Assembly: GCF_000599985.1 (NCBI RefSeq)
Contig: NZ_CP007445.1
Coordinates: 1,178,001-1,242,000 of the forward strand
Source of the DNA: Gilliamella apicola
GTDB taxonomy: Bacteria; Pseudomonadota; Gammaproteobacteria; Enterobacterales; Orbaceae
Direction: 5' to 3'
DNA length: 64,000 nt
Below are positions 1 through 64,000 of this stretch, in pieces (position 1 is the first letter of the stretch; each line of letters starts with the position of its first letter). The notes under the pieces were generated by a model. The model was not told the origin of the DNA, did no database searches, and was given only the letters and a program-made list of their open reading frames with translations. Both the position numbers and the translations under genes were made by a program.

Positions 1-569
1 TAAGGAGGGATTGAAGCACCTGCGCCTTGTGCGCCATATGCGAGTTCTTGCGGAATATACAAACGCCATTTAGAACCTTCGGGCATAAGTTGTAACGCTT
101 CAACCCAACCAGGTATCACACCATTAACAGGAAATTCAGCAGGCTGACCACGTTCAATAGAACTGTCAAAAACAGTGCCATCAATTAATTGGCCAGAATA
201 ATGAACTTGTACACGATCAGTTGCTTTTGGTAACGCGCCTTCACCAACAGTAATGATCTCATACTGTAAACCAGATTCGGTCGATTTAATGCCATCTTTT
301 TTTAGATTTTCTGCAAGAAAATCTTTGCCTTCTTGAGCAATTTTTTCGGCTTGTTTAGCCTTTTCTTTAGTTGCTTGTTCATGTACATGGCGTAGGGCAT
401 CATGTAATTCTTGCAGAGGGAGCGCAGGTTGATTACCTGATAATACATCTTCCATTGCAAATTTTAATGCATTGAGATCTAGATTACTTAGACCAGAATC
501 TTTTAATTGTTGGCCAATTTGTAAACCTATAGCATAACTTGCCTTTTGATCAATCGTTTCTAATTTCAT
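1..569 (-). CDS. fklB: FKBP-type peptidyl-prolyl cis-trans isomerase, FklB-like (3' end outside window)
   Basis: Reading the minus strand from the ATG at 569 gives an open frame to the window edge, about 189 codons. The protein begins [20 protein letters not shown], the helical dimerisation region of the FkpA/FklB/Mip group. From about residue 100 it has the FKBP fold, with '[12 protein letters not shown]', '[18 protein letters not shown]' and '[23 protein letters not shown]'. There is no signal peptide, which favours cytoplasmic FklB (FKBP22) over periplasmic FkpA. E. coli FklB is 206 residues, so only a short C-terminus should be missing. The family speeds cis-trans isomerisation at proline bonds and acts as a folding helper. 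It is divergent from bamE, with about 210 bp between the two starts. Confidence 0.9.
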
Positions 570-780
570 TTTTTACCTTTAATGGTTAATGGATCGAATT
601 TATAAATAAGCTAATTAGTTTGTAGATAAGCAAATAAATGTCAAGCAGTAATTTACATTGTCAACGTGTGATTACTGTTTTATTACACAATTGGTAAAGA
701 ATTTATTAATTTGGCTAGCACTCAGCTAAAATATCAGCGATAATATGCGCCATTATATTCTCAAAATAGGTTAAGTGTAG

Positions 781-1200
781 ATGCCGTTTCGTAAATTTAC
801 CTCGCTTGCAATTTTAACTAGTATTTTATTAACTGGTTGTTCAGCCGTTGATCATTGGGTGTATCGACCTGACATCAATCAAGGTAATTATGTAACACCA
901 GAAGCAATTGATTTATTGAAAGTGGGTCAAACTAAAGATCAAGTTGTCTTTATTTTGGGTGCACCGATGTTAACTTCTATTTTTGGTGATAACGTTTGGT
1001 ATTATGTTTTCCGTCAACAACCACAACATGAAAGTATTAGTCAAAGAACGTATGCTATTTACTTTAATGAAATGGGTATAGTGACGGATATTAAAGTTTC
1101 AGCCTTGGACGGTTCAAAATCCTTGGAAGAAATGAATAAACAAGAAATATCAGATCGTATTGGCATACAATCTGATGATGACTCTGATTCTGGTGATTAA
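781..1200 (+). CDS. bamE: Outer membrane protein assembly factor BamE (SmpA lipoprotein)
   Basis: This 139-residue protein starts with a lipoprotein signal and the lipobox LLTGC, with acylated Cys20. The SmpA/OmlA fold follows, with the BamE hallmarks YRPDINQGNYV and 'LLKVGQTKDQVVFILGAPML', then 'DNVWYYVFR'. BamE is a small outer-membrane lipoprotein of the BAM complex. It helps BamA/BamD insert beta-barrel proteins and binds phosphatidylglycerol. The length is slightly above E. coli BamE because of an acidic C-terminal tail rich in D and S. It is monocistronic, followed by a strong intrinsic terminator. Family identity is secure; the acidic tail is the only unusual part. Confidence 0.95.
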   Translation: MPFRKFTSLAILTSILLTGCSAVDHWVYRPDINQGNYVTPEAIDLLKVGQTKDQVVFILGAPMLTSIFGDNVWYYVFRQQPQHESISQRTYAIYFNEMGIVTDIKVSALDGSKSLEEMNKQEISDRIGIQSDDDSDSGD

Positions 1201-1257
1201 TAATGTTCTAATACTTCACGTTAATTGCCATTTTGATCATCTTTTAAGTACAAGCAA

Positions 1258-1299
1258 GAAAAAACTCGTGGAGATGTGTCGCGAGTTTTTTCTTTTTTT
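1258..1299 (+). terminator. Rho-independent terminator after bamE
   Basis: A perfect 11-bp inverted repeat (1258-1268 with 1282-1292, GAAAAAACTCG and its complement) with a 13-nt loop runs into a T-rich tract. It lies about 60 bp after the bamE stop. Confidence 0.9.
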
Positions 1300-1495
1300 A
1301 TTTAATTCAGTAAAACATATATGATAGATTGTTATAAAGACAATCTAAACTTAATAATAGTATTAAACAAAGCTACTACTATTACAGCCATAAGCTTTAT
1401 GTATATAAATAAGATATAATTATACATATGAAAGTTATTAAATAAAATTTCCAATAATCATGTAAATTGGTAATGGCTTCAACAATGTCCTCTCC

Positions 1496-1666
1496 TCTTT
1501 ATCGATTAGTGGCTAAACTAAATGAATTTTCTGATTTAAATAGTTTTATATCCGTGATAATTAATGAAATACCCATAATAGTAGTAATGATAAATAATCA
1601 ACTAATGCAACCTCCAAAAATAGCTATGACGCCAGAAATTTGTCGTATAGTTGCAATGAAGTTCAT
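1496..1666 (-). pseudogene. Possible small membrane-protein remnant with an in-frame TGA
   Basis: On the minus strand an ATG at 1666 opens a frame reading MNFIATIRQISGVIAIFGGC, then a TGA at 1600-1598. The same frame then continues with LFIITTIMGISLIITDIKLF to a TAA at 1498-1496. The two hydrophobic stretches look like transmembrane helices. I do not recognise a family. It may be a decayed small membrane protein or a chance frame. The plus-strand frame over the same bases (1467-1679) has no recognisable features. Apart from this and the terminator at 1258, I see nothing in the 1201-1766 gap. Confidence 0.25.
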
Positions 1667-1766
1667 CTGTTATGCTTAAAAATTCTGTAGTGTTAATTGA
1701 AATAAAGCTAGTTTCATTGATATCCATGTTAATTCCTTATATTATTATGTTCTATCTTGAAAAAAG

Positions 1767-2774
1767 ATGGATAGAACACCGCTTATTTATTATGTCGAGG
1801 TAAGTTTGCAAAAAAAAATCAACTTAAATCAATTCTCTATCGCGCCAATGCTGGACCTAACCGATAAACACTGTCGTTATTTTCATCGAATTTTAACCAA
1901 AAAAACGCTTTTGTATACCGAAATGGTGACAACAGGTGCAATACTATTTGGCAAAGGTGATTATTTAGCTTTCAACCAAGAAGAACACCCAATTAGTTTA
2001 CAATTAGGTGGCAGTGACCCTAAAGCACTTGCGCAATGTGCAAAGTTGGTACAACAACGTGGATATGACGAAATTAATCTTAATGTAGGTTGTCCATCAG
2101 ATCGTGTACAAAATGGTATGTTTGGTGCTTGTTTAATGGGGAAAGCTGATTTAGTAGCAGATTGTATTGAGCAGATGCAAGATCAGGTTGATATACCTGT
2201 CACAGTCAAAACACGAATTGGAATTGATGATTTCGATAGTTATGATTTTTTGCGTGGATTTATTGATAAAGTAATGCCTTATACTAATACTTTCATTGTG
2301 CATGCTCGCAAAGCTTGGTTATCTGGTTTAAGTCCTAAAGAAAATCGTGAAGTACCTCCACTTAATTATGAGCGTGTTTATCAGCTTAAGCTCGATTACC
2401 CAAACTTAACTATCGCCATTAATGGTGGCATAAAAACAATAGACGAGATCAGACAACACCTATGTCACGTAGATGGTGTAATGGTTGGCCGAGAAGCGTA
2501 TCAAAATCCATTATTACTAACCCATATTGATTCACAGATTTTTGGAGCAGATTTGCCAATCATTGAACCGAAAGCTGCTATTCGCGCACTCTATCCTTAT
2601 CTTGAACAACAATTAACCCAAGGTGCACAGCTAAACCACATCATGCGCCATACACTGGGAATCTTTAACGGTTGTAAGGGTGCAAGGCAATGGCGTCGAT
2701 ATCTTAGCGAAAATGCTCATAAAAAAGGTGCTGGCATTGAGGTTGTAGAACAAGCATTAGCCTTTATTCAATAA
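1767..2774 (+). CDS. dusA: tRNA-dihydrouridine synthase A
   Basis: DusA uses FMN and NADPH to reduce uridines 20 and 20a in the tRNA D-loop. The sequence carries the full Dus signature: [20 protein letters not shown], '[17 protein letters not shown]', then '[20 protein letters not shown]' with the active-site Cys near residue 110. It ends with '[18 protein letters not shown]', typical of DusA rather than DusB or DusC. The length (335 residues) matches the family. The start is uncertain: the ATG at 1767 has no clear ribosome-binding site, while an in-frame TTG at 1806 has GAGG five bases upstream and would give 322 residues beginning just before the conserved FSIAPML. It appears to stand alone, with rep 84 bp downstream. 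Confidence 0.95.
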
Positions 2775-2858
2775 AATTTACTTCTAATTTGTTACAATTG
2801 CACGTGGCTAGTATATCGTTATATACTAGCCGCCAATTTTCTTAATGGTTTATACTCT

Positions 2859-4874
2859 GTGCGTTTAAATTCAAGTCAACAACAAGCCGTCGAATATGTC
2901 TCAGGTCCATGCCTTGTTTTAGCAGGTGCTGGCTCTGGCAAAACTCGGGTTATTATTAATAAAATTGCCTATTTAATTCGGGTTAAAGAGTATTTGCCAA
3001 GACATATTGTTGCTGTTACTTTTACTAATAAAGCTGCACGTGAAATGAAAGAACGTATTGCTCATTCAATCACTAAACAAGAGGCTAGGGGACTTAAAAT
3101 TTCAACGTTCCATACTTTAGGACTTGATATTGTTAGAAAAGAATATAAACATTTGGGTATTAAATCCAATTTTTCATTATTTGATGACCATGATCAAACA
3201 GCATTACTGAAAGAATTAACACAGCAATGGCTTGAAGGGGATAAAGATCTAATCAATCAACTTCGCGCTATGATATCAAACTGGAAAAATGATATTGTTG
3301 ATTCAACCATAGCTATGGCTCGCGCACAAACCAATAAAGAAAAGCTTTTTGCACATTGCTACCAATTATACGAAAAACAGTTAAAAGCGTGCAGCATATT
3401 GGATTTTGATGATCTTATTTTATTGCCTACATTGTTATTAAAAAATAACGAAGAAGTGCGTGAAAAATGGCAAAATCGAATACGCTATATGCTGGTAGAT
3501 GAATACCAAGACACCAACACAAGTCAATATGAATTTATTAAATTACTGGTTGGCGATAGAGCCAAATTTACGGTAGTAGGAGATGATGATCAATCTATCT
3601 ACTCTTGGCGTGGTGCCCGTCCACAAAATTTAGTATTACTTAATAAAGACTTCCCAAATTTAGAAGTCATTAAACTTGAACAAAATTACCGATCATCTGG
3701 TCGAATATTAAAAGTTGCTAATATTTTAATCGAAAATAATCCACACATTTTTGAAAAAAAACTTTTTTCTGAACTGGGTTATGGAGAAACATTAAGGATC
3801 ATATCTGCAGATAACGAAGATTCCGAAGCAGAAAAAGTGGTAAATGACTTAATAGGGCATCGTTTTGCTAACAATAGCCAATATGGTCAATATGCCATAT
3901 TATATCGAGGTAATCATCAATCACGCTTAATTGAAAAAATGCTAACGCAATACCGCATCCCATATCGAATATCAGGCGGTACTTCATTTTTTGCCCGTAT
4001 TGAAATTAAAGATCTTATGGCATATTTGCGTTTATTGACCAATCCTGATGACGATAATGCCTTTATCCGTATTATTAATACTCCAAAGCGGGAAATCGGT
4101 CCAGTAACCATACAAAAACTGGGTGAGTGGGCAAATCATCGTGGAGTGAGCTTATATCAAGCGAGCCATGATATGGGGTTGACGGAGTTACTTTCAAGTA
4201 AACGTATGGAAACGTTGCATACCTTTATTCATTGGTTTGATTCATTAATTGAAAAATCACTCACTGAGCCAATGGATGCCATTCATGAACTAGTACATGG
4301 CATTCATTACGAAAGTTGGATCTATGAAACATCAGCATCACCAACAGCAGGCCAAATGCGGATGCGTAATGTTGAACAGCTAATTAGTTGGTTAAATGAG
4401 ATGTTACAAGGTGATGATATTGATGAAAGTATGACCTTAGAACAGGCTGTAGCAAGATTTACTCTGCGTGATATGCTTGAACGTAATGAAGGCGAAGAAG
4501 ATTTAGATCAAGTTCAGCTTATGACATTACATGCTTCAAAAGGTCTAGAATTTCCTTATGTTTATTTGATTGGCATGTCAGAAGGGCTATTACCTCATCA
4601 GACCAGTATTGATGAAGATAATATTGAAGAAGAGCGTCGTCTTGCATATGTTGGTATCACAAGAGCCCAGCGTGAGCTTACATTCTCATTTAGCCGCCAA
4701 CGTAAACAGTTTGGTGAAACGGTATATGTCGAGCCAAGTCGATTCTTATTAGAATTACCTCAAGATGATTTAGATTGGCAAGATGTACCAAACCAACTAT
4801 CACCAGAAAAGAAAATGCAACAAGGCCAAAGTCGGCTAGCCATGCTAAAGGCTCAAATAGCTAATGCCAAATAA
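2859..4874 (+). CDS. rep: ATP-dependent DNA helicase Rep (SF1 UvrD/Rep family)
   Basis: Rep is a 3'-5' superfamily 1A helicase that removes proteins ahead of replication forks. The 671-residue length matches E. coli Rep (673). Visible motifs include the Q motif ([12 protein letters not shown]), Walker [11 protein letters not shown] near residue 30, motif Ia '[14 protein letters not shown]', motif II '[10 protein letters not shown]', motif III '[15 protein letters not shown]', motif IV 'LEQNYRSS', motif V '[20 protein letters not shown]' and motif VI '[17 protein letters not shown]'. The GTG at 2859 is chosen because [12 protein letters not shown] aligns with the first residues of Rep. It is probably monocistronic and ends against the convergent island gene at 5314. 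Confidence 0.96.
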
Positions 4875-5265
4875 CTTATGTTATTGCTAAATATTATATT
4901 GGTAGAATTATTGAACAAAAAATTAAAAAGTTACCAATATTGTCATGTGAAACTCTTAAATATCATCAACGATTTATACAAAGATCAATCGTTAATAGTA
5001 AATCATAAATTTCTTTACATAGTTTCAATGAATAATACGTGTTTTTACTTTGTAAAAAAAATTTCTTTTTAAAGTAGATTTTTGACTTTATTTAAGCAAA
5101 CTAAGCTAGTTGTGAATTTCATATTGGGTAATTTTGAGTCAATCGAAATCAAACTTAGAAATATTAAGGTATAAGTGAGTCAGTTTAATCAATGTGTTGA
5201 TAAAAGTGAAATGGTCTCTCCTATATGAGAAATTATCACTTATTAATGAATTTATTAATATGCAA
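4875..5265. other. Intergenic stretch with no recognised gene
   Basis: This AT-rich stretch lies between rep and the next gene. A 64-residue lysine- and isoleucine-rich frame at 4878-5072 has no ribosome-binding site or recognisable motif and is probably chance. It may contain the outer edge of the tRNA-Arg island, but I found no repeat of the tRNA 3' end here. Confidence 0.5.
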
Positions 5266-5294
5266 AAAAACGGCAATCATATATTGCCGTTTTT
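5266..5294. terminator. Bidirectional intrinsic terminator between convergent genes
   Basis: The 12-bp stem AAAAACGGCAAT (5266-5277) pairs with 5283-5294 across a 5-nt loop. The stem is flanked by an A tract on one side and a T tract on the other, so it can end both rep transcription and the minus-strand gene that finishes at 5314. Confidence 0.85.
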
Positions 5295-5313
5295 GTCAGC
5301 ACTTTAATATTAA

Positions 5314-7812
5314 TTAATAAAACTCAGATTCTAAAGAGCTAATACTTCCGATATTTCCACTTACAGAATAACTCATTAAAAAAGATAATGTGCTTGCAAT
5401 TTTCTTATTATATTGTCTTTGAAAATTAAATTGTCGGGCAATTTTATCATAATATTTTTTAGATAAGTCTCTTGCTTCTTTTTTTCGTCCTAGATTATGA
5501 AGTATTCTGATATTACCAACAGATAATGTTAATAGTGGATATCTATCACTTTTACTTCTATCTAATAATGATAAACCTTCTAAAATATTTTTTGCTTGTT
5601 CTAGATAATCTAATGCCATGTTTGAATTTTCATGGACAATTTGTTCAGCAAGAATTAATAATTGTTGTGCAAAAGCGTGCTCTATGTGAGGTGACTCTGG
5701 ATATGCGTCTCGTGCTATACGTAGTTTTGATAAAGCATCAAATTGTTGATCAAAGGATCTTAAGGCTAATGCATATTGAAGTAAAAATAATCCATCAAGT
5801 TCAAATTTCTTTTCAAACATCAAATATATGTCAAGAATTAATTTTATATTATTTTTAAGATATTTTTTTAATACTTTAAAATTAACTAGTCCTTTGTATA
5901 TAGCACTTTCTTTAGATGAAATATGTTTAATTACTGGTTTTTCATAATCAGAAAAAGCTTTTATATAAGCAATAATTATATTTTGTAATAAATCCAAGCC
6001 AACACAATTTGATAGTATTTTTTCAGCAAAAACCCTATGCCTTGCAGAAATAAAACCATTACTATTTTTTAATATGCCAGACATGTTTTTGCATATTTCG
6101 TTTACATGTTTTGAACAATTGAGTTCTTTCATAGCCCTAATTAGGGTCGCTTCAGACGCATCTACTCTTTGGATAGCAGCTAATGAAACTAAAAGTAATA
6201 AATATTTTTCTGATGTTTCTGTTATATTATTGTACTCTTTTTCTATGATTTTATCATAGCCTTCTCCAGAAGTAGCCTCAATTAATCCAATTAACAATTG
6301 TTTTTTTGCCCTTTTATATATCTCAAGACGTCGGTTTTTTAGGGACATTTTACTTAATCTCGTCCAATTACCATATTGTTTTAGTTTTTCAAGTAGAATA
6401 TCAACATCTGAATTATCAATTTGTGTGTAATCTTGAGTGAAAATAGAACAATTTTGAAAATGCTCAATCCCCCTACTTTTCCATATACTTTCATTTTCTG
6501 CACATACAAAAATAACAAACTTTGATAAATTATTTTCAATAATTCGAGATATAAGGTTTGCGTTTTCGGCTATTCGCTCAATACAAAGATAGTATTTACT
6601 ATTATTTCTTCTGTCTAAATAAGAAATTAATTTATCTAAATCATTCTTAAATTCATTTATATAATACACTTGATTAGTTGTTGATTCTGATAATTTTAAA
6701 GCTATTTGTTTTAAAGCTGTAGTCTTACCCGAGCCTGCGGGCCCTGTAATAATAAATAATCTATTGTTATTACTATCAACGATATTTGCATATAATTTTT
6801 TAGTTGCTTGTAATTCTGCAGGAACAAAATCGAGAATATCTCGCCATGTAGGCTTGAATCCCTTATAAAAATCTCGGATTTGTGATTTAACGGATTCTTT
6901 TGTAGCTAAATCAAGAGTTGTTCTATTTATAACCAATACATCCTCTAAAAGAGATTTATCTGAACTGTTAGTTTCATCAAACTCTACTATTGCAGGATGT
7001 AAATTTGTTAGTTTCAATATATCATTTGATTTTAATCCATTAGGGAATGTTTTCTTAAGCCAAGAAGTAAAATCCGATAAATTTCCTTCAATATGTTGAA
7101 TATTTGAACTTTTTAAACTTGTTTTTTGTGAAACTGATAGTTTCGGAACGAGTAAATAACTTTTAGTGTTTTGTTGATTAGTCAAAGTTTTATATTTTTG
7201 TATCTGATGATAAAATAATGGTTCATTTAAAGTAGTTCCAATAAACAAAAAAACAAATCTAGTAAAATCTCGCGCTAATTCTTGATACCATAAAGGCTCT
7301 GTTGCCGAACCTTCACCATATTCAGTGGGTGAAAAAATAAATCCTTCATCAGGATTACAAATATCACCATTGAGTTTAATATAATCGATAGTTGAATAAA
7401 GTTGATCAAAGTCCTCAATATAACTGTTACGTCGTCTAACATTAAACTTAAAAACATTTTGTGTGTTAGCTGCTTTTTCTAATGCATCATCTATATTAAA
7501 TGTATAAATTCTAGGAAATGGATAAGTTACTAATTCTAAGTATTCCTTAGATGGAATACAATGTTTGAATTCTTTTTCTAGTACCTTTATTACAGTAATT
7601 TTCCCTGCAATTTCATTAGCTGAAGTATATACATCTGAAAGTCTATCATTTTCATCAAGTGTCAATCCTACATTTTCAGCTAGTATTTTGGTTAATTCCG
7701 AACTTGTTGGTAATTGTTTTCCTGATAAATTCTTTGAAGAACATCAAGCCCCTGCACCTAATAGTATAACTAATCGTCCTCTACGAATAGATTCTTCAAT
7801 ATATGTATTCAT
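5314..7812 (-). pseudogene. SIR2-family / P-loop NTPase defence-type protein, interrupted by an in-frame TGA
   Basis: The uninterrupted frame begins at the ATG at 7665 (783 residues), but the homologous frame extends 49 codons upstream to the ATG at 7812. There it reads RRGRLVILLGAGA, TGA (7746-7744), then CSSKN...LPTSSELTKIL. SIR2 enzymes have GAGAS at this NAD-binding loop, so the TGA replaces the Ser, one base from TCA. The SIR2-like region continues with 'IYTFNIDDALE' (NxD motif) and 'IDYIKLNGDI', where the usual catalytic His of KLHG is Asn. A P-loop GPAGSGKTT sits near residues 357-365 of the full frame, followed by a large helical C-terminus. This architecture resembles SIR2-STAND anti-phage proteins that deplete NAD. 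The altered catalytic residues plus the stop suggest an inactive or decaying gene. A separate NTPase product from 7665 cannot be excluded. Confidence 0.72.
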
Positions 7813-7905
7813 AATGTGTATTTATTTTAGTAAATTGTAATATTAATTATAAAATGCTTTATGGAAAAAAGTAACTATATAATTGTTTTATAAATTATAG
7901 ATATT

Positions 7906-7937
7906 AACCAAGAACCCAGCGAAATTGGTTCTTGGTT
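7906..7937. terminator. Perfect 11-bp inverted repeat, possible terminator
   Basis: AACCAAGAACC (7906-7916) pairs with GGTTCTTGGTT (7927-7937) across a 10-nt loop. It sits between the decayed integrase (its 3' end at 7949) and the SIR2 gene start, so it may end the old integrase transcript. The T tract is weak. Confidence 0.5.
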
Positions 7938-7948
7938 ATTGATCAGTC

Positions 7949-8405
7949 CTAAGCTGATAAGCTATTACTAACTCTTTTTGGATAAACATAAATAGTCAGC
8001 CACCATTGAATCATTTGAGTACGAGCATCTAGATGTAAGGCTTTGTGGATATAGGTTGTCTCTTACATCATTGTGTACTTGGTGGCTTATTTGGTGTTTT
8101 ATAGCGTCTTTATACCGTAATCTAGGCTATCCCAATGTATCACATGTTTACTTATTCTAAACCTATAACTATATATTTTGTTATTTGTAACATATATTTA
8201 TTATTCGTAATGCTGTGTTTAAAGTGTTTTCACTTTTAGATTTATAAAGGTTTTAATCTTTTATAAATACTATCTAGTATTTATTTCTCATCGCATGAAT
8301 ATGTTTTAAGATTGCTATTGCTTGATTACTTAGTGGCACGATACGCACTGTTTTCATCTTAGCCGCACGATAAGAGAACCGAATCTTACCTTTATTGGTT
8401 TGAAT
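7949..8405 (-). pseudogene. Decayed tyrosine-type integrase beside tRNA-Arg
   Basis: Pieces in different minus-strand frames match the C-terminal half of P4-type integrases. Near 8287-8370 the frame reads 'FSYRAAKMKTVRIVPLSNQA', corresponding to the 'MKxxRxHxVPLSxQA' block. Near 8050-8095 another reads 'KHQISHQVHNDVRDN', corresponding to the LSH...VRAxY block. From about 8062 to the TAG at 7949 a third reads 'YIHKALHLDARTQMIQWWL', the terminal 'RxxMMQxWADYL' segment. At least one frameshift and several stops separate them, and the active-site Tyr region is broken. The gene lies 3' of the tRNA-Arg, as expected of an integrase that used that tRNA as its attachment site. Confidence 0.7.
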
Positions 8406-8767
8406 AATTCATATCTTTCATTAAAGTAAATTTCTAACCATGATGGTGACACATTGGTATTAATATATGGATTTAATCCTTGAGTTAATAGTGAAGTTAA
8501 AAGTATTTTAAATTTTGATTAGATTAAAGCAGTTAGTTTTTTTATATTTAATTTAAGGAAAAATCCCAATAATTTCTGTAAAACATTGAAAAAAGAAAGA
8601 TAAAAAGTAGATATAGGATTTTTCTGAACCAAAATGCGATGACTTTTTAACTTTATGATGGCGTTGATTGGATTGAATTAAGTTGACAGTTAAAAGCTTT
8701 AAATTCTTATAGTAAAAAGTTTAAGCCGGATAGATACTGTTAGGTAAGTGCTTTGAAGATAGTAAAA

Positions 8768-8844
8768 TGGCGTCCCCTACAGGATTCGAACCTGTGACCT
8801 ACGGCTTAGAAGGCCGTTGCTCTATCCAGCTGAGCTAAGGAGAC
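8768..8844 (-). tRNA. argU: tRNA-Arg (anticodon TCT)
   Basis: A 77-nt cloverleaf on the minus strand. The acceptor stem GTCTCCT pairs with AGGGGAC (one T-G wobble), the anticodon stem is ACGGC/GCCGT, and the anticodon loop CTTCTAA gives anticodon TCT. The T-loop is TTCGAAT and CCA is encoded. This tRNA is a frequent integration site in enterobacteria, and a decayed integrase lies on its 3' side. Confidence 0.95.
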
Positions 8845-9003
8845 TTTGATGCGTTTTTTTGAATAAACGCAATGTATTATATAAATCTATTTCTATCCGT
8901 CAATGATTTTTAACTGTTTTTCGATTGGATTGTCAAAATATCATCAATTTAACCAATTAACTTTTTAATTTCACCAAAATGCTAAGTTAAAATTGAACCA
9001 TAC

Positions 9004-9426
9004 CTAACTGTTATTAGGGATAAAATCAGACGAGTTTATGGCGTCAGGGTATTGAGTATATCCATCACAAATATTATCCCAGTTTGCTTTTGAATCGGTA
9101 TAAACGTGTATACGATCTTCTGTCATAATTGGTTCATTAATAAGTCCGATACGTAAACGGTAAGTATTACTATCATTTTCTCGAACTGAAAAAATATGCG
9201 ATCCACAATTTGAACAAAAATGGCGATTAACGCCATTACTGGCATAAATTTTTATATTTGATTCACCTTTAATAAAAGTTAAATCTGTTTTTTTTATTAT
9301 TGCAGATGCATTAAATGCTGTTCCAGTTTGCTTACGACATCTTGAGCAATGACAAAACACAATAGTTTTAATATCACTATTTACCTGATAAACAACTTCT
9401 CCACATAAACAATTGCCTGTTATCAT
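9004..9426 (-). CDS. GFA / CENP-V family zinc-binding protein
   Basis: This 140-residue protein has the GFA fold with its zinc ligands: GNCLCGEV (Cys6, Cys8), FCHCSRCRKQTGT (Cys25, Cys27, Cys30) and 'FCSNCGSHIF' (Cys71, Cys74). The family is named for glutathione-dependent formaldehyde-activating enzyme, but most bacterial members have no proven reaction. A role in thiol or aldehyde chemistry is only suggested. It appears monocistronic. A 14/19 match to the Fur box lies about 90 bp upstream of its start. Confidence 0.85.
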   Translation of the reverse strand: MITGNCLCGEVVYQVNSDIKTIVFCHCSRCRKQTGTAFNASAIIKKTDLTFIKGESNIKIYASNGVNRHFCSNCGSHIFSVRENDSNTYRLRIGLINEPIMTEDRIHVYTDSKANWDNICDGYTQYPDAINSSDFIPNNS

Positions 9427-9517
9427 GATTGAATTCCTTTTATTAATGTAATAAATTTAAACTTATTTTTCATGTTAATATATAAAAATAAATAAACAAG
9501 TGAATAAATTAAGTTAT

Positions 9518-9536
9518 GTTAATGACAATTATCATT
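9518..9536. promoter_or_regulatory. Possible Fur box upstream of the GFA-family gene
   Basis: GTTAATGACAATTATCATT matches 14 of 19 positions of the Fur consensus GATAATGATAATCATTATC. It is about 90 bp upstream of the minus-strand gene starting at 9426. AT-rich background makes chance matches common. Confidence 0.35.
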
Positions 9537-9585
9537 GAAAAGCTACTATAAGCGGCTTTGAATGCAAGAAATGCAAGGATGTTAA

Positions 9586-9747
9586 TTATTTTCGTTTAAA
9601 ATTTTCATCATTTTTAGTGTATTCATATGTTTCATTAATTAGTCCCGCGATTCTTAAAATATTTTCAGGCTTATCAATAATAATTTGCTCGCCTGCGCCT
9701 ATTTCGAGTACTCCTCTCTTAACCTTTTCTTTAATTTTTTTGTTAAT
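9586..9747 (-). pseudogene. Unrecognised coding remnant without a start codon
   Basis: A minus-strand frame bounded by a TGA at 9750-9748 encodes 53 residues, including 'VKRGVLEIGAGEQIIIDKPE' and 'NILRIAGLINETYEYTKNDE', and ends at 9586. Composition and stop spacing look like the C-terminus of a real protein, but no start codon or family is evident. I see no other gene in the 9427-10142 gap. Confidence 0.3.
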
Positions 9748-10042
9748 TCAATTAGTAATAGAATGGATAACAGTAATCAATTGTCATAAGAACTATCTAT
9801 CAGACTTGATAAAGTTTTATGATATAGGATATTAATATCAATATTTTAAGATTATACAAATAAACTAATAAGGATTTATATCAAAGCCTGCCAATTTTTC
9901 TATAATAAAATCATAATGTTTGATACTTTTTTACAAAATTTAATATAAGTTAATTTAAATATATTAAGACGTATTGTTAAAGGAACCATTAAGATACTTA
10001 AATATTAATTGTATTTTGCTGTTTTATAGAATGTTTTTTTAT

Positions 10043-10069
10043 AAAGCGGGAAGAGAGTTGTCCCGCTTT
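10043..10069. terminator. GC-rich hairpin downstream of the AAA+ ATPase gene
   Basis: AAAGCGGGA (10043-10051) pairs with TCCCGCTTT (10061-10069) across 9 nt. The T-rich tail is on the plus strand, so it terminates plus-strand transcripts best, although it lies beyond the 3' end of the minus-strand operon. Confidence 0.5.
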
Positions 10070-10099
10070 TATTTTTATTGATAGATATATGATTTATGA

Positions 10100-10137
10100 G
10101 CAGACTAAACAACGTGATTAGCGATAGTTTAGTCTGC
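10100..10137 (-). terminator. Hairpin at the 3' end of the stress operon
   Basis: GCAGACTAAAC (10100-10110) pairs perfectly with 10127-10137 across a 16-nt loop, just past the ATPase stop at 10143. The U-tract is poor, so it may protect the 3' end rather than terminate. Confidence 0.45.
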
Positions 10138-10142
10138 ATATC

Positions 10143-13100
10143 TTATAATTTTAACGCTTGTACGCTTTGTACTAAATCAGCAAGTTGAGTGACAATTTGA
10201 TTACCTGTATTGGATTCATCGCCACCCAGTGTTTTATTTCTAATAAAGTCATTTTTAATTTGTTGCCAACGCTCCGTTTGTTCTTTTGTAAGTACTCCTC
10301 GAATTTCAGCTAGTTTGAGTAGATTTTCTTCTGCGCCGTTAGTTAGCAATTGTGCTTCACCTAGGTAATGATCTTCAATAACTTGATTAAGTTCTTCATC
10401 ATTCATTACTGATGAAATTTTTTCGGTGAGTTTATTCATATTTCGATAACTACCTTGTAACTTGAATGGAGGTTCAGTACGGTATTTATCTGATTGTGCC
10501 GCACTAATGATATATTGTTGATTAACTTTAAATACTACTTCACGAATTTTTAATAAGTGGCGTAGTACTGCAACAATTTCACTAATTTCAGCTTGGCTAT
10601 AATCATAGCTCAATTCATTGGTATTAAGTGGTTTGCCTTGGGCATGATCAATAAGATGATAGAGATCATTAAGGTCACGTAACGCCAAAGGAGAGAGAAT
10701 TGAATTAGAAGTTAGACAGTTTTCAATATAACTTGAAGCAAAAACTTCATCCATTCCACCAAGGACTTCACCTAGGTTATATATGTCAGCACGGTTAGCT
10801 AACATATCGGGTATTTTGAATACCTCACCTGACTCGGTATATGGGTTACCGGCCATTATCACACAGAATTTTTTACCTCTTAAATCATAAGTTTTTGTTT
10901 TACCTTTCCAAACCCCTTCGATGCGACGTGAGCCATCACATAGTGATATAAATTTTTGTAAAAATTCAGGATTAGTATGTTGGATATCATCCACATAAAG
11001 CATAACATTATTACCCATTTCCAATGCTAAATTTAACTTTTCAAGTTCTTGACGTGCTGTTGCATTTGGTGCTTGTTCAGGATCGAAAGATAAAACACTA
11101 TGTCCTAATGCCGGTCCATTAATTTTCATAAAAATCAGGCCTAAACGATTAGCGATATATTCCATTAATGTTGTTTTACCATAACCAGGCGGAGAGATAA
11201 GTAATAATAATCCCATTAAATCGGTTCGTCGACTTTCCCCAACAGTACCCATTTGTTTGGCTAGGTTATCACCAATAATAGGAAGATAAACTTGATTGAT
11301 AAGTTTATTGCGAACAAATGAACTTAACGGTTTTGCTTTGAATTCATCAATGTGCAAAAAGTATCGCTGTTCATCAAGAACTTCTTGACGCAATGTCTGG
11401 TAATGTCGAAATTCAGGAATGATGACTCGTGCATGTTTGCGCATACGACTGAAGAAATCATCAAGGTTGATATTTAATACCCCTTGTTTGATTGTCGGAT
11501 GTTCGCCTAACAAGTCGCTAACCGTGATATCTAGTTCAAGTTCACTAATTTGTATACTTATACTATTTTCTTTGTCTAGCATGCATAGCAAGATTGCTTC
11601 AGGTATGTAGTCAGCTAATTTCTGATATTGAGGTAGAGTACAAAGCCCCTTATACCAACTTTCAATAAGATTCCAGCGATCAGCTAAGCGAGTTTTTAAA
11701 TTAAGTTGCGATTGATTAAAGTCGCCCCACATATGAAGCTCTTCCAATTTGGCTTTTAGTCCTTCATACATGTAAATGCTGTATTTGCTTAAGTTAAACT
11801 CTTGCGGTATTTCAGCCAGCGCATAGCTTAAATATTCAGTCGCTTGTTTGATATGAAAATTATCATGTTTTATTGGATACGTTTGCAAGAATTGATTTAG
11901 CTCTGTAGCCATTTCTGCTTGTAGATTAATTAATCCTTCATCATGACCAAATAGAGCTTGAATATCTTTGCAGGTCTTGGCTCTTTCCGGCCATAATTTT
12001 GCAACATCACTTTTTTGATTATATTGCCAAAATAACATAGCCAAACTACGAGCTAATGGATTGTAACGCAATAAGCCTGCTGCCTCACCTAGTGGAATAA
12101 GTTTTGATAAGATTTTTACCGCGTCGTGATCATGAATACCTTTTTCATAACCTTCTCGATATCGCATGGCTGCATAATCACGAACAGTTTTAACCAAACT
12201 TTCAGGTTGACTTAATTGAGTAACTAATTCTTCATAACTGATATCAAGATCTTTTTTTAATATGGCGTTGATAATAGAATAGGCTAGATATTCACCACGA
12301 TAGACTGTTGGTGACTCTGATTCAAGTGATATAGTCCAGAACGGTTTATAACTCTCTAATTTACTATTCTCTATTTTTTCTTGATAATCTGTACCCGTTA
12401 ATTGCAAATATAAATGTGTTTCTTTTGGAACAATAGTTAGGTCAAGCTCTTGTGTGTTTACGCTGAATTTGTGTTTTGGACCTAATTTTATAACGTTGCC
12501 ACCAGATTCGAATATTTCTGATTTATCTCGTAATGCGCGTATGGCCTGATCACGTGCACTTTTAAAACGTGATTCAATATCATCCGCTTTGACGTTATCA
12601 AACAGATCTCTTAATTTTTCTACAATTTCTCGGATTTTTAATGCTAGTGGATCTGCTACAAAGAAAGCATTAAGTTCATTTTGATCTGAAAATTTAGCTG
12701 TACGTCTAGGTATACTATCTAAAATGCGAACAGCTGCGGTAAGAAGGGCTTCAGTGCGTCTTGTCCGATCTTCAAGTAATGCTTGTTTGTGGGTTTCGAA
12801 AGATTCTAATATTTCTTCGCGTTTCGTCAGTATGTCATTAAGGAACTCTTCACTTTCACTAAATTGATTTTCAAGTTCTTCAAGTTGAACAAGTAGTCTT
12901 GATAGTTCATCGTCGCATTTTTCTGGTGTGGTTGCGATACTTAAAGCACTTGCGATGCTTTGACTAAATAGTTTGAATTGGGCGCCAAATTGGGCAATCA
13001 TTTCGACACTAGATAGATTTTTTCGTTTTTGATTGATCCTTGCTTTGGTTTGGTTTAGTTTGGCATATACTTCGGCAATAGATTCAATAATTCTAGTTTG

Positions 13101-15086
13101 TAATGTAACGTCTTCAAATTTTAATGAAGCCATTAGTTGCGAGAGCATATCCAAGTCATTGGACATTTCATCAGTATTTTTTATCGGTTCAATAAGCTTT
13201 GCTACAGTGTCAGCTTGTTCCATATATTTTTCAATTTTATCTATTTTTAAAATAAATGGTTCAAGTGCTTTGTCACTACCTAAAAATTCGGCTGTTGCCA
13301 ATGATACTAAAGATTGGCGTTCTTTTAGCTCATTTTCCATTTTATCAATTTGTTCTAAATTGATATAACGATAGGTTCTCAATGTTACAAGGCGGCCTAA
13401 TTGCATTTTTATTGCATTAAGCGCATCGACAAATTCTTGGGTTTCCTGCCAGCTATCAGGATATAGTTTAGCTAATAAATCTTGTTGATTGGTAATGGCT
13501 TCACGCATCGCACTTTCGGATTGACGGCGTATGCTTTCTACTTTTTCATATTCATCAAGTACTAATTCACTGGTTTGGGTAATATTACGAAGTATTGGTG
13601 AAAATGATAGATTTTTTTCATCAGCAAGCCAAAAATAAGTATCGAATAATCTTTTAGTATCTTCACTTAGTTTGCCATAGAGCTGTGAAGAGGCGGATTG
13701 ATTATCAATTTCGCGAGAAATAAAATAGAGATCAGAAATTCCACGTACTAATTCTGCGTTCCCGATTTTGCCTAAAAAGGTATTGTTTGTTGGCTGTGTT
13801 GCTGCAAATTCGTCACTATAAAACGGCGTTTGCCAGATTTGCATAGGATGGACGCGAGTTGGTTCATCGTTTTCTCCTTCAAATACCACCATTCGACCGT
13901 CTTCAAATACGGCATAACCATGACCTAGAATTGGGTTATCCAATTTTCGTTCTATCATGTTGTAATTGAATAAAGCTAAGCGGCCAGAATTTGGATCGTA
14001 AAAAATGTATAAAACATCTTCCCCATTTGGTGAACGACGAATTCGTCTAAAACGCATCCCTGTCATAGATTGATCGAATGTTTTATATTCCCCATTTTGT
14101 AGGTAGTAACCACCTGGGAATATCACCCCATGATCTTCTGGAAGTTGAATACAAGCTTGACCAATAAAGTCAATTCGTTGTACTTTTTGGGTAAGTGTAT
14201 TATAGATTAGATATCGCCAATTATCTTCTCGGTAGGGTAGGACTTTTAAAAGAATTAATGCACCTACTTTTGCATATTCAATTTTTGCATCGTTTATCGA
14301 TTGATTTTTATCTAATACCTCTTCACGATAAATACCTAGTCCATCGTTAGTATTGTTTTCACATTTTATGGTAAGGTCACCACCAATGGTTTCAACAAAA
14401 ACGGTATCAAGAATATTTACATGGGAGAATCGACCGTTAACAATGTTTTCACGGGTAGTTTCAGTCCATTCAAAATCATAAGCAGGAGGTAACGCAATAT
14501 CACGTTCACCCCGATTATCAATATAGTTAATCGTTTTTTTATCACTGGATATTGACCAGCGAAACACTCGAATGTCACTTACTCTTTCACCAATCTGGAA
14601 ACTGGCAAGGAGCTTGCCGTCTCGTTCAACAAGTTGCAATAGTTGAGCATTTTTATAGTAAGTATAAAGTTCATTGAAGTCTTGAACAAAACGATCAATA
14701 TTTAAAAAGGTATTTGATAGATCAACGGGATCCGCTTCGTAATTTTCATCACGTTCAACAAGTTGATAAAGTGAAAATACATCTTCAATTTTGGTTTCTT
14801 TTTTCAATCCTAAAAAGACGTTGTAACCAAATAATAACCAATCACCAAATCTAACGATATCTCGAGCGATACAATTGTTTTCGGTTCTTATGCGAATGCG
14901 ACCAATGATCGACATATCACTTTTACCAAATTCAGAAAGTCGTTGTTGATTTAACGCTTCAGTTTTTTGATTGAGTTCTTGGCCCAATGATGTTAAACGT
15001 TTACGAAGAATTTCGTAGGCTCCGCCTTCTGCGACTGCTTTATCGAGTGTGTTTTGTTGCTCGTTTTCTTGTTCTATTTCTGCCAT
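10143..15086 (-). CDS. Large AAA+ ATPase of the YjfI-PspA-YqiJK cluster ('DNA repair ATPase', DUF3686 type)
   Basis: At 1647 residues this is the largest gene in the window. The N-terminal ~480 residues are beta-rich and resemble the DUF3686-type region. A long helical, charged middle part (about 480-900) follows, and an AAA+ module lies near the C-terminus. It has Walker A 'SPPGYGKTTLMEYIANRLGL' near residue 1295, Walker B 'NVMLYVDDIQHTNPEF' near 1362 and a sensor-like 'FCVIMAGNPYTESGEVF' ending in 'DMLANRADIYNLGEVL'. Databases often call such proteins DNA repair ATPases, but their genes travel with PspA/flotillin membrane-stress genes, as here. A role in remodelling membrane-associated assemblies is therefore an inference. 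It is the last gene of the operon, 147 bp after yqiK. Confidence 0.8.
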   Translation of the reverse strand: MAEIEQENEQQNTLDKAVAEGGAYEILRKRLTSLGQELNQKTEALNQQRLSEFGKSDMSIIGRIRIRTENNCIARDIVRFGDWLLFGYNVFLGLKKETKIEDVFSLYQLVERDENYEADPVDLSNTFLNIDRFVQDFNELYTYYKNAQLLQLVERDGKLLASFQIGERVSDIRVFRWSISSDKKTINYIDNRGERDIALPPAYDFEWTETTRENIVNGRFSHVNILDTVFVETIGGDLTIKCENNTNDGLGIYREEVLDKNQSINDAKIEYAKVGALILLKVLPYREDNWRYLIYNTLTQKVQRIDFIGQACIQLPEDHGVIFPGGYYLQNGEYKTFDQSMTGMRFRRIRRSPNGEDVLYIFYDPNSGRLALFNYNMIERKLDNPILGHGYAVFEDGRMVVFEGENDEPTRVHPMQIWQTPFYSDEFAATQPTNNTFLGKIGNAELVRGISDLYFISREIDNQSASSQLYGKLSEDTKRLFDTYFWLADEKNLSFSPILRNITQTSELVLDEYEKVESIRRQSESAMREAITNQQDLLAKLYPDSWQETQEFVDALNAIKMQLGRLVTLRTYRYINLEQIDKMENELKERQSLVSLATAEFLGSDKALEPFILKIDKIEKYMEQADTVAKLIEPIKNTDEMSNDLDMLSQLMASLKFEDVTLQTRIIESIAEVYAKLNQTKARINQKRKNLSSVEMIAQFGAQFKLFSQSIASALSIATTPEKCDDELSRLLVQLEELENQFSESEEFLNDILTKREEILESFETHKQALLEDRTRRTEALLTAAVRILDSIPRRTAKFSDQNELNAFFVADPLALKIREIVEKLRDLFDNVKADDIESRFKSARDQAIRALRDKSEIFESGGNVIKLGPKHKFSVNTQELDLTIVPKETHLYLQLTGTDYQEKIENSKLESYKPFWTISLESESPTVYRGEYLAYSIINAILKKDLDISYEELVTQLSQPESLVKTVRDYAAMRYREGYEKGIHDHDAVKILSKLIPLGEAAGLLRYNPLARSLAMLFWQYNQKSDVAKLWPERAKTCKDIQALFGHDEGLINLQAEMATELNQFLQTYPIKHDNFHIKQATEYLSYALAEIPQEFNLSKYSIYMYEGLKAKLEELHMWGDFNQSQLNLKTRLADRWNLIESWYKGLCTLPQYQKLADYIPEAILLCMLDKENSISIQISELELDITVSDLLGEHPTIKQGVLNINLDDFFSRMRKHARVIIPEFRHYQTLRQEVLDEQRYFLHIDEFKAKPLSSFVRNKLINQVYLPIIGDNLAKQMGTVGESRRTDLMGLLLLISPPGYGKTTLMEYIANRLGLIFMKINGPALGHSVLSFDPEQAPNATARQELEKLNLALEMGNNVMLYVDDIQHTNPEFLQKFISLCDGSRRIEGVWKGKTKTYDLRGKKFCVIMAGNPYTESGEVFKIPDMLANRADIYNLGEVLGGMDEVFASSYIENCLTSNSILSPLALRDLNDLYHLIDHAQGKPLNTNELSYDYSQAEISEIVAVLRHLLKIREVVFKVNQQYIISAAQSDKYRTEPPFKLQGSYRNMNKLTEKISSVMNDEELNQVIEDHYLGEAQLLTNGAEENLLKLAEIRGVLTKEQTERWQQIKNDFIRNKTLGGDESNTGNQIVTQLADLVQSVQALKL

Positions 15087-15233
15087 TTTTTACTCTTGAT
15101 CTTTTTACAGAGAATCTATTACCTTCGGTAAAACTGAATATTCTACCGAAGGAAGATAATAGTGATAATGTAAACTTAATAATGATTTAACGATAATTGA
15201 ATTGTTTAATACTATAAATCATCATTCCTTTCA

Positions 15234-17342
15234 TTATTCGCTTTTTTCATCACTATTTGATGGTAAAAATTGTTTAGCCAGTGCTTTTAAATCAGTGTTT
15301 TTTAGTGTTTCGTTTAAATCGATATTTTTATTACCTGACAAACGTGATAGTACTGATTGTAAAGCAGATTGTAGTACTGGGCTTTGGTTTACAGTTCCTT
15401 CAATTGCTTTACCGACACTGATAGCTTTAGAGAAGCTGTTAAAGAAGTTATCATTACCTCCAACAATTTCAATGTTCGCTTTGCTAAATGCAGCAGCAAG
15501 AACATCTGCTTGTTCTCTGGCAATCTCTTTATTAGCAGCAATAGCAGCCATAGCTTGTTCGAAGCCTTTTTCAAGCGCCAAGCGGAACTCTTCATGATTT
15601 TTAGATTGTTCATTCATCGTACCCATTGCTTGGAATTTCTCAACAAGACCATTAGCTTCGGCTGTTAAGCGTTCACGAATAACCAGTGCCTCAGCTAAAC
15701 CTTGTTCTTTAGTTGCTGAAGCTTTAGCAAATCCAATGCGTTCATCACCGCGAGCTTGAGCTGAAAGTTTTTCTTCAAGAACTTTAGCTTCGGTTAGACC
15801 TTGTTTTTCTGTTGCTAATGCTTTCGCTTCAATAACTTTTGCTTCTGATAAGCCTTTTTCTTGATTTCCTTTTGCTTCAGCAAGTAAAAGCTCAGCAGTA
15901 ATATTAGCTTTTACTAAACCTTCTTTTTCTTCTGCTTCGGCACGAGCTTTGCGAACTTTGGCTTCAGCTAAACCGATAGCTGCTTCTTCTGCTTCAATAC
16001 CTTGAGCTAGTTGTTTTTTCGCTTCAGCTTGTTTAGCGGCAACCTCAAGTTCAGCTTGTGCAATTGTACTAATTTCAATTGCACGATGTTTAGATGATTG
16101 TTCATCAGCTTCAGCTTGTTTAACTTGTTTAACTAACTCTTGTTCAGCTCTAGCTTCTGCTTCAATGATGGTTGTTTGTTTTTCACGATCAGCTTTGGAA
16201 ACTTCTCGCACTTCTTTGATATTTTCTTCTTCAACAGCTACCGTTTTTTCAACTGCAACTCGTTCACGAATTACATTGGCAATATGTTTCTTTTCTTCTT
16301 CAAGAACTTTGTCTTTTTCAATGCGTTGTAATTCTACTTCTCGCTCACGAGCAACAATTTCCAATGAACGGGCTCGTTCGACGCGTTCTTCTTCGATAGC
16401 AATTGCTCTAAGACGATTTTGCTGAGCAACTTCAACCTCACGCATGCGGTTTTCTTCACGCACTTCAATTTCTTGTTGTGCTTGGATTCTTGCTTGTTCT
16501 GATTTTAGACGCTCTTCTTCTTGTACTTTTAATGTTTCGGCTTGTTCGCGAGCTCGAATGGTTTCTATTTCGCGTTTTTGACGAGCTTCGGCATCCGCTT
16601 GTTGACGTTCAAGTTCTAATTTAGCTTCAATTGTTTCGGTATCTTTTTTCTTTAACGCTAATTCAAGATCTCTTTCACGTTTATTAGTTTCATCCTTATG
16701 AACAGCAGTGATAGAGGTAATTTTGTTAATACCTTCGGCATCAAAAATATTATCAGGATCGAGTGATTTTATTGGAGTTTGTTCTAAGTAGTCGATAGCA
16801 ACATCTTCGAGAGCATAACCATTAAGATCTTTACCTATTACATCAATAATACGTTCACGGAAATTCATACGATCTTCAAATAGTTTTGCTAGCTCAAATT
16901 GCTTTCCTACTGTTTTTAAAGCTTCTGAAAATTTCGCACTAAACAGTGAGCTTACCGCTTTTTGGTCAGATGCTCTATCTACACCTATTGATTTAGCAAC
17001 TTTTAAAACATCTTCAGTTGTCTCATTAACACGAAGATAAAAAGCAACACATATATCAGCGCGTAAGTTATCTTTACAAATTAAACCATCTTTACCGCGA
17101 CGTTCTACATCAAAAGTAATTAAAGATATTTTCATGAACTCTTTTTTGTAGATGACAGGGTAAACCAAAGCACCAGTAAAATGCACTTTAGGTTTTGACG
17201 TCATGTCATTAACGATAAGTGCTGTACCTTGCGGAACTTTGATATAAAACGCTTTAAACAATAAGAAAAAACCAACGATTACTAGAAAGGCTATTCCAAC
17301 AATTACTAGAAAAAACATGATGGTATCAGTATTGATTGACAT
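15234..17342 (-). CDS. yqiK: Flotillin-like SPFH/band-7 protein YqiK
   Basis: This 702-residue protein has one N-terminal membrane anchor (about residues 8-30). An SPFH/band-7 domain with 'YIKVPQGTALIVND' and 'CKDNLRADICVAFYLRVNE' follows. A very long Glu/Ala/Lys/Arg-rich coiled coil covers about 215-560, and the C-terminus is the flotillin type. Flotillins scaffold ordered membrane domains. E. coli YqiK is encoded next to YqiJ, and here yqiJ is 33 bp upstream. Several long minus- and plus-strand shadow frames overlap because of the repetitive coiled-coil codons and were not called. Confidence 0.9.
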   Translation of the reverse strand: MSINTDTIMFFLVIVGIAFLVIVGFFLLFKAFYIKVPQGTALIVNDMTSKPKVHFTGALVYPVIYKKEFMKISLITFDVERRGKDGLICKDNLRADICVAFYLRVNETTEDVLKVAKSIGVDRASDQKAVSSLFSAKFSEALKTVGKQFELAKLFEDRMNFRERIIDVIGKDLNGYALEDVAIDYLEQTPIKSLDPDNIFDAEGINKITSITAVHKDETNKRERDLELALKKKDTETIEAKLELERQQADAEARQKREIETIRAREQAETLKVQEEERLKSEQARIQAQQEIEVREENRMREVEVAQQNRLRAIAIEEERVERARSLEIVAREREVELQRIEKDKVLEEEKKHIANVIRERVAVEKTVAVEEENIKEVREVSKADREKQTTIIEAEARAEQELVKQVKQAEADEQSSKHRAIEISTIAQAELEVAAKQAEAKKQLAQGIEAEEAAIGLAEAKVRKARAEAEEKEGLVKANITAELLLAEAKGNQEKGLSEAKVIEAKALATEKQGLTEAKVLEEKLSAQARGDERIGFAKASATKEQGLAEALVIRERLTAEANGLVEKFQAMGTMNEQSKNHEEFRLALEKGFEQAMAAIAANKEIAREQADVLAAAFSKANIEIVGGNDNFFNSFSKAISVGKAIEGTVNQSPVLQSALQSVLSRLSGNKNIDLNETLKNTDLKALAKQFLPSNSDEKSE

Positions 17343-17375
17343 AATTTATTATTCTCCAAAAAAATATTAACTTTA

Positions 17376-18035
17376 CTATCCATTAAATTCTTTAACGCTA
17401 ATAATTTCATAGCTGTTATTTGTTGTTTCATAACGTATTAGGACAGCTTTATCCCCACGTTTGAATTGGTATGAGTCAGTACATCTAACTTGTAGAATCA
17501 ATCCAGCACCACCATCTTCATAAATAGCTTCTCCTTTCGTTTCATTTACAAAGCTTGAACGAATTTCAACAGTTTGTCCCAATAATGATTTATGATTATT
17601 GGGGCTTTCTAATTTACTGAACAGTGGTCGAAGAGGTTTTATAATGAATGCAGTAAAATATACTGCAGCAATAAAGGCAATTACGAAAATAAAAAAACCA
17701 GTTATGTAATAAATTAGCAATAAATTACACAGAGGTAACATAAAGAAACGAAAGGCGAAATAGCAGATTGACCAACCTATTAATGAAATCAAAGTGATAA
17801 CAAGTGTCATCGGAACTTTGTTAAAACCTAACTTCATCAATAAACCAGTAAATCCTGAGGCAGTATTCGAAATGTCCAATGGTATATCATTAATATCGAC
17901 ATTCAGTTCTAGATCTAAACAATCAATGCTTAAAATACCAAACGCTGCTACTAACCAATATAATACACAAAGTGTTAACAATCCACTAAATATGATTACT
18001 GGAAAAGAAAAAAATATTCCCCAGAAAAGCTCCAT
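17376..18035 (-). CDS. yqiJ: YqiJ-type membrane protein with OB-fold (NfeD-like)
   Basis: The 219-residue protein has membrane segments at roughly residues 7-30, 78-98 and 105-133. A soluble C-terminal beta domain follows (about 145-219), with 'LLGQTVEIRSSFVNETKGEA' and 'GLILQVRCTD', typical of the YqiJ OB-fold. It is always found beside a YqiK flotillin and is thought to bind it at the membrane, like NfeD with its stomatin/flotillin partner. It lies between pspA and yqiK in one minus-strand operon, 33 bp before yqiK and 89 bp after pspA. Its exact biochemical role is unknown. Confidence 0.88.
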   Translation of the reverse strand: MELFWGIFFSFPVIIFSGLLTLCVLYWLVAAFGILSIDCLDLELNVDINDIPLDISNTASGFTGLLMKLGFNKVPMTLVITLISLIGWSICYFAFRFFMLPLCNLLLIYYITGFFIFVIAFIAAVYFTAFIIKPLRPLFSKLESPNNHKSLLGQTVEIRSSFVNETKGEAIYEDGGAGLILQVRCTDSYQFKRGDKAVLIRYETTNNSYEIISVKEFNG

Positions 18036-18124
18036 TATTTTTCCTTATATTAATTTTCATAATTAATTAGTCTAAATTAGTTAAATAATTAATTGCGTTA
18101 ACTATTTTAACCTAAAAGTTTTTT

Positions 18125-18820
18125 TTATTGAATCATTTGCTTTTCTTTTAATTTTGCTAATATTGCAGCTGCATTTTGGTTGCCTGATTTGATTCCTGCA
18201 GCTTCAAGCTTACTATCAAGTGTACTTTTATTTTCAAGCTTAGCTAATTCATTTTTAGCTTCGATAACTGCACTGTTTTTCTCTTGACGTTTTTTTATTC
18301 GATCTAAAGAATCTAAAGCAGTTTGTAATTTTGCAGTTGAACCGCCATATCGTTGTGCAACTGCTGATTGTGCTTTTTGAACGCTTTCAGTTGCTTTCAC
18401 AATATCAACTTGTTGTTTTAAATTTCGAATATTGATTTCCGTTTGTGAAATTGATTGACGTAAGCTTTTTACAGTTTCATCAAAGTAAGTGGCTTGTTGC
18501 TTATTGTTTTCAAGTTCATTTTCAAGAAAGCCAAGTTTTTCAGCTACTTCAAGTGCTAATTCTTCATTGCCACTTTCAAGAGCTTTGATTGCATAACTTT
18601 CATATTCATCAATTTTAGATTGAGTTTCTTTAACAATTTTTTCTGCTAATTTCTGTTGTGCAAGTATATTTGCTAATGATTCTTTAGCTTGTTTTAATTC
18701 ACTGTCTGCATCGCGAATTTCTTGATCGAGTATTCTTAGCGCTTGAGTGTCAACGATTGTTTCTCCGGCTTCATTAATACCACCTCGAAGAGCTGTAACA
18801 AGTTTTTTGAAGATAGCCAT
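18125..18820 (-). CDS. PspA/IM30 family membrane-stress protein
   Basis: The 231-residue protein is almost wholly alpha-helical, with two long charged coiled coils. It starts MAIFKKLVTALRGGINEAGE like PspA paralogues and contains 'LRILDQEIRDADSELKQAKE' and 'EELALEVAEKLGFLENELEN'. PspA/Vipp1/IM30 proteins are ESCRT-III relatives that polymerise on damaged inner membrane and limit proton leakage. In E. coli the comparable gene in the yjf cluster is yjfJ. No pspF, pspB or pspC lies nearby, so this is the alternative, YjfI-linked arrangement. The stop is 89 bp upstream of yqiJ and the start is 32 bp after yjfI. Confidence 0.9.
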   Translation of the reverse strand: MAIFKKLVTALRGGINEAGETIVDTQALRILDQEIRDADSELKQAKESLANILAQQKLAEKIVKETQSKIDEYESYAIKALESGNEELALEVAEKLGFLENELENNKQQATYFDETVKSLRQSISQTEINIRNLKQQVDIVKATESVQKAQSAVAQRYGGSTAKLQTALDSLDRIKKRQEKNSAVIEAKNELAKLENKSTLDSKLEAAGIKSGNQNAAAILAKLKEKQMIQ

Positions 18821-18852
18821 GTTTAATCTCCTTATTATTGATTTAGATTTAA

Positions 18853-19491
18853 TTAGTTAAGAGCGATGTGATGTTCAAAAGCTTCTGTAGCTTTAATAAC
18901 ATTGTCAGATAAAGTTTCTAATTCATAGACAATATTACTTAAGAGTGAAGATGAACTTAACGCACCATACATAATGTAGTTGACTGAGCCGTCTCCAGCT
19001 TTTTCAATTGCTATTGTTGATAATGGAAAAAGTTTTCGAGTGCATAAAATTTCTTCATTAAATTGAGTTTTATTTTTAACTATATCAACAGGCCAAAGTA
19101 AACATTCAACAACAATTTGTTGATTTGATACACTTAAAAATAAAGGTAAATCACCATATTCATGCATGATGATATGTAAACAGGCATCCACGCCATCAAT
19201 GACTTCAATACTTGCATGACTTTGTTTAACTAATTCAGATTGCACTAATTTATTATAAAGAGCTTCTATTGACCAAATTTCGTTTCTTTCCATTTCATTA
19301 AATTCCTGTTTATGATTAATATTTTTGTTTTTAACTAAAGACTGGCGAAATTGTTTTTCAATTTCCAATAATTTAGTTGTATTTTCAGGTAAAATCCAAA
19401 CTTCTTTTTTGACCAAACCTTGTTCACGCAATCGTTGACGGTATTGTTGCTGGTAAAAAGCTGAATTTTTGGTCTCTTTGGTTTTTTTCAT
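18853..19491 (-). CDS. yjfI: YjfI-like DUF2170 protein, first gene of the stress operon
   Basis: The 212-residue protein opens with a basic helix pattern 'YRQRLREQGLVKKEVWILPE', resembling a ribbon-helix motif. The DUF2170 domain follows, including 'VDACLHIIMHEYGDLPLFLS', 'IVVECLLWPVDIVKN' and 'NYIMYGALSSSSLLSNIVYE'. DUF2170 genes regularly precede a PspA-family gene. The function is unproven; regulation or partnering of PspA is an inference from context. The start at 19491 is the only good ATG. About 50 bp upstream are a perfect 11-bp inverted repeat and a degenerate duplication that probably hold the operon promoter. Confidence 0.85.
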   Translation of the reverse strand: MKKTKETKNSAFYQQQYRQRLREQGLVKKEVWILPENTTKLLEIEKQFRQSLVKNKNINHKQEFNEMERNEIWSIEALYNKLVQSELVKQSHASIEVIDGVDACLHIIMHEYGDLPLFLSVSNQQIVVECLLWPVDIVKNKTQFNEEILCTRKLFPLSTIAIEKAGDGSVNYIMYGALSSSSLLSNIVYELETLSDNVIKATEAFEHHIALN

Positions 19492-19542
19492 AACGCCTGT
19501 TTGGTGATTTGTTAAATTTATGTAAATTATATTACCATAAAA

Positions 19543-19571
19543 ATATTACATGTAAATATCACATGTAATAT
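19543..19571. promoter_or_regulatory. Inverted repeat ahead of the YjfI-PspA operon
   Basis: ATATTACATGT (19543-19553) and ACATGTAATAT (19561-19571) form a perfect 11-bp inverted repeat with a 7-nt spacer, 52-80 bp upstream of yjfI. The half-site ATTACATGTAAT recurs as a single palindrome at 19731-19742 in the second duplicated copy. It could be an operator; no regulator is identified. Confidence 0.4.
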
Positions 19572-19752
19572 TTTTTTTGATAAAAAATAAACCTTAATTG
19601 TGCGTTAGAATATGATGAATATATCTTTATAAATCAATATATAAAATTAATTGAAATGTTTTAACTGATGCGGTAATTATATCTTTTGGGTAATTTGTTA
19701 AAGTTATGTAAGACATGTTACCACAAAAATATTACATGTAATTTTTTTATGG

Positions 19753-19779
19753 TAAAAAAATAACCCGCATTAGCGGGTT
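19753..19779 (-). terminator. Rho-independent terminator of the heme receptor gene
   Basis: On the minus strand AACCCGC-TAAT-GCGGGTT is followed by ATTTTTTTACC, about 30 bp after the receptor stop at 19811. Confidence 0.85.
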
Positions 19780-19810
19780 AGAAAATGATAAATGTATTTT
19801 AAGATATTTT

Positions 19811-22111
19811 TTAGAAATCAATATTTAAACCTAGCTGGAATGTTCTACCCGGTGCGGTAAACATCTCTAGGTATTTATGATCTGAAGTGCTGTATAATTT
19901 ATTATTACTTAGGTAATCCCAGTACTTTTGATCAGTAAGGTTGTAGATACCTCCGCTCAATCTAATATTATTGGTGATATTTATATAACCTGTTAAATCA
20001 ACAATACCATGGCCGGCGATTCTAAAATAATCCTCAGATGAATCTTTAATCGGCTGTCCTTCGTTAAGATATGTTTCGCGAGAGGTTGCATCAGCTTTCT
20101 TACCCTTTTGGAATGTTGCTGTTAGGGAAACACCATAGAATTTATTTGGGTCATCCCATGATAAACCAATAGTACTTTTTAATGGTGCAATAGTATCCAT
20201 CTCAATATATTTATCACCTAAATAACTTGATTTTGATTTACCTTTGTTATAACCAATTGCGAAACGTGCACTTAAGCCATTGAGCGATTCTACCCAAGTA
20301 CCAATATTAAATTCACTATTTAATTCTGCACCAAAGGTATAAGCTTTGTCACGGTTTTCAGATTGGTAAACTAAACGATTGCCTATACCAACAAAATTTT
20401 TTCTATAACGTGTGAAAGCAATAAAGTTTTTGTACTTGTTATAAAAAGCAGATGACGATAACGTAATTCCTGATATTGGTTGACCTTTTACACCAAGTTC
20501 AAAATTATCGCCTGTTTCAGTTTTTAAATTAGAATTACCAACAAGTACATACATAGTGCTATGTGCTAAATAAGAACCATATAATTGGTTTTGATTTGGC
20601 ATTTGAGCACTACGTTTATATTGTAGATAAGCAGTAAAATTAGGATTAATATCATACATAAATGCCATTGATGGTAAAACTTTGAAATCACTGTTACTAC
20701 TATATTGGCTACCTAATTGGTGTGAATTCACATTAGATACTGACATGTTTTCAAGATTGCGTGGCTTGGTATTTTGATAGATTGCTCTGACACCAGGCAC
20801 TAAATAAAAGTTATTACTATTGTTAGTATTAAAGCTAATGCGATCTTCAAAAAATCCACCTAACTGATAACTTTTACTGTCGGCTTGTGGTTTGGAATAA
20901 TCTCCGTCTGGGAAAATCACGCCGTGTTGTGATTTAGCTGATGTAAAGAATGGCGATTCATCTTCACTCCATTTACCATTTAAACCCGCACTGATTTTTT
21001 GGTTATCAATTTGTTTTATTAAAGTAGTAATAAAATTATATGCTTTAGTATTATAGTTGGTTTGAGTATAAAAATTACCTTTGGATTTATGTTGCAATTT
21101 TGTGTCATCAAAGACATTGGTGCGTTGATAATTTAACTGTGTTGTTAATGTATCGATCCAGCTAATATTAGTAGGTTGCCATATATCTTTAATTGCTAAG
21201 TTAAAGCGGTTATTTTTACTACGTTGATGGTCGAATGATTCAATGTATTTACCGTTTTTGTCCCAAGTATCATAATGTGAATTTTTGGTTTTACTATTGT
21301 AATCGACAGTCGTATTGAGTAAATGTTCTTCTGTCATTTGCCAACCAAAGCCAGCTAAAATTGAGTTAGAGTGCCAATTTTCTGGATAACTGTTTATTGA
21401 ATCACCATGATTTCTTGTTTGTTGCCCATCTCGACGACTTAGTACAATAATACCATTGAGGTGATCATCACCACCAGCCATAGTAATTCCTTGATGATAG
21501 CTTCTATCTGAGCTGTCATAATTATTTTGGAATCCAAAATAACTGGTTTTACCCGGATATAGATAGTAACTAGCCGTTTTAGTTTGGAAAGATACCGAAC
21601 CGCCTAAGGCATTATTAGCATTACTTACAGATGTAGCACCTGATTGAATATCAACTTTATTGTACATGTAGGTATCGATGTAATCGCGCCCAATACCATA
21701 AGAACCGAAACCTGCTCGACCGACCGAATTAACTCGACCTTGAGCTATAGGTAATGGCATACCGTCAACGTCAATTGATACGCGGTTAGCATCTAAACCA
21801 CGAATATTATAGCCACTGAAACCTCCTCGGTCCCAACTACTTTTACCGGTACCTGAACCGGAAATATTACCTGGAGCTGAAATCAGTGGTTGATAACGCA
21901 TGAGAGTACCAAAGTTAGTACCACCGTCACGGCGGATATCATGTTCGGATATTTCAGTATTTGTACCTGGTTTCTTGGTCGCTTCGTGAGCGGTCACTGT
22001 TATGACGTCATAATTTTCATCATCGAGTTTGGTGGTAGCCATTGCTGGCATGACAACTGATAATCCTAAAGCTAAAGTACCGGTTTTTTTTAATTTAGTA
22101 AAATTAATCAT
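19811..22111 (-). CDS. hmuR: TonB-dependent heme/hemoglobin receptor
   Basis: The 766-residue outer-membrane receptor has a signal peptide ending near 'VMPAMA' (about residue 25) and a TonB box 'YDVITVTA'. The plug domain carries 'YNIRGLDANRVSIDVDGMPL' and 'VDIQSGATSVSNANNALGGS'. The beta-barrel ends in the usual aromatic residue: 'APGRTFQLGLNIDF'. Its place beside a heme-binding protein, HutW/HutX/ChuY and a heme ABC transporter identifies the ligand class; ChuA/HemR/HmuR are the nearest named types. It is likely co-transcribed with the binding-protein gene 123 bp upstream and Fur-repressed through the box at 23129. Its 3' end is partly duplicated downstream. Confidence 0.88.
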   Translation of the reverse strand: MINFTKLKKTGTLALGLSVVMPAMATTKLDDENYDVITVTAHEATKKPGTNTEISEHDIRRDGGTNFGTLMRYQPLISAPGNISGSGTGKSSWDRGGFSGYNIRGLDANRVSIDVDGMPLPIAQGRVNSVGRAGFGSYGIGRDYIDTYMYNKVDIQSGATSVSNANNALGGSVSFQTKTASYYLYPGKTSYFGFQNNYDSSDRSYHQGITMAGGDDHLNGIIVLSRRDGQQTRNHGDSINSYPENWHSNSILAGFGWQMTEEHLLNTTVDYNSKTKNSHYDTWDKNGKYIESFDHQRSKNNRFNLAIKDIWQPTNISWIDTLTTQLNYQRTNVFDDTKLQHKSKGNFYTQTNYNTKAYNFITTLIKQIDNQKISAGLNGKWSEDESPFFTSAKSQHGVIFPDGDYSKPQADSKSYQLGGFFEDRISFNTNNSNNFYLVPGVRAIYQNTKPRNLENMSVSNVNSHQLGSQYSSNSDFKVLPSMAFMYDINPNFTAYLQYKRSAQMPNQNQLYGSYLAHSTMYVLVGNSNLKTETGDNFELGVKGQPISGITLSSSAFYNKYKNFIAFTRYRKNFVGIGNRLVYQSENRDKAYTFGAELNSEFNIGTWVESLNGLSARFAIGYNKGKSKSSYLGDKYIEMDTIAPLKSTIGLSWDDPNKFYGVSLTATFQKGKKADATSRETYLNEGQPIKDSSEDYFRIAGHGIVDLTGYINITNNIRLSGGIYNLTDQKYWDYLSNNKLYSTSDHKYLEMFTAPGRTFQLGLNIDF

Positions 22112-22234
22112 TTTAATCCTTTCAAATATAATAAACTAAATAAAATCATTAAGATAATTAACATTTAAGTTGATCATCTTTTTAATTTAATCAATCTGCT
22201 AAATAATTTTTTACTTCAATTTTTTTCTTAATTG

Positions 22235-23083
22235 TTATTGAAGATAAAAGCCATCATAAAGAATCTTTGCAACTTCATCGACGCGAGGCCCAATACCAAA
22301 TAGGTATCCATCATCAATGGTAATAATTCGGTGATTTTTGAACGCTGCTGTTTCTGTGATACCTGGTATAGTGTCGATTTTATCTGACCCACCAAGTTGC
22401 TGAATTGAGTGGCTATTTAAAACAATAACATCAGGATTCATTGCAATGATAGATTCGGCTGTGTAGCTTTTATAACTGTTATGTTTTGCTAGATTTTCAC
22501 CGCCAGCGATAGTAATTAAAGCATCCGCTGTGGTGTTTTTCCCTGCTACTGAATTGGTTCCACCCATGCTCATTAAAAATAGAACTTTTGCTTTATTGGG
22601 TTGCATATCGATTTTTTGTTGGATTTGTGAAAGATTGTCCTTGATATGATTTATAAGCTGTTGTCCTTGATCTGGTTTTTGTAATTTATTAGCTATTTTT
22701 TCAATATTTTCATAAAGTAATTCAAGAGTTCCAGGAACACGTTTTAATGATAAAACATCAACTTTAGCTTGAGTAACTTGACTAATAATATTGTCGGGCT
22801 CTGCATCGCTTAAAGTAATAAACAACGTTGGGTTTAAAGATAAAATTCCTTCTATATTTAATAATTTCCAATAACCAATTTGGGGTAGAGTGGTAACGGA
22901 TTGTGGATAAGTGCTAGTTTTATCAACGCCAACTACTTTATCACCTTCACCCAACGCAAAAACAATTTCGGTTAATGAACCACCTGCAATAACAATTCTA
23001 TCTTGAGCTGAAGTGATATTTATGAACGCGTTAAAAGTGAAAATTAACAAAAATATATTTAATTTTGTTATGAAATTTTTCAT
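22235..23083 (-). CDS. hmuT: Periplasmic heme-binding protein of the heme ABC transporter
   Basis: This 282-residue substrate-binding protein has an N-terminal signal sequence (cleavage likely after 'NITSA') and a class III binding fold. It contains 'RIVIAGGSLTEIVFALGEGD', 'VVGVDKTSTYPQSVTTLPQI' and 'PDVIVLNSHSIQQLGG', as in HmuT/ChuT. It carries heme from the outer-membrane receptor to the HmuUV permease, whose genes lie on the opposite strand. Transcription starts in the shared 350-bp divergent promoter, where a 16/19 Fur box sits about 50 bp upstream of this start. Confidence 0.9.
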   Translation of the reverse strand: MKNFITKLNIFLLIFTFNAFINITSAQDRIVIAGGSLTEIVFALGEGDKVVGVDKTSTYPQSVTTLPQIGYWKLLNIEGILSLNPTLFITLSDAEPDNIISQVTQAKVDVLSLKRVPGTLELLYENIEKIANKLQKPDQGQQLINHIKDNLSQIQQKIDMQPNKAKVLFLMSMGGTNSVAGKNTTADALITIAGGENLAKHNSYKSYTAESIIAMNPDVIVLNSHSIQQLGGSDKIDTIPGITETAAFKNHRIITIDDGYLFGIGPRVDEVAKILYDGFYLQ

Positions 23084-23128
23084 TATTTACTTCCTATGTA
23101 TAAATTTTAGTATCCGCGATAATATAGT

Positions 23129-23147
23129 GAAAATGATAACTATTATC
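23129..23147. promoter_or_regulatory. Fur box in the divergent heme promoter
   Basis: GAAAATGATAACTATTATC matches 16 of 19 bases of the Fur consensus. It lies between hmuT (minus) and hutW (plus), so Fur-iron could repress both arms. A weaker AT-rich, Fur-like stretch (AAAATAATTATTATTTA) lies near 23380-23396, closer to hutW. Confidence 0.75.
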
Positions 23148-23431
23148 AATACAATTGTTTTTTATTCCTCAATTTTTTCAGGCAAAAAATTTTTTCTTAA
23201 CTAGATTTTTAACAATTTCAATATAAATAATCAGTTAAAACAAGCTGGAAAGATTTGAGAAATAGCTCGAAAAATTGAAGAATTATAAAGAAAATGAATT
23301 AAAAAACACTTTTTTGTAAAAAAATAATAATATATATATCAACATATTATAAAAATGGTTAATAAAAGATATTGATAAATGAAAATAATTATTATTTAAT
23401 TTTGCAGTTTATTTATTTAAGATCGGTTGTT

Positions 23432-24847
23432 ATGAAATCATTAGATGTCAGCGCTTTTTTTGCTCAAAACGCGACTTTACCTTTTAAAGATCGTTGGGCT
23501 GTTATGCCTTTGCAGGCAAGTATTCCATTATCACCTCATGAAGTTACTTCTCAATGGGACATAATTCAATCAACCTCTCTAAATGGGAAAAAAAGATTGA
23601 TTTATATTCATATTCCTTTTTGTGATATACATTGCCAATTTTGTGGTTTTTATCAAAATCCATTAAGAAAATTTAATACTGAAACTTATATCAATTATTT
23701 ATTAAAAGAGATATCGCTAGAAATTAATAATACTGCAATGCAATCAGCACCTATCCATGCCGTTTATTTTGGAGGAGGGACGCCTTCGGCTTTGGCAGCA
23801 GGGCAAATAGCACGCGTTATTCGCTATCTTAAAGAACATGCTCCGTTAGCGCCAGATTGCGAAATTACTGTTGAGGGGCGTATTTCTGATTTTGATGATG
23901 ACCGCGTTGATAGTTATATTGAAGCGGGAGCGAATCGGTTTTCAATCGGTGTCCAAACATTTAATACTGAAATTCGTCAACGATTAGGTCGTGAATCAAA
24001 TGAGCAACAAATTATCAGTAGCTTTGAACGTATTGCCGCTCGTGATAGTGTAGCGTTAGTTTGTGATTTAATGTTCGGTTTACCAAATCAAACCACAAAA
24101 ACTTGGCAACGGGATTTAGAAATTGTTAATGAATTGCCATTAGATGGCGTAGATTTGTATTCGCTTAATCTTTTACCAACCACACCTTTGGCTAAAGGGG
24201 TTGAAAATAAGCGTATTGAAATACCCTCTATTACAGATAAAAGCAACTTTTATCATCAAGGCGCAGAATTTTTAGCTAAACAAGGTTGGGTACATTTGAC
24301 CAATGCGCACTGGGCAAAAAATAGTCGTGAACGAAATTTGTATAATTTTCTGATCAAGCAAGGTTCCCATTTTTTTGCATTTGGTTCTTGTGCTGGTGGA
24401 CGATTAGGTGGTCAGTCATTTATGATTCATCGTGATTTAAATCAATATTATACTCAGCTTGATGAAGGTAAAAAACCAATTATGATGTTGACTGGTAAAC
24501 CAGTGATAGGCGAATGGCTTTATCAATTACAAGCAGGGATAGAAAAAGGGCGTGTTGATTTAACTAAACTGACTGAGCAATATCATCTCTTTGCACCTTT
24601 AATTAAACAATGGCATCAAGTAGGGCTTTTGGAAAACGAAGATTATTGTATGAGATTAACTTTATCGGGGCGTTTTTGGTCAAGCAATATAGTTCAAGCA
24701 CTCCAGCAGTTATTGTTACAACTTAATAATCCCGAATATATTGAAATACAGAAAAAAATGGCTCAAGCGAGACAATCTATGAATAGTCATCCTAGAGTGG
24801 CTAAATCAAATACAGAAAAATCTAAACATCCACATCAAATTTCATAA
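23432..24847 (+). CDS. hutW: Heme anaerobic degradation radical SAM methyltransferase (ChuW/HutW)
   Basis: ChuW/HutW opens heme without oxygen by radical methylation, giving anaerobilin and free iron. The protein carries the radical SAM cluster motif in 'HIPFCDIHCQFCGFY' (CX3CX2C), 'YFGGGTPSAL', 'FSIGVQTFN' and 'LMFGLPNQTTKTWQRDLE', in the HemN-like order. The start is set at the ATG at 23432 (MKSLDVSAFFAQ), giving 471 residues. The longer frame begins at an unsupported TTG at 23372 and adds a hydrophobic stretch without homology. It is the first gene of a plus-strand operon with hutX 15 bp downstream, and the gene set supports heme iron use in an oxygen-poor gut. Confidence 0.92.
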   Translation: MKSLDVSAFFAQNATLPFKDRWAVMPLQASIPLSPHEVTSQWDIIQSTSLNGKKRLIYIHIPFCDIHCQFCGFYQNPLRKFNTETYINYLLKEISLEINNTAMQSAPIHAVYFGGGTPSALAAGQIARVIRYLKEHAPLAPDCEITVEGRISDFDDDRVDSYIEAGANRFSIGVQTFNTEIRQRLGRESNEQQIISSFERIAARDSVALVCDLMFGLPNQTTKTWQRDLEIVNELPLDGVDLYSLNLLPTTPLAKGVENKRIEIPSITDKSNFYHQGAEFLAKQGWVHLTNAHWAKNSRERNLYNFLIKQGSHFFAFGSCAGGRLGGQSFMIHRDLNQYYTQLDEGKKPIMMLTGKPVIGEWLYQLQAGIEKGRVDLTKLTEQYHLFAPLIKQWHQVGLLENEDYCMRLTLSGRFWSSNIVQALQQLLLQLNNPEYIEIQKKMAQARQSMNSHPRVAKSNTEKSKHPHQIS

Positions 24848-24862
24848 TTAAAGGATACTATT

Positions 24863-25369
24863 ATGACAGAAAAACCAACACTTTTAGATAATTTAAATGC
24901 TTATATGAAAACAGATCCAGAAGAGTTATTAGAAAAAATTGCTCAAGATCATCATGTTACATTAACACAAGTTATTCAAGCTTTACCTGATGCGAAAATT
25001 GTTGATGGTAGTAATTTCGATGCGATCTGGGAAGAAGTTACAACATGGGGAGATGTGCTATTTTTAGTTCATACAGGTGATGTAATCGCTGAAATTTCTG
25101 GCGAATTACCAACAGGATCTCACAGCCAAAGATACTTTAATCTTCGTCATCAAAAAGGGTTAAGTGGACATATTAAAGCTGAACATTGTCAATATATTGC
25201 ATTTATTGAACGTAAATTTATGAAAATGGCAACGGCTTCAATAATTTTCCTAAATCACACAGGACAAGCAATGTTCAAAATCTTTGTTGGTCGTGACGAA
25301 AAGCATCAATTAAAAGCCGATCAATTAGAAAAATTTCGTGCATTAGCAAAAAAAATTAATTCATTATAA
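24863..25369 (+). CDS. hutX: Cytosolic heme carrier HutX/ChuX
   Basis: The 168-residue protein has the HutX/ChuX fold, with 'LTQVIQALPDAKIVDGSNFD', 'IWEEVTTWGDVLFLVHTGDV' and 'GSHSQRYFNLRHQKGLSGHI'. It continues with 'CQYIAFIERKFMKMATASII' and 'GQAMFKIFVGRDE'. The family binds heme as a dimer in the cytoplasm and passes it to the degrading enzyme. A good Shine-Dalgarno (AAGGA) precedes the ATG, and the gene sits between hutW and chuY with short gaps of 15 and 12 bp, consistent with one transcript. Confidence 0.92.
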   Translation: MTEKPTLLDNLNAYMKTDPEELLEKIAQDHHVTLTQVIQALPDAKIVDGSNFDAIWEEVTTWGDVLFLVHTGDVIAEISGELPTGSHSQRYFNLRHQKGLSGHIKAEHCQYIAFIERKFMKMATASIIFLNHTGQAMFKIFVGRDEKHQLKADQLEKFRALAKKINSL

Positions 25370-25381
25370 GTTATTAACAAA

Positions 25382-26020
25382 ATGCAGACATTATTAATTT
25401 TTGGTGTAAGCCCTAAACAAGGCACAGGTTATCAAATTGCACATCTAACCAAGCAATATCACCCGCAATGGCGTTGTATTGTATTAGTTCGTGATGCTAA
25501 TTTTGCCAAACAATTGGCTAATCAAGGTATTGAAGCTCATGTTGGTGATGCAACTGATTGTGAATTAGTTAAAAAACTATGCGAATTAGCGGGTTGTGAA
25601 GCAACTATTATATCAACCTTAGGCGGCGAAACAGGTAATTATTCTGCTCAACGTGTGATTATCGACTGTGCTGAACAAACCGGAATTAAACAAATGATTC
25701 TGGTCACTTCTTTAGGTTGTGGTGATTCATGGGCCACGTTATCAGAACGTGCTAAACAAGCGTTTGGTCATGCTGTTCGTGAAAAGTCATTAGCCGAGGT
25801 TTGGTTGCAAACAAGCAAATTAAATTTCTTGATTTTAAGACCAGGTGGATTACGTGATGGTGAAATGACACAAAAAGCTGAGTGTTATTATCAACAAGAA
25901 GTACATGGTTTTATTTATCGTACTGATTTGGCGAAAATAATTATTAATAAAATTGCCAATCAACAGATTGATGATCATGCTTACAGTGTTGTCGATCCTA
26001 GCTTGAAAATAATTTATTAA
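25382..26020 (+). CDS. chuY: NAD(P)H-binding anaerobilin reductase-like protein ChuY
   Basis: This 212-residue atypical short-chain dehydrogenase has a Rossmann start 'LLIFGVSPKQGTGYQIAHLT', 'VGDATDCELVKKL', 'ATIISTLGGETGNYSAQRVI' and 'LVTSLGCGDSWATLSERAKQ'. These match ChuY, which reduces anaerobilin, the product of ChuW, with NADPH. The order W-X-Y-U-V is the same as in the pathogenic E. coli chu locus. It starts 12 bp after hutX and ends 47 bp before the permease gene. Confidence 0.88.
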   Translation: MQTLLIFGVSPKQGTGYQIAHLTKQYHPQWRCIVLVRDANFAKQLANQGIEAHVGDATDCELVKKLCELAGCEATIISTLGGETGNYSAQRVIIDCAEQTGIKQMILVTSLGCGDSWATLSERAKQAFGHAVREKSLAEVWLQTSKLNFLILRPGGLRDGEMTQKAECYYQQEVHGFIYRTDLAKIIINKIANQQIDDHAYSVVDPSLKIIY

Positions 26021-26067
26021 TTGGCTCAAGTTGAATGAATAAATTAATACAGATAAGAGGATAATGG

Positions 26068-27054
26068 GTGCGCAAGTATAGTCATCGTTCTTTGTTATGG
26101 GGATTATTTGCCATTCTATTGGTGCTAATTCTATTTTCTGCAAATTCAGGCGCATTAAAACTAACTCTTGATAAACTAGTGGATATGTCGATGGATGATC
26201 CTTTGTGGAACATTTGGTTAAATATACGTATGCCACGAATAATGTTAGCCATTATAGTTGGAATGGCATTAGCCACCTCTGGCGCGGTGATGCAAGGGTT
26301 ATTTCGTAATCCTTTAGCTGATCCGGGCTTACTTGGCATTAGTAGTGGTGCGGCTTTAATGGTTGGGTTATCTATTTTGTTTCCTGCCATTTTTCCACCT
26401 ATTATGGTCATGTATGGCAAAATGGTCGCAGCATTTGCAGGAAGCTTTTTTATCTGTTTATTAATTTATCTTTATAGCATAAATTCGCAATGTAATTTGG
26501 CTAAAATGGTATTACTGGGTGTTGCTATTAATGCTGTTATTGGCGCAGTTATGGGTTGTTTAAGTTATATTAGTGATGAAGCGCAACTGCGACAACTTTC
26601 TTTATGGTCCATGGGACATTTAGGTAAGGGCTCTTGGGATTTAGTTCTGGTTGCGTTATCACTTATTGTTCCCGCTTTAATTTGTTTATTTAAGCTTTCT
26701 CATCAACTTAATATTCTTCAGTTAGGTGATGAAGACGCTCATTATTTAGGTATTAAAGTGAGACGAATTAAGCAGTATTTATTATTACTATCTGCTGTAC
26801 TCATTGGTACATCAGTGGCGGTTAGTGGGATGATTGCTTTTGTCGGTCTTGTTGTACCCCATATGATTCGATTGCGAGTCGGCGCTAATCATAGCTGGTT
26901 ATTGCCGGGTTCAGCACTAGGTGGTGCTTGTTTATTGCTACTAGCAGATACCTTTGCACGTACTTTAATTGCACCTACTGAAATTCCTGTTGGACTTTTC
27001 ACAAGTTTGATTGGTGGTCCTTATTTTATTTGGCTGATTTTAAGACATAAATAA
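26068..27054 (+). CDS. hmuU: Heme ABC transporter permease
   Basis: This 328-residue FecCD/BtuC-type permease has about ten membrane segments. Typical family stretches are '[20 protein letters not shown]', '[20 protein letters not shown]', '[19 protein letters not shown]' and the C-terminal '[20 protein letters not shown]'. The start is the GTG at 26068, placed 7 bp after AGAGG; the nearby ATG at 26064 is out of frame. With HmuV (14 bp downstream) and HmuT it imports heme into the cytoplasm. Confidence 0.92.
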
Positions 27055-27067
27055 TAGATGGTATTTA

Positions 27068-27844
27068 ATGATGTTAACTGCTGAACATTTAACTTTTGGT
27101 TATGCTAATCGCACTTTAATTAACGATGTGTCTTTGAACATAAAAGCCAGTGAAATTGTAATTATCATTGGTCCCAATGGTGCAGGTAAATCGACACTTT
27201 TACGCTTATTAACAGGTTATCAAAAACCAGCTTCAGGCGAATGTTATTTACTCAATAAACCGTTATCACAATGGTCTGAAATGCAATTATCTAAAATTAG
27301 AACCGTTATGTTGCAACAAAGTCAATTAACGTTTCCATTCAAAGTGAAAGAAGTGGTGGCAATGGGGCGCGCTCCTTATGGTAAGACCAATTTTGATCAA
27401 GCAGTGCAAGAAAGTATGCAACAAACTGATTGTTTAGAACTGGCAGACCGCGATTACCGCAGTTTGTCTGGTGGTGAACAGCAACGAGTACAATTAGCGC
27501 GAGTATTAGCGCAATTATGGCAGCCTGAACCTACAGAAAAATTGTTATTTTTAGATGAGCCGACTTCCGCTCTTGATCTATACCATCAACAACATACGTT
27601 AAGATTATTGAAACAATTAGTTAGCAAAGAAAAATTAGCAGTTTGTTGTATTTTGCATGATCTTAATTTGGCTGCTTTATATGCTGATAAAATTATATTA
27701 ATTCATCAAGGTAGAATTGTTGAGCAAGGCACACCAGCGGATGTGCTAACGGTTGAAAAAATTCATCGATGGTATGGTGTTGAATCAGGGATTTTTAATC
27801 ATCCTAATTATTCATCAATACCGCAAATTTATTTAAACCCTTAA
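27068..27844 (+). CDS. hmuV: Heme ABC transporter ATP-binding protein
   Basis: This 258-residue ABC ATPase has Walker [10 protein letters not shown], the Q-loop region '[20 protein letters not shown]', signature [18 protein letters not shown], Walker B '[13 protein letters not shown]' and switch His in '[20 protein letters not shown]'. The C-terminal '[16 protein letters not shown]' is HmuV-like. It powers HmuU and is the last gene of the hutW-hmuV operon. ATG ATG gives two adjacent possible starts at 27068 and 27071. Confidence 0.93.
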
Positions 27845-27918
27845 CGGTTAAATCTCGACAACCAATCATCCACTGCATTTTTAATCAAAATCAGTATATA
27901 ATTAAGCAAACTTAATAA

Positions 27919-28932
27919 ATGGGGCTGATGATGATTAACGAAAATAGTAATGGTTCTATTCTGGTTTCAGATCTACTAGCAGCACAACCTGTTTTTAGTT
28001 GCCAATTGGATGGAAAGGGCAAAGCAAATTCTTTGAATGACAAAACAGAAGCTTCAAAGACCCAACCTTACTGGATACATCTTGATTTTGCTAAAAGCGA
28101 AACCATAAATTGGATCAATCAAACAAATTTGATTCCTGATCTTGTCAAAAATGAATTGATAAAACCTAATCAATTTCCAAAAGAAATTCGTTGTGATACA
28201 GGGATTTTAGTCGTACTGAAAGGTGTTAATTTTACCCCAAATGAACTGCCCGATCCTATCGTCACTTTTCGTTTTTATATTACCGATAATTTAATAATCT
28301 CAACTAGGCATCAAAAAATAGATGCTATTATAAAATTAAAAGAAAATTTAGAAAAAGGAATTGGTCCCGTTGATGTTGCCGACTGGTTGATTCAGCTTTC
28401 TGAATTAATTTGTGATCAAGTTAATTTATCATTCGACGGAGTTCATAATAAAATTATTAAATTAGAAGACTTACTGTTAAATCAACGAATTTTTTCGCAT
28501 AAAGAAATAGGAAGAGTCCGCAAACAACTTTTTGTATTACGTCGTTTACTTTCACCACAACGGGACATTTTTGTAAAAATTTCAACAGAACGAATATCTT
28601 GGATTGATGATAATGATCGCCAGCGATTGCATGATATTTCAAATCAGCAAAATCACTATGTTTCTGAAATTGACAGTTGTTTAATTAGAATTGGTTCAGT
28701 TATGGAGCAAATTAATAGCATTTTGGCTGAATCGACGAATAAACGCATTTATTTAATGTCACTATTTACCATTATATTTACACCAATTACTTTTATAACC
28801 AGCTTACTGGGTGTTAATTTGACCGGTATTCCTTTTAATGAAAATAAATGGTCATTTGTGGGGTTAATTTTACTGCTTATTGCGATTAGTATTATTTCAG
28901 TAATATGGCTTAAGCTCAAAAAATGGTGGTAA
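27919..28932 (+). CDS. zntB: Zinc transporter ZntB (CorA family)
   Basis: The 337-residue protein has a soluble N-terminal funnel domain and two C-terminal membrane helices joined by the loop GVNLTGIPFNENKWSF. This matches the ZntB-type GVNxGGIP variant rather than the GMN of CorA. 'KRIYLMSLFTIIFTPITFIT' forms the pore-lining helix. ZntB moves zinc coupled to the proton gradient. Three in-frame ATGs (27919, 27928, 27931) are possible; GGGG lies a few bases ahead of the second and third, so the protein may begin MINENSNG. It is not part of the heme operon. Confidence 0.88.
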   Translation: MGLMMINENSNGSILVSDLLAAQPVFSCQLDGKGKANSLNDKTEASKTQPYWIHLDFAKSETINWINQTNLIPDLVKNELIKPNQFPKEIRCDTGILVVLKGVNFTPNELPDPIVTFRFYITDNLIISTRHQKIDAIIKLKENLEKGIGPVDVADWLIQLSELICDQVNLSFDGVHNKIIKLEDLLLNQRIFSHKEIGRVRKQLFVLRRLLSPQRDIFVKISTERISWIDDNDRQRLHDISNQQNHYVSEIDSCLIRIGSVMEQINSILAESTNKRIYLMSLFTIIFTPITFITSLLGVNLTGIPFNENKWSFVGLILLLIAISIISVIWLKLKKWW

Positions 28933-29215
28933 CTGAAGTTATTTTTTTGTTCGATCAAGTTCATAATGGATTTTTATAAATTTGTTAATAAAAATTGCAT
29001 TAAGTCGTTGTTTGAAAGTGTGACTCAAACATTCATTCATGTTTATTAGAAAAAATATATTGGATCTGTTTATACAGATAATCTATTGTAATCAAGTTCA
29101 GTTATGATTAATATTATCTGTTTATTTTTCTAGTAGACCAACTTAATCAGAATTTCCTTTGCAATATTCCAAAAATATAGTAATGATTGTGCCATTCTGT
29201 TCTCATTTATAAAGA

Positions 29216-29688
29216 ATGGCAAATTTTAATAAAAATCTATACCAAAAAAATTATGATAAAGTAACGCATTATAGTTTCAATTCAAATCCATTATTTGGAC
29301 ATAACAAACTGAAATTAATTGTTTCAAAATTACCCAAAGATTATCAATTACAAACTATTGATTAGAATACTTATTAGCAAATTGTCAAACTTGAGTGACT
29401 AAAGACTTATGTAAAAATTTTATTTCATATTTTGAATTTGCAAAATCGGATTTATGATTCATTGTTATAAAATATAATGTTGTTTTTTTCTAAAGCATTA
29501 TCTTATTTAGTATATAATGATAGTATTGAAGTAATATTATAGTAAAAGAAAGAGAAAAGGAACTTACACTGATTTGTTCTGCAAATGTACTTTTAGCCTG
29601 TTTGGATCGTCAAATATCACCAAATTGGGATGGACATAATCAGGCAGCTTTAAAAATCGTCACTGATTTAGGCTATATCTTAAAATAA
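29216..29688 (+). pseudogene. GNAT acetyltransferase pseudogene
   Basis: An intact 49-codon start (29216-29365) reads MANFNKNLYQKNYDKVTHYS and continues through 'NSNPLFGHNKLKLIV', ending at a TAG. Beyond many stops, a frame ending at 29688 reads ICSANVLLACLDRQISPNWD and 'HNQAALKIVTDLGYILK'. Together these match the N- and C-termini of a GNAT-type N-acetyltransferase whose centre has decayed. The region between (29366-29565) has stops in all plus frames. Nothing else is evident in the 28933-29736 gap. Confidence 0.6.
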
Positions 29689-29736
29689 ACTCTATAATGC
29701 TTATGTCGTTTGGATTTATGATTAATACTTATTATT

Positions 29737-31626
29737 ATGCAAACTAATCAATCTTTTCGTTTATTTATTGCCGAAAAGCCCAGCTTAGCTAGGGCTATCG
29801 CTGATGTATTGCCTAAACCTCACCAAAAAGGGAATGGTTTTATCCGAGCTAATAATGGTGATGTGGTTAGCTGGTGTATTGGGCATTTATTAGAACAAGC
29901 GCCTCCTGAAGTCTATGATGAACGTTTTAAAAAATGGTCTTTAAATGATTTGCCTATTGTTCCCGAAAAGTGGATATTAGTCCCTAAAGGAAGTACCGAA
30001 AAACAATTTAATATCTTGGTCGATTTGATTAAATCAGCCGATCAGATTGTGCATGCGGGGGACCCCGATAGAGAAGGGCAATTATTGGTGGATGAAGTGT
30101 TAAATTATTGCCAGCTTGCACCCGAAAAGCGTAAAACCATCCAACGTTGCTTAATTAGCGATTTAAATGCTAATGCAGTTGAAAAATCTCTTGAACAGTT
30201 GCGAAGTAACCAAGATTATGTTCCTTTATCAACTTCTGCATTAGCTAGAGCTCGGGCTGACTGGCTTTATGGGATGAATATGAGTCGAGTTTGTACGTTG
30301 GTAGGGCAAAAAAATGGTTATCGAGGCGTGCTGTCAATTGGTCGAGTGCAAACGCCTATTTTGGGATTAGTGGTAAGACGCGATTTAGAGATAGCTCAAT
30401 TTGTACCTAAACCGTTCTATGAAGTGTTTGCCATTTTGCAAACCAAAAATAATGAAACATTTAAAGCTAAATGGCAACCGAGTGAAGCTTGCGAACCTTA
30501 TCAAGATGAAGAGGGTCGAGTACTTGTTAAAGCATTAGCAGAAAATGTTTGCCAACGGATTAAAGATAAACCCGGTATAATTGATAAAGTAAGCAATAAA
30601 AAGAAAGAGCTTGCTCCACCAATGCCATTTAACCTGTCTTCTTTACAAATTGAAATGGCGAAAAAAAATGGTTTGAGTGCGCAAGAAGTACTTGATATTT
30701 GCCAATCATTATACGAAAAGCATAAGTTAATTACTTATCCTCGTTCAGATTGTCGTTTTTTGCCTGAAGAGCATTTAAAACAAATTAATGGTATAAAATC
30801 AGCCATTGAAAACAATTGTCCAGCGCTGCAAACAGCAATTGATAATGCTGATTTTTCATTACGTTCCAAAGCTTGGAATGATAAAAAAGTTGAAGCACAT
30901 CATGCCATTATTCCTACCTTACGTAAAGCCAAAATGGACAATTTGTCCAATAATGAGCAGGCTGTCTATCAAGTTGTAGCAACCCAATATTTAGCCCAAT
31001 TTTATCCTGCCTATAAATATTCTGAATTACAAATTGATGTTGAGATTCAAGGAGGGAAATTTATATCAAAAACCAATCAAATGCTTGATGAAGGTTGGAA
31101 AATTTTATTCAGAAATAAAAACATTCAAATCGATAGCGATGCAGATGATAACAACAATGGATTATTAACTAAGCTCATTAAAAAAGGGGAATGTGTCCAA
31201 TGCATCGATACTGAACTGCTTAGTAAAGAAACTCAGCCACCAAGACCATTTACTGACGCTACGTTATTAGCTGCATTGACTGGGATAGCTCGCTTCGTAA
31301 AAGATCCTGAAATTAAAAAGATCCTACGTGAAACAGATGGTTTAGGTACTGAAGCTACGCGAGCAGGTATTATTGAGTTGTTATTTAAAAGGCAATTTTT
31401 AATTCGACAAGGTAAATCAATTCGTTCTACACAAATCGGGAAAGATCTGATTTTATCACTACCAGATATTATGTCCATGCCAGATATGACAGCGCATTGG
31501 GAATTACAATTAGATGAAATTAGTAAGAAATCGTTTTCATACCAACAATTCATGTATCAACTTAATTCATCATTATCAAATTTAATTAATCAAATGAAAA
31601 ATGCACGATTGAATATTCGTTCTTAA
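29737..31626 (+). CDS. topB: DNA topoisomerase III
   Basis: This type IA topoisomerase has 629 residues. The TOPRIM domain begins 'RLFIAEKPSLARAIADVLPK' and has the acidic motif 'VHAGDPDREGQLLVDEVL'. The active-site region is 'KLITYPRSDCRFLPEEHL', with catalytic Tyr334. The family blocks 'GYRGVLSIGRVQTPILGLVV' and 'TDGLGTEATRAGIIELL' are intact. TopB decatenates replicating DNA with RecQ and can resolve precatenanes. It is slightly shorter than E. coli TopB (653), with a short C-terminal tail and no zinc fingers. A weak hairpin follows the stop. Confidence 0.95.
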   Translation: MQTNQSFRLFIAEKPSLARAIADVLPKPHQKGNGFIRANNGDVVSWCIGHLLEQAPPEVYDERFKKWSLNDLPIVPEKWILVPKGSTEKQFNILVDLIKSADQIVHAGDPDREGQLLVDEVLNYCQLAPEKRKTIQRCLISDLNANAVEKSLEQLRSNQDYVPLSTSALARARADWLYGMNMSRVCTLVGQKNGYRGVLSIGRVQTPILGLVVRRDLEIAQFVPKPFYEVFAILQTKNNETFKAKWQPSEACEPYQDEEGRVLVKALAENVCQRIKDKPGIIDKVSNKKKELAPPMPFNLSSLQIEMAKKNGLSAQEVLDICQSLYEKHKLITYPRSDCRFLPEEHLKQINGIKSAIENNCPALQTAIDNADFSLRSKAWNDKKVEAHHAIIPTLRKAKMDNLSNNEQAVYQVVATQYLAQFYPAYKYSELQIDVEIQGGKFISKTNQMLDEGWKILFRNKNIQIDSDADDNNNGLLTKLIKKGECVQCIDTELLSKETQPPRPFTDATLLAALTGIARFVKDPEIKKILRETDGLGTEATRAGIIELLFKRQFLIRQGKSIRSTQIGKDLILSLPDIMSMPDMTAHWELQLDEISKKSFSYQQFMYQLNSSLSNLINQMKNARLNIRS

Positions 31627-31644
31627 CCCTCATATTAAATTAAT

Positions 31645-31684
31645 AGGATGAATTGCATTAACAAAAATAGCGTTCATCCTGTTT
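31645..31684 (+). terminator. Hairpin downstream of topB
   Basis: AGGATGAA (31645-31652) pairs with TTCATCCT (31673-31680) and is followed by GTTT. The loop is long (20 nt), so efficiency is uncertain. Confidence 0.5.
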
Positions 31685-31738
31685 ATTTATATCGCTTGGT
31701 TATCAATCGATTTGTTGATCAATTGTTTATTCTATCAA

Positions 31739-32392
31739 TCATTCTAACGTATTGCTGTTTGCTTGTCTTTCTTCAATAATTTTAGCCAGTTCATTATTCG
31801 CTCTTTGTAAAAAAGTCTGATTTTTTAGAATGACCAAATAGGTTTTCAATCGTTTAATTGGATCGAGTGCAAAACGACATGTAATGAATAAAATAATAAA
31901 AATAGTCAAAATCGAAATGATGGCATTTACAATCCAAGGTGAACTAAAGATTCTATAAATATTAAATAGTAATAAAAAAAGTACAAAAATTAATATGATG
32001 CCGCTAAGCACAACTTCTTTAATTGAATAAAACGCTAGTGGTATTAGGCGATTTTTTTGGATAGTAAAATATTGAGTAAATAAATTTAGTTGTGTCAAAT
32101 CAATAATATTATTTACGTCGGCATTAACAAGTGACATAGCAATATTCTCTTTTTCTATATCACCTGATTTATAAAAACAGATTTTATCCCAAAGTAATTT
32201 CTTTTTTATATTACTTAAGTAGTCACGTTGATACTTTGGTTGCGATGTTTTTTCTAAAATATCGGCATATTTGATTAGATTGTCGAAGTATTTATTGGAT
32301 TTTGGCCTTTTGTATATAAAAGCAACACAAGAAAGTGTGAATATAATAACCAAATTGAACCAATTGTCATGGAGTAATTCTGAGATTTCCAT
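31739..32392 (-). CDS. Unrecognised three-helix membrane protein
   Basis: The 217-residue protein has one hydrophobic helix near the N-terminus (about 11-28) and a pair in the C-terminal half (about 128-146 and 152-172). A basic cytoplasmic-type loop of about 100 residues lies between, and the tail is charged. I recognise no family motif. It is convergent with topB and has no close partner upstream. Codon use and the clean single frame support a real gene. A role cannot be assigned. Confidence 0.6.
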   Translation of the reverse strand: MEISELLHDNWFNLVIIFTLSCVAFIYKRPKSNKYFDNLIKYADILEKTSQPKYQRDYLSNIKKKLLWDKICFYKSGDIEKENIAMSLVNADVNNIIDLTQLNLFTQYFTIQKNRLIPLAFYSIKEVVLSGIILIFVLFLLLFNIYRIFSSPWIVNAIISILTIFIILFITCRFALDPIKRLKTYLVILKNQTFLQRANNELAKIIEERQANSNTLE

Positions 32393-33094
32393 TTCAATAA
32401 ACCGTAATAATTAATCATATTAAAATTATATCTAATATCGGATAAAACGTGTATTAGTTTTATGCTAAATTTAAGTTTCAAGCAGCTTTACGTGCTGTTT
32501 TTAAGCGAACTCGGCATATTTTTTTGAAAGCAGGTTGACTTCTTTTTGTGAATAGCGTATAACTTGCCCGCCTTGGAGCTTTTCTTTCTTTTTTAACTAT
32601 TAAAGCGGTTTAAAAATGAGGGTGAAGAAAAGTTGAAATCCAAAGGGTAGAGTTCAATTTACAGGAGAAATATGGACACTCAATCGGGTCACCCCAAACA
32701 GTGGGGAGATAAATTCAAACACATCATTGTCGGTTAATGAACCTGTCTAAATAGTTATTTTTTCAGTTCACGAGCCGAAATTGATAAAAACGGTAACGGT
32801 GAACGATATGCAGTTTTCTACATGCTATCACTCAAATTCTAAACATCATTGCGCCCTTAAAGTGCTTCTAAGAGTATTATATCTTACAGACAAGCATTTA
32901 GAGCCACCAAGTTGTATCTAACACTTAACTAATTTTAATTTTTCTAAAATTTTATTGTATGCCAAGCATTAGCTTGAATGGCTAGTTATTGCTTTGCGTT
33001 TAGATTTTAGCCAATAAGAACTGATATATACCTAGTTATGATTAAACTTAGGAATAGGTTCCTTTTGTCTAAAAAGTATGGATAGGTACAGACT
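32393..33094. other. Gene-poor leader region of mgtA with a decayed coding trace
   Basis: Broken plus-strand frames near 32620-32740 read like the pieces 'KGRVQFTGEIWTL' and 'SGEINSNTSLSVNEPV'. A short frame ending at about 32840 reads FSSRAEIDKNGNGERYAVFY. They look like remains of a lost gene I cannot name. The last ~250 bp before mgtA (32845-33094) lack a good gene and may form a long 5' leader. It contains a 15-codon ORF (33038-33085) and an imperfect CCTAGTT/AACTTAGG hairpin near 33031-33052. Whether these sense magnesium is unknown. Confidence 0.35.
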
Positions 33095-35803
33095 ATGACT
33101 AAAAAAACATCTAAAGTAAAGACAGAAAATACTTCAAACATAAAAGCACTTAAAGAGGCTCAAAACAGTCTTGATAACATTTTATCTAATTTCCAATCAA
33201 GTCTTTCTGGATTAACTCAAGAAAGTGCAAAATCAAGATTAGAACAATATGGAAAAAATGAAGTCGCTCGTGAAAAAGTACCTTCTGCTTTCACTCAATT
33301 ACTATTAGCTTTTAAAAATCCATTTATATTTGTATTGTTGACATTAGCGGTAGTTAGTTTTGTTACTGATTACTGGTTACCACTACAAGGGGGTGAAGAG
33401 ACTGATCTGACTGGTGTTATTATTATCCTCACTATGGTGACACTGAGTGGGATATTACGTTTTTGGCAGGAATTTAGATCAAACGAGGCTGCTGAAGCTT
33501 TAAAATCCATGATTAGAACGACTGCAACGGTATTGCGCCGAACGCATAAAGATATGAGCCCAGAACGCATTGAAATACCATTGAGTGAAATTGTACCAGG
33601 TGATATTGTTTATTTGTCAGCAGGCGATATGATCCCCGCCGATATTCGTTTGATTGAATCACGCGATTTATTTGTTAGCCAAGCTGTATTGACAGGTGAA
33701 TCAATTCCTGTTGAAAAATATGACACATTAGGTGCTGTAACACAAAAAAACAGTGACAATGTTGATACTACCGATATCGATAAAGATAATGTATTGGATG
33801 TTAATAATATCTGTTTTATGGGCACTAATGTAGTGAGTGGAACAGCAACTGCTATTGTGGTAGCGACTGGTGCTGATACCCATTTTGGTTCGTTAGCAAA
33901 ATCAATAGTAGGGTCGAGAGCCGAAACTTCATTTGATCGTGGGGTGAATAGCGTAAGTTGGTTATTGATTCGCTTTATGTTAGTAATGGTTCCTATTGTT
34001 TTATTAATAAATGGGTTTACGAAAGGCGATTGGGGAGAAGCTGCATTATTTGCTTTAGCTGTTGCGGTTGGTTTAACTCCTGAAATGTTACCAATGATCG
34101 TTAGTGCAAACCTTGCCAAAGGTGCTGTTGGGATGGCGAAGCGCAAAGTTGTTGTGAAACGTTTAAATGCCATTCAGAACTTTGGTGCAATGGACATTTT
34201 ATGTACTGATAAAACTGGTACATTGACTCAAGACAAAATTATTTTAGAACACCACTTAGATATTAATGGGCAAATTGATCCATCTGTTTTACAACTAGCA
34301 TGGCTCAATAGTTACTATCAAAGTGGAATGAAAAACTTAATGGATAAAGCTATCATCCGTTTTGCAGAAGAAAAGACCAGTGTGAAAAAAGTAGGTAAGG
34401 GTTTTTATAAAAAAATTGATGAATTACCCTTTGATTTTGTTCGTCGTCGCTTATCTGTTGTTGTTCAAGGCAATGATGATAATCATCTAATGATCTGTAA
34501 AGGTGCCGTTGAAGAAATGCTATCAATTTCGGATTTTGTTTATGAAAACGGAGAATATTTGCCATTAGATGAAAATCGTAAAAAAGCATTGATTGAATTG
34601 GCGCATAACTATAATAAAGATGGTTTTAGGGTATTAGCTGTTGGTATAAAGGACATTCCAGCTACCCAGACTAAAACGCAATACAATGTTCAAGATGAAA
34701 AAGCTTTAGCGATTCGTGGATTTTTAACTTTCTTAGATCCGCCAAAAGAGAGTGCTTATGAAGCTATTTCAGCATTAAACGAACATGGGGTTGGCGTGAA
34801 AGTGTTAACAGGTGATAATGAAATAATCACCATTAAAGTCTGTCGTGAAGTAGGTTTAGAACCTGGTATTCCTTTACTTGGTACTGAAATTGAAACAATG
34901 GATGATGCAGAGCTAAAAGTACAAATTGAACAACGTACTATTTTCGCCAAATTAACACCGTTACAAAAATCACGCATAATTCGTTTATTGCAAGAAAATG
35001 GTCATACCGTTGGGTTTTTAGGTGATGGTATTAATGATGCGCCTGCATTACGTGATGCTGATGTGGGGATCTCAGTTGATACCGCGACAGATATTGCCAA
35101 AGAATCGGCAGATATTATCCTTTTGGAAAAAAGCTTGATGGTATTAGAAGAAGGTGTTATTTGTGGTCGTGAAACTTTCGGTAATATCATGAAATATCTT
35201 AACATGACGGCGAGTTCTAACTTTGGTAATATATTCTCAGTATTAGTAGCTAGTGCGTTTTTACCGTTCCTGCCAATGCTAGCAATACATTTACTTATTC
35301 AAAACTTGCTGTATGATATTTCACAACTCTCCTTACCATGGGATAAGATGGATGAAGAGTTTTTACAAAAACCACGTAAGTGGGATGCACGAAATATTGG
35401 ACGTTTTATGATTTGGATAGGGCCTACATCGTCTATTTTTGATATCACAACGTATGCACTAATGTGGTTTATATTCGGTGCTAACAATATTGAAGCGCAA
35501 TCACTGTTCCATTCTGGTTGGTTTATTGAAGGATTGTTATCACAAACTCTCGTTGTGCACATGCTTAGAACACAAAAAATTCCGTTTGTGCAAAGTACAG
35601 CTGCATTTCCAGTTATTGTGATGACAATGCTAATTATGGCAGTAGGTATATATATTCCATTTTCACCATTAGGTGGATTAATTGGATTACAACCATTACC
35701 TTGGTCATATTTCCCATGGCTATTAGCAACTTTATTTAGCTATTGCTGTGTTGCTCAATTAATGAAACGTATCTATATCAAGCGTTTTGGGCAATGGTTT
35801 TAG
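33095..35803 (+). CDS. mgtA: Magnesium-transporting P-type ATPase
   Basis: This P3B-type ATPase has 902 residues. It has the actuator motif 'VLTGESIPVEK', the phosphorylation site 'DILCTDKTGTLTQDKI' with Asp372, the nucleotide-binding stretch 'MICKGAVEEML', the hinge 'VGFLGDGINDAPALRDADVG' and the MgtA C-terminal stretch 'LLIQNLLYDISQLSLPWDKM'. The usual ten membrane segments are recognisable. MgtA imports Mg2+ down its electrochemical gradient using ATP and is normally induced by magnesium starvation. A long untranslated leader is plausible here. A perfect 13-bp inverted repeat lies directly after the stop. Confidence 0.95.
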   Translation: MTKKTSKVKTENTSNIKALKEAQNSLDNILSNFQSSLSGLTQESAKSRLEQYGKNEVAREKVPSAFTQLLLAFKNPFIFVLLTLAVVSFVTDYWLPLQGGEETDLTGVIIILTMVTLSGILRFWQEFRSNEAAEALKSMIRTTATVLRRTHKDMSPERIEIPLSEIVPGDIVYLSAGDMIPADIRLIESRDLFVSQAVLTGESIPVEKYDTLGAVTQKNSDNVDTTDIDKDNVLDVNNICFMGTNVVSGTATAIVVATGADTHFGSLAKSIVGSRAETSFDRGVNSVSWLLIRFMLVMVPIVLLINGFTKGDWGEAALFALAVAVGLTPEMLPMIVSANLAKGAVGMAKRKVVVKRLNAIQNFGAMDILCTDKTGTLTQDKIILEHHLDINGQIDPSVLQLAWLNSYYQSGMKNLMDKAIIRFAEEKTSVKKVGKGFYKKIDELPFDFVRRRLSVVVQGNDDNHLMICKGAVEEMLSISDFVYENGEYLPLDENRKKALIELAHNYNKDGFRVLAVGIKDIPATQTKTQYNVQDEKALAIRGFLTFLDPPKESAYEAISALNEHGVGVKVLTGDNEIITIKVCREVGLEPGIPLLGTEIETMDDAELKVQIEQRTIFAKLTPLQKSRIIRLLQENGHTVGFLGDGINDAPALRDADVGISVDTATDIAKESADIILLEKSLMVLEEGVICGRETFGNIMKYLNMTASSNFGNIFSVLVASAFLPFLPMLAIHLLIQNLLYDISQLSLPWDKMDEEFLQKPRKWDARNIGRFMIWIGPTSSIFDITTYALMWFIFGANNIEAQSLFHSGWFIEGLLSQTLVVHMLRTQKIPFVQSTAAFPVIVMTMLIMAVGIYIPFSPLGGLIGLQPLPWSYFPWLLATLFSYCCVAQLMKRIYIKRFGQWF

Positions 35804-35814
35804 CTTTATTGATG

Positions 35815-35848
35815 ACTATATAAGTGATGATAATTTCACTTATATAGT
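35815..35848. repeat. Perfect 13-bp inverted repeat after mgtA
   Basis: ACTATATAAGTGA (35815-35827) pairs with TCACTTATATAGT (35836-35848) over an 8-nt loop, 12 bp past the mgtA stop. It lacks a T tract, so it may stabilise the transcript end or partly attenuate read-through into the small ORF at 35924. Confidence 0.6.
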
Positions 35849-35923
35849 AAAATTATATCTTGAAATTTTATTTATTAAAAATATCTTGTGAATCATACAA
35901 TTACAACAAAAAGGAAATAACAC

Positions 35924-36004
35924 ATGAAAACACCACATAAAAACTTAATTGTATTAATTAAAAGCCGTAAACAAAAAAAGGCTCAACAACAATCAGTTAA
36001 GTAA
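35924..36004 (+). CDS. Candidate 26-residue basic small protein behind mgtA
   Basis: An ATG preceded by AAAGGAAATAACAC (good Shine-Dalgarno spacing) opens a frame of 26 residues. It starts MKTPHKNLIVLIKSRK and ends in a Lys/Gln-rich tail. A strong intrinsic terminator follows 70 bp later. The size, basic composition and ribosome-binding site suggest a real small protein, possibly RNA- or ribosome-associated, but I recognise no family. It lies between mgtA and ydcH, so magnesium-linked expression is possible. It could also be a chance frame. Confidence 0.45.
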   Translation: MKTPHKNLIVLIKSRKQKKAQQQSVK

Positions 36005-36074
36005 TAAAAAGCTTAATCATCAACATTGTAATGAAATCGTTGGTGTAACTATTTGAGTTGATATAAAATAAAAG

Positions 36075-36096
36075 ACCCCAGTAATTGGGGTTTTTT
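36075..36096 (+). terminator. Strong rho-independent terminator after the small ORF
   Basis: ACCCCA (36075-36080), loop GTAAT, TGGGGT (36086-36091), then TTTTT. Confidence 0.9.
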
Positions 36097-36149
36097 ATTA
36101 CACATTAATTTCACATTTATTTGCTAATTTATCATAACTATCTAATTAA

Positions 36150-36380
36150 TTATAATTTTAAATGGTTATCATTAGTTTTCTTTAAAATATCATAAATTTC
36201 ATCTTTCAGCTTTAATTTTTGTTTTTTCAATGCATCTATTGTTTCGCTAGTATCAACGGTAATTCCAGATTCAATATTTTTAATTTTTTGATCAAGTTCA
36301 TTATGTAAATCGAACAGTTTTTGAAAACGTAAATCATTATTTTTTAATTTAGAGATTAATTCTCGATATTCTGGAAACAT
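36150..36380 (-). CDS. ydcH: YdcH-family DUF465 protein
   Basis: This 76-residue helical protein (MFPEYRELISKLKNNDLRFQ..., 'LFDLHNELDQKIKNIESGI', 'IDALKKQKLKLKDEIYDIL') has the two-helix coiled-coil pattern and length of YdcH/DUF465. An AAGGAG-like Shine-Dalgarno precedes the start. The biochemical role of the family is unknown. It is transcribed divergently from the HerA-like ATPase gene, with about 170 bp between starts. Confidence 0.88.
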   Translation of the reverse strand: MFPEYRELISKLKNNDLRFQKLFDLHNELDQKIKNIESGITVDTSETIDALKKQKLKLKDEIYDILKKTNDNHLKL

Positions 36381-36547
36381 AACGGCTCCTTATATTGGCT
36401 AGATGGATAATAAAAATAGCGGTTACTGCTAATTCAGAATACAATATTCTTTTAAACTTTAACAGTAAAAAGCAAATAATTGATAAAATTGGCCAATTAT
36501 TTTTATAACATCAAATATTAAATAACAATTTTACATGAGGTTAATCC

Positions 36548-38077
36548 ATGAGTGAATCGATCATCATAGCCAAAAGTCATGGCAAAGATTTATCCATCGT
36601 AGCAGCATTAGCTAATCGTCATGGTTTAATTACTGGCGCAACCGGTACCGGTAAAACAGTCACATTACAAAAAATGGCTGAAGGGTTTTCACAAATTGGT
36701 GTGCCGGTTTTTCTTGCTGATGTTAAAGGCGATCTAACTGGTCTTGGCGAAAAGGCTGTTTTAACAGAAAAATTAAAAGCTCGTTTAGACAATATAGAAG
36801 TTTATAATTGGCAACCTGATGCATCGCCCATTGAACTATGGGATGTATTTGCTGAAAAAGGGATCCCTGTTCGTAGTACTGTATCAGATATAGGACCGAT
36901 CTTACTTGCTCGATTACTCAATCTAAATGATATTCAGTCTGGCGTATTACAATTAGTTTTTAAAATTGCTGATGATAATGGTTTATTACTACTCGATTTC
37001 AAAGATCTGCGGTCATTAATTCAATTTGTAGGTGATAATGCCAAGCAGTTTACCACTCAATACGGTAATATTTCTTTATCGTCAATAGGAGCGATTCAAC
37101 GCGGATTGTTAACACTCGAACAACAAGGCGCGGCGTTCTTTCTTGGCGAACCAATGCTTGATATTCAAGATTTAATGCAAGTAAATAGAGAAGGAAGAGG
37201 GATTATCAATATTTTATCCGCACAGAAATTATATAATTCACCTAAATTATATTCTGTCTTCCTTTTATGGTTGTTATCCGAACTTTTTGAACATTTACCA
37301 GAAATAGGCGATCCAGATAAACCGAAATTAGTATTCTTTTTTGATGAAGCCCATTTATTGTTTAATGATATTTCGCCAGCATTATTAGAAAAAATTGAAC
37401 AAGTAGTACGCTTAATTCGTTCCAAAGGTGTGGGTATTTATTTTGCTTCACAAAATCCGACCGATATACCAGATACCGTTCTCGGGCAATTAGGTAATCG
37501 TGTTCAACATGCGCTACGGGCTTTTACTCCGAAAGATCAAAAAGCTGTTAAGACTGCTGCACAAACAATGCGTGCTAATCCAAGTTTTGATACTGAAAAA
37601 GCGATCATGGAATTGGGTGTTGGTGAAGCTTTAATTTCATTTTTAGATGAAAAAGGTCGTCCAAATATGGTCGAACGTGGTTTTGTGATTGCGCCAGGAT
37701 CGAAAATGGGGACTATGTCACCAGAAAATCAATTGGCAATTATTCAACATTCCCAGTATTACAATAAATATCGATCAACTATAGATCGTCAATCTGCTTA
37801 TGAGATATTAAAAAATGGATTTTCATTTGATAACTTATCTAACTCTCAAACCGATAAAAATAATCAAAACATCAATAATGACGCTGATAACCAACAAAAT
37901 AAAAACGGTGGTGGATTGCTTGATTTTTTCAGTTCAATATTTTTTGGTTCGAAAGGACCAAAAGGGGGACAGCATGATGGTATCGCTCAACAATTAGCTA
38001 AAAGTGCCACCAGACAAGTAGTTAATCAAATTAGTAGAAAAATCACCCGTGGTATATTAGGTGGTTTTAAAAAATAA
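36548..38077 (+). CDS. yjgR: HerA/DUF853-type ATPase YjgR
   Basis: The 509-residue P-loop ATPase has Walker A '[20 protein letters not shown]', '[15 protein letters not shown]', Walker B '[15 protein letters not shown]' and '[20 protein letters not shown]', as in YjgR. These proteins are related to the archaeal HerA helicase and FtsK; the cellular role is not settled. The C-terminal 80 residues are Asn/Lys-rich low-complexity sequence with '[16 protein letters not shown]', which is normal for this family. The start is the ATG at 36548 after GAGG at 36537-36540. perM follows 51 bp downstream and may be co-transcribed. Confidence 0.92.
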
Positions 38078-38128
38078 TCAATCAAAGAGTGTATAATTTA
38101 AAGAAATAAGTATGATAGGAGAATTTTA

Positions 38129-39217
38129 ATGTTAAAAATGTTTATGGAATGGTATAAAAAGCGTTTCAGTGATCCGCATGTAGTGTCATTAATGGCGGTA
38201 ATTTTAGGCTTATTTATTATCATCTATTTTTTCAATAAAATTCTGTTACCTATCTTAATTGCCATTGTACTGTCATATTTACTTGATAGCCCAGTTAACT
38301 TTTTACATAAACGAGGTCTACCAAGAACATTCGCCGTCGTAATTGTTTTATTACTGTTTATTATGGTAGTTTTTGTTGGATTTATGATTTTACTACCATT
38401 AATTTGGCAACAAAGTATTAGCTTGATAACCAATATCCCTAATATGCTCAATTTTGCTAATAATTTCTTAACTACACTACCTGAACATTATCCTGAGTTA
38501 ATTGATGTAGGGTTATTTGATTCCATAATTCAAGGTATTACCAATAGAGTTGTGCAAACTGGTAACTCATTATTGCAATTTTCGATTGTTTCTTTATTAG
38601 GATTTGTTTCTGTGGCAATTAACGCAGTCTTGGTGCCAATAATGATGTTTTTTTTATTAAAAGATAAAACCAAGATATGGGCTTATTGTTCTAAAATCTT
38701 ACCTAAAAATCGTACAATTTTAGATAAAGTTGCCGCTGAGATGGACATGCAAATCTCAAATTATATCGTTGGTAATGTATTACACATCGTCATTTTAGCT
38801 ATATGCGTATATATTCCGTTTTGTTATTTTGGATTAGATTATGGTTTATTACTTGCTGTTTTTGTAGGTTTATCGGTATTGATTCCGTATATTGGTATTA
38901 TTATTTCAAGCATTCCAGTGGTTTTAATAGCTATCTTTCAATGGGGAATAAGTCCTGAATTTAGCTATTTAATTCTCTGTTATGTTTTAATACAAGCTTT
39001 GGATGGTAATTTATTAGTTCCTTGTTTATTTTCAGAGAAATTAAATCTTCATCCTTTAGTTATTATTGTTGCAGTGATCGTGTTTGGTGGATTATGGGGA
39101 TTTTGGGGAATATTTTTTGCTATACCTTTGGCAACATTAGTTAAAGCTATTATCAACGCTTGGCCAACACCTGAAGATATTAATAATAATACTTTAGAAG
39201 AAATTAAAGCAGATTAA
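38129..39217 (+). CDS. perM: AI-2E/PerM-family transporter
   Basis: This 362-residue polytopic membrane protein starts 'MLKMFMEWYKKRFSDPHVVS', almost the E. coli PerM start. It shows the AI-2E transporter family stretches 'LVPIMMFFLLKDKTKIWAYC', 'LLLAVFVGLSVLIPYIGIII' and 'VFGGLWGFWGIFFAIPLATL'. Around eight membrane helices are expected. Relatives include the autoinducer-2 exporter TqsA and sodium/proton antiporters, so the substrate is uncertain. It is convergent with bcp, a neighbour also seen near perM in E. coli. The stop codon lies inside the shared terminator stem. Confidence 0.9.
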   Translation: MLKMFMEWYKKRFSDPHVVSLMAVILGLFIIIYFFNKILLPILIAIVLSYLLDSPVNFLHKRGLPRTFAVVIVLLLFIMVVFVGFMILLPLIWQQSISLITNIPNMLNFANNFLTTLPEHYPELIDVGLFDSIIQGITNRVVQTGNSLLQFSIVSLLGFVSVAINAVLVPIMMFFLLKDKTKIWAYCSKILPKNRTILDKVAAEMDMQISNYIVGNVLHIVILAICVYIPFCYFGLDYGLLLAVFVGLSVLIPYIGIIISSIPVVLIAIFQWGISPEFSYLILCYVLIQALDGNLLVPCLFSEKLNLHPLVIIVAVIVFGGLWGFWGIFFAIPLATLVKAIINAWPTPEDINNNTLEEIKAD

Positions 39218-39235
39218 GTAATTTAATCTGCTTTA
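39205..39235. terminator. Bidirectional terminator overlapping the perM stop
   Basis: TAAAGCAGATTA (39205-39216) pairs with TAATCTGCTTTA (39224-39235) across 7 nt. It includes the perM stop codon and ends 5 bp from the convergent bcp stop. Confidence 0.75.
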
Positions 39236-39239
39236 GAAA

Positions 39240-39716
39240 TTATTTACATTGATTTTTTAGATAATCTAAAACGACTTCATGATGATCACTCGTTTTGAAA
39301 TTATCAAAGACTTTTTCAATATTACCATCTTGGCTAATTAAAAAACTAATTCGATGAATACCTTCATAGGTTTTACCCATGAATTCCTTTTCACCCCAAG
39401 TTCCAAATGCTTGGGCGACTTCATGATTTTCATCAGAAAGTAAAGTAAAATTCAACAGTTCTTTTTCAACAAATCGAGATAATTTTTCAGGCTTATCGGT
39501 ACTAATACCGAGGATCACCACATCGTAATTTTTAAAATCGTCAGAGCTATCCCGTAAATTACAAGCTTGCACGGTACAACCTGGTGTCATGGCTTTGGGA
39601 TAAAAATAAATTAAAACACGTTGACCTTTAAAATCTTTTAAGCTGATGTACTCTCCGTCTTGATCAGGTAATGAAAACTCAGGTGCTTTTTCACCTTCTT
39701 TTAGTGGATTAACCAT
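39240..39716 (-). CDS. bcp: Thioredoxin-dependent thiol peroxidase (bacterioferritin comigratory protein)
   Basis: This 158-residue atypical two-Cys peroxiredoxin has the peroxidatic motif 'YFYPKAMTPGCTVQACNLRD', with Cys47 and resolving Cys52. The later stretch 'EKEFMGKTYEGIHRISFLIS' is also typical of Bcp. It reduces hydrogen and organic peroxides using thioredoxin. The length equals E. coli Bcp within two residues. It is convergent with perM and shares its terminator. Confidence 0.94.
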   Translation of the reverse strand: MVNPLKEGEKAPEFSLPDQDGEYISLKDFKGQRVLIYFYPKAMTPGCTVQACNLRDSSDDFKNYDVVILGISTDKPEKLSRFVEKELLNFTLLSDENHEVAQAFGTWGEKEFMGKTYEGIHRISFLISQDGNIEKVFDNFKTSDHHEVVLDYLKNQCK

Positions 39717-39812
39717 ATAATATTTACCTATTTTAATAGTTTAATTTTTTATCTTTGTAGTGTATTAAAAAATAGTGTCATGTTTTCAGTTAAAAAATAA
39801 AGAATTTAAAAA

Positions 39813-41111
39813 CTAAAAATTTAAATTACTAAAAAAACGATTTGCTGCATCAATTGTGTGATTGATCTCCCTGTCGGTGTGTTTAATCGACATGAAGCCC
39901 GCTTCAAATGCAGATGGTGCAAAATAAACACCTTCAGCGAGCATATGATGATAGAATTTTTTGAATAATTCAATATTACACTGCATAACATCCTGATAAC
40001 TGGTTACTTCGTCAGCAGTTGTAAAAAATAGTCCAAACATGGCACCGGCATAATTGACTACCAATGGTACATTATGTGTTTTAGCCGCTATTTTTAGACC
40101 ATTAGCTAGAGTTGCGGTTTTATCTGTTAATTCTTGATAGACACCCACATCCATTAGTTTATTTAAAGTTGTGTACCCTGCAGACATAGCAACAGGGTTG
40201 CCAGATAAGGTACCCGCTTGATAGATAGGTCCAGTCGGGGCCAGTTGTTGCATAATATCAGCGCGCCCACCAAAAGCACCTACAGGCATGCCACCACCAA
40301 TAATTTTTCCTAAGCATGTTAAATCAGGTACTACATCATAATAATCTTGAGCTCCGCCTAGTGCGACTCTAAATCCAGTCATGACTTCATCTATGATTAG
40401 TAGAGCTCCATATTTATCACATAATGCCCGTAATCCATGTAAAAATTCTTTTTTTGCAGGTACACAATTCATATTTCCTGCTACAGGTTCAATAATAATA
40501 GCCGCAATATCGTTAGGGTATTGCTCAAATTGTTGTTTTACAGATGCTAAGTTATTATAATCACACACCAACGTATGCTTCACAAAATCATTAGGTACAC
40601 CTGGTGATGTAGGATGGCCAAAGGTAAGGGCGCCAGACCCTGCTTTAACTAATAAATAATCTGCATGCCCATGATAACAACCTTCAAACTTAATAATTTT
40701 GTCGCGCCCCGTGAATCCACGAGCAACTCGGATCGCACTCATGGTTGCTTCAGTACCCGAATTTACCATGCGTAGCATTTCAATTGAAGGCATTAACTGT
40801 GTAACAAGATTAGCAACTTTGGTTTCTATTTCTGTTGGAGCCCCATAACTTAAGCCATTATGAACGGCGTGAATAACAGCATTGGCTACATCTGGATCGT
40901 TATGCCCTAAAATCATGGGTCCCCAAGAACCTACATAATCTATATAAGCTTTTCCATCAACATCATAAATATAGGCACCATCGGCGCGCTCAATAAATAA
41001 TGGCGTACCACCGACACCATTAAAAGCTCGCACAGGAGAGTTTACACCTCCAGGCATTACAGATAATGCTTGATGATACAACTTTTCTGACTTAAATTTA
41101 TTTAGCATCAT
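39813..41111 (-). CDS. hemL: Glutamate-1-semialdehyde 2,1-aminomutase
   Basis: HemL converts glutamate-1-semialdehyde to 5-aminolevulinate, the second step of the C5 heme pathway, using pyridoxamine phosphate. It shows '[20 protein letters not shown]', '[20 protein letters not shown]', '[20 protein letters not shown]' and the PLP lysine in '[20 protein letters not shown]'. The frame opens at 41150, but the ATG at 41111 is preferred because GAGGTGG lies 7 bp upstream and the protein then begins [15 protein letters not shown], close to E. coli HemL (426 residues; 432 here). It is divergent from erpA. Confidence 0.95.
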
Positions 41112-41264
41112 TGGGCCACCTCTATAAAAAATTTTGTTGTATTTATTCATAAAATCAAAATAAATTCAAGTTAGCTATTGAAAATTTATTTAATAGAAGT
41201 TTTCGTTTTGTATTTTCAATCCGCAAAGGTATATAATAACTTAATTAAATATTGGGAGAAAAAA

Positions 41265-41603
41265 ATGAGTAATGCTTTTCCGATTAACTTTACGGATGCT
41301 GCCGCTAATAAAGTTAAATTATTAGTAACAGAAGAAGAAAATCCAAACCTCAAATTACGAGTTTACATCACTGGTGGTGGTTGTAGTGGTTTTCAGTATG
41401 GTTTCACTTTTGATGAAAAAGTAAATGAAGATGATCTTGCTATCGAAAAAAATGGCGTTTCACTTGTTGTCGATCCAATGAGTTTGCAATATTTAGTCGG
41501 TGGTACTATTGATTATGTTGAAGGCTTACAAGGTTCTCGTTTTGTGGTAGATAACCCTAACGCGACAACTACATGTGGTTGTGGCTCATCTTTTAGTGTT
41601 TAA
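41265..41603 (+). CDS. erpA: Iron-sulfur cluster insertion protein ErpA
   Basis: This A-type Fe-S carrier has 112 residues with the three conserved cysteines: Cys40 in '[17 protein letters not shown]', and Cys104 and Cys106 in '[12 protein letters not shown]'. ErpA delivers [4Fe-4S] clusters to IspG, IspH and other targets. The ATG at 41265 is chosen over the earlier in-frame ATG at 41178 because GGGAG precedes it and [20 protein letters not shown] matches the family start. The upstream 29 codons are probably the 5' leader. Proximity to hemL follows E. coli. Confidence 0.95.
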
Positions 41604-41988
41604 TTAAACTATCGTTCTTAATTTATATCATCTATTCATCATAGCAAAATTGCTTATTGTTAAATGATATTTTGCTAATGTAGCCCTTCAGAACATAATT
41701 TTATATATAGCAATCCGAAATATTTTTATGTTCTGACCTTCAAGTTAAATTGAATTTGACGTAAAAAGCTTCATTACAATTTAGTTTTAGAAAACAGATA
41801 CCCATTTAATTTTGATTTCACTTTGGTTATAAAAACGTCATTAAAACCTGAAAAGCCTAATAATTTCGAAAAATATGACAAACATTGAGCAATCGAACAA
41901 TTTTTTTTAATTTTTAGTTGACGATATTTTTCAGATGAGTAAAATGCACAGCATTCAAAGCGAATTACTTTTTGATAATTAGTTTTGA

Positions 41989-42076
41989 GCCCGGGTGGTG
42001 AAATCGGTAGACACAAGGGATTTAAAATCCCTCGGCCTTTTTGGCCGTGCGAGTTCAAGTCTCGCCCCGGGCACCA
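41989..42076 (+). tRNA. tRNA-Leu (anticodon TAA)
   Basis: An 88-nt class II tRNA with acceptor stem GCCCGGG/CCCGGGC, anticodon loop around TTTAAAA giving TAA, and the long variable arm CTCGGCCTTTTTGGCCGTGC. CCA is encoded. It is followed after 17 bp by tRNA-Gly. Confidence 0.95.
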
Positions 42077-42093
42077 TTTAAAACACTTCTCAT

Positions 42094-42169
42094 GCGGGAA
42101 TAGCTCAGTTGGTAGAGCGCAACCTTGCCAAGGTTGAGGTCGCGAGTTCGAACCTCGTTTCCCGCTCCA
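42094..42169 (+). tRNA. tRNA-Gly (anticodon GCC), integration target
   Basis: A 76-nt cloverleaf with acceptor GCGGGAA/TTTCCCGC, anticodon stem-loop AACCTTGCCAAGGTT (anticodon GCC), T-loop TTCGAAC and encoded CCA (TCCA end). Its last 23 bases are included in the attachment repeat found again at 54143. Confidence 0.95.
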
Positions 42170-42171
42170 AT
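42147..42171 (+). repeat. Attachment site attL: tRNA-Gly 3' end
   Basis: A 25-bp segment from the T-loop TTCGAAC to two bases past the CCA is repeated exactly at 54143-54167. The integrase gene starts 255 bp inside. Confidence 0.9.
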
Positions 42172-42185
42172 ATAACATCCAGTAT

Positions 42186-42335
42186 AGTCCGTTAAAGTCC
42201 GCAAAACCTAGAGTTTGCAAGTAGTTTAACGGTTTTACTTTCCAGTATAGAACAGAATAATCCAGAGTCATCCAAGAGAATTTAGTCCAAAAAACAGTCC
42301 AAAAACGGAATGAGTTTTTTTGACTAGTCCAAAAA
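42186..42335 (+). repeat. Left arm-type integrase repeats (AGTCC family)
   Basis: AGTCCGTTAAAGTCCG (42186-42201) and AGTCCAAAAA units at 42284, 42296 and 42325 lie between attL and the integrase. Similar units (AGTCCGTAGAAGTCCA, AGTCCAAAAAA, AGTCCAAAAG) lie at the same relative place inside attR. They are probably integrase arm-binding sites. Confidence 0.65.
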
Positions 42336-42425
42336 TTATGTTATTGTGATAATGTATTTTTTGAACAGTTCGTCTAAATATTGACTAGCTATCCTTACGT
42401 TCATCAATAACATAAGGAATTTATC

Positions 42426-43718
42426 ATGGCTGTACTCACTGACTATAAAATTAATGCATCAAAATCTAAAGCAAAGGAATACACTCTCAAAGACGGCAAT
42501 GGGTTATTTCTAAATATTCATCCCAATGGTTCTAAATATTGGCTATTTCGTTTTTCTTGGAATGGTAAACAGACCCGAATGTCGTTTGGCACCTATCCTA
42601 CTGTGGATATTAAGCAAGCCCGCTATTTGTGTGAGCAAGCCAACTTTAAATTGTTAAGCGGCATCGATCCTCGCTTAAAAGAAAATCCTACTATTGATCC
42701 CGTAGATGAAGTGCTTGATGAAGAGCCAAAATGCACTTTTGCTCAATTTGCACAGCATTGGCTTGAGTTTAAAATGAAGAAATTAAACGCAAAACCATCT
42801 AAAGATAAAAAGAATAACGGACGTGGCAGCACCGAAATTCAAATTCGTCGTGCGTTTACCAATGACATTTTTCCAGTCTTAAAAGATAAATCCATACATA
42901 AAGTCACAAGAAACGATTTATTGTGCATTATTCGTAAGGTAGAAAAACGAGGTGCATTATCTGTCGCCGAAAAAATAAGAAGTTGGCTTGATGAAATTTT
43001 TCGTTATGCCGTTGTCACTGAAGGATTAGAAATTAATCCAGCCGCCGATTTGGATATTGCATCCTTACCTTATCGCCGTAACAATCGCTACCCGTTTATC
43101 GACGTTAGTGAACTCCCTGAATTACTTGTTAAATTGTCAACCTACCAAGGCAGTCGTTTAACCATCTTGGGATTACGACTATTATTACTAACGGGAGTCA
43201 GAACAGGTGAGCTTCGTTTTTCTGAAGCCTGGCAATTTGATTTAAAAAATGCGCTGTGGCGTATTCCGGCATCGGATGTCAAACAGTTACAACAAGTTAT
43301 TGAAAAGGTGGATAATCGGGTTCCTGATTATATTGTGCCTTTATCACGTCAAGCGTTGGATATTGTGAAGGAACTCCTGTCTTATCACATGAGAGGACAA
43401 CGATATTTAATCGCTAATCGAACAAATCCTCTTGAGGCCATGAGTGAGAATACACTCAATCAAGCATTAAAAAATATGGGATTTAAACGTCGATTATGTA
43501 CTCACGGAATCAGGCACACTATTTCAACTGCATTAAATGATCTTAAATATGATAAAGATTTTATCGAAGCTCAGTTATCCCATTCTGACACTAACAAGGT
43601 CAGAGCCACTTATAATCATGCTCAATATATTGAGCCTCGCCGTGAAATGATGCAAGAATGGGCTGATTTACTTGATAAATGGGAACAAGAAGTACTAGAT
43701 AAAATAAATAATAAATAA
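42426..43718 (+). CDS. P4-type tyrosine integrase of the tRNA-Gly island
   Basis: The 430-residue recombinase has the N-terminal DUF4102 arm-binding domain ('ALTD...YTLKDGNGLFLNIHPN' pattern, 'YWLFRFSWNGKQTRMSFGTY'), a SAM-like core-binding domain and a catalytic domain. Catalytic residues visible are Arg259 in 'LLLTGVRTGELR', His360 and Arg363 in 'THGIRHTISTAL', the following LSH block and Tyr396 in 'VRATYNHAQY'. It inserts or excises the element at tRNA-Gly. It is intact and has an AAGGA Shine-Dalgarno. A strong terminator follows. Confidence 0.93.
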   Translation: MAVLTDYKINASKSKAKEYTLKDGNGLFLNIHPNGSKYWLFRFSWNGKQTRMSFGTYPTVDIKQARYLCEQANFKLLSGIDPRLKENPTIDPVDEVLDEEPKCTFAQFAQHWLEFKMKKLNAKPSKDKKNNGRGSTEIQIRRAFTNDIFPVLKDKSIHKVTRNDLLCIIRKVEKRGALSVAEKIRSWLDEIFRYAVVTEGLEINPAADLDIASLPYRRNNRYPFIDVSELPELLVKLSTYQGSRLTILGLRLLLLTGVRTGELRFSEAWQFDLKNALWRIPASDVKQLQQVIEKVDNRVPDYIVPLSRQALDIVKELLSYHMRGQRYLIANRTNPLEAMSENTLNQALKNMGFKRRLCTHGIRHTISTALNDLKYDKDFIEAQLSHSDTNKVRATYNHAQYIEPRREMMQEWADLLDKWEQEVLDKINNK

Positions 43719-43730
43719 TTCATTCACAGT

Positions 43731-43755
43731 GGAGCTTTTAGAGCTCCTTTTTTTT
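43731..43755 (+). terminator. Rho-independent terminator after the integrase
   Basis: GGAGCT (43731-43736), loop TTTAG, AGCTCC (43742-43747), then TTTTTTTT. Confidence 0.9.
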
Positions 43756-44176
43756 ATTTCGATCGATAAAACAGATCAATCGTATTTTTATTGATCTGTT
43801 TAAACGATTTCTCTATCACATCATAGTGAGGCTCGAAAATAGGCATTAAATTCTTAAGCCGAAAACGGCCATCGGGTGCATGAAGTAGTAGGGTATTTAA
43901 TTGACCTTTGTCGTCATTGGAAAAAATAAGATGAAGATTATCTACTGTCGTGTGAGAAACTAAATGTTCTAGCCTGGTTTCATTGGTTGAGATCAGCTCA
44001 TAAATACCAGATTTTGCTGTATGGCGTAATTTGTAATAACTCGACAGCGTAGGTTGTATATCTAAATCGATTAATAAAACACTAAGCCCTGCATCAGCCA
44101 TAAAGCCACCAAGATTTGCTGCCACAGTCGTTTTTCCTACTCCACCTTTAGTCGAAATCACTGAGAGTACTTGCAT
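43754..44176 (-). CDS. ParA-family ATPase, C-terminally truncated
   Basis: The first ~118 residues are a normal ParA/Soj start: deviant Walker A 'VISTKGGVGKTTVAANLGGF', 'VLLIDLDIQPTLSSYYKL', then '...MPIFEPHYDVI'. Normal proteins continue with the catalytic 'DTQG/DxPP' strand and another ~150 residues. Here they are replaced by an unrelated 20-residue end (EKSFKQINKNTIDLFYRSK). The gene therefore lost its 3' half by deletion when its end was joined next to the integrase terminator. ParA-AlpA pairs are usual in integrative conjugative elements, so this island may be a shrunken one. It is probably non-functional as a ParA. Confidence 0.75.
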   Translation of the reverse strand: MQVLSVISTKGGVGKTTVAANLGGFMADAGLSVLLIDLDIQPTLSSYYKLRHTAKSGIYELISTNETRLEHLVSHTTVDNLHLIFSNDDKGQLNTLLLHAPDGRFRLKNLMPIFEPHYDVIEKSFKQINKNTIDLFYRSK

Positions 44177-44209
44177 ACCATGTTCCTTATTGTATTTGAG
44201 GATTAAGGG

Positions 44210-44416
44210 TTAATTGACGTTCGCAAGTCGCTCAGCAATCCAATTATCAATTTCCGCTGAATTCCAACCAACAGAACGAACACCGATACGAATCGATGGC
44301 GGGAATTGATTATTTTTGATCAGTTCGTAGATGTGTGATTTTTTATAACCTGTGCGTCTTTCAACTTCGGGCATACGCAAGATAGTGGGATAAGTTTGTT
44401 CGTCATCATTAATCAT
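44210..44416 (-). CDS. AlpA-family excisionase-like regulator
   Basis: This 68-residue winged-helix DNA-binding protein has 'TILRMPEVERRTGYKKSHIY' and 'NNQFPPSIRIGVRSVGWNSA', the AlpA/MerR-like excisionase pattern. The start at 44416 (MINDDEQ) is used because AGGGAG precedes it; the frame upstream to 44470 has no such site. AlpA proteins promote excision or activate integrase and conjugation genes of P4-type islands. It lies 33 bp upstream of the truncated parA in the same direction. Confidence 0.88.
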   Translation of the reverse strand: MINDDEQTYPTILRMPEVERRTGYKKSHIYELIKNNQFPPSIRIGVRSVGWNSAEIDNWIAERLANVN

Positions 44417-44546
44417 GGTCAATACTCCCTGGTCAGTAATGGTACTTAGTCTCAGCGCAAAATAGTCCACATAAGTAGATACTTAAAGCCTAAATACAAA
44501 ATAGTGGATGCTTTTTTATGATAAAGGTCGAAAACAAATCGTGCAT

Positions 44547-44616
44547 TGCCGTTTTTGCATAGCTATGTATTAAATGCATGACTTTGCAAAAAATGCATAG
44601 CTATGCAAAAACGGCA
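44547..44616. promoter_or_regulatory. 21-bp inverted repeat built from GCATAGCTATGC palindromes
   Basis: 44547-44567 and 44596-44616 are perfect inverted repeats (TGCCGTTTTTGCATAGCTATG and complement), with a 28-nt spacer that holds another TGCATG. Each arm contains most or all of the self-complementary core GCATAGCTATGC. Position between alpA and lysR suggests a two-site operator or an origin-like structure. Confidence 0.6.
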
Positions 44617-44806
44617 TCAATCGACTGTTTTTATAAGCGTTAATTTTCAATAGGTTATAAATTAATGTACAAGGATGACGATTATTTTGAGGAATAAGTT
44701 CTTTGCGTTTTTTACATACCAATGCAAAAAACACAAAGAACAGCAAGATCATGTAATTGAGAATATTACTTGTAACTCGATTAAACTGTATTTTTATAAC
44801 ATTCGT

Positions 44807-45694
44807 CTAACTACGGATAAAAAACGTATTAACTAGACTTTCCAAATTCTTGATTTGCTGATGACTGTATCGATTAGGCTGGTAGATAAGATAAGTATCA
44901 ACCAATAAATCAGGTTCAATAGCTCGAGTGGCCACATGTTGGTTTTGCATATTGTCTAACATGCTTTGTGTCACTATACTTATCCCTAAGCCGGCCATCA
45001 CCAGTGCTTGTAACACGCTATAGGATTTCACGAATAATGTTTCAAGTGGGCTAAAAGTAGCTGTATAGATCAACTCATGAAGCAAGGTATTTGGCTGGAA
45101 TGAAATAAAGGGATAATTTTGTATATCATTAAATGTTATGTGTTGTAATGACATTAAAGGATGTTGTTTTGAAAGTAAGATGATTAGTCGCTCCTGCCAT
45201 AATTTTTTAAAAATAAGTGAATCATAGCGATGACTTGCCATGTGTAGCGATAATGCAAAGTGATACCTCCCTTGAGTTAAACCAGATAAAATATCCTGAT
45301 AAGCCGCCTCATGAACATGGAGATGTATATGTGGATATTTTTCATGGTATTGCCGTAATAGCTTAGCCACGCGGTATCCATCTATGTTGGGTGAAATAGC
45401 TAGCTCAATGGTGTAAGACTGCCCTTGTTGTGAAGCTTTAATTCGATGATTAATGCTGTCAATAAGACAAAAAATCTGATTAGTCTCTTGTAAAAGCAGA
45501 CTTCCGTGCTCAGTTAATTTAAGCTGACGCAAATGTCGTTCAAATAAAATCACCCCCAATCGTGATTCTAATCCTTGTATCGCTCGACTTAGCGATGACT
45601 GAACCACATAAAGTTTAGCGGCTGCCTGCCCAAAATTAAGCTCTTGCGCAACTGTTCTAAAATACATCAGTTTTTTTAGATTCATATTTCTCAC
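44807..45694 (-). CDS. LysR-type transcriptional regulator
   Basis: The 295-residue protein has the LysR helix-turn-helix 'LKKLMYFRTVAQELNFGQAA' and 'LYVVQSSLSRAIQGLESRLG', with 'LFERHLRQLKLTEHG'. A two-lobed effector domain follows ('HPLMSLQHITFNDIQNYPFI', 'VMAGLGISIVTQSM'). The true start may be the third Met-containing position (MNLKKL). Its effector is unknown. It faces away from the frameshifted gene at 46039, with a 343-bp AT-rich divergent region (45695-46038) in which I recognise no gene. It could control that gene or the radical SAM operon. Confidence 0.9.
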   Translation of the reverse strand: MRNMNLKKLMYFRTVAQELNFGQAAAKLYVVQSSLSRAIQGLESRLGVILFERHLRQLKLTEHGSLLLQETNQIFCLIDSINHRIKASQQGQSYTIELAISPNIDGYRVAKLLRQYHEKYPHIHLHVHEAAYQDILSGLTQGRYHFALSLHMASHRYDSLIFKKLWQERLIILLSKQHPLMSLQHITFNDIQNYPFISFQPNTLLHELIYTATFSPLETLFVKSYSVLQALVMAGLGISIVTQSMLDNMQNQHVATRAIEPDLLVDTYLIYQPNRYSHQQIKNLESLVNTFFIRS

Positions 45695-46038
45695 CTATAA
45701 TTTTTACATATTTTTTCCTTTAACAAAAACATGATCTTGTCTTAAATAAACTAACATGTTATTCGGCCTATCAGCATGCAAGTTTCATCATTTTTATTGA
45801 GAAATATCGATTTAAAGTTCATAAACCGAACAGATGGTTATCAGATAATAAATAATTTTGGTTAAATTAACTTGAAGGATATATCATTTTTGATGAATGA
45901 AGCTTTACTTTTAAGTATTGAGATTTAATTTCGATAGATCTTAATAAATAAATCATTGTCAAAATTCGATTTTTACACTCTTTTATTAAATAAATTCTCA
46001 ATACTAGTATATAACTTATCTTATACAGAGGAATTTAT

Positions 46039-46781
46039 ATGAGCATTAAACTCCCCATATACAACGGCACCGGCATTTTAGTGATGAAAAAACACACACC
46101 GGTTATTGATGCATTATTTGGGTTATACCTCTTAAAAAAAACACAAAATACAAAAATCACTTTAATATCGCCAAATATTCACAGTATACCTATCCTTCTT
46201 GGCATACAATCATCCGACGTTTACATAAGGTCATCAAAAAGAGCCGCCGCTTTGAACCACTTGATCCTGATACTGTAAATGAACGAGACTATTTAGATGA
46301 TCTTATCTTGCGCATGGATTATGATGAAGCCTTTACTTTAGAACAAGTTTATCATCTGGCCAATGCTGTTGGTGAACTCAATGAAGAGGGAGAAGTCGAA
46401 CTTTACCAACTCTTTCAAATTGCTTTGGCTTTTGATGATGGTCATCAACTACAAATACTAAATTTTAAAAGTTTGTGGTACTACAAAAATGCTATACCTG
46501 CGTATGAATCTGCTGATAATGTTTATGCCACTAAAGATGGGATATTTACTGTAGATATCAATGAGGCAAAAAAATATTCCAAGGCATTGTGTAAAGCATT
46601 AGCCAGTAATGACATTGAAACAGCTTCGAAGCATTTATGTGAATACATTTCAAAGAAACTCTATAAAATTTTTGAAGTAGATCTTAGAGAAAAGCTCATC
46701 AAGCAAGTGGCAAAAGACTTACCTCAACAATCATCAATGATTTTTGAGGCGTTAGATAATAACGAGATAGAACTATATTAG
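46039..46781 (+). pseudogene. Unrecognised ~247-residue protein gene frameshifted at an A8 tract
   Basis: The first frame (46039-46278) reads MSIKLPIYNGTGILVMKKHT through 'DALFGLYLLKK'. At the A8 run 46134-46141 it leaves the coding frame. The other frame continues from there with 'NTKYKNHFNIAKYSQYTYPS', 'WHTIIRRLHKVIKKSRRFEP' and the long helical acidic protein that ends at 46781. One extra A (A9) restores a single frame. I do not recognise the family; the C-terminal part is soluble, helical and acidic. A strong terminator follows. Either a real mutation, slippage-dependent expression or a homopolymer read error explains the break. Confidence 0.6.
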
Positions 46782-46811
46782 ACTTAGTAATTAAAAATAA
46801 AATCAATACAA

Positions 46812-46847
46812 AATGGTAGATAGGAGTTGCAATCTATCATTTTTTAT
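46812..46847 (+). terminator. Rho-independent terminator
   Basis: AATGGTAGAT (46812-46821) pairs with ATCTATCATT (46832-46841, one G-T pair) across a 10-nt loop and is followed by TTTTTA. Confidence 0.8.
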
Positions 46848-47067
46848 ATTTGCTTTTAATGAAGCGAATGCTTGTGGATCACACTTCAGTAGTTATTCTT
46901 GCTACATTGTCACTATTTATGAAAAAATGATGAAGTCTTTATCCTCAAATTTATCCTTGGTTACCATAAATTCCTCGTACAAAATGTACGAAATAAAACA
47001 AATTGGATCAATTTGAACAACACCATGAATAATTAGCGTCTGTTAGATTAAATTCGAGCTACTACAC

Positions 47068-47823
47068 TTAAAATATTCTTTTTAACGTACTTAATGTTTT
47101 TTGAACATTTGGGTAACTCAGCATTGAGAAATGATCTCCACCTCCAGAAAATATTTTAACATTACCATTTACCTGATTACACCATCTTTCTATATTTTTA
47201 TCGGTAAGATCTGATGCTTTTTCTGATTTGATTAAATATACATCAGTAGCTAAATAACCATAATTGATTAGTTCATTATAAAAATATTTATAAGTTGAAT
47301 GTCTTTTCATAATTTTATTATTTAGTACATCTGGATCTAACTTAGAATATTTTTTCAATTTTCTTATAAACCCAACATCAACCAGATAATTATAAAAACC
47401 ATCATTAAACTCCTTTAATTCAATATGATCCATTATTATTTTTTTATCTCGAAGTGGAGCATCTAGAACTATCAGTTTATCAATTTTTATACTGACACTT
47501 TCTAATTTCTTAATAACTTCAAAAGCAATATTAGCTCCTGCTGAATATCCCATAATTGAAATTGATTTATTTTTTGAAAGTTTAAATATGGTATGACAAT
47601 AAATATCAATTAGTTTTTCAGGAAAAATATCTTCATAAAAATCAAAACAATAAAAAGAATAATTTTCAACTCTTCCTATAATGTTTTCATAAACAATCCC
47701 CCAGCCAGATAATGGGGGGAATAGAAAAATTATATTTTTATTATCATCAAAATCTTTAGACTTTATTTCTAAATTTGAACTACTTAAGATAAAATCGAAT
47801 TTATTAATTATGCACATATTCAA
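47068..47823 (-). CDS. NRPS/PKS-type thioesterase (alpha/beta hydrolase)
   Basis: The 251-residue protein has the stand-alone type II thioesterase plan. It shows the oxyanion-region 'IIFLFPPLSGWGIVYENI', the nucleophile elbow 'SIMGYSAGANIAFEV' (Ser94), an acidic residue in 'KLIVLDAPLRD' (Asp121) and the late His in 'FSGGGDHFSMLSYP' (His231). Such enzymes hydrolyse acyl groups from carrier proteins or release products. No carrier protein or NRPS module is in this window, so the substrate could be a free thioester or an ester. It is the last gene of the six-gene minus-strand operon, 28 bp after the DUF5680 gene. Confidence 0.8.
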   Translation of the reverse strand: MNMCIINKFDFILSSSNLEIKSKDFDDNKNIIFLFPPLSGWGIVYENIIGRVENYSFYCFDFYEDIFPEKLIDIYCHTIFKLSKNKSISIMGYSAGANIAFEVIKKLESVSIKIDKLIVLDAPLRDKKIIMDHIELKEFNDGFYNYLVDVGFIRKLKKYSKLDPDVLNNKIMKRHSTYKYFYNELINYGYLATDVYLIKSEKASDLTDKNIERWCNQVNGNVKIFSGGGDHFSMLSYPNVQKTLSTLKRIF

Positions 47824-47851
47824 TATGTTACCTTTATGATGAATTTTTTGT

Positions 47852-48355
47852 TTAAATTACTTTCATTTCTTTATTATATCTACCTCTTATCATTCCCCCT
47901 AAATAGTATCTAAAACATATCTGTTCATTACCTTCCCAAATTTCCTCATGCCCAGTAAATGACATTAAATCACCTAAAGTACAATTTTTGTAGGTATATG
48001 TGCCGTTTTGATAAAGAGTTGGACCTCTAATAGGTAGCTGATTATCTACCTCGTTCAATGCTAATCTTAAAAAGTTGAAAACCTTTTGTTTATTGTCATC
48101 ATATAAGGAAAATATCCCGCCTCTATAGCTCATTCCCCACACAGGGATGCCTTTATACCTAACAATTTCCTGTCCCATATCAACAAACTCGCCGAAGTAA
48201 CGATCTTCATAACTAAATTCATCTTCTTCATATAAATATTTTTTGGAAAAATCACTGGAGCGAATTTTTAATCTATCCCCTCCAGCATAACCATGCAACT
48301 TTGCTTTAAGGAGAAAAGATTTAAATTGATGTAAATATAGCTCGTTAATATCCAT
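47852..48355 (-). CDS. DUF5680-like protein
   Basis: The 167-residue protein shows the DUF5680 pattern 'KLHGYAGGDRLKIRSSDFSK', 'YEDRYFGEFVDMGQEIVRYK', 'GIPVWGMSYRGGIFS' and a C-terminal 'CFRYYLGGMIRG'. The domain often appears alone or after a helix-turn-helix in bacteria and has no known activity; binding of a small ligand is one guess. Here it lies between the thioesterase and the SPL-like radical SAM gene with short spacers (28 and 17 bp), so it is probably part of the same pathway. Confidence 0.7.
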   Translation of the reverse strand: MDINELYLHQFKSFLLKAKLHGYAGGDRLKIRSSDFSKKYLYEEDEFSYEDRYFGEFVDMGQEIVRYKGIPVWGMSYRGGIFSLYDDNKQKVFNFLRLALNEVDNQLPIRGPTLYQNGTYTYKNCTLGDLMSFTGHEEIWEGNEQICFRYYLGGMIRGRYNKEMKVI

Positions 48356-48372
48356 TGTTATTCACCTTCATT

Positions 48373-49203
48373 TTATTTACGATGTTCAATCACATTTCCT
48401 AATCGCAAGTGAAGTCCATATTTATCTAACAAACCTCGAATAAAATCGTCATTTATTTGGATCTTGTTTTTTTTCAAAGATAGATAGGTGCTTGCCAACG
48501 TTTTATCATATGAAACTATTTTTTGTTTTATATAAGGGCTTAAATTTATATGTTCTACATAAACAGATTTAGTACCTGTTTGTGCAACAAGTGAAATAAG
48601 AGATTCTAATTCAGAAGGATTTTGAAGAAGATGGGGTAATATTGGTCCAAGAAATGCATAAGTTCTAATATTATGACTATTCAGTTTATGTAATGCATCT
48701 AATCTGCTCGTTATAGATGGCGCTTTTATCTCTAGTGCTCGGCTTATACGATCCTGAGATGAAGTAATAGTAAAACCTACTTCAACATTTTTTAAACCTT
48801 GCAAAACATCTATATCCCTAAGCACTAAAGCTGACTTTGTGAGTATGCTTATCAAACCAGGGTAATTGGTATTTTTTAATATTTCAAGCATATTCCTCGT
48901 TAGTTGATATTTTTTTTCAAGAGGTAAATATGGATCTGTTACTGAGCTAAAAAATATTGTTGAGCTCGAATTTTTATCTAAAAATTTTTTTAATTGTTTA
49001 TCAAATATCTCTACTGAGTTTTTTTTTATATAAACATAATTCCCCCAGTTTTCGACAGGCTCGCCAATGAATCTCCCCATAAAGCTTGCATAGCAATATA
49101 AACAGGAAAAACTACAACCAATATAGGGATTTACAACATAATCAGTGTCTGGTAATTTAGATTTTATAATAATATTTTTGCAGTCTATTTCATAATATTT
49201 CAT
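48373..49203 (-). CDS. Radical SAM protein, spore photoproduct lyase-like subgroup
   Basis: The 276-residue protein has the radical SAM cluster motif 'NPYIGCSFSCLYCYASFMGR' with Cys30, Cys34 and Cys37 (CX3CX2C). 'STIFFSSVTDPYLPLEKKYQ' and 'TRNMLEILKNT' follow, which place it in the group with spore photoproduct lyase and related small single-domain enzymes. There is no SPASM or B12 domain. The family forms a 5'-deoxyadenosyl radical, but the substrate is unknown. It starts only 4 bp after the MATE gene ends and clusters with another radical SAM gene and a flavin/Fe-S oxidoreductase. Confidence 0.83.
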   Translation of the reverse strand: MKYYEIDCKNIIIKSKLPDTDYVVNPYIGCSFSCLYCYASFMGRFIGEPVENWGNYVYIKKNSVEIFDKQLKKFLDKNSSSTIFFSSVTDPYLPLEKKYQLTRNMLEILKNTNYPGLISILTKSALVLRDIDVLQGLKNVEVGFTITSSQDRISRALEIKAPSITSRLDALHKLNSHNIRTYAFLGPILPHLLQNPSELESLISLVAQTGTKSVYVEHINLSPYIKQKIVSYDKTLASTYLSLKKNKIQINDDFIRGLLDKYGLHLRLGNVIEHRK

Positions 49204-49207
49204 AAAG

Positions 49208-50554
49208 CTATCCTTCTTTATACTTATTTGGTAGGGTTATATTATGAAAATATAACAATGTAATTTTTGATGCTATAATCGCCGCAATAATCAGCGCAAA
49301 CCAAAATCCTTTCACCCCAAACTCACCATCGAAAGTCAAGAAATAACCACCACATAATCCTATTCCCCATAGGCAACTACCTAGAATAAGAGTTGGTATA
49401 AATGTTTTATTAAAACTTCGCAATACGCCACTAACTATTGTATAAATCGCATCAAAAAAATGATAACAAGCAACAAAGCCAATTAATAAGGATGCGACAT
49501 CACATACAATTTGATCAGTTGTATAAAATGAAGCAATCTGTTTTCTTAGCAAAAAAAGCAATAAACTATATATAAAAGCAATTAAAACCCCTGATTTGAT
49601 ACATGAAAACCCTACTTTTTTTGCTAATTGATTTTCTTTTACCAAATAACTCCCCACAATTACTGAAGAGGCACTACCTATTGACAAAGGGATTAGATAA
49701 GAAATGTAAGACACATTCGCAGCGATTTGATGGCTAGCCATTGTAGTCAATCCCAAATTAGCAACCAATAGACCTATAATAGTAAAGGAGCTATAATCTA
49801 CTAAGAAAGTGAGGCCAATTGGGCCTCCAGTTTTTAATAAAAAAAGTTGTGTCTTAGTTGAAATTTTGAACGAAATTGACAATGGGATTTTCTTTTTAAA
49901 AAAGATACAAATAGCTATTATAAGAACTAACCACGACGCACAAACGGTTCCTAATGCGCATCCATTAACTCCCATAGCTGGTATGGAATAGAATCCTAAA
50001 ACAAAAAGATAAGTAAGTACACCTTTGATCGCAAGTCCGATAAAATTTGTAAACATAATTATTTTAGGCTTATAAATTCCTGAGGCATAGGCAAAAATAA
50101 TTTTATAAATTAATAACGCAGGAACACCTATAATTAAAATTGTTAAATATTCATTGACTTTAAAAAATGACTGTTCATCTAGATGACTAATGTTAATCAG
50201 TGGCTCTGCGTTTAATAATATAAAACAAACAATAATCGAAAGTATTATTGCTAACCAGAATCCTTGCGCAGTTAAATTTTTTACATTTTCAAACCCTCCG
50301 TCACTATATTTTTGAGCGTACAGGGGGGGTAATATTAACAAAATTGCAGAAAATCCAATAAAAATAGTAAAAAAAACATTATCCCCAACGCCCACAATAG
50401 CAATGTCAAGAGAAGAGAAATGCCCAACAATTATCAAGTCAATAATGGAATAGCTTGTAACAGCCAATTGGCCTATAAATATAGGCCAAGCCTGATTTAA
50501 TAGTAGCTTTGGTATATTCATCTTATTTTTGTTCATGGAATTAGTGTATGTCAT
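49208..50554 (-). CDS. MATE-family efflux transporter
   Basis: This 448-residue protein has about twelve membrane helices in two halves. Typical MATE stretches include 'LLLNQAWPIFIGQLAVTSYS', 'IDLIIVGHFSSLDIAIVGVG', 'ASGIYKPKIIMFTNFIGLAI' and 'TTMASHQIAANVSYISYLIP'. MATE pumps export cationic or amphipathic small molecules using H+ or Na+. Its start overlaps the preceding oxidoreductase gene by 14 bp (translational coupling), and it ends 4 bp before the SPL-like gene. It is therefore probably the exporter of, or self-protection against, the product of this operon. Confidence 0.9.
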   Translation of the reverse strand: MTYTNSMNKNKMNIPKLLLNQAWPIFIGQLAVTSYSIIDLIIVGHFSSLDIAIVGVGDNVFFTIFIGFSAILLILPPLYAQKYSDGGFENVKNLTAQGFWLAIILSIIVCFILLNAEPLINISHLDEQSFFKVNEYLTILIIGVPALLIYKIIFAYASGIYKPKIIMFTNFIGLAIKGVLTYLFVLGFYSIPAMGVNGCALGTVCASWLVLIIAICIFFKKKIPLSISFKISTKTQLFLLKTGGPIGLTFLVDYSSFTIIGLLVANLGLTTMASHQIAANVSYISYLIPLSIGSASSVIVGSYLVKENQLAKKVGFSCIKSGVLIAFIYSLLLFLLRKQIASFYTTDQIVCDVASLLIGFVACYHFFDAIYTIVSGVLRSFNKTFIPTLILGSCLWGIGLCGGYFLTFDGEFGVKGFWFALIIAAIIASKITLLYFHNITLPNKYKEG

Positions 50555-51734
50555 ATACTAGAGCCTTTGCTGGACATAAATCATGGCACATTGAGCAACC
50601 ATCACAATTTTTATCAAAATTATACGGAATACTTTTAAACGAGTTACAAGTAACCATATTTTCACATATATTACATTTAACGCATTTATCCTCTAATAGT
50701 GTTGTTTTAACTTGTAAAGTTTCTCTACTTTTTATTTTACCAAAGTGTTCTGGATAATGTTCTAAACTGACTCCGATTAAATCAAGTAATGTATTATATT
50801 CATTTTTATCCAAAAATTTATTTAAACTTTCCTTTAACCCATTAATATGTTGAAATCCTTTTTTCATAATTACAGACGTCAAATGAATTGAATTAGCACC
50901 AAGCATCAGACATCTAATTATATCTTGCCATTTATCTAATCCACCACCAGCAGATAAAGATAAATTAGTCTTGGAACGTAAGATTTGTGTATAATTAAAG
51001 GTAAAAGGCAGTAAGGGCTCTCCTGCAACTACACTATTTGATGCTCCAGTTAACGAATCGTATAGATCTCCATCAAAAATGGGTCTTCCTTTGTTAGAAA
51101 TATCAATGTATGGTTGGACATTTATAGAGTCAAGATAAATAAGTCCCCCTACATTACAATTAGTTATAATACCATCAATCAAATCATCATCCATTCTAAT
51201 GTTTAATTTGGGAAATACAGGTATCTTAACTGATCGAGCTAATCGATTTATTATTTCTATCACTCTATAAATGTCCGCATTACACATTTTTTTTAAGTCT
51301 AAGTAAAAAAAATCTATTTGTATCCCATCCGCACCAGCTTTTTCAGCCTCTTTAAAAAGCGATAACCAGATATCAATACTATTTTCTTCAAAAAAATACG
51401 GATAAAAAAGAGATGCAATAATAGGTATATCACACTGACTTTTGGCGTTTTCTATCAACCTCATTCCATAATCCATTGGTAAAATTTCTTTTAAATAAGT
51501 AGATTTTAAATAATTTCCATATCCTCTAATCCATTTATACCTACGTATATCTGTTGGCTTTATTGATTCATTAGAGTTATGCGCACCAATTGATTTTGAA
51601 ATGACCCCTCCAGCATTCTCCTCTTCAGCTCGTTTTATATCGTCGAGATACATAGATGCAGGGCCTGCACCTATTAAAAAAGGATTTTTTAGCTTAATGG
51701 GTCCTAATGAGGTTGATAATCTTTTATCCCACAT
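50541..51734 (-). CDS. Dihydroorotate/dihydropyrimidine dehydrogenase-like flavoprotein with two [4Fe-4S] motifs
   Basis: The 397-residue protein has a DHOD-type TIM barrel ('STSLGPIKLKNPFLIGAGPA', 'KAGADGIQIDFFYLD', 'VKIPVFPKLNIRMDD', 'LSLSAGGGLDKWQDIIRCLM') and a C-terminal ferredoxin domain ('DKCVKCNICENMVTC' and 'KNCDGCSMCHDLCPAKAL'). This matches the layout of PreA, the dihydropyrimidine dehydrogenase subunit (411 residues in E. coli). The active-site stretch NxSCP...MG in PreA is here DFFYLDLKKMCNAD, so the pyrimidine-binding and catalytic Cys features are lost. No PreT partner is present. It probably reduces or oxidises a different substrate of the same pathway. It lies 20 bp after the first radical SAM gene. 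Confidence 0.78.
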   Translation of the reverse strand: MWDKRLSTSLGPIKLKNPFLIGAGPASMYLDDIKRAEEENAGGVISKSIGAHNSNESIKPTDIRRYKWIRGYGNYLKSTYLKEILPMDYGMRLIENAKSQCDIPIIASLFYPYFFEENSIDIWLSLFKEAEKAGADGIQIDFFYLDLKKMCNADIYRVIEIINRLARSVKIPVFPKLNIRMDDDLIDGIITNCNVGGLIYLDSINVQPYIDISNKGRPIFDGDLYDSLTGASNSVVAGEPLLPFTFNYTQILRSKTNLSLSAGGGLDKWQDIIRCLMLGANSIHLTSVIMKKGFQHINGLKESLNKFLDKNEYNTLLDLIGVSLEHYPEHFGKIKSRETLQVKTTLLEDKCVKCNICENMVTCNSFKSIPYNFDKNCDGCSMCHDLCPAKALVYDIH

Positions 51735-51754
51735 ATTATTCCTCCAATTTCATT

Positions 51755-52886
51755 TTATAAGTTATTATAAAGCGGATCAGCTGAATCAAATATTCGTTCA
51801 ATAGGTAAATTTTTTTGCGAATTAAAGAAAGAAAATATTCTACAATGGCCTACATTTTCGTTAACTTTAGATAGCATGATTTTATATTTTTGAGAGTCAA
51901 AGATTTCGGATAATGTCTGATTACTTAAATTTCCCAGCACCCACTCTTCACCTAATGGTTTACCTGATGCGTTATAAGCCCAAGGCGATGCTAGTAATGT
52001 ACCATTGGGGGTAATCCCGAATGAATTAGAAACTAAATCACAAGGATTTTCACCTGGATGTTTATTAAATTGAGGAAAAAGATGTTTCAATGCACATTGT
52101 AGTTTTATCTGTGGTGATCCATATTTAGATTCTTGTTCAAGTAAAACTTCAATTGCTAATTTGTACTGTTCAATAGATGGTATTTTTTCTTTTAACAACA
52201 TTCCCCGACCGACGGGAAATAAACGCATAATTAAAAGTTTATCAATTCCTCTCTCATGTAATTTTTTATATAATCTTACTAGATGAGCTCGATTAATAAT
52301 ATCTGTTGTTAATGGTAACTCGGCCCTAGTGCTACAATTGAGTTTGTGAAACTGCTCTCCTATTTTTAAGTTTCCAATTGCATAAGCATTAGGTCTATTT
52401 GCAACATCATCTATATCTTCAGCATCAAAAGTAAAATTATATTCACCCACGAGTGATGCTAACATTTTTATATCATATTTCGCAATTCCAAGTCCCGTTG
52501 CAGTTAAAGTTACGTTCTCTTTCCCTAATTTATTTGATGCATATTTAAGAAGTTCAATATTTTGTGGGTTAATTAGTGCATCACCACCTGATATATCAAT
52601 TTTTACATTAAAGCCTTCAAGATTATCAATAACTTGTTTTTTTTTGTTCTAAACTCAGTTCCTCTTTATTATTTATTAAAATATTAGTTGCTTTTTCATA
52701 AATATTTTCTTCCTCACTAAGTCGCGGGTAAATTTCTTCTTTAGAAAGAGATTCACTACGAATAATGAGACTATTATTCTTTTTCTTAACATGTAAAGCA
52801 TCAACGCAACATATAGCACAATCCCATGGACAAACTCTAGTAATGTTATAAATAATGTCAATTTTTCTGTTTGATTGATTTTTCAT
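51755..52886 (-). pseudogene. Radical SAM protein, first gene of the cluster, frameshifted at an A9 tract
   Basis: The first frame (52886-52626) reads MKNQSNRKIDIIYNITRVCP and 'WDCAICCVDALHVKKKN', with cluster cysteines Cys19, Cys23 and Cys26 (CX3CX2C). It ends shortly after the minus-strand A9 run (52637-52645). With eight As the frame continues 'QVIDNLEGFNVKIDISGGDA', 'LINPQNIELLKYASNKLGKE', and on through 51755 to 'NPCDLVSNSFGITPNGTLLA' and 'EEWVLGNLSNQTLSEIFDSQ', a SPASM-like C-terminus with few cysteines. The restored protein is about 377 residues. Everything except one base is intact, so it is recently broken, slippage-expressed or misread. The start at 52886 has a GGAGC Shine-Dalgarno. 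Confidence 0.75.
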
Positions 52887-53183
52887 ATAAACTAAGCTCC
52901 ATTATATTACTGTTAAGATAAATATTAATAAGTCGACACTAAAAATACCCATTGTTTTTGTAAGGATATTTTTATTGTATAAAGAAAATATGCAAATTTC
53001 AATACATGGTACTGTTAAATTATTTTTATATTAAATTTGGCCTATAAATCATTAATTTTGAATTTTAGGTGCAAACGGATTGCTGAGTTTATAAAGGAGA
53101 TTATTTAAATCTTGAGGCCATATTATTCATAAATATAGACAAAATAGTTAACATCATTCCAGCTATTTAGATACTGTTAGATG
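52887..53183. other. Probable promoter region of the radical SAM operon
   Basis: This AT-rich region lies upstream of the six-gene operon. Two tiny minus-strand frames (MGIFSVDLLIFILTVI, and a 14-codon frame overlapping the radical SAM start) were examined as possible peptide precursors. Neither has conserved-looking core residues. I see no other gene. Confidence 0.4.
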
Positions 53184-53390
53184 TTAAAAGACTAAAAGAG
53201 CTTGAAGATGAAAATTTTAAACTTAAAAAGTTGTTTGCGGAGTCAGCCTCGAAAACCATGCCATGAAGGAGAATTTCGTAAAAAAGGGTTAGTGATGGCC
53301 GAAAAAAAATTGTGTGCATATTCGCTTATTCAAGCGGGTTTATCGGTCATAAAAGCGTGCAAATTAGCCTCGCTATCGTGGGCAACCTGA
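53184..53390 (+). mobile_element. IS3-family transposase remnant inside the island edge
   Basis: The frame LKELEDENFKLKKLFAESAS (53187-53266) matches the leucine-zipper end of an IS3-type OrfA. After a stop and a shift, AEKKLCAYSLIQAGLSVIKA with 'CKLASLSWATWR' (53298-53390) resembles the start of OrfB. Both are truncated and no terminal repeats are evident. Confidence 0.6.
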
Positions 53391-53557
53391 CGGTTATCTA
53401 TCGTGACTGTAGAAGAGCCTTCAATCACCGAGCTTGTGTGATATCCATCGTGTTCACTGCCTACAAATCACGAACTAAAATGACCCTTGGCATATAATTA
53501 TCCTTAAATCTGTTTTAAAGAAAAGTCGACATCATCATCGGCTTTAAGCTATCTGGC

Positions 53558-53750
53558 TTACCGGCTAATAACAAACTCTTTGCCGTCAAAACGGAATTTG
53601 GGGGCCAGTGTATTGCACTTATCAATATCGAAATTTCTCCCCTTGTGCTCTGGCGGACAAAAGAGCAAAGGTGAGGACTCTATTTGCACCAATTTATCAT
53701 CTAAAGATAGCTTGATTTGTCTATTGGTAAAATTTGAAAGTTTTTCTTGA
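53558..53750 (-). pseudogene. C-terminal fragment of an unrecognised protein
   Basis: A minus-strand frame without a start reads 'DDKLVQIESSPLLFCPPEHK', 'GRNFDIDKCNTLAPKFRFDG' and KEFVISR, ending at 53558. It looks like a real C-terminus, perhaps of a mobile-element protein, but no family is recognised. The rest of 53391-54012 shows no gene. Confidence 0.35.
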
Positions 53751-54012
53751 AATGATATTACTTTCCGAAATCAAGATAAAATTATTTGTAATGAGAAAAA
53801 TAGTGATATCATCAAAATGATGATTTTGTTGACATAATTAAGTTTAAAATTTATTAAATCGATTTTTATCTTAATTTGAGTTTATCTGCGGATAGTGGAT
53901 TTCGACCTGATTATATTTTATTCAAGATGTTAATAAATAGCTTGTATTATAATAAATTAATATTCTAAAATGTATAAGTAAGGATTAGTAAAAAAGTGGT
54001 TTTTGTACTTTG

Positions 54013-54080
54013 AGTCCGTAGAAGTCCATAAACATCCATTAAGAACCGCTAAGAACTAGTCCAAAAAATAGTCCAAAAGG
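54013..54080 (+). repeat. Right arm-type integrase repeats (AGTCC family)
   Basis: AGTCCGTAGAAGTCCA (54013-54028) and the paired AGTCCAAAAAA/AGTCCAAAAG units at 54058 and 54070 mirror the set just inside attL and end 62 bp before attR. Confidence 0.65.
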
Positions 54081-54142
54081 TTAGCAAAAGCAATATTGGT
54101 GTCTGGATAATTCTTTTATATACAACAGGTTATAAAGCTGGA

Positions 54143-54167
54143 TTCGAACCTCGTTTCCCGCTCCAAT
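54143..54167 (+). repeat. Attachment site attR: copy of the tRNA-Gly 3' end
   Basis: The 25 bp are identical to 42147-42171, from the T-loop TTCGAAC to two bases past the CCA. The preceding bases differ and no other tRNA part is present, so this is the far end of the ~12-kb element. Confidence 0.9.
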
Positions 54168-54299
54168 TACTAATCTATAGAATCTTATAATTGTATAGAT
54201 TAATAATAATTATGGTATAGCAACCTCACCTTTTCAGAAAAATATAATAATCCTAGCTAAAAAAGTAGACTGATGTTGTCTTTATAATATGATTAAACA

Positions 54300-54570
54300 A
54301 TCATAGTATAACAAACATATTGGTCAAAAATTTATTACTGAATTTAAACAACAATTGGTTGAATAAATCTAATCAAATGCGCATATTTTATTAGAGATCT
54401 AGCCAAGCACCTCGGCGTTGACAAATTCAACCTTGATAAATAGGTAAGTCAACTTTCGCCGAATAAAACAAGCCCTCGTGAACTAACCAGATTGTAACAA
54501 CTGATTATGGCTTTAGAAAAAGAAGTAAAATAGCTAAAAATGGCGTATTATATTTAAAAAAAATCATGTG
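54300..54570 (+). mobile_element. Decayed IS3-type OrfA outside attR
   Basis: Broken frames show 'ITEFKQQLVE', 'RDLAKHLGVDKFNLDK' and 'MALEKEVK.LKMAYYI.KKS', the order and spacing of an IS3-group OrfA (N-terminal FK.QAVEL, helix-turn-helix, ALEKEVKRLKMEVDILKKA). Many stops are present. The 54571-54883 stretch has only short transposase-like scraps. Confidence 0.55.
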
Positions 54571-54883
54571 TACTTATACAAAACATATTATTATGATGAT
54601 AATTACAAAACAGGGCTATTAACCGATAAAAATTACTTAAATATATTGAAACTTATTATAATGGTATGTATCGTTATTTAGTCAATATCTAAATTTCAAC
54701 TTAGCAAAATGAAAAACAGTATTATCTAAACAACATGATAGAAATGAGTTTTGCTTAAAGTTTTTGCAAGGATATCTTTGTTGTCATCTGGATTCTAGAT
54801 ATATGCAGCTAATGCTTTCAAATACTTATGATGCAGTAAGGCAACTAAGTGGAATTTTAACAAGTAAAGGATCAAAATAATTT

Positions 54884-55348
54884 ATGACTACAATTATTAA
54901 CTCTAAAAATCCCGCAACTATAGAAGACATTTCCAATTTTGAGAAAATTATTAGTGGTAATTTGCCAAGTGATTATAAAGATTTTTTAATGAAATATAAT
55001 GGGGGACAACCTCAGCCAAATACATTTGGATTTTTTTCTGATAGAAATGATGAATCTATGGTAGATCAATTTCTTAGTTTAGGCAGAGAAAAACATAGCA
55101 ATTTATTAAGTTATTACGAGAATTATAAGGACAGAATTCCTTCTGATTTCATACCCATAGCTCACGATGCTGGCGGTAATCTTATTATAATGGAATTGAA
55201 ATCTAATAGTAATAGAATTTATTTTTGGGATCATGAGTTAGAAGCAGATGAAGATGAAGGTGAAATACCTAATATGGATAATGTCTATTATATTAATCAA
55301 TCTTTTACCAAGTTTATAAATGATCTTTATCTCTTTGAGGAAAAATAA
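54884..55348 (+). CDS. SMI1/KNR4-family immunity protein
   Basis: The 154-residue protein has the SMI1/KNR4 (SUKH) pattern: 'DISNFEKIISGNLPSDYKDF', 'LMKYNGGQPQPNTFGFF', 'PSDFIPIAHDAGGNLIIMEL', 'NRIYFWDHELEADEDEGE' and 'VYYINQSFTKFINDLYLFEE'. SUKH proteins are common immunity proteins against Rhs/CDI and other polymorphic toxins. It is intact. About 200 bp of its 3' end is duplicated at 62174. It is the first gene after the degraded IS, on the plus strand like all the following modules. The cognate toxin is not in the window. Confidence 0.9.
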   Translation: MTTIINSKNPATIEDISNFEKIISGNLPSDYKDFLMKYNGGQPQPNTFGFFSDRNDESMVDQFLSLGREKHSNLLSYYENYKDRIPSDFIPIAHDAGGNLIIMELKSNSNRIYFWDHELEADEDEGEIPNMDNVYYINQSFTKFINDLYLFEEK

Positions 55349-55894
55349 ATTTATTGTTAACAGTATAGAACCATGAATTTAATCCATTTTTACTTAATTG
55401 AACATAGATAGATTTTTGGAGTAAATATTATTAAATAATGATGCAGCTGTTTATAAAATCTAAATCTATAGGCAATGAATCTTTAGCTTAACAATTTGTC
55501 AAATACGTTTTAGTACTTTGAAGTCGCATTTAACACTGCATCAAATCGGGGGAACAATAGACTGTTTGTTTTCATAATTCTGTTCTCTGATCGGAACTAT
55601 AATACTGTCACCAATCTGCTTTTCGACTTGAGCACATTGGAACATCCACAATTAACAAATACCTACCAGTAGCAAACTTGGCAGTATCGAATATTACCAT
55701 TACGATGCCGATATTACCTGATTGAATTATACATTGAACAGCTTTTAACTGTAATGAACTCTTAGTTTACAATCTATTGAAGCAACAATTTAAAAATCAC
55801 TGATTGGGGTAGACATATCAAAACATATTGTTGTTTATCATCTCAAAAAGATAAAATAATTATATCTTATCAACCGACATAAAGAGTTAATATA
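55349..55894 (+). other. Decayed sequence between immunity genes
   Basis: No intact frame is present. The stretch 55350-55620 resembles 62372-62640, following each SMI1 copy, so it belongs to the same duplicated block. Scraps near 55620 read like 'FRLEHIG', possibly the end of an Rhs core. Confidence 0.4.
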
Positions 55895-56173
55895 ATGTTA
55901 TATTTATCATATATATCTGATACTGATGGAGGTAAGCCATCGTTACTTTTAAGCGACAAAAGTGTTAAATTGTTAGATGATGCACTTTTCTATTTGGAAG
56001 AAAAAACTGGAATTTATATTAATCCTTATGGTACAACAAAAGTTTATCCTGACCATCAAAAAATCCTAATTAATTATTTATCAAATAATAAAGACGATGA
56101 AATAAAAAAATTATTAGCTTATTTTAGAGAAGCTGTTTCTCAAGATGAAATAATACTAGCTGATGGGGATTAA
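55895..56173 (+). CDS. Small immunity-like protein, unrecognised family
   Basis: The 92-residue acidic protein reads MLYLSYISDTDGGKPSLLLS, 'VKLLDDALFYLEEKTGIYIN' and 'DHQKILINYLSNNKDDEIKK', ending 'SQDEIILADGD'. Acidity, small size and position inside the array of toxin/immunity modules suggest an orphan immunity protein. No signal peptide or membrane segment is present. I do not recognise the family. A weak AAAGAG precedes the ATG. Confidence 0.6.
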   Translation: MLYLSYISDTDGGKPSLLLSDKSVKLLDDALFYLEEKTGIYINPYGTTKVYPDHQKILINYLSNNKDDEIKKLLAYFREAVSQDEIILADGD

Positions 56174-56220
56174 AAAATGATTATTTACTTGAGAAATATT
56201 ATATTTATTAAAATTTAAGT

Positions 56221-56310
56221 AGATACGGTAATAGTGAACTAACTAAAAATCAAGCAAAAGCTAAAGTCACTATCTTTGATATGAATAACCCATCAAAATA
56301 CTGCCAGTAG
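56221..56310 (+). pseudogene. Toxin-tip remnant
   Basis: A frame lacking a start reads RYGNSELTKNQAKAKVTIFD and MNNPSKYCQ before a TAG. It lies upstream of the next immunity-like gene, as expected of the decayed C-terminal tip of a polymorphic toxin. Confidence 0.4.
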
Positions 56311-56451
56311 TATTAAAGTAAAGACAATTAGTTTAATGAGAATTAAAGATAAACTTGAACTACTTGAAATATAACTGTTACGAAACAATTAGGTGATTGT
56401 GGTATAGGGGCTGATTAACTTTCCATGCTTGAAGTTATTAAGGAGCAAAAA

Positions 56452-57093
56452 ATGTCGGTTACTGCGGAATTAAGAAAGTTGTTTGAAACTGAGTTACATA
56501 ATTACTTGAAGGCAAACCTTGTATGTGCCTCAAATATCAAATGTTTAAAAAAGGAAATATCCATAAAAAAAACAAAAGATAATGAAGCAAGTGGTTATAT
56601 ATGTTTCGATTTCTTGAATAATGCACGTGGTTACTGCCTCTGCACAAGTGTTGATTCTCCTGAATTAATTGATTTTTTTAATAAAGTAAACCCACCATAC
56701 AGATCAAACAAACCCGAAGGCGTCGTTTATGCAATGAATACTTCAATGGAGGGTAGTTTTAAATCATTCGCTCCCAACTTTGGTGGTACTGTGGATTTAC
56801 CAAGAAATGAAGAAGAGAGAGAAAAAGCTTGCGAATGGATTTATACTAAGGTGAGAGATATTTATTTGCCAAGAGCTATCAATCTTATTGAGTTAAAACC
56901 TGAAACTGTAAACGATATCATATTATTTCCAAATTATTATGCTTATCCTTTTTTGATAATTTTATACCTAATCAAAAAACATAATATGTCTTTATCAGAT
57001 AAAGACATGGAATCAGTGTTTAGCAAGAGAAAAAGAATTATAGGCAACAAATCGTTTGATAAACAACTTTTAGAGAAATATCTGTCAGAATAA
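56452..57093 (+). CDS. Immunity-like protein, unrecognised family (213 residues)
   Basis: The start is the ATG at 56452 after AAGGAGC; a longer frame from 56425 lacks a ribosome-binding site. The protein shows 'VTAELRKLFETELHNYLKAN', a Cys-rich beta region 'GYICFDFLNNARGYCLCTSV', then a helical C-terminus 'DKDMESVFSKRKRIIGNKSF'. It is soluble. I know no function, but context suggests an immunity protein. A shortened decayed copy of its C-terminus exists at 58553-58645, so the family was present twice. Confidence 0.6.
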   Translation: MSVTAELRKLFETELHNYLKANLVCASNIKCLKKEISIKKTKDNEASGYICFDFLNNARGYCLCTSVDSPELIDFFNKVNPPYRSNKPEGVVYAMNTSMEGSFKSFAPNFGGTVDLPRNEEEREKACEWIYTKVRDIYLPRAINLIELKPETVNDIILFPNYYAYPFLIILYLIKKHNMSLSDKDMESVFSKRKRIIGNKSFDKQLLEKYLSE

Positions 57094-57169
57094 GTATGAT
57101 CAATTTATAAGCATAGATAATGATACAGACTATGGAATGAATATGAAATAATGGAGAAGATTGGTGCAA

Positions 57170-57472
57170 ATGTATGATTTATTTTTTGAAAAACTACTTA
57201 CTGCTATAGAGAAAGGTAAGGTGAGAGGTTTTGATGAAATAAAGGAAATAAATGGCGAAAATTATCTTTTTGAATATGCCATTAAAAAGGAGAATGGAAA
57301 TTACCATACCTATCTTTTCCACATACCAGAAAATAAAATGGCAATGTACGAAGATTATGCAACCGAAGAATTTAGTGAGTTTTCCAATATAGAAGATGCT
57401 TTTAATTACTTTAAATTACAAAGTGTTGATATTAGAAAATTTGCTCCTATTAAAAGGACATTACCTTTTTAG
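57170..57472 (+). CDS. Immunity-like protein, unrecognised family (~100 residues)
   Basis: The protein (MYDLFFEKLLTAIEKGKVRG, 'EIKEINGENYLFEYAIKKEN', 'YHTYLFHIPENKMAMYEDYA', 'EEFSEFSNIEDAFNYFKLQS') is small, acidic and soluble. Three starts are close together: TTG 57161, GTG 57164 and ATG 57170. GGAGAAG at 57152-57158 can serve either of the last two. It sits 76 bp after the previous gene on the same strand. I do not recognise the family; orphan immunity is inferred from context. Confidence 0.55.
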   Translation: MYDLFFEKLLTAIEKGKVRGFDEIKEINGENYLFEYAIKKENGNYHTYLFHIPENKMAMYEDYATEEFSEFSNIEDAFNYFKLQSVDIRKFAPIKRTLPF

Positions 57473-57630
57473 ATGATAAAGAGATCAAATAAATGACTAA
57501 ATTCTTTTAGAATAAATAAGCATATATGTTTATTATTCAGTTTTAATGTTGTATAAATAAATCTGTTACATAATATAACATTATTCGCAAAAAATAAGAC
57601 TTAATTCATTTTTACTAGAGTTGATTAAAA

Positions 57631-58013
57631 ATGTATAAATATGATGATTATTATGAAGATCATTTAAGAAAAAAATACAGGAATTAAAATACGCAATAGA
57701 TACTAAAAATTCTGATATGTATGAACTAATTGGTTCTATCAGAGATGTGTTTTCATCACCTTATATATCAACGTCGATTGTTAGCCCTAATTTAGTTAAG
57801 GAATTATGGATTTTATTAACTAAAGTATTTATCTATAGCGATATTTACGATAATAAATTTGATGCAATATTCGCAATGGATGATATTTACTTATACTCTA
57901 GAGGTCAAAACATTAAATTATGCTTAAAAGATTTAGAAAAATGGAGAGAAAAACATAATAAAAATAATACAACGGAAGAAATTTTAGAATGCGTTGATGA
58001 TATATTAATATGA
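57631..58013 (+). pseudogene. Immunity-like gene frameshifted at an A7 tract
   Basis: The ATG at 57631 reads MYKYDDYYEDHLRKK and hits a stop soon after the A7 run 57669-57675. In the next frame the protein continues 'IQELKYAIDTKNSDMYELIG', 'IRDVFSSPYISTSIVSPNLV' and 'KELWILLTKVFIYSDIYDNK' to the TGA at 58013. One extra A would give a continuous ~127-residue protein. The family is unknown. The downstream ATG at 57717 gives a 98-residue frame that might still be expressed. Confidence 0.6.
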
Positions 58014-58755
58014 TGTTTAATTCTTTAAATATTCACATTTTTAATATTATTAATCCAGATATTTGATTAACAAAGTGTAAAGCTCTGCTATCTGCACTAT
58101 ATAACTGTCCAAAATCTTAACCGCAATTCCTATTTAGTCCAGAATACTGCTTAAATTAATAATTAAAAGTTTTCGAATTTTATGTGTAATTGGTACTAAA
58201 CATAATAAGATTAATGATTAAAATTTCCTTTTTATTAGTCGAGTAGAGTTCAGAAATATGTCTTAGTTGTCGTAGTATATACGGTAAAAGTAGCTAAAGT
58301 TATGGAAGGGTATAATTCCAAAAAATACGGATGAACTAAAAGATATTTTAAATTAATAACGAGATATTTTATATTGAAATAATCTGCGAAAGATATTAAA
58401 AACATCTAAGAAAAATCACAAAGATCTTTTAAAAAAATTTTTCAACTATGTAACTATAGGCACAGATAAAAAATCTAGTTGGTAAATTTAAAGCTGTTGA
58501 TAATGTAAATTTTTACTTAATATTCCAATAAATATGTTCAATAATGAGATATCAGAAACAATGCTTAGAAAAACGAAAATTAGGTTACAAATCATTTGAT
58601 AAAGAATTATTATATATACCCTTCGAAAATGAGGACAAGAAATGATTTATATAACCCAGAAAATTAACCTCTGGAACAGGGAAATTTGTAACGTTTATTT
58701 AATTTGTGAAAGATATTGCTATTGAGATTATTTTTATCGATAAACAGGGTGGATT
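58014..58755 (+). other. Decayed modules, including a copy of the 56452 gene's C-terminus
   Basis: No intact gene. The frame 58553-58645 reads 'CLEKRKLGYKSFDKELLYI', similar to 'SVFSKRKRIIGNKSFDKQLL' at the C-terminus of the 213-residue protein. Other pieces (for example 'KVAKVMEGYNSKKYG' near 58290) look like toxin-tip debris. Confidence 0.45.
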
Positions 58756-59160
58756 ATGAAACAATTATTTAACTGCATAATGCAAGGCACTATAATTGAC
58801 GTTATGATTTCTGGTTATATCGATACTGAAACCCTACCAGTATTCCACCCAATGTATGAAAGGATATATTTTATCATTAATGAAAATATCTTTGAATTAT
58901 ATATTGATGATGATGGGATTATTCAACATAACAATCTGAAAAATATAAATCTATGGTTTGATATTGATGAAGATGACCAATTTTCTTTGATGTCTATATA
59001 TTCCCAATTATTTAAGACTGAACATGAAATAAAAGTGACGCAAATTGACTATAAAGCAATCCCATTTTCCAACATTAAGATTAATTACAAAGATGGGCAA
59101 GAAGAAAGGCAATTGTTTTTAGATCCAAATAATTTTTTTGGTTTTACCTACTACAACTAA
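58756..59160 (+). CDS. Immunity-like protein, unrecognised family (134 residues)
   Basis: The acidic, soluble protein reads MKQLFNCIMQGTIIDVMISG, 'DTETLPVFHPMYERIYFIIN', 'FDIDEDDQFSLMSIYSQLFK' and ends with 'LFLDPNNFFGFTYYN'. The ATG is preceded by AGGGTGG. The codon pattern is clean and the frame intact. I recognise no family; position in the array suggests an orphan immunity protein. The gap 59161-59565 after it holds only debris, including a possible Rhs-core piece (QIEKHWL-like) near 59340. Confidence 0.55.
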   Translation: MKQLFNCIMQGTIIDVMISGYIDTETLPVFHPMYERIYFIINENIFELYIDDDGIIQHNNLKNINLWFDIDEDDQFSLMSIYSQLFKTEHEIKVTQIDYKAIPFSNIKINYKDGQEERQLFLDPNNFFGFTYYN

Positions 59161-59565
59161 TAAAAAACAGATAACAAAGTAAATTCTTCCTTACCTTTTT
59201 ATTTAACTCTAGTTCAATCTATCAAAGAATAAAATAATTAATCCACTTAACTATTTTTTAGCCTTATAAAGCTCTTTTAGCAGATCTTATTGAATAACAA
59301 AACTATAGCAAAAGATACAATTTTAAACTAAATTCTTGACCAGTAAATTGAAAAACACTGGTTGAAGATATGGTCAGCTAAATTGAAACTGGATAAAATA
59401 AAAAGCTTTCCAATTAATTCTAAGCATAAATAAGTTGTACTTACTATTGATAAGTAAATATATATCCTATATATGACTAAAGTTCGAATTAGTGGTGATG
59501 GTACTTTTTCATGATTTTCCTATAAATTCAAAAATAGTAGAACCGATTTTTTGAGGATACTACCT

Positions 59566-60054
59566 ATGTTTAGAATAAAAATAAATAATGAAGTTTCATT
59601 GGGTAAAATTGATTATGATGATGAAACTGTTTGTGAAGCAATACATTCCACATATCCTGAATATCATTATGATATTTCATTATTTTGGAATGATTTTGTT
59701 ATTCCGTTAGACAGACGAGGTGATATTAGTGAGATGTATAATGATATTATTCGTATGCTTAATGCCTTGAAAAGAAATGAAAAAGACTTTTCTATATCAT
59801 TCCTTTCCAGTACTTTTACCGCTCAGTGGAGCATCCATGTTGAATCAGAAAATTTGAGGATATTACCTAAATGGATCACTGTTTCATTTTCTGATCTGCA
59901 ACCTTATGATAATCAACAAAACAGTATCCTTATAGTTCCCACAGTAGAATTTATAAATGAATGGAATAATTTATTAAAGATAATAAAAGATGATTTGATT
60001 AAGGTTGGATATAATGAAAACCTTGAAGATTTTTATTATTTAAAAACATTATAA
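59566..60054 (+). CDS. Immunity-like protein, unrecognised family (162 residues)
   Basis: The start is the ATG at 59566 with TGAGGA 9 bases upstream; the longer frame from the TTG at 59551 would include the ribosome-binding site. The protein reads MFRIKINNEVSLGKIDYDDE, 'YPEYHYDISLFWNDFVIPLD', 'SSTFTAQWSIHVESENLRIL', with a helical C-terminus. It is soluble and acidic. No family is recognised, and immunity function is inferred from context. The stretch 60055-60392 has no gene. Confidence 0.55.
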   Translation: MFRIKINNEVSLGKIDYDDETVCEAIHSTYPEYHYDISLFWNDFVIPLDRRGDISEMYNDIIRMLNALKRNEKDFSISFLSSTFTAQWSIHVESENLRILPKWITVSFSDLQPYDNQQNSILIVPTVEFINEWNNLLKIIKDDLIKVGYNENLEDFYYLKTL

Positions 60055-60392
60055 ATTTATAATGTTAGCAATTAAATCAATATAGACAGAAACTAGATTG
60101 CATTATAGTATTTACAATTAGTATAAACTGGTTATAGGTGGTTTTATACAGAGTGGTTAGATTGAGTTGCCATAACCTGTAACTATCTGCAATTTTACGT
60201 GCAGAGTTGAGTTTTAAGGTTAGGCAAGTAAACTAGCTACAACTAAATCGAAAAATTATAACTACACACTCAAATTAGATTGAAAAACAACCGAAGATAT
60301 TTGGATTTATTAGAAATTTAATAGCAGATGCATAGCTATCGGTATTAACCATTAATCTTTTTAGTGCTTTAAGAAATAGGGAAAATAGTTTT

Positions 60393-60587
60393 ATGGAAAT
60401 AAAAACAAGACTAAAACTTGATCGAGAAGAATAGCTAACGTTTTTATTTAAAAAAAGTGGAACAGTAAGTGTTATTCATATTGTTCCACATGATAATTGT
60501 GGTGCTGGATCAAGCATATTAAAAGTTCTCTCAGATTTGTCTGAAGGAACCAAAATTATAGTAGAGGTTGTTGATGGAAAATTCTAA
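60393..60587 (+). pseudogene. Toxin tip, probably NucA/NucB-type nuclease C-terminus
   Basis: From the ATG at 60393 the frame reads MEIKTRLKLDREE, a TAG (60432-60434), then 'SGTVSVIHIVPHDNCGAGSS' and 'ILKVLSDLSEGTKIIVEVVD', ending at 60587. The 'VPxxNxGAGSS...L...GTxxxVEV' pattern resembles the end of NucA/NucB-type nuclease toxins. Its end overlaps the next gene, a ComJ-like protein, by 14 bp. ComJ is the known inhibitor of NucA, which supports the call. Only the C-terminal tip survives. Confidence 0.5.
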
Positions 60588-61056
60588 AAATCAAATGGTT
60601 GACTTGTTGATTTCACATAATCAGATTTTAGTTCGATCTAGAGCTTACTCTGAAAAATTATCTCAATGGGGCAAAGAGAATATTGAACAAGGTGCTGTTA
60701 TTCATAAAGATTATGTTATATTTGACCCTTTACCTGAAGAGGCTTTCGGAGCTAATGTTTTTTTAAAATTAACAGATAATTTTGTCATGGACGAAAATAC
60801 ACAACGATGTATTGTGACACCTTTTTATATTAATAATAGTAATAACGTTGAAGTTGCATCAGCTGCAGAACAGTTCAAAATAAACATAAAATTTGATACT
60901 TCTTTATATGATCTTTACTATGAAATTTGTGAAGATGATGAAGTTTTTTACAAATTTACCTTTGTTCCTGCAGAAATACCTACAGTAGCCAAATATCTAA
61001 TGGACGATCCTTGGGGTGGAGAAAAAGATAAAGCACTTAAACTTGGTTTTTTATAA
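60574..61056 (+). CDS. ComJ-like nuclease inhibitor (immunity protein)
   Basis: The protein (160 residues from the ATG at 60574) shows the ComJ-like order 'DLLISHNQILVRSRAYSEKL', 'GAVIHKDYVIFDPLPEEAFG', 'QRCIVTPFYINNSNNVEVAS', 'LYDLYYEICEDDEVFYKFTF' and a C-terminal 'KYLMDDPWGGEKDKALKLG'. ComJ of Bacillus binds and inhibits the nuclease NucA. In polymorphic toxin loci the same fold serves as immunity to nuclease tips. GAGG lies nine bases before the ATG, inside the upstream toxin-tip frame, so the pair was translationally coupled. TTG codons at 60568 and 60571 are less likely starts. Confidence 0.65.
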   Translation: MENSKNQMVDLLISHNQILVRSRAYSEKLSQWGKENIEQGAVIHKDYVIFDPLPEEAFGANVFLKLTDNFVMDENTQRCIVTPFYINNSNNVEVASAAEQFKINIKFDTSLYDLYYEICEDDEVFYKFTFVPAEIPTVAKYLMDDPWGGEKDKALKLGFL

Positions 61057-61187
61057 CTAACTAATATATAAAATTAATTTCATTTTTAATAAATATGAAT
61101 TTCACTTTATATTTAAAACATTACACTATTGGTTAATGAAATTAGATAGTAAATAGAATACATATAATTGATCTAGGTAAACCAAAT

Positions 61188-61366
61188 ACCCGGAAGTTGT
61201 TCTATATGTACAAGTAAACTCAAAAGGTAAGTTTAAAACAAGCGCTCCACCAAGGGGCATATGGTATCATGGGAATGAACAACGTGTATTGAGTTTTGTT
61301 GATTATAAGCATCATAAAACTAATTATCCCTATGGTTCTGGTGGGCGTAAAAATGGGGTGGCATAA
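61188..61366 (+). pseudogene. Toxin-tip remnant with a His/Lys-rich end
   Basis: A frame without a start reads 'PEVVLYVQVNSKGKFKTSAP', 'PRGIWYHGNEQRVLSFVDYK', 'HHKTNYPYGSGGRKNGVA' and stops at 61366. Just upstream a DLGKP piece is one base out of frame. Composition is that of a toxin C-terminus. No immunity gene follows directly. Confidence 0.5.
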
Positions 61367-61500
61367 CAAAGTTTATAAAAAAGTCAGGCCAATATGATTA
61401 ATGTAAGAAGCTTTACTAATTTATTGAAAATTTATAAAAATATTTTTTATTCTGATGTATGGAGTTTTTTTGTTGATTTAGATTATTGATAATACGAAAA

Positions 61501-61741
61501 AACGCATTGAATCAGCAAAGTATTTAAAGCCATCATACTAACAAAAGAACGCTTTGAAAATGATATCAAATTTAGAAATGATATTATAAATAAATCCGAT
61601 GAAGGCGTACGTTCTGTTTTAACTCATGCCAAAACAAAAATAGAAACGGGAAATTTACGTAAGTTAGCTAATGATAGATCAAGATAGCTCGGTGATATTG
61701 GCCGTAATGTACAAAGATATAATGCTAAGATAGGTTACTAA
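61501..61741 (+). pseudogene. Toxin-tip remnant directly before an immunity gene
   Basis: Frames separated by stops and one shift read 'ESAKYLKPSY', 'ERFENDIKFRNDIINKSDEG', 'VRSVLTHAKTKIETGNLRKL' and LGDIGRNVQRYNAKIGY, ending in TAATAATG at 61739-61746. The next gene's ATG begins two bases later, the classic toxin/immunity junction. The toxin is inactivated. Confidence 0.55.
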
Positions 61742-61743
61742 TA

Positions 61744-62166
61744 ATGAATGAAGAATGGAATCCTATATTTCAAATAGAATTAATGGATATTATTAATAGT
61801 CTATACATTAAAAAATTGCATGTCGGATCATCTGATTCTCTTATTTATGAAACGATGGGAGAACCAGAATTACCTGTAGCAAGACTGAACAGAAAATCAA
61901 AAATATTTAGTCATCTATATGGCAATGTCAATATTTTATCTGTAAATAACACTGTAATAAGGATAGATATTGACATGCATGGTTTTAGAAAAAAGATGGT
62001 AATTCTTGGTAGAATAAATAGCTGGAAACTTAATGATTGGCTAAAGCTGGCTAAAATAAAAAATTGGAATGTAAATAAAATTTGTGATGTAGTTCGACTT
62101 GAAGGAAAAGGAATAGTTATTTGTTTATCACCGGATGGAAAAGTAGAGATGATTTCTCTTTCTTGA
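61744..62166 (+). CDS. Immunity-like protein paired with the 61501-61741 toxin tip
   Basis: The 140-residue protein reads MNEEWNPIFQIELMDIINSL, 'PELPVARLNRKSKIFSHLYG', 'TVIRIDIDMHGFRKKMVILG' and 'VRLEGKGIVICLSPDGKVEM'. It is intact, soluble and starts two bases after the stop of a decayed toxin tip. The family is not recognised. Its survival next to a dead toxin suggests either recent decay of the toxin or selection to keep protection against neighbours. Confidence 0.65.
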   Translation: MNEEWNPIFQIELMDIINSLYIKKLHVGSSDSLIYETMGEPELPVARLNRKSKIFSHLYGNVNILSVNNTVIRIDIDMHGFRKKMVILGRINSWKLNDWLKLAKIKNWNVNKICDVVRLEGKGIVICLSPDGKVEMISLS

Positions 62167-62173
62167 ATAACTT

Positions 62174-62371
62174 TTAGCTCATGATGCTGGGGTTAATCTT
62201 ATTATAATGGAATTGAAATTTAATAGTAATAGAATTTATTTTTGGGATCATGAGCTTGAAGTAGATGAAGGTGAAACACCTAATATAGACAATGTTTATT
62301 ATATTAATCAGTCTTTTACCAAGTTTATAAATGATCTCTATCTCTATCTTTATAAGGAAGATGAAATTTAA
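62174..62371 (+). pseudogene. Duplicated C-terminal fragment of the SMI1/KNR4 gene
   Basis: The frame reads LAHDAGVNLIIMELKFNSNR, 'IYFWDHELEVDEGETPNIDN' and 'VYYINQSFTKFINDLYLYLY', nearly the same as the last ~65 residues of the gene at 54884-55348 except for a two-residue deletion and a few changes. No start is present. Confidence 0.8.
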
Positions 62372-62675
62372 TTAAGCGCATAAATGATGAATATTTATTT
62401 GTCTGAATTAAAGTGAATATAGATTAACGTTCTTGTTAAAACGTTATTTAATCATATTTTATATTAATGATTATTAGTATGTTGTTTATAAAATCTGGTG
62501 TATATAATTTGCTTCGTTGGATTACTAATTTGTCTGATTTGGTTTAGCACTTTTGGTTTATATTTAACACTTTAATAAATAAGTAGTTTATGAACAGCCT
62601 GTTTTATCAACCCTAATTAGAAATATTACTAAACACCATCTGACCGAAATATGTTTTGAATAGTAGAACCATAGC

Positions 62676-62831
62676 ATATATTATGGCAACGTCTATGATG
62701 TACTCGAACGACAGATTGAAAAACACCGACTGGATCGGGACGGCAAGCCAAGCCATACCATACCATTCCATACAATCGTACCACCCGTTTCTCATCCTAA
62801 TCCTTCTATTGGTATAGTTTTGGTTCAATAA
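62676..62831 (+). pseudogene. Rhs/YD-repeat core fragment
   Basis: The frame reads IYYGNVYDVLERQIEKHRLD and 'RDGKPSHTIPFHT', then drifts to a TAA at 62829. The pattern 'YDxLxRxIxKxxxDRDGK' is typical of the last YD repeats of Rhs proteins, just before the hypervariable toxin tip. It supports an Rhs origin for this array. Otherwise 62372-62929 shows no gene. Confidence 0.6.
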
Positions 62832-62929
62832 TTTCAGCAATGATGTAATAATAAAAAAATAAAAAAAACATCGAGTTAGTATCTAAAATGTGATTGAAAA
62901 TAAGATCTGTAAAATGTTAGGATTATTAA

Positions 62930-63375
62930 ATGTCAAAAATAAACGAATTATGGAATAAAAAAAATTACCAATTAGAAATGGTATTTATTTTGCAAACGGA
63001 GAATCTTTTTCATTTCTGGCAAAATTTTATCCCGATATTGTTATAAAAAAAGGAAAATCATTTAGTCTTGTTGATTTTTTAAATAAAAATCCTGATTGTA
63101 TAACTGATATAGATATTTTTGAGAAAATTAAAATATCAACGGGTGGGGCATGCTTATTAGGAGAAGGTAGCCATGGATCTGAAGGTTTTATTGCATATAT
63201 CACATCTGATGAAAAGCTAAATTGGGTAATATATTTTGAAGAATCCAATCCTTTTATAAATGCAGTAGAATTACCAGATACATTTCTTAAAGTAGAATCT
63301 AGTGCTAACTATACAATAATCTTAGATTTAAAAGATCCTATTAATATTGTTTCAATAAATAAAATTGAAGTATAA
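62930..63375 (+). pseudogene. Immunity-like gene frameshifted at an A8 tract
   Basis: The ATG at 62930 (AGGATT upstream) reads MSKINELWNKK, then leaves the frame at the A8 run 62957-62964. The following frame continues 'LPIRNGIYFANGESFSFLAK', 'FYPDIVIKKGKSFSLVDFLN', 'STGGACLLGEGSHGSEGFIA', 'NWVIYFEESNPFINAVELPD' to 63375. One more A gives a continuous ~148-residue protein. The family is unrecognised. The beta-rich soluble character and context suggest an immunity protein. Confidence 0.6.
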
Positions 63376-63539
63376 TTTTATTTTAGAATATAAATTATTT
63401 CAAAGAATTATTTAAAACATTTAAATATATATGATAGTGCATATATCTATTACGATAAGGAATGGCATTTATGTAATGTCAAGTTAATTGCTATTAGATA
63501 TACACCCGGTCGTATAGTCGATTACAGGAGGAACCTGCT

Positions 63540-63824
63540 ACGATATATATTAAAGTCTTGTGGATTCATAAAAATAAAGATGAACCAATTGAATTATATA
63601 GCGAGTTAGATGAAGATCGTTATGAGACGAAGAAAGTGGAGATTTTTATAGATGATACAGCAGGTTATGCGGAAGAAAAGCAGTCAAATGGAGAAACATT
63701 ATTAGGTAAATGTCCAATACCATCTTTAGAAGATATTAATTCAAACCCAGAATTTAAAGCGAAGAGTATAACAAAAGAAGAGTTTTTTGCCATATGGAAT
63801 AAATATGTTCCATTTCAAAAATAA
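63540..63824 (+). CDS. DUF6881-like small protein with a non-ATG start
   Basis: The frame from the ACG at 63540 reads 'IYIKVLWIHKNKDEPIELYS', 'ELDEDRYETKKVEIFIDDTA', 'LGKCPIPSLEDINSNPEFKA' and 'ITKEEFFAIWNKYVPFQK' (94 residues plus start). This resembles the DUF6881 pattern 'YIKVxWxHxxxxEPVxLYSELDxxRxExRKVEIF'. A perfect AGGAGG lies eight bases before the ACG, where related proteins have their Met, so the start codon seems mutated from ATG or a rare ACG start is used. The GTG at 63558 is the only standard alternative but would remove the first conserved strand. Confidence 0.6.
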   Translation, partial: TIYIKVLWIHKNKDEPIELYSELDEDRYETKKVEIFIDDTAGYAEEKQSNGETLLGKCPIPSLEDINSNPEFKAKSITKEEFFAIWNKYVPFQK

Positions 63825-64000
63825 AGCAAAGCGATTACTCCATACACTTTTTGATTATTTGAACGTATTAAGAAAAAATATTGATCGCCTTATCGAGCGA
63901 CAAAGCTATTTGAGATTCATTTAGTATTCTTATTGTCTGCAAGCAGGATCAGATATCCGTCAGAAATCTTCATCATAACAATTATCCAAGTATCAAATTC
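63825..64000. other. Window end, no recognised gene
   Basis: Only short frames are present. One reads 'LFDYLNVLRKNIDRLIERQS' without a start and may be debris. Confidence 0.4.

What the first reader, a model, noticed from the sequence alone, without database searches (positions are those of the whole stretch)
47068..52886. Uncharacterised radical SAM / DPD-like / MATE / thioesterase operon on a mobile island
Six minus-strand genes with gaps of 20, -14, 4, 17 and 28 bp encode a radical SAM protein with a SPASM-like C-terminus, a DHOD/PreA-like flavoprotein with two [4Fe-4S] motifs, a MATE pump, an SPL-like radical SAM enzyme, a DUF5680 protein and a type II thioesterase. Two radical enzymes, a redox partner, an exporter and a hydrolase form a plausible small-molecule pathway. 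I know of no described pathway with this set. SPL (thymine dimer repair) and PreA (uracil/thymine reduction) are both pyrimidine-related families, so a pyrimidine- or peptide-derived product is a speculative possibility. No peptide precursor, NRPS module or carrier protein is visible.
Basis: partly seen in the sequence, partly recalled or inferred. Interest (0 to 1): 0.88.

Follow-up and report, generated by a model that had tools for sequence, protein, structure and literature searches.

The report
Mobile paired radical-SAM flavoenzyme operon
A relative of bee-gut bacteria carries, on a small jumping island shared almost letter for letter with a bumble-bee symbiont, six genes that look like an assembly line for an unknown exported molecule, and its three core enzymes also sit together in some unrelated bacteria.

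Summary
The six genes, their order and gaps are real, but the first radical SAM (rSAM) gene is interrupted here by a homopolymer frameshift; an intact copy exists elsewhere. The operon is cargo of a 12-kb island between 25-bp repeats of a tRNA-Gly 3' end, with integrase and AlpA. Candidatus Schmidhempelia bombi (another genus) has the cargo at 99.94% identity at the same tRNA; 2 of 44 family genomes have its flavoprotein gene. Burkholderia ubonensis has all six in the same order (28-54% identity), plus a BacD-like ATP-grasp protein, the thioesterase being fused behind an adenylation domain. The trio SPASM-type rSAM, PairB/PA0069-like rSAM and DHOD-like flavoprotein recurs with another membrane protein in 9 of 9 testable distant loci (Clostridia, Treponema, one unnamed bacterium), in 0 of 5 PreA controls. 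The flavoprotein keeps FMN and Fe-S residues but has lost the pyrimidine-site residues and catalytic Cys of dihydropyrimidine dehydrogenase, so the pyrimidine idea is weak. Best reading: a mobile pathway for an exported, probably amino-acid-derived molecule; product and steps unknown. Rivals: anti-phage cassette, RiPP maturation, or decay in this strain.

The parts
42094..42169 (+). tRNA-Gly(gcc), integration site of the island
   Evidence: ARAGORN
42147..42171 (+). left 25-bp repeat (3' end of tRNA-Gly), att-like
   Evidence: 25/25 identical to 54143-54167; in the cut-off list the latter (G000:C1:1232143-1232167) is seen again as a match to the tRNA end alone
42426..43718 (+). tyrosine integrase with Arm-DNA-bind_3 domain
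   Evidence: Pfam PF13356, PF22022, PF00589
43754..44176 (-). short ParA-like ATPase, 140 aa
   Evidence: PF13614
44210..44470 (-). AlpA-type regulator
   Evidence: PF05930
44807..45694 (-). LysR-type regulator in the island
   Evidence: PF03466, PF00126; missing from the Schmidhempelia copy
47068..47823 (-). stand-alone thioesterase, 251 aa, GYSAG and GDHF motifs (read by eye)
   Evidence: PF00975 43.9 bits; 28% identical to the TE domain of the B. ubonensis adenylation-TE protein
47852..48355 (-). DUF5680 protein, 167 aa
   Evidence: PF18931 86.5 bits; 44% to B. ubonensis
48373..49203 (-). second rSAM enzyme, PairB/PA0069-like, CxxxCxxC
   Evidence: PF04055 44.6 bits; TIGR04470 154.2 bits, cut-off 410; 50% to B. 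ubonensis; alignment A5
49208..50554 (-). MATE exporter, 448 aa
   Evidence: TIGR00797 231 bits, cut-off 147.4; 35% to B. ubonensis
50541..51734 (-). DHOD/PreA-like flavoprotein with two C-terminal [4Fe-4S] motifs and QxDFFY motif
51755..52648 (-). C-terminal piece of the first rSAM (SPASM) gene; frame open from 52648, first start codon in it at 52465
52626..52886 (-). N-terminal piece of the first rSAM gene with CxxxCxxC, ends at the frameshift
   Evidence: homologue intact in L002:4839-5969
54143..54167 (+). right 25-bp repeat, att-like end of the island

Best explanation
A mobile biosynthetic operon for a small exported molecule. Shown: it is island cargo, nearly identical in two genera of one family; the six genes recur in the same order in B. 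ubonensis; the core is SPASM-type rSAM + PairB/PA0069-like rSAM + a DHOD-like FMN/Fe-S-type protein, with a membrane protein in each locus that holds the trio (window, L002, L004 and nine distant loci). Inferred: the two rSAM enzymes make successive radical changes to an amino-acid-derived or similar small substrate; the flavoprotein either reduces or oxidises an intermediate or feeds electrons to the rSAM clusters; the thioesterase releases or trims an acyl intermediate; the MATE pump exports the product and protects the cell. In B. ubonensis an adenylation-thioesterase protein and a BacD-like ligase would add an amino acid; the window version lacks both and would make the core product only. 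The role of DUF5680 is open.
For: Same six-gene order in B. ubonensis. Trio in 9 of 9 testable distant loci, 0 of 5 PreA controls. MATE here; in the distant loci a hydrophobic protein, multi-pass by eye, without Pfam family in the three tested and not matched by the MATE query. 5 of 19 close DHOD relatives sit on contigs whose length equals that of a listed rSAM hit (the latter listing 120 of 292; same contig is an inference). Carboxylate-activating and releasing domains in the Burkholderia version. rSAM model (pLDDT 91.5) resembles SPASM/twitch enzymes such as anSME, SkfB, SuiB, PqqE, BlsE.
Against: No product, substrate or expression data. Besides the Schmidhempelia copy only one other complete six-gene locus was found. 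Thioesterase similarity is only 28%. The distant cassettes lack DUF5680, thioesterase and MATE at E 1e-5. PairB-like proteins also occur without the DHOD-like gene (L029, L031). Some distant cassettes lie beside restriction-type genes and the second rSAM matches two candidate defence models, which fits a defence role too. The first gene is broken in this strain.
Confidence: 0.58

Rival explanations
1. Anti-phage or anti-element cassette: the radical enzymes make a modified nucleotide (viperin-like logic) or other internal effector; the island is a defence island.
For: Island with integrase and AlpA at a tRNA. Of nine flanking proteins from five distant loci given to PADLOC, three hit: a Type IIG restriction enzyme (L011, 1191 bits), an HKD+Snf2 protein (L013, 417 bits) and a WYL-like regulator (L006, 46 bits); homologues of that regulator lie divergently upstream in L007, L008, L014 and weakly in L012. 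The window's second rSAM matches the candidate models PDC-M30B (E 3e-9, 34.8 bits) and PDC-M41B (E 1.4e-8). Viperins are among the rSAM model's structural neighbours.
Against: Six of the nine flanking proteins hit nothing in PADLOC, and STAND matches in L007 are below cut-off. Exporter, thioesterase, adenylation protein and ATP-grasp in the close relatives. pVip models score only 15.8 bits (intact rSAM copy) and 24 bits (L006 rSAM); the window's DHOD, DUF5680 and thioesterase, L006's second rSAM and membrane protein and L005's DHOD hit no defence model. The PDC matches may only reflect the shared rSAM core (inference).
Confidence: 0.15
2. RiPP pathway: the SPASM rSAM matures a small peptide encoded nearby.
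For: The best matches of the rSAM model are mostly protein- or peptide-modifying SPASM enzymes.
Against: No gap in the operon can hold a gene; small ORFs within 450 nt upstream of rSAM in 11 loci show no similarity between loci at E 0.1 except within the related pair L006/L008 and one weak match L007/L014; the model starts its barrel at residue 8, so no N-terminal peptide-recognition domain; no peptidase among the operon's Pfam families over cut-off.
Confidence: 0.12
3. A passenger in decay: in this genome the operon no longer works. Not exclusive of the other readings.
For: First gene frameshifted (stops inside the match); adenylation domain and ligase absent beside it; no ligase match in the genome at E 1 (no positive control).
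Against: Five of six genes intact; no other indel in 7.8 kb against Schmidhempelia; clean short gaps; a homopolymer error of the assembly, or slippage of RNA polymerase at the run (recalled from endosymbiont work), would leave the gene working.
Confidence: 0.35
4. Pyrimidine- or nucleobase-related pathway.
For: Sequence kinship of the flavoprotein to DPD/PreA and a sub-cut-off SPL match of the second rSAM.
Against: The three DPD asparagines that hold the base and the catalytic Cys (roles recalled) are replaced; PreA model 117 bits against 335, SPL 28 against 400; no PreT, kinase or nucleoside gene in the operon.
Confidence: 0.05

Closest known systems
Radical SAM mobile pair A/B (NCBIfam TIGR04470 and partner; Bacteroidales plasmid pMMCAT)
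   Same: A PairB-like rSAM next to another rSAM on a mobile element
   Different: Window protein 154 bits, cut-off 410; partner rSAM matches other models; the plasmid pair has an MBL hydrolase, and L029 shows no match to the rSAM, membrane or DHOD queries
Dihydropyrimidine dehydrogenase / PreA
   Same: FMN-barrel kin with conserved Lys and Glu, C-terminal two-cluster part
   Different: Pyrimidine-site residues and catalytic Cys replaced by QxDFFY; other side of a supported branch; other neighbours
BacD alanine-anticapsin ligase (bacilysin)
   Same: The ATP-grasp protein of the Burkholderia version matches BacD structures, E 5e-11
   Different: No such gene in the window operon
Spore photoproduct lyase
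   Same: rSAM core with CxxxCxxC
   Different: 28 bits against a cut-off of 400
4'-thiothymidine cluster thmA-C of Photorhabdus (PMC12691670)
   Same: A small rSAM cluster with scattered occurrence in gammaproteobacteria
   Different: rSAM + nucleoside kinase + NTPase, a different set (abstract and passages seen; sequences not compared)

Membership tests
DPD / PreA | Score above NCBIfam NF006183 cut-off (335 bits) | tested here: not met
   117 bits
DPD / PreA | Catalytic Cys671 and base-binding Asn609, Asn668, Asn736 (roles recalled) | tested here: not met
   Tyr144, Leu81, Asp141, Asp202 in the window (my count on the printed alignment)
DPD / PreA | FMN Lys574 and two C-terminal [4Fe-4S] motifs | tested here: met
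   Lys47 and eight Cys invariant in the 20 sequences of A1
Spore photoproduct lyase | TIGR04070 cut-off 400 bits | tested here: not met
   28 bits
Radical SAM mobile pair B | TIGR04470 cut-off 410 bits | tested here: not met
   154.2 bits window; 238-308 bits in L005, L011, L013
SPASM-type radical SAM | CxxxCxxC and SPASM domain | tested here: met
   PF13186 25.3 bits, cut-off 21.5, in the C piece; motif in the N piece and in the intact copy
Viperin (pVip) | Match to PADLOC pVip models | tested here: inconclusive
   15.8 bits, E 0.0018 for the intact copy; no cut-off given
RiPP cluster | Precursor peptide gene next to the maturase | tested here: inconclusive
   None conserved across lineages within 450 nt upstream in 11 loci; elsewhere not searched
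MATE exporter | TIGR00797 cut-off 147.4 bits | tested here: met
   231.1 bits
tRNA-integrating genomic island | Integrase beside tRNA and direct repeat of the tRNA 3' end at the far side | tested here: met
DUF5680 | PF18931 cut-off 25 bits | tested here: met
   86.5 bits; fold search gave no match that stands out

The most novel reading that the evidence does not exclude
The QxDFFY flavoproteins with their two linked radical SAM enzymes are a new three-enzyme radical-flavin module, spread over at least three phyla and often on mobile DNA, whose flavoprotein has swapped pyrimidine chemistry for a new reaction on a radical product; each lineage attaches its own exporter and finishing enzymes, and bee symbionts trade the genes as a competition factor.
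Probability: 0.35. Interest if true: 0.85.

Novelty: new variant of a known kind. Interest (0 to 1): 0.62.

Why it matters
Paired radical SAM enzymes with a dedicated flavin/Fe-S partner would point to chemistry not yet described, and the conserved motif gives a handle to find all such clusters. The near-identical island in two genera, one of them a bumble-bee symbiont, also suggests recent trade of a likely metabolite pathway, which can be tested with and without the island.

Tried and rejected

More relatives sought: viral contigs with three profiles gave no confirmed relative; plasmids with the rSAM (E 1e-20) and the L005 DHOD (E 1e-20), phages with the L010 DHOD (E 1e-20) and E. coli genomes with the DNA no match. 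The window DHOD against plasmids matched 72 records, all under 60% identity; the 20 listed are at 23-25% and mostly annotated preA. L006's PairB-like protein matched 27 plasmid and 2 phage records; in the two of these that I searched with the other cassette proteins (L029, L031) only it matched. rSAM profile: 1 of 394 order genomes and 1 of 398 phylum genomes, the own genome each time; Schmidhempelia was not among the hits of these samples. PDB by sequence: none for the rSAM profile or the second rSAM.

Literature: ten searches over open-licence PMC only. Outline, abstract and passages of PMC12691670 and passages of PMC10673953 (12 of 18 places) were seen; the other papers only in search listings. 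None that I saw describes this gene set; 'radical SAM mobile pair' is in 0 papers.

Neisseriaceae MAG contig L003 holds only window 48363-51343 (99.93%) between a tRNA-Leu behind a secG-like gene and a peptidase-like gene (names by eye). It may be a chimeric contig and is not counted as an independent occurrence. L009 (3.7 kb) reaches only 546 nt upstream and was dropped from the 9 of 9. Seven of the nine distant loci are one Ruminococcus-like lineage, so about three lineages. They were fetched by DHOD motifs, so the motif itself is not independent evidence; the neighbours are. The five PreA controls were picked by hand from the 20 listed rows; four are annotated preA, one record has no annotation. 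By identity alone the distant DHODs are no closer to the window (24-28%) than PreA is (23-25%); L005's protein scores 114 bits with the L002 copy and 122 with B. ubonensis, but 44-58 with PreA.

In the DHOD tree I had put P0020 in the cassette group by mistake; it lacks the motif and falls on the PreA side, so the group table of that call is not used; the 18 rows with the motif lie on one side of a branch with 97/90 support, with long branches flagged. L014's DHOD, split in two frames, was left out of that tree.
Full report
What is there. The window is 64 kb of a single-contig 3.14-Mb genome. The genus is unnamed; 34 further members of it and 9 other genomes of the family were searched. One of the latter, G041, is Candidatus Schmidhempelia bombi: its contig C117 has the length and match place of NZ_AWGA01000065.1. 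So the window is from the same family, probably Gilliamella (inference, recalled). The first is broken: an N piece with CxxxCxxC and a C piece with the SPASM domain are in different frames, parted at a run of nine T.

The island. The tRNA-Gly at 42094-42169 is followed by an integrase with an Arm-DNA-bind_3 domain, a short ParA-like gene, AlpA and LysR genes. The last 25 bp of the tRNA-Gly region recur at 54143-54167; random sequence would give such a pair in a few windows per million (my rough estimate). In Schmidhempelia window 46336-54168 is 99.94% identical (four substitutions and one indel in 7833 bp) and lies beside its own tRNA pair; the stretch with the tRNAs and the island's left end is 95.9% identical; window 42398-46335, with the integrase, is missing there. 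So this is not plain contamination but recent sharing of one island, later cut down in one host (inference). All five differences fall in 51810-52905, the rSAM gene and its upstream region. The DHOD-like gene is in 2 of 44 genomes of the family.

The same set elsewhere. Burkholderia ubonensis LMG 20358 (L004) has rSAM, DHOD-like, MATE, second rSAM, ATP-grasp, DUF5680 and an adenylation-thioesterase protein in this order on one strand. Identities to the window set: rSAM 54 (against the intact L002 copy), DHOD 47, MATE 35, second rSAM 50, DUF5680 44, thioesterase 28%. Between adenylation and thioesterase domains there is a carrier-like stretch with a DSL motif read by eye; Pfam reports no PP-binding domain there at E 0.01. 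The ATP-grasp is nearest to BacD among solved structures. A hand-read specificity code of the adenylation domain (DVRHFALLAK, positions recalled from PheA, alignment) names no substrate with confidence. Close relatives of the adenylation-thioesterase protein are rare among the 120 of 665 hits seen: a B. ubonensis cluster (96%), one at 42% over 92% of the length, then about 30-36% over most of the length, with matches to about half the length up to 41%. Names in the protein searches also include Yersinia intermedia for both DHOD and rSAM.

The deeper core. Ten further loci found by the DHOD profile (24-28% identity) come from Clostridia, Ruminococcus, Oscillospiraceae, Treponema and a 'Bacterium 1XD21-70'. 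With the window proteins (and the intact L002 rSAM) as queries, 9 of the 9 that reach far enough upstream have the rSAM (25-27%) and the PairB/PA0069-like rSAM (36-45%) on the same strand just before the DHOD. Between the two rSAM genes sits a hydrophobic protein without a Pfam family in the three tested, related across all nine. Five PreA loci with a DHOD match of similar strength have neither rSAM (0 of 5). The two-cluster tail is present in L005 and, degenerate in one motif, in L011; no such motif was seen in the Ruminococcus-like ones, and L014's DHOD is itself split.

The flavoprotein. In 20 close sequences Q139, D141, F142, F143, Y144 and D202 are invariant, with K47, E83 and eight cluster cysteines. 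Against pig DPD these positions are E666, N668, L669, S670, C671 and N736, with K574 and E611 kept and N609 replaced by Leu in the window. So cofactor sites stay while the base site and the proton donor go (roles recalled). The 18 rows with the motif lie on one side of a supported branch in the tree.

How it may work. See the best explanation: what is shown is gene content, linkage, mobility and residue loss; the chemistry is inferred. A 4963-aa open frame with four adenylation-type matches elsewhere in the genome means a possible partner for a stand-alone thioesterase exists in trans, but nothing links them. The defence reading stays open: three of nine flanking proteins of distant cassettes hit defence models, L005 has an integrase nearby, and the second rSAM of the window matches two candidate defence models; on that account its odds are 0.15. 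The exporter and the activating domains of the close relatives speak for a secreted product.

Verdict. A real, mobile, conserved operon that I did not find described; the pyrimidine idea is weak; product unknown; this strain's copy may be off. Novelty: a new variant of the known kind 'mobile biosynthetic cluster', with a core that could prove more than that.

Noticed in passing
G000:C1:1737078-1750178 (outside the window): A 4963-aa open frame with four adenylation-type matches: a large NRPS in the same genome.
   Followed up: no
window 51810-52905: All five differences from the Schmidhempelia copy lie in the rSAM gene and just upstream; the other 6.7 kb are identical.
   Followed up: partly
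L002 around 11384-11388 (window 42393-42397 and 46336-46340): In Schmidhempelia 3.9 kb with the integrase is missing; the two matched blocks overlap by 5 bp at the breakpoint.
   Followed up: partly
L003:10050-13030: A 2981-bp piece of the operon inside a Neisseriaceae MAG contig, perhaps a chimeric assembly.
   Followed up: partly
G031:C1:2359933-2359960: In a congener a 28-bp repeat of the tRNA-Gly end lies 5.4 kb from a tRNA pair: the site may be a hot spot for islands.
   Followed up: no
window 54884-55348: SMI1/KNR4 (SUKH) immunity-like gene at the start of a run of small plus-strand genes beyond the island.
   Followed up: no
L029:6339-7879 and L030 (Bacteroides plasmids): Radical SAM mobile pair A/B with an MBL hydrolase and AraC regulators on plasmids of gut Bacteroidales; the pair's name is in 0 papers.
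   Followed up: partly
L006, L007, L008, L014 upstream of rSAM: A divergent WYL-like regulator is conserved before these cassettes; L011 has a sub-cut-off WYL match too.
   Followed up: partly
window 53196-53770: Short frames without Pfam match, perhaps remnants of an insertion sequence.
   Followed up: no
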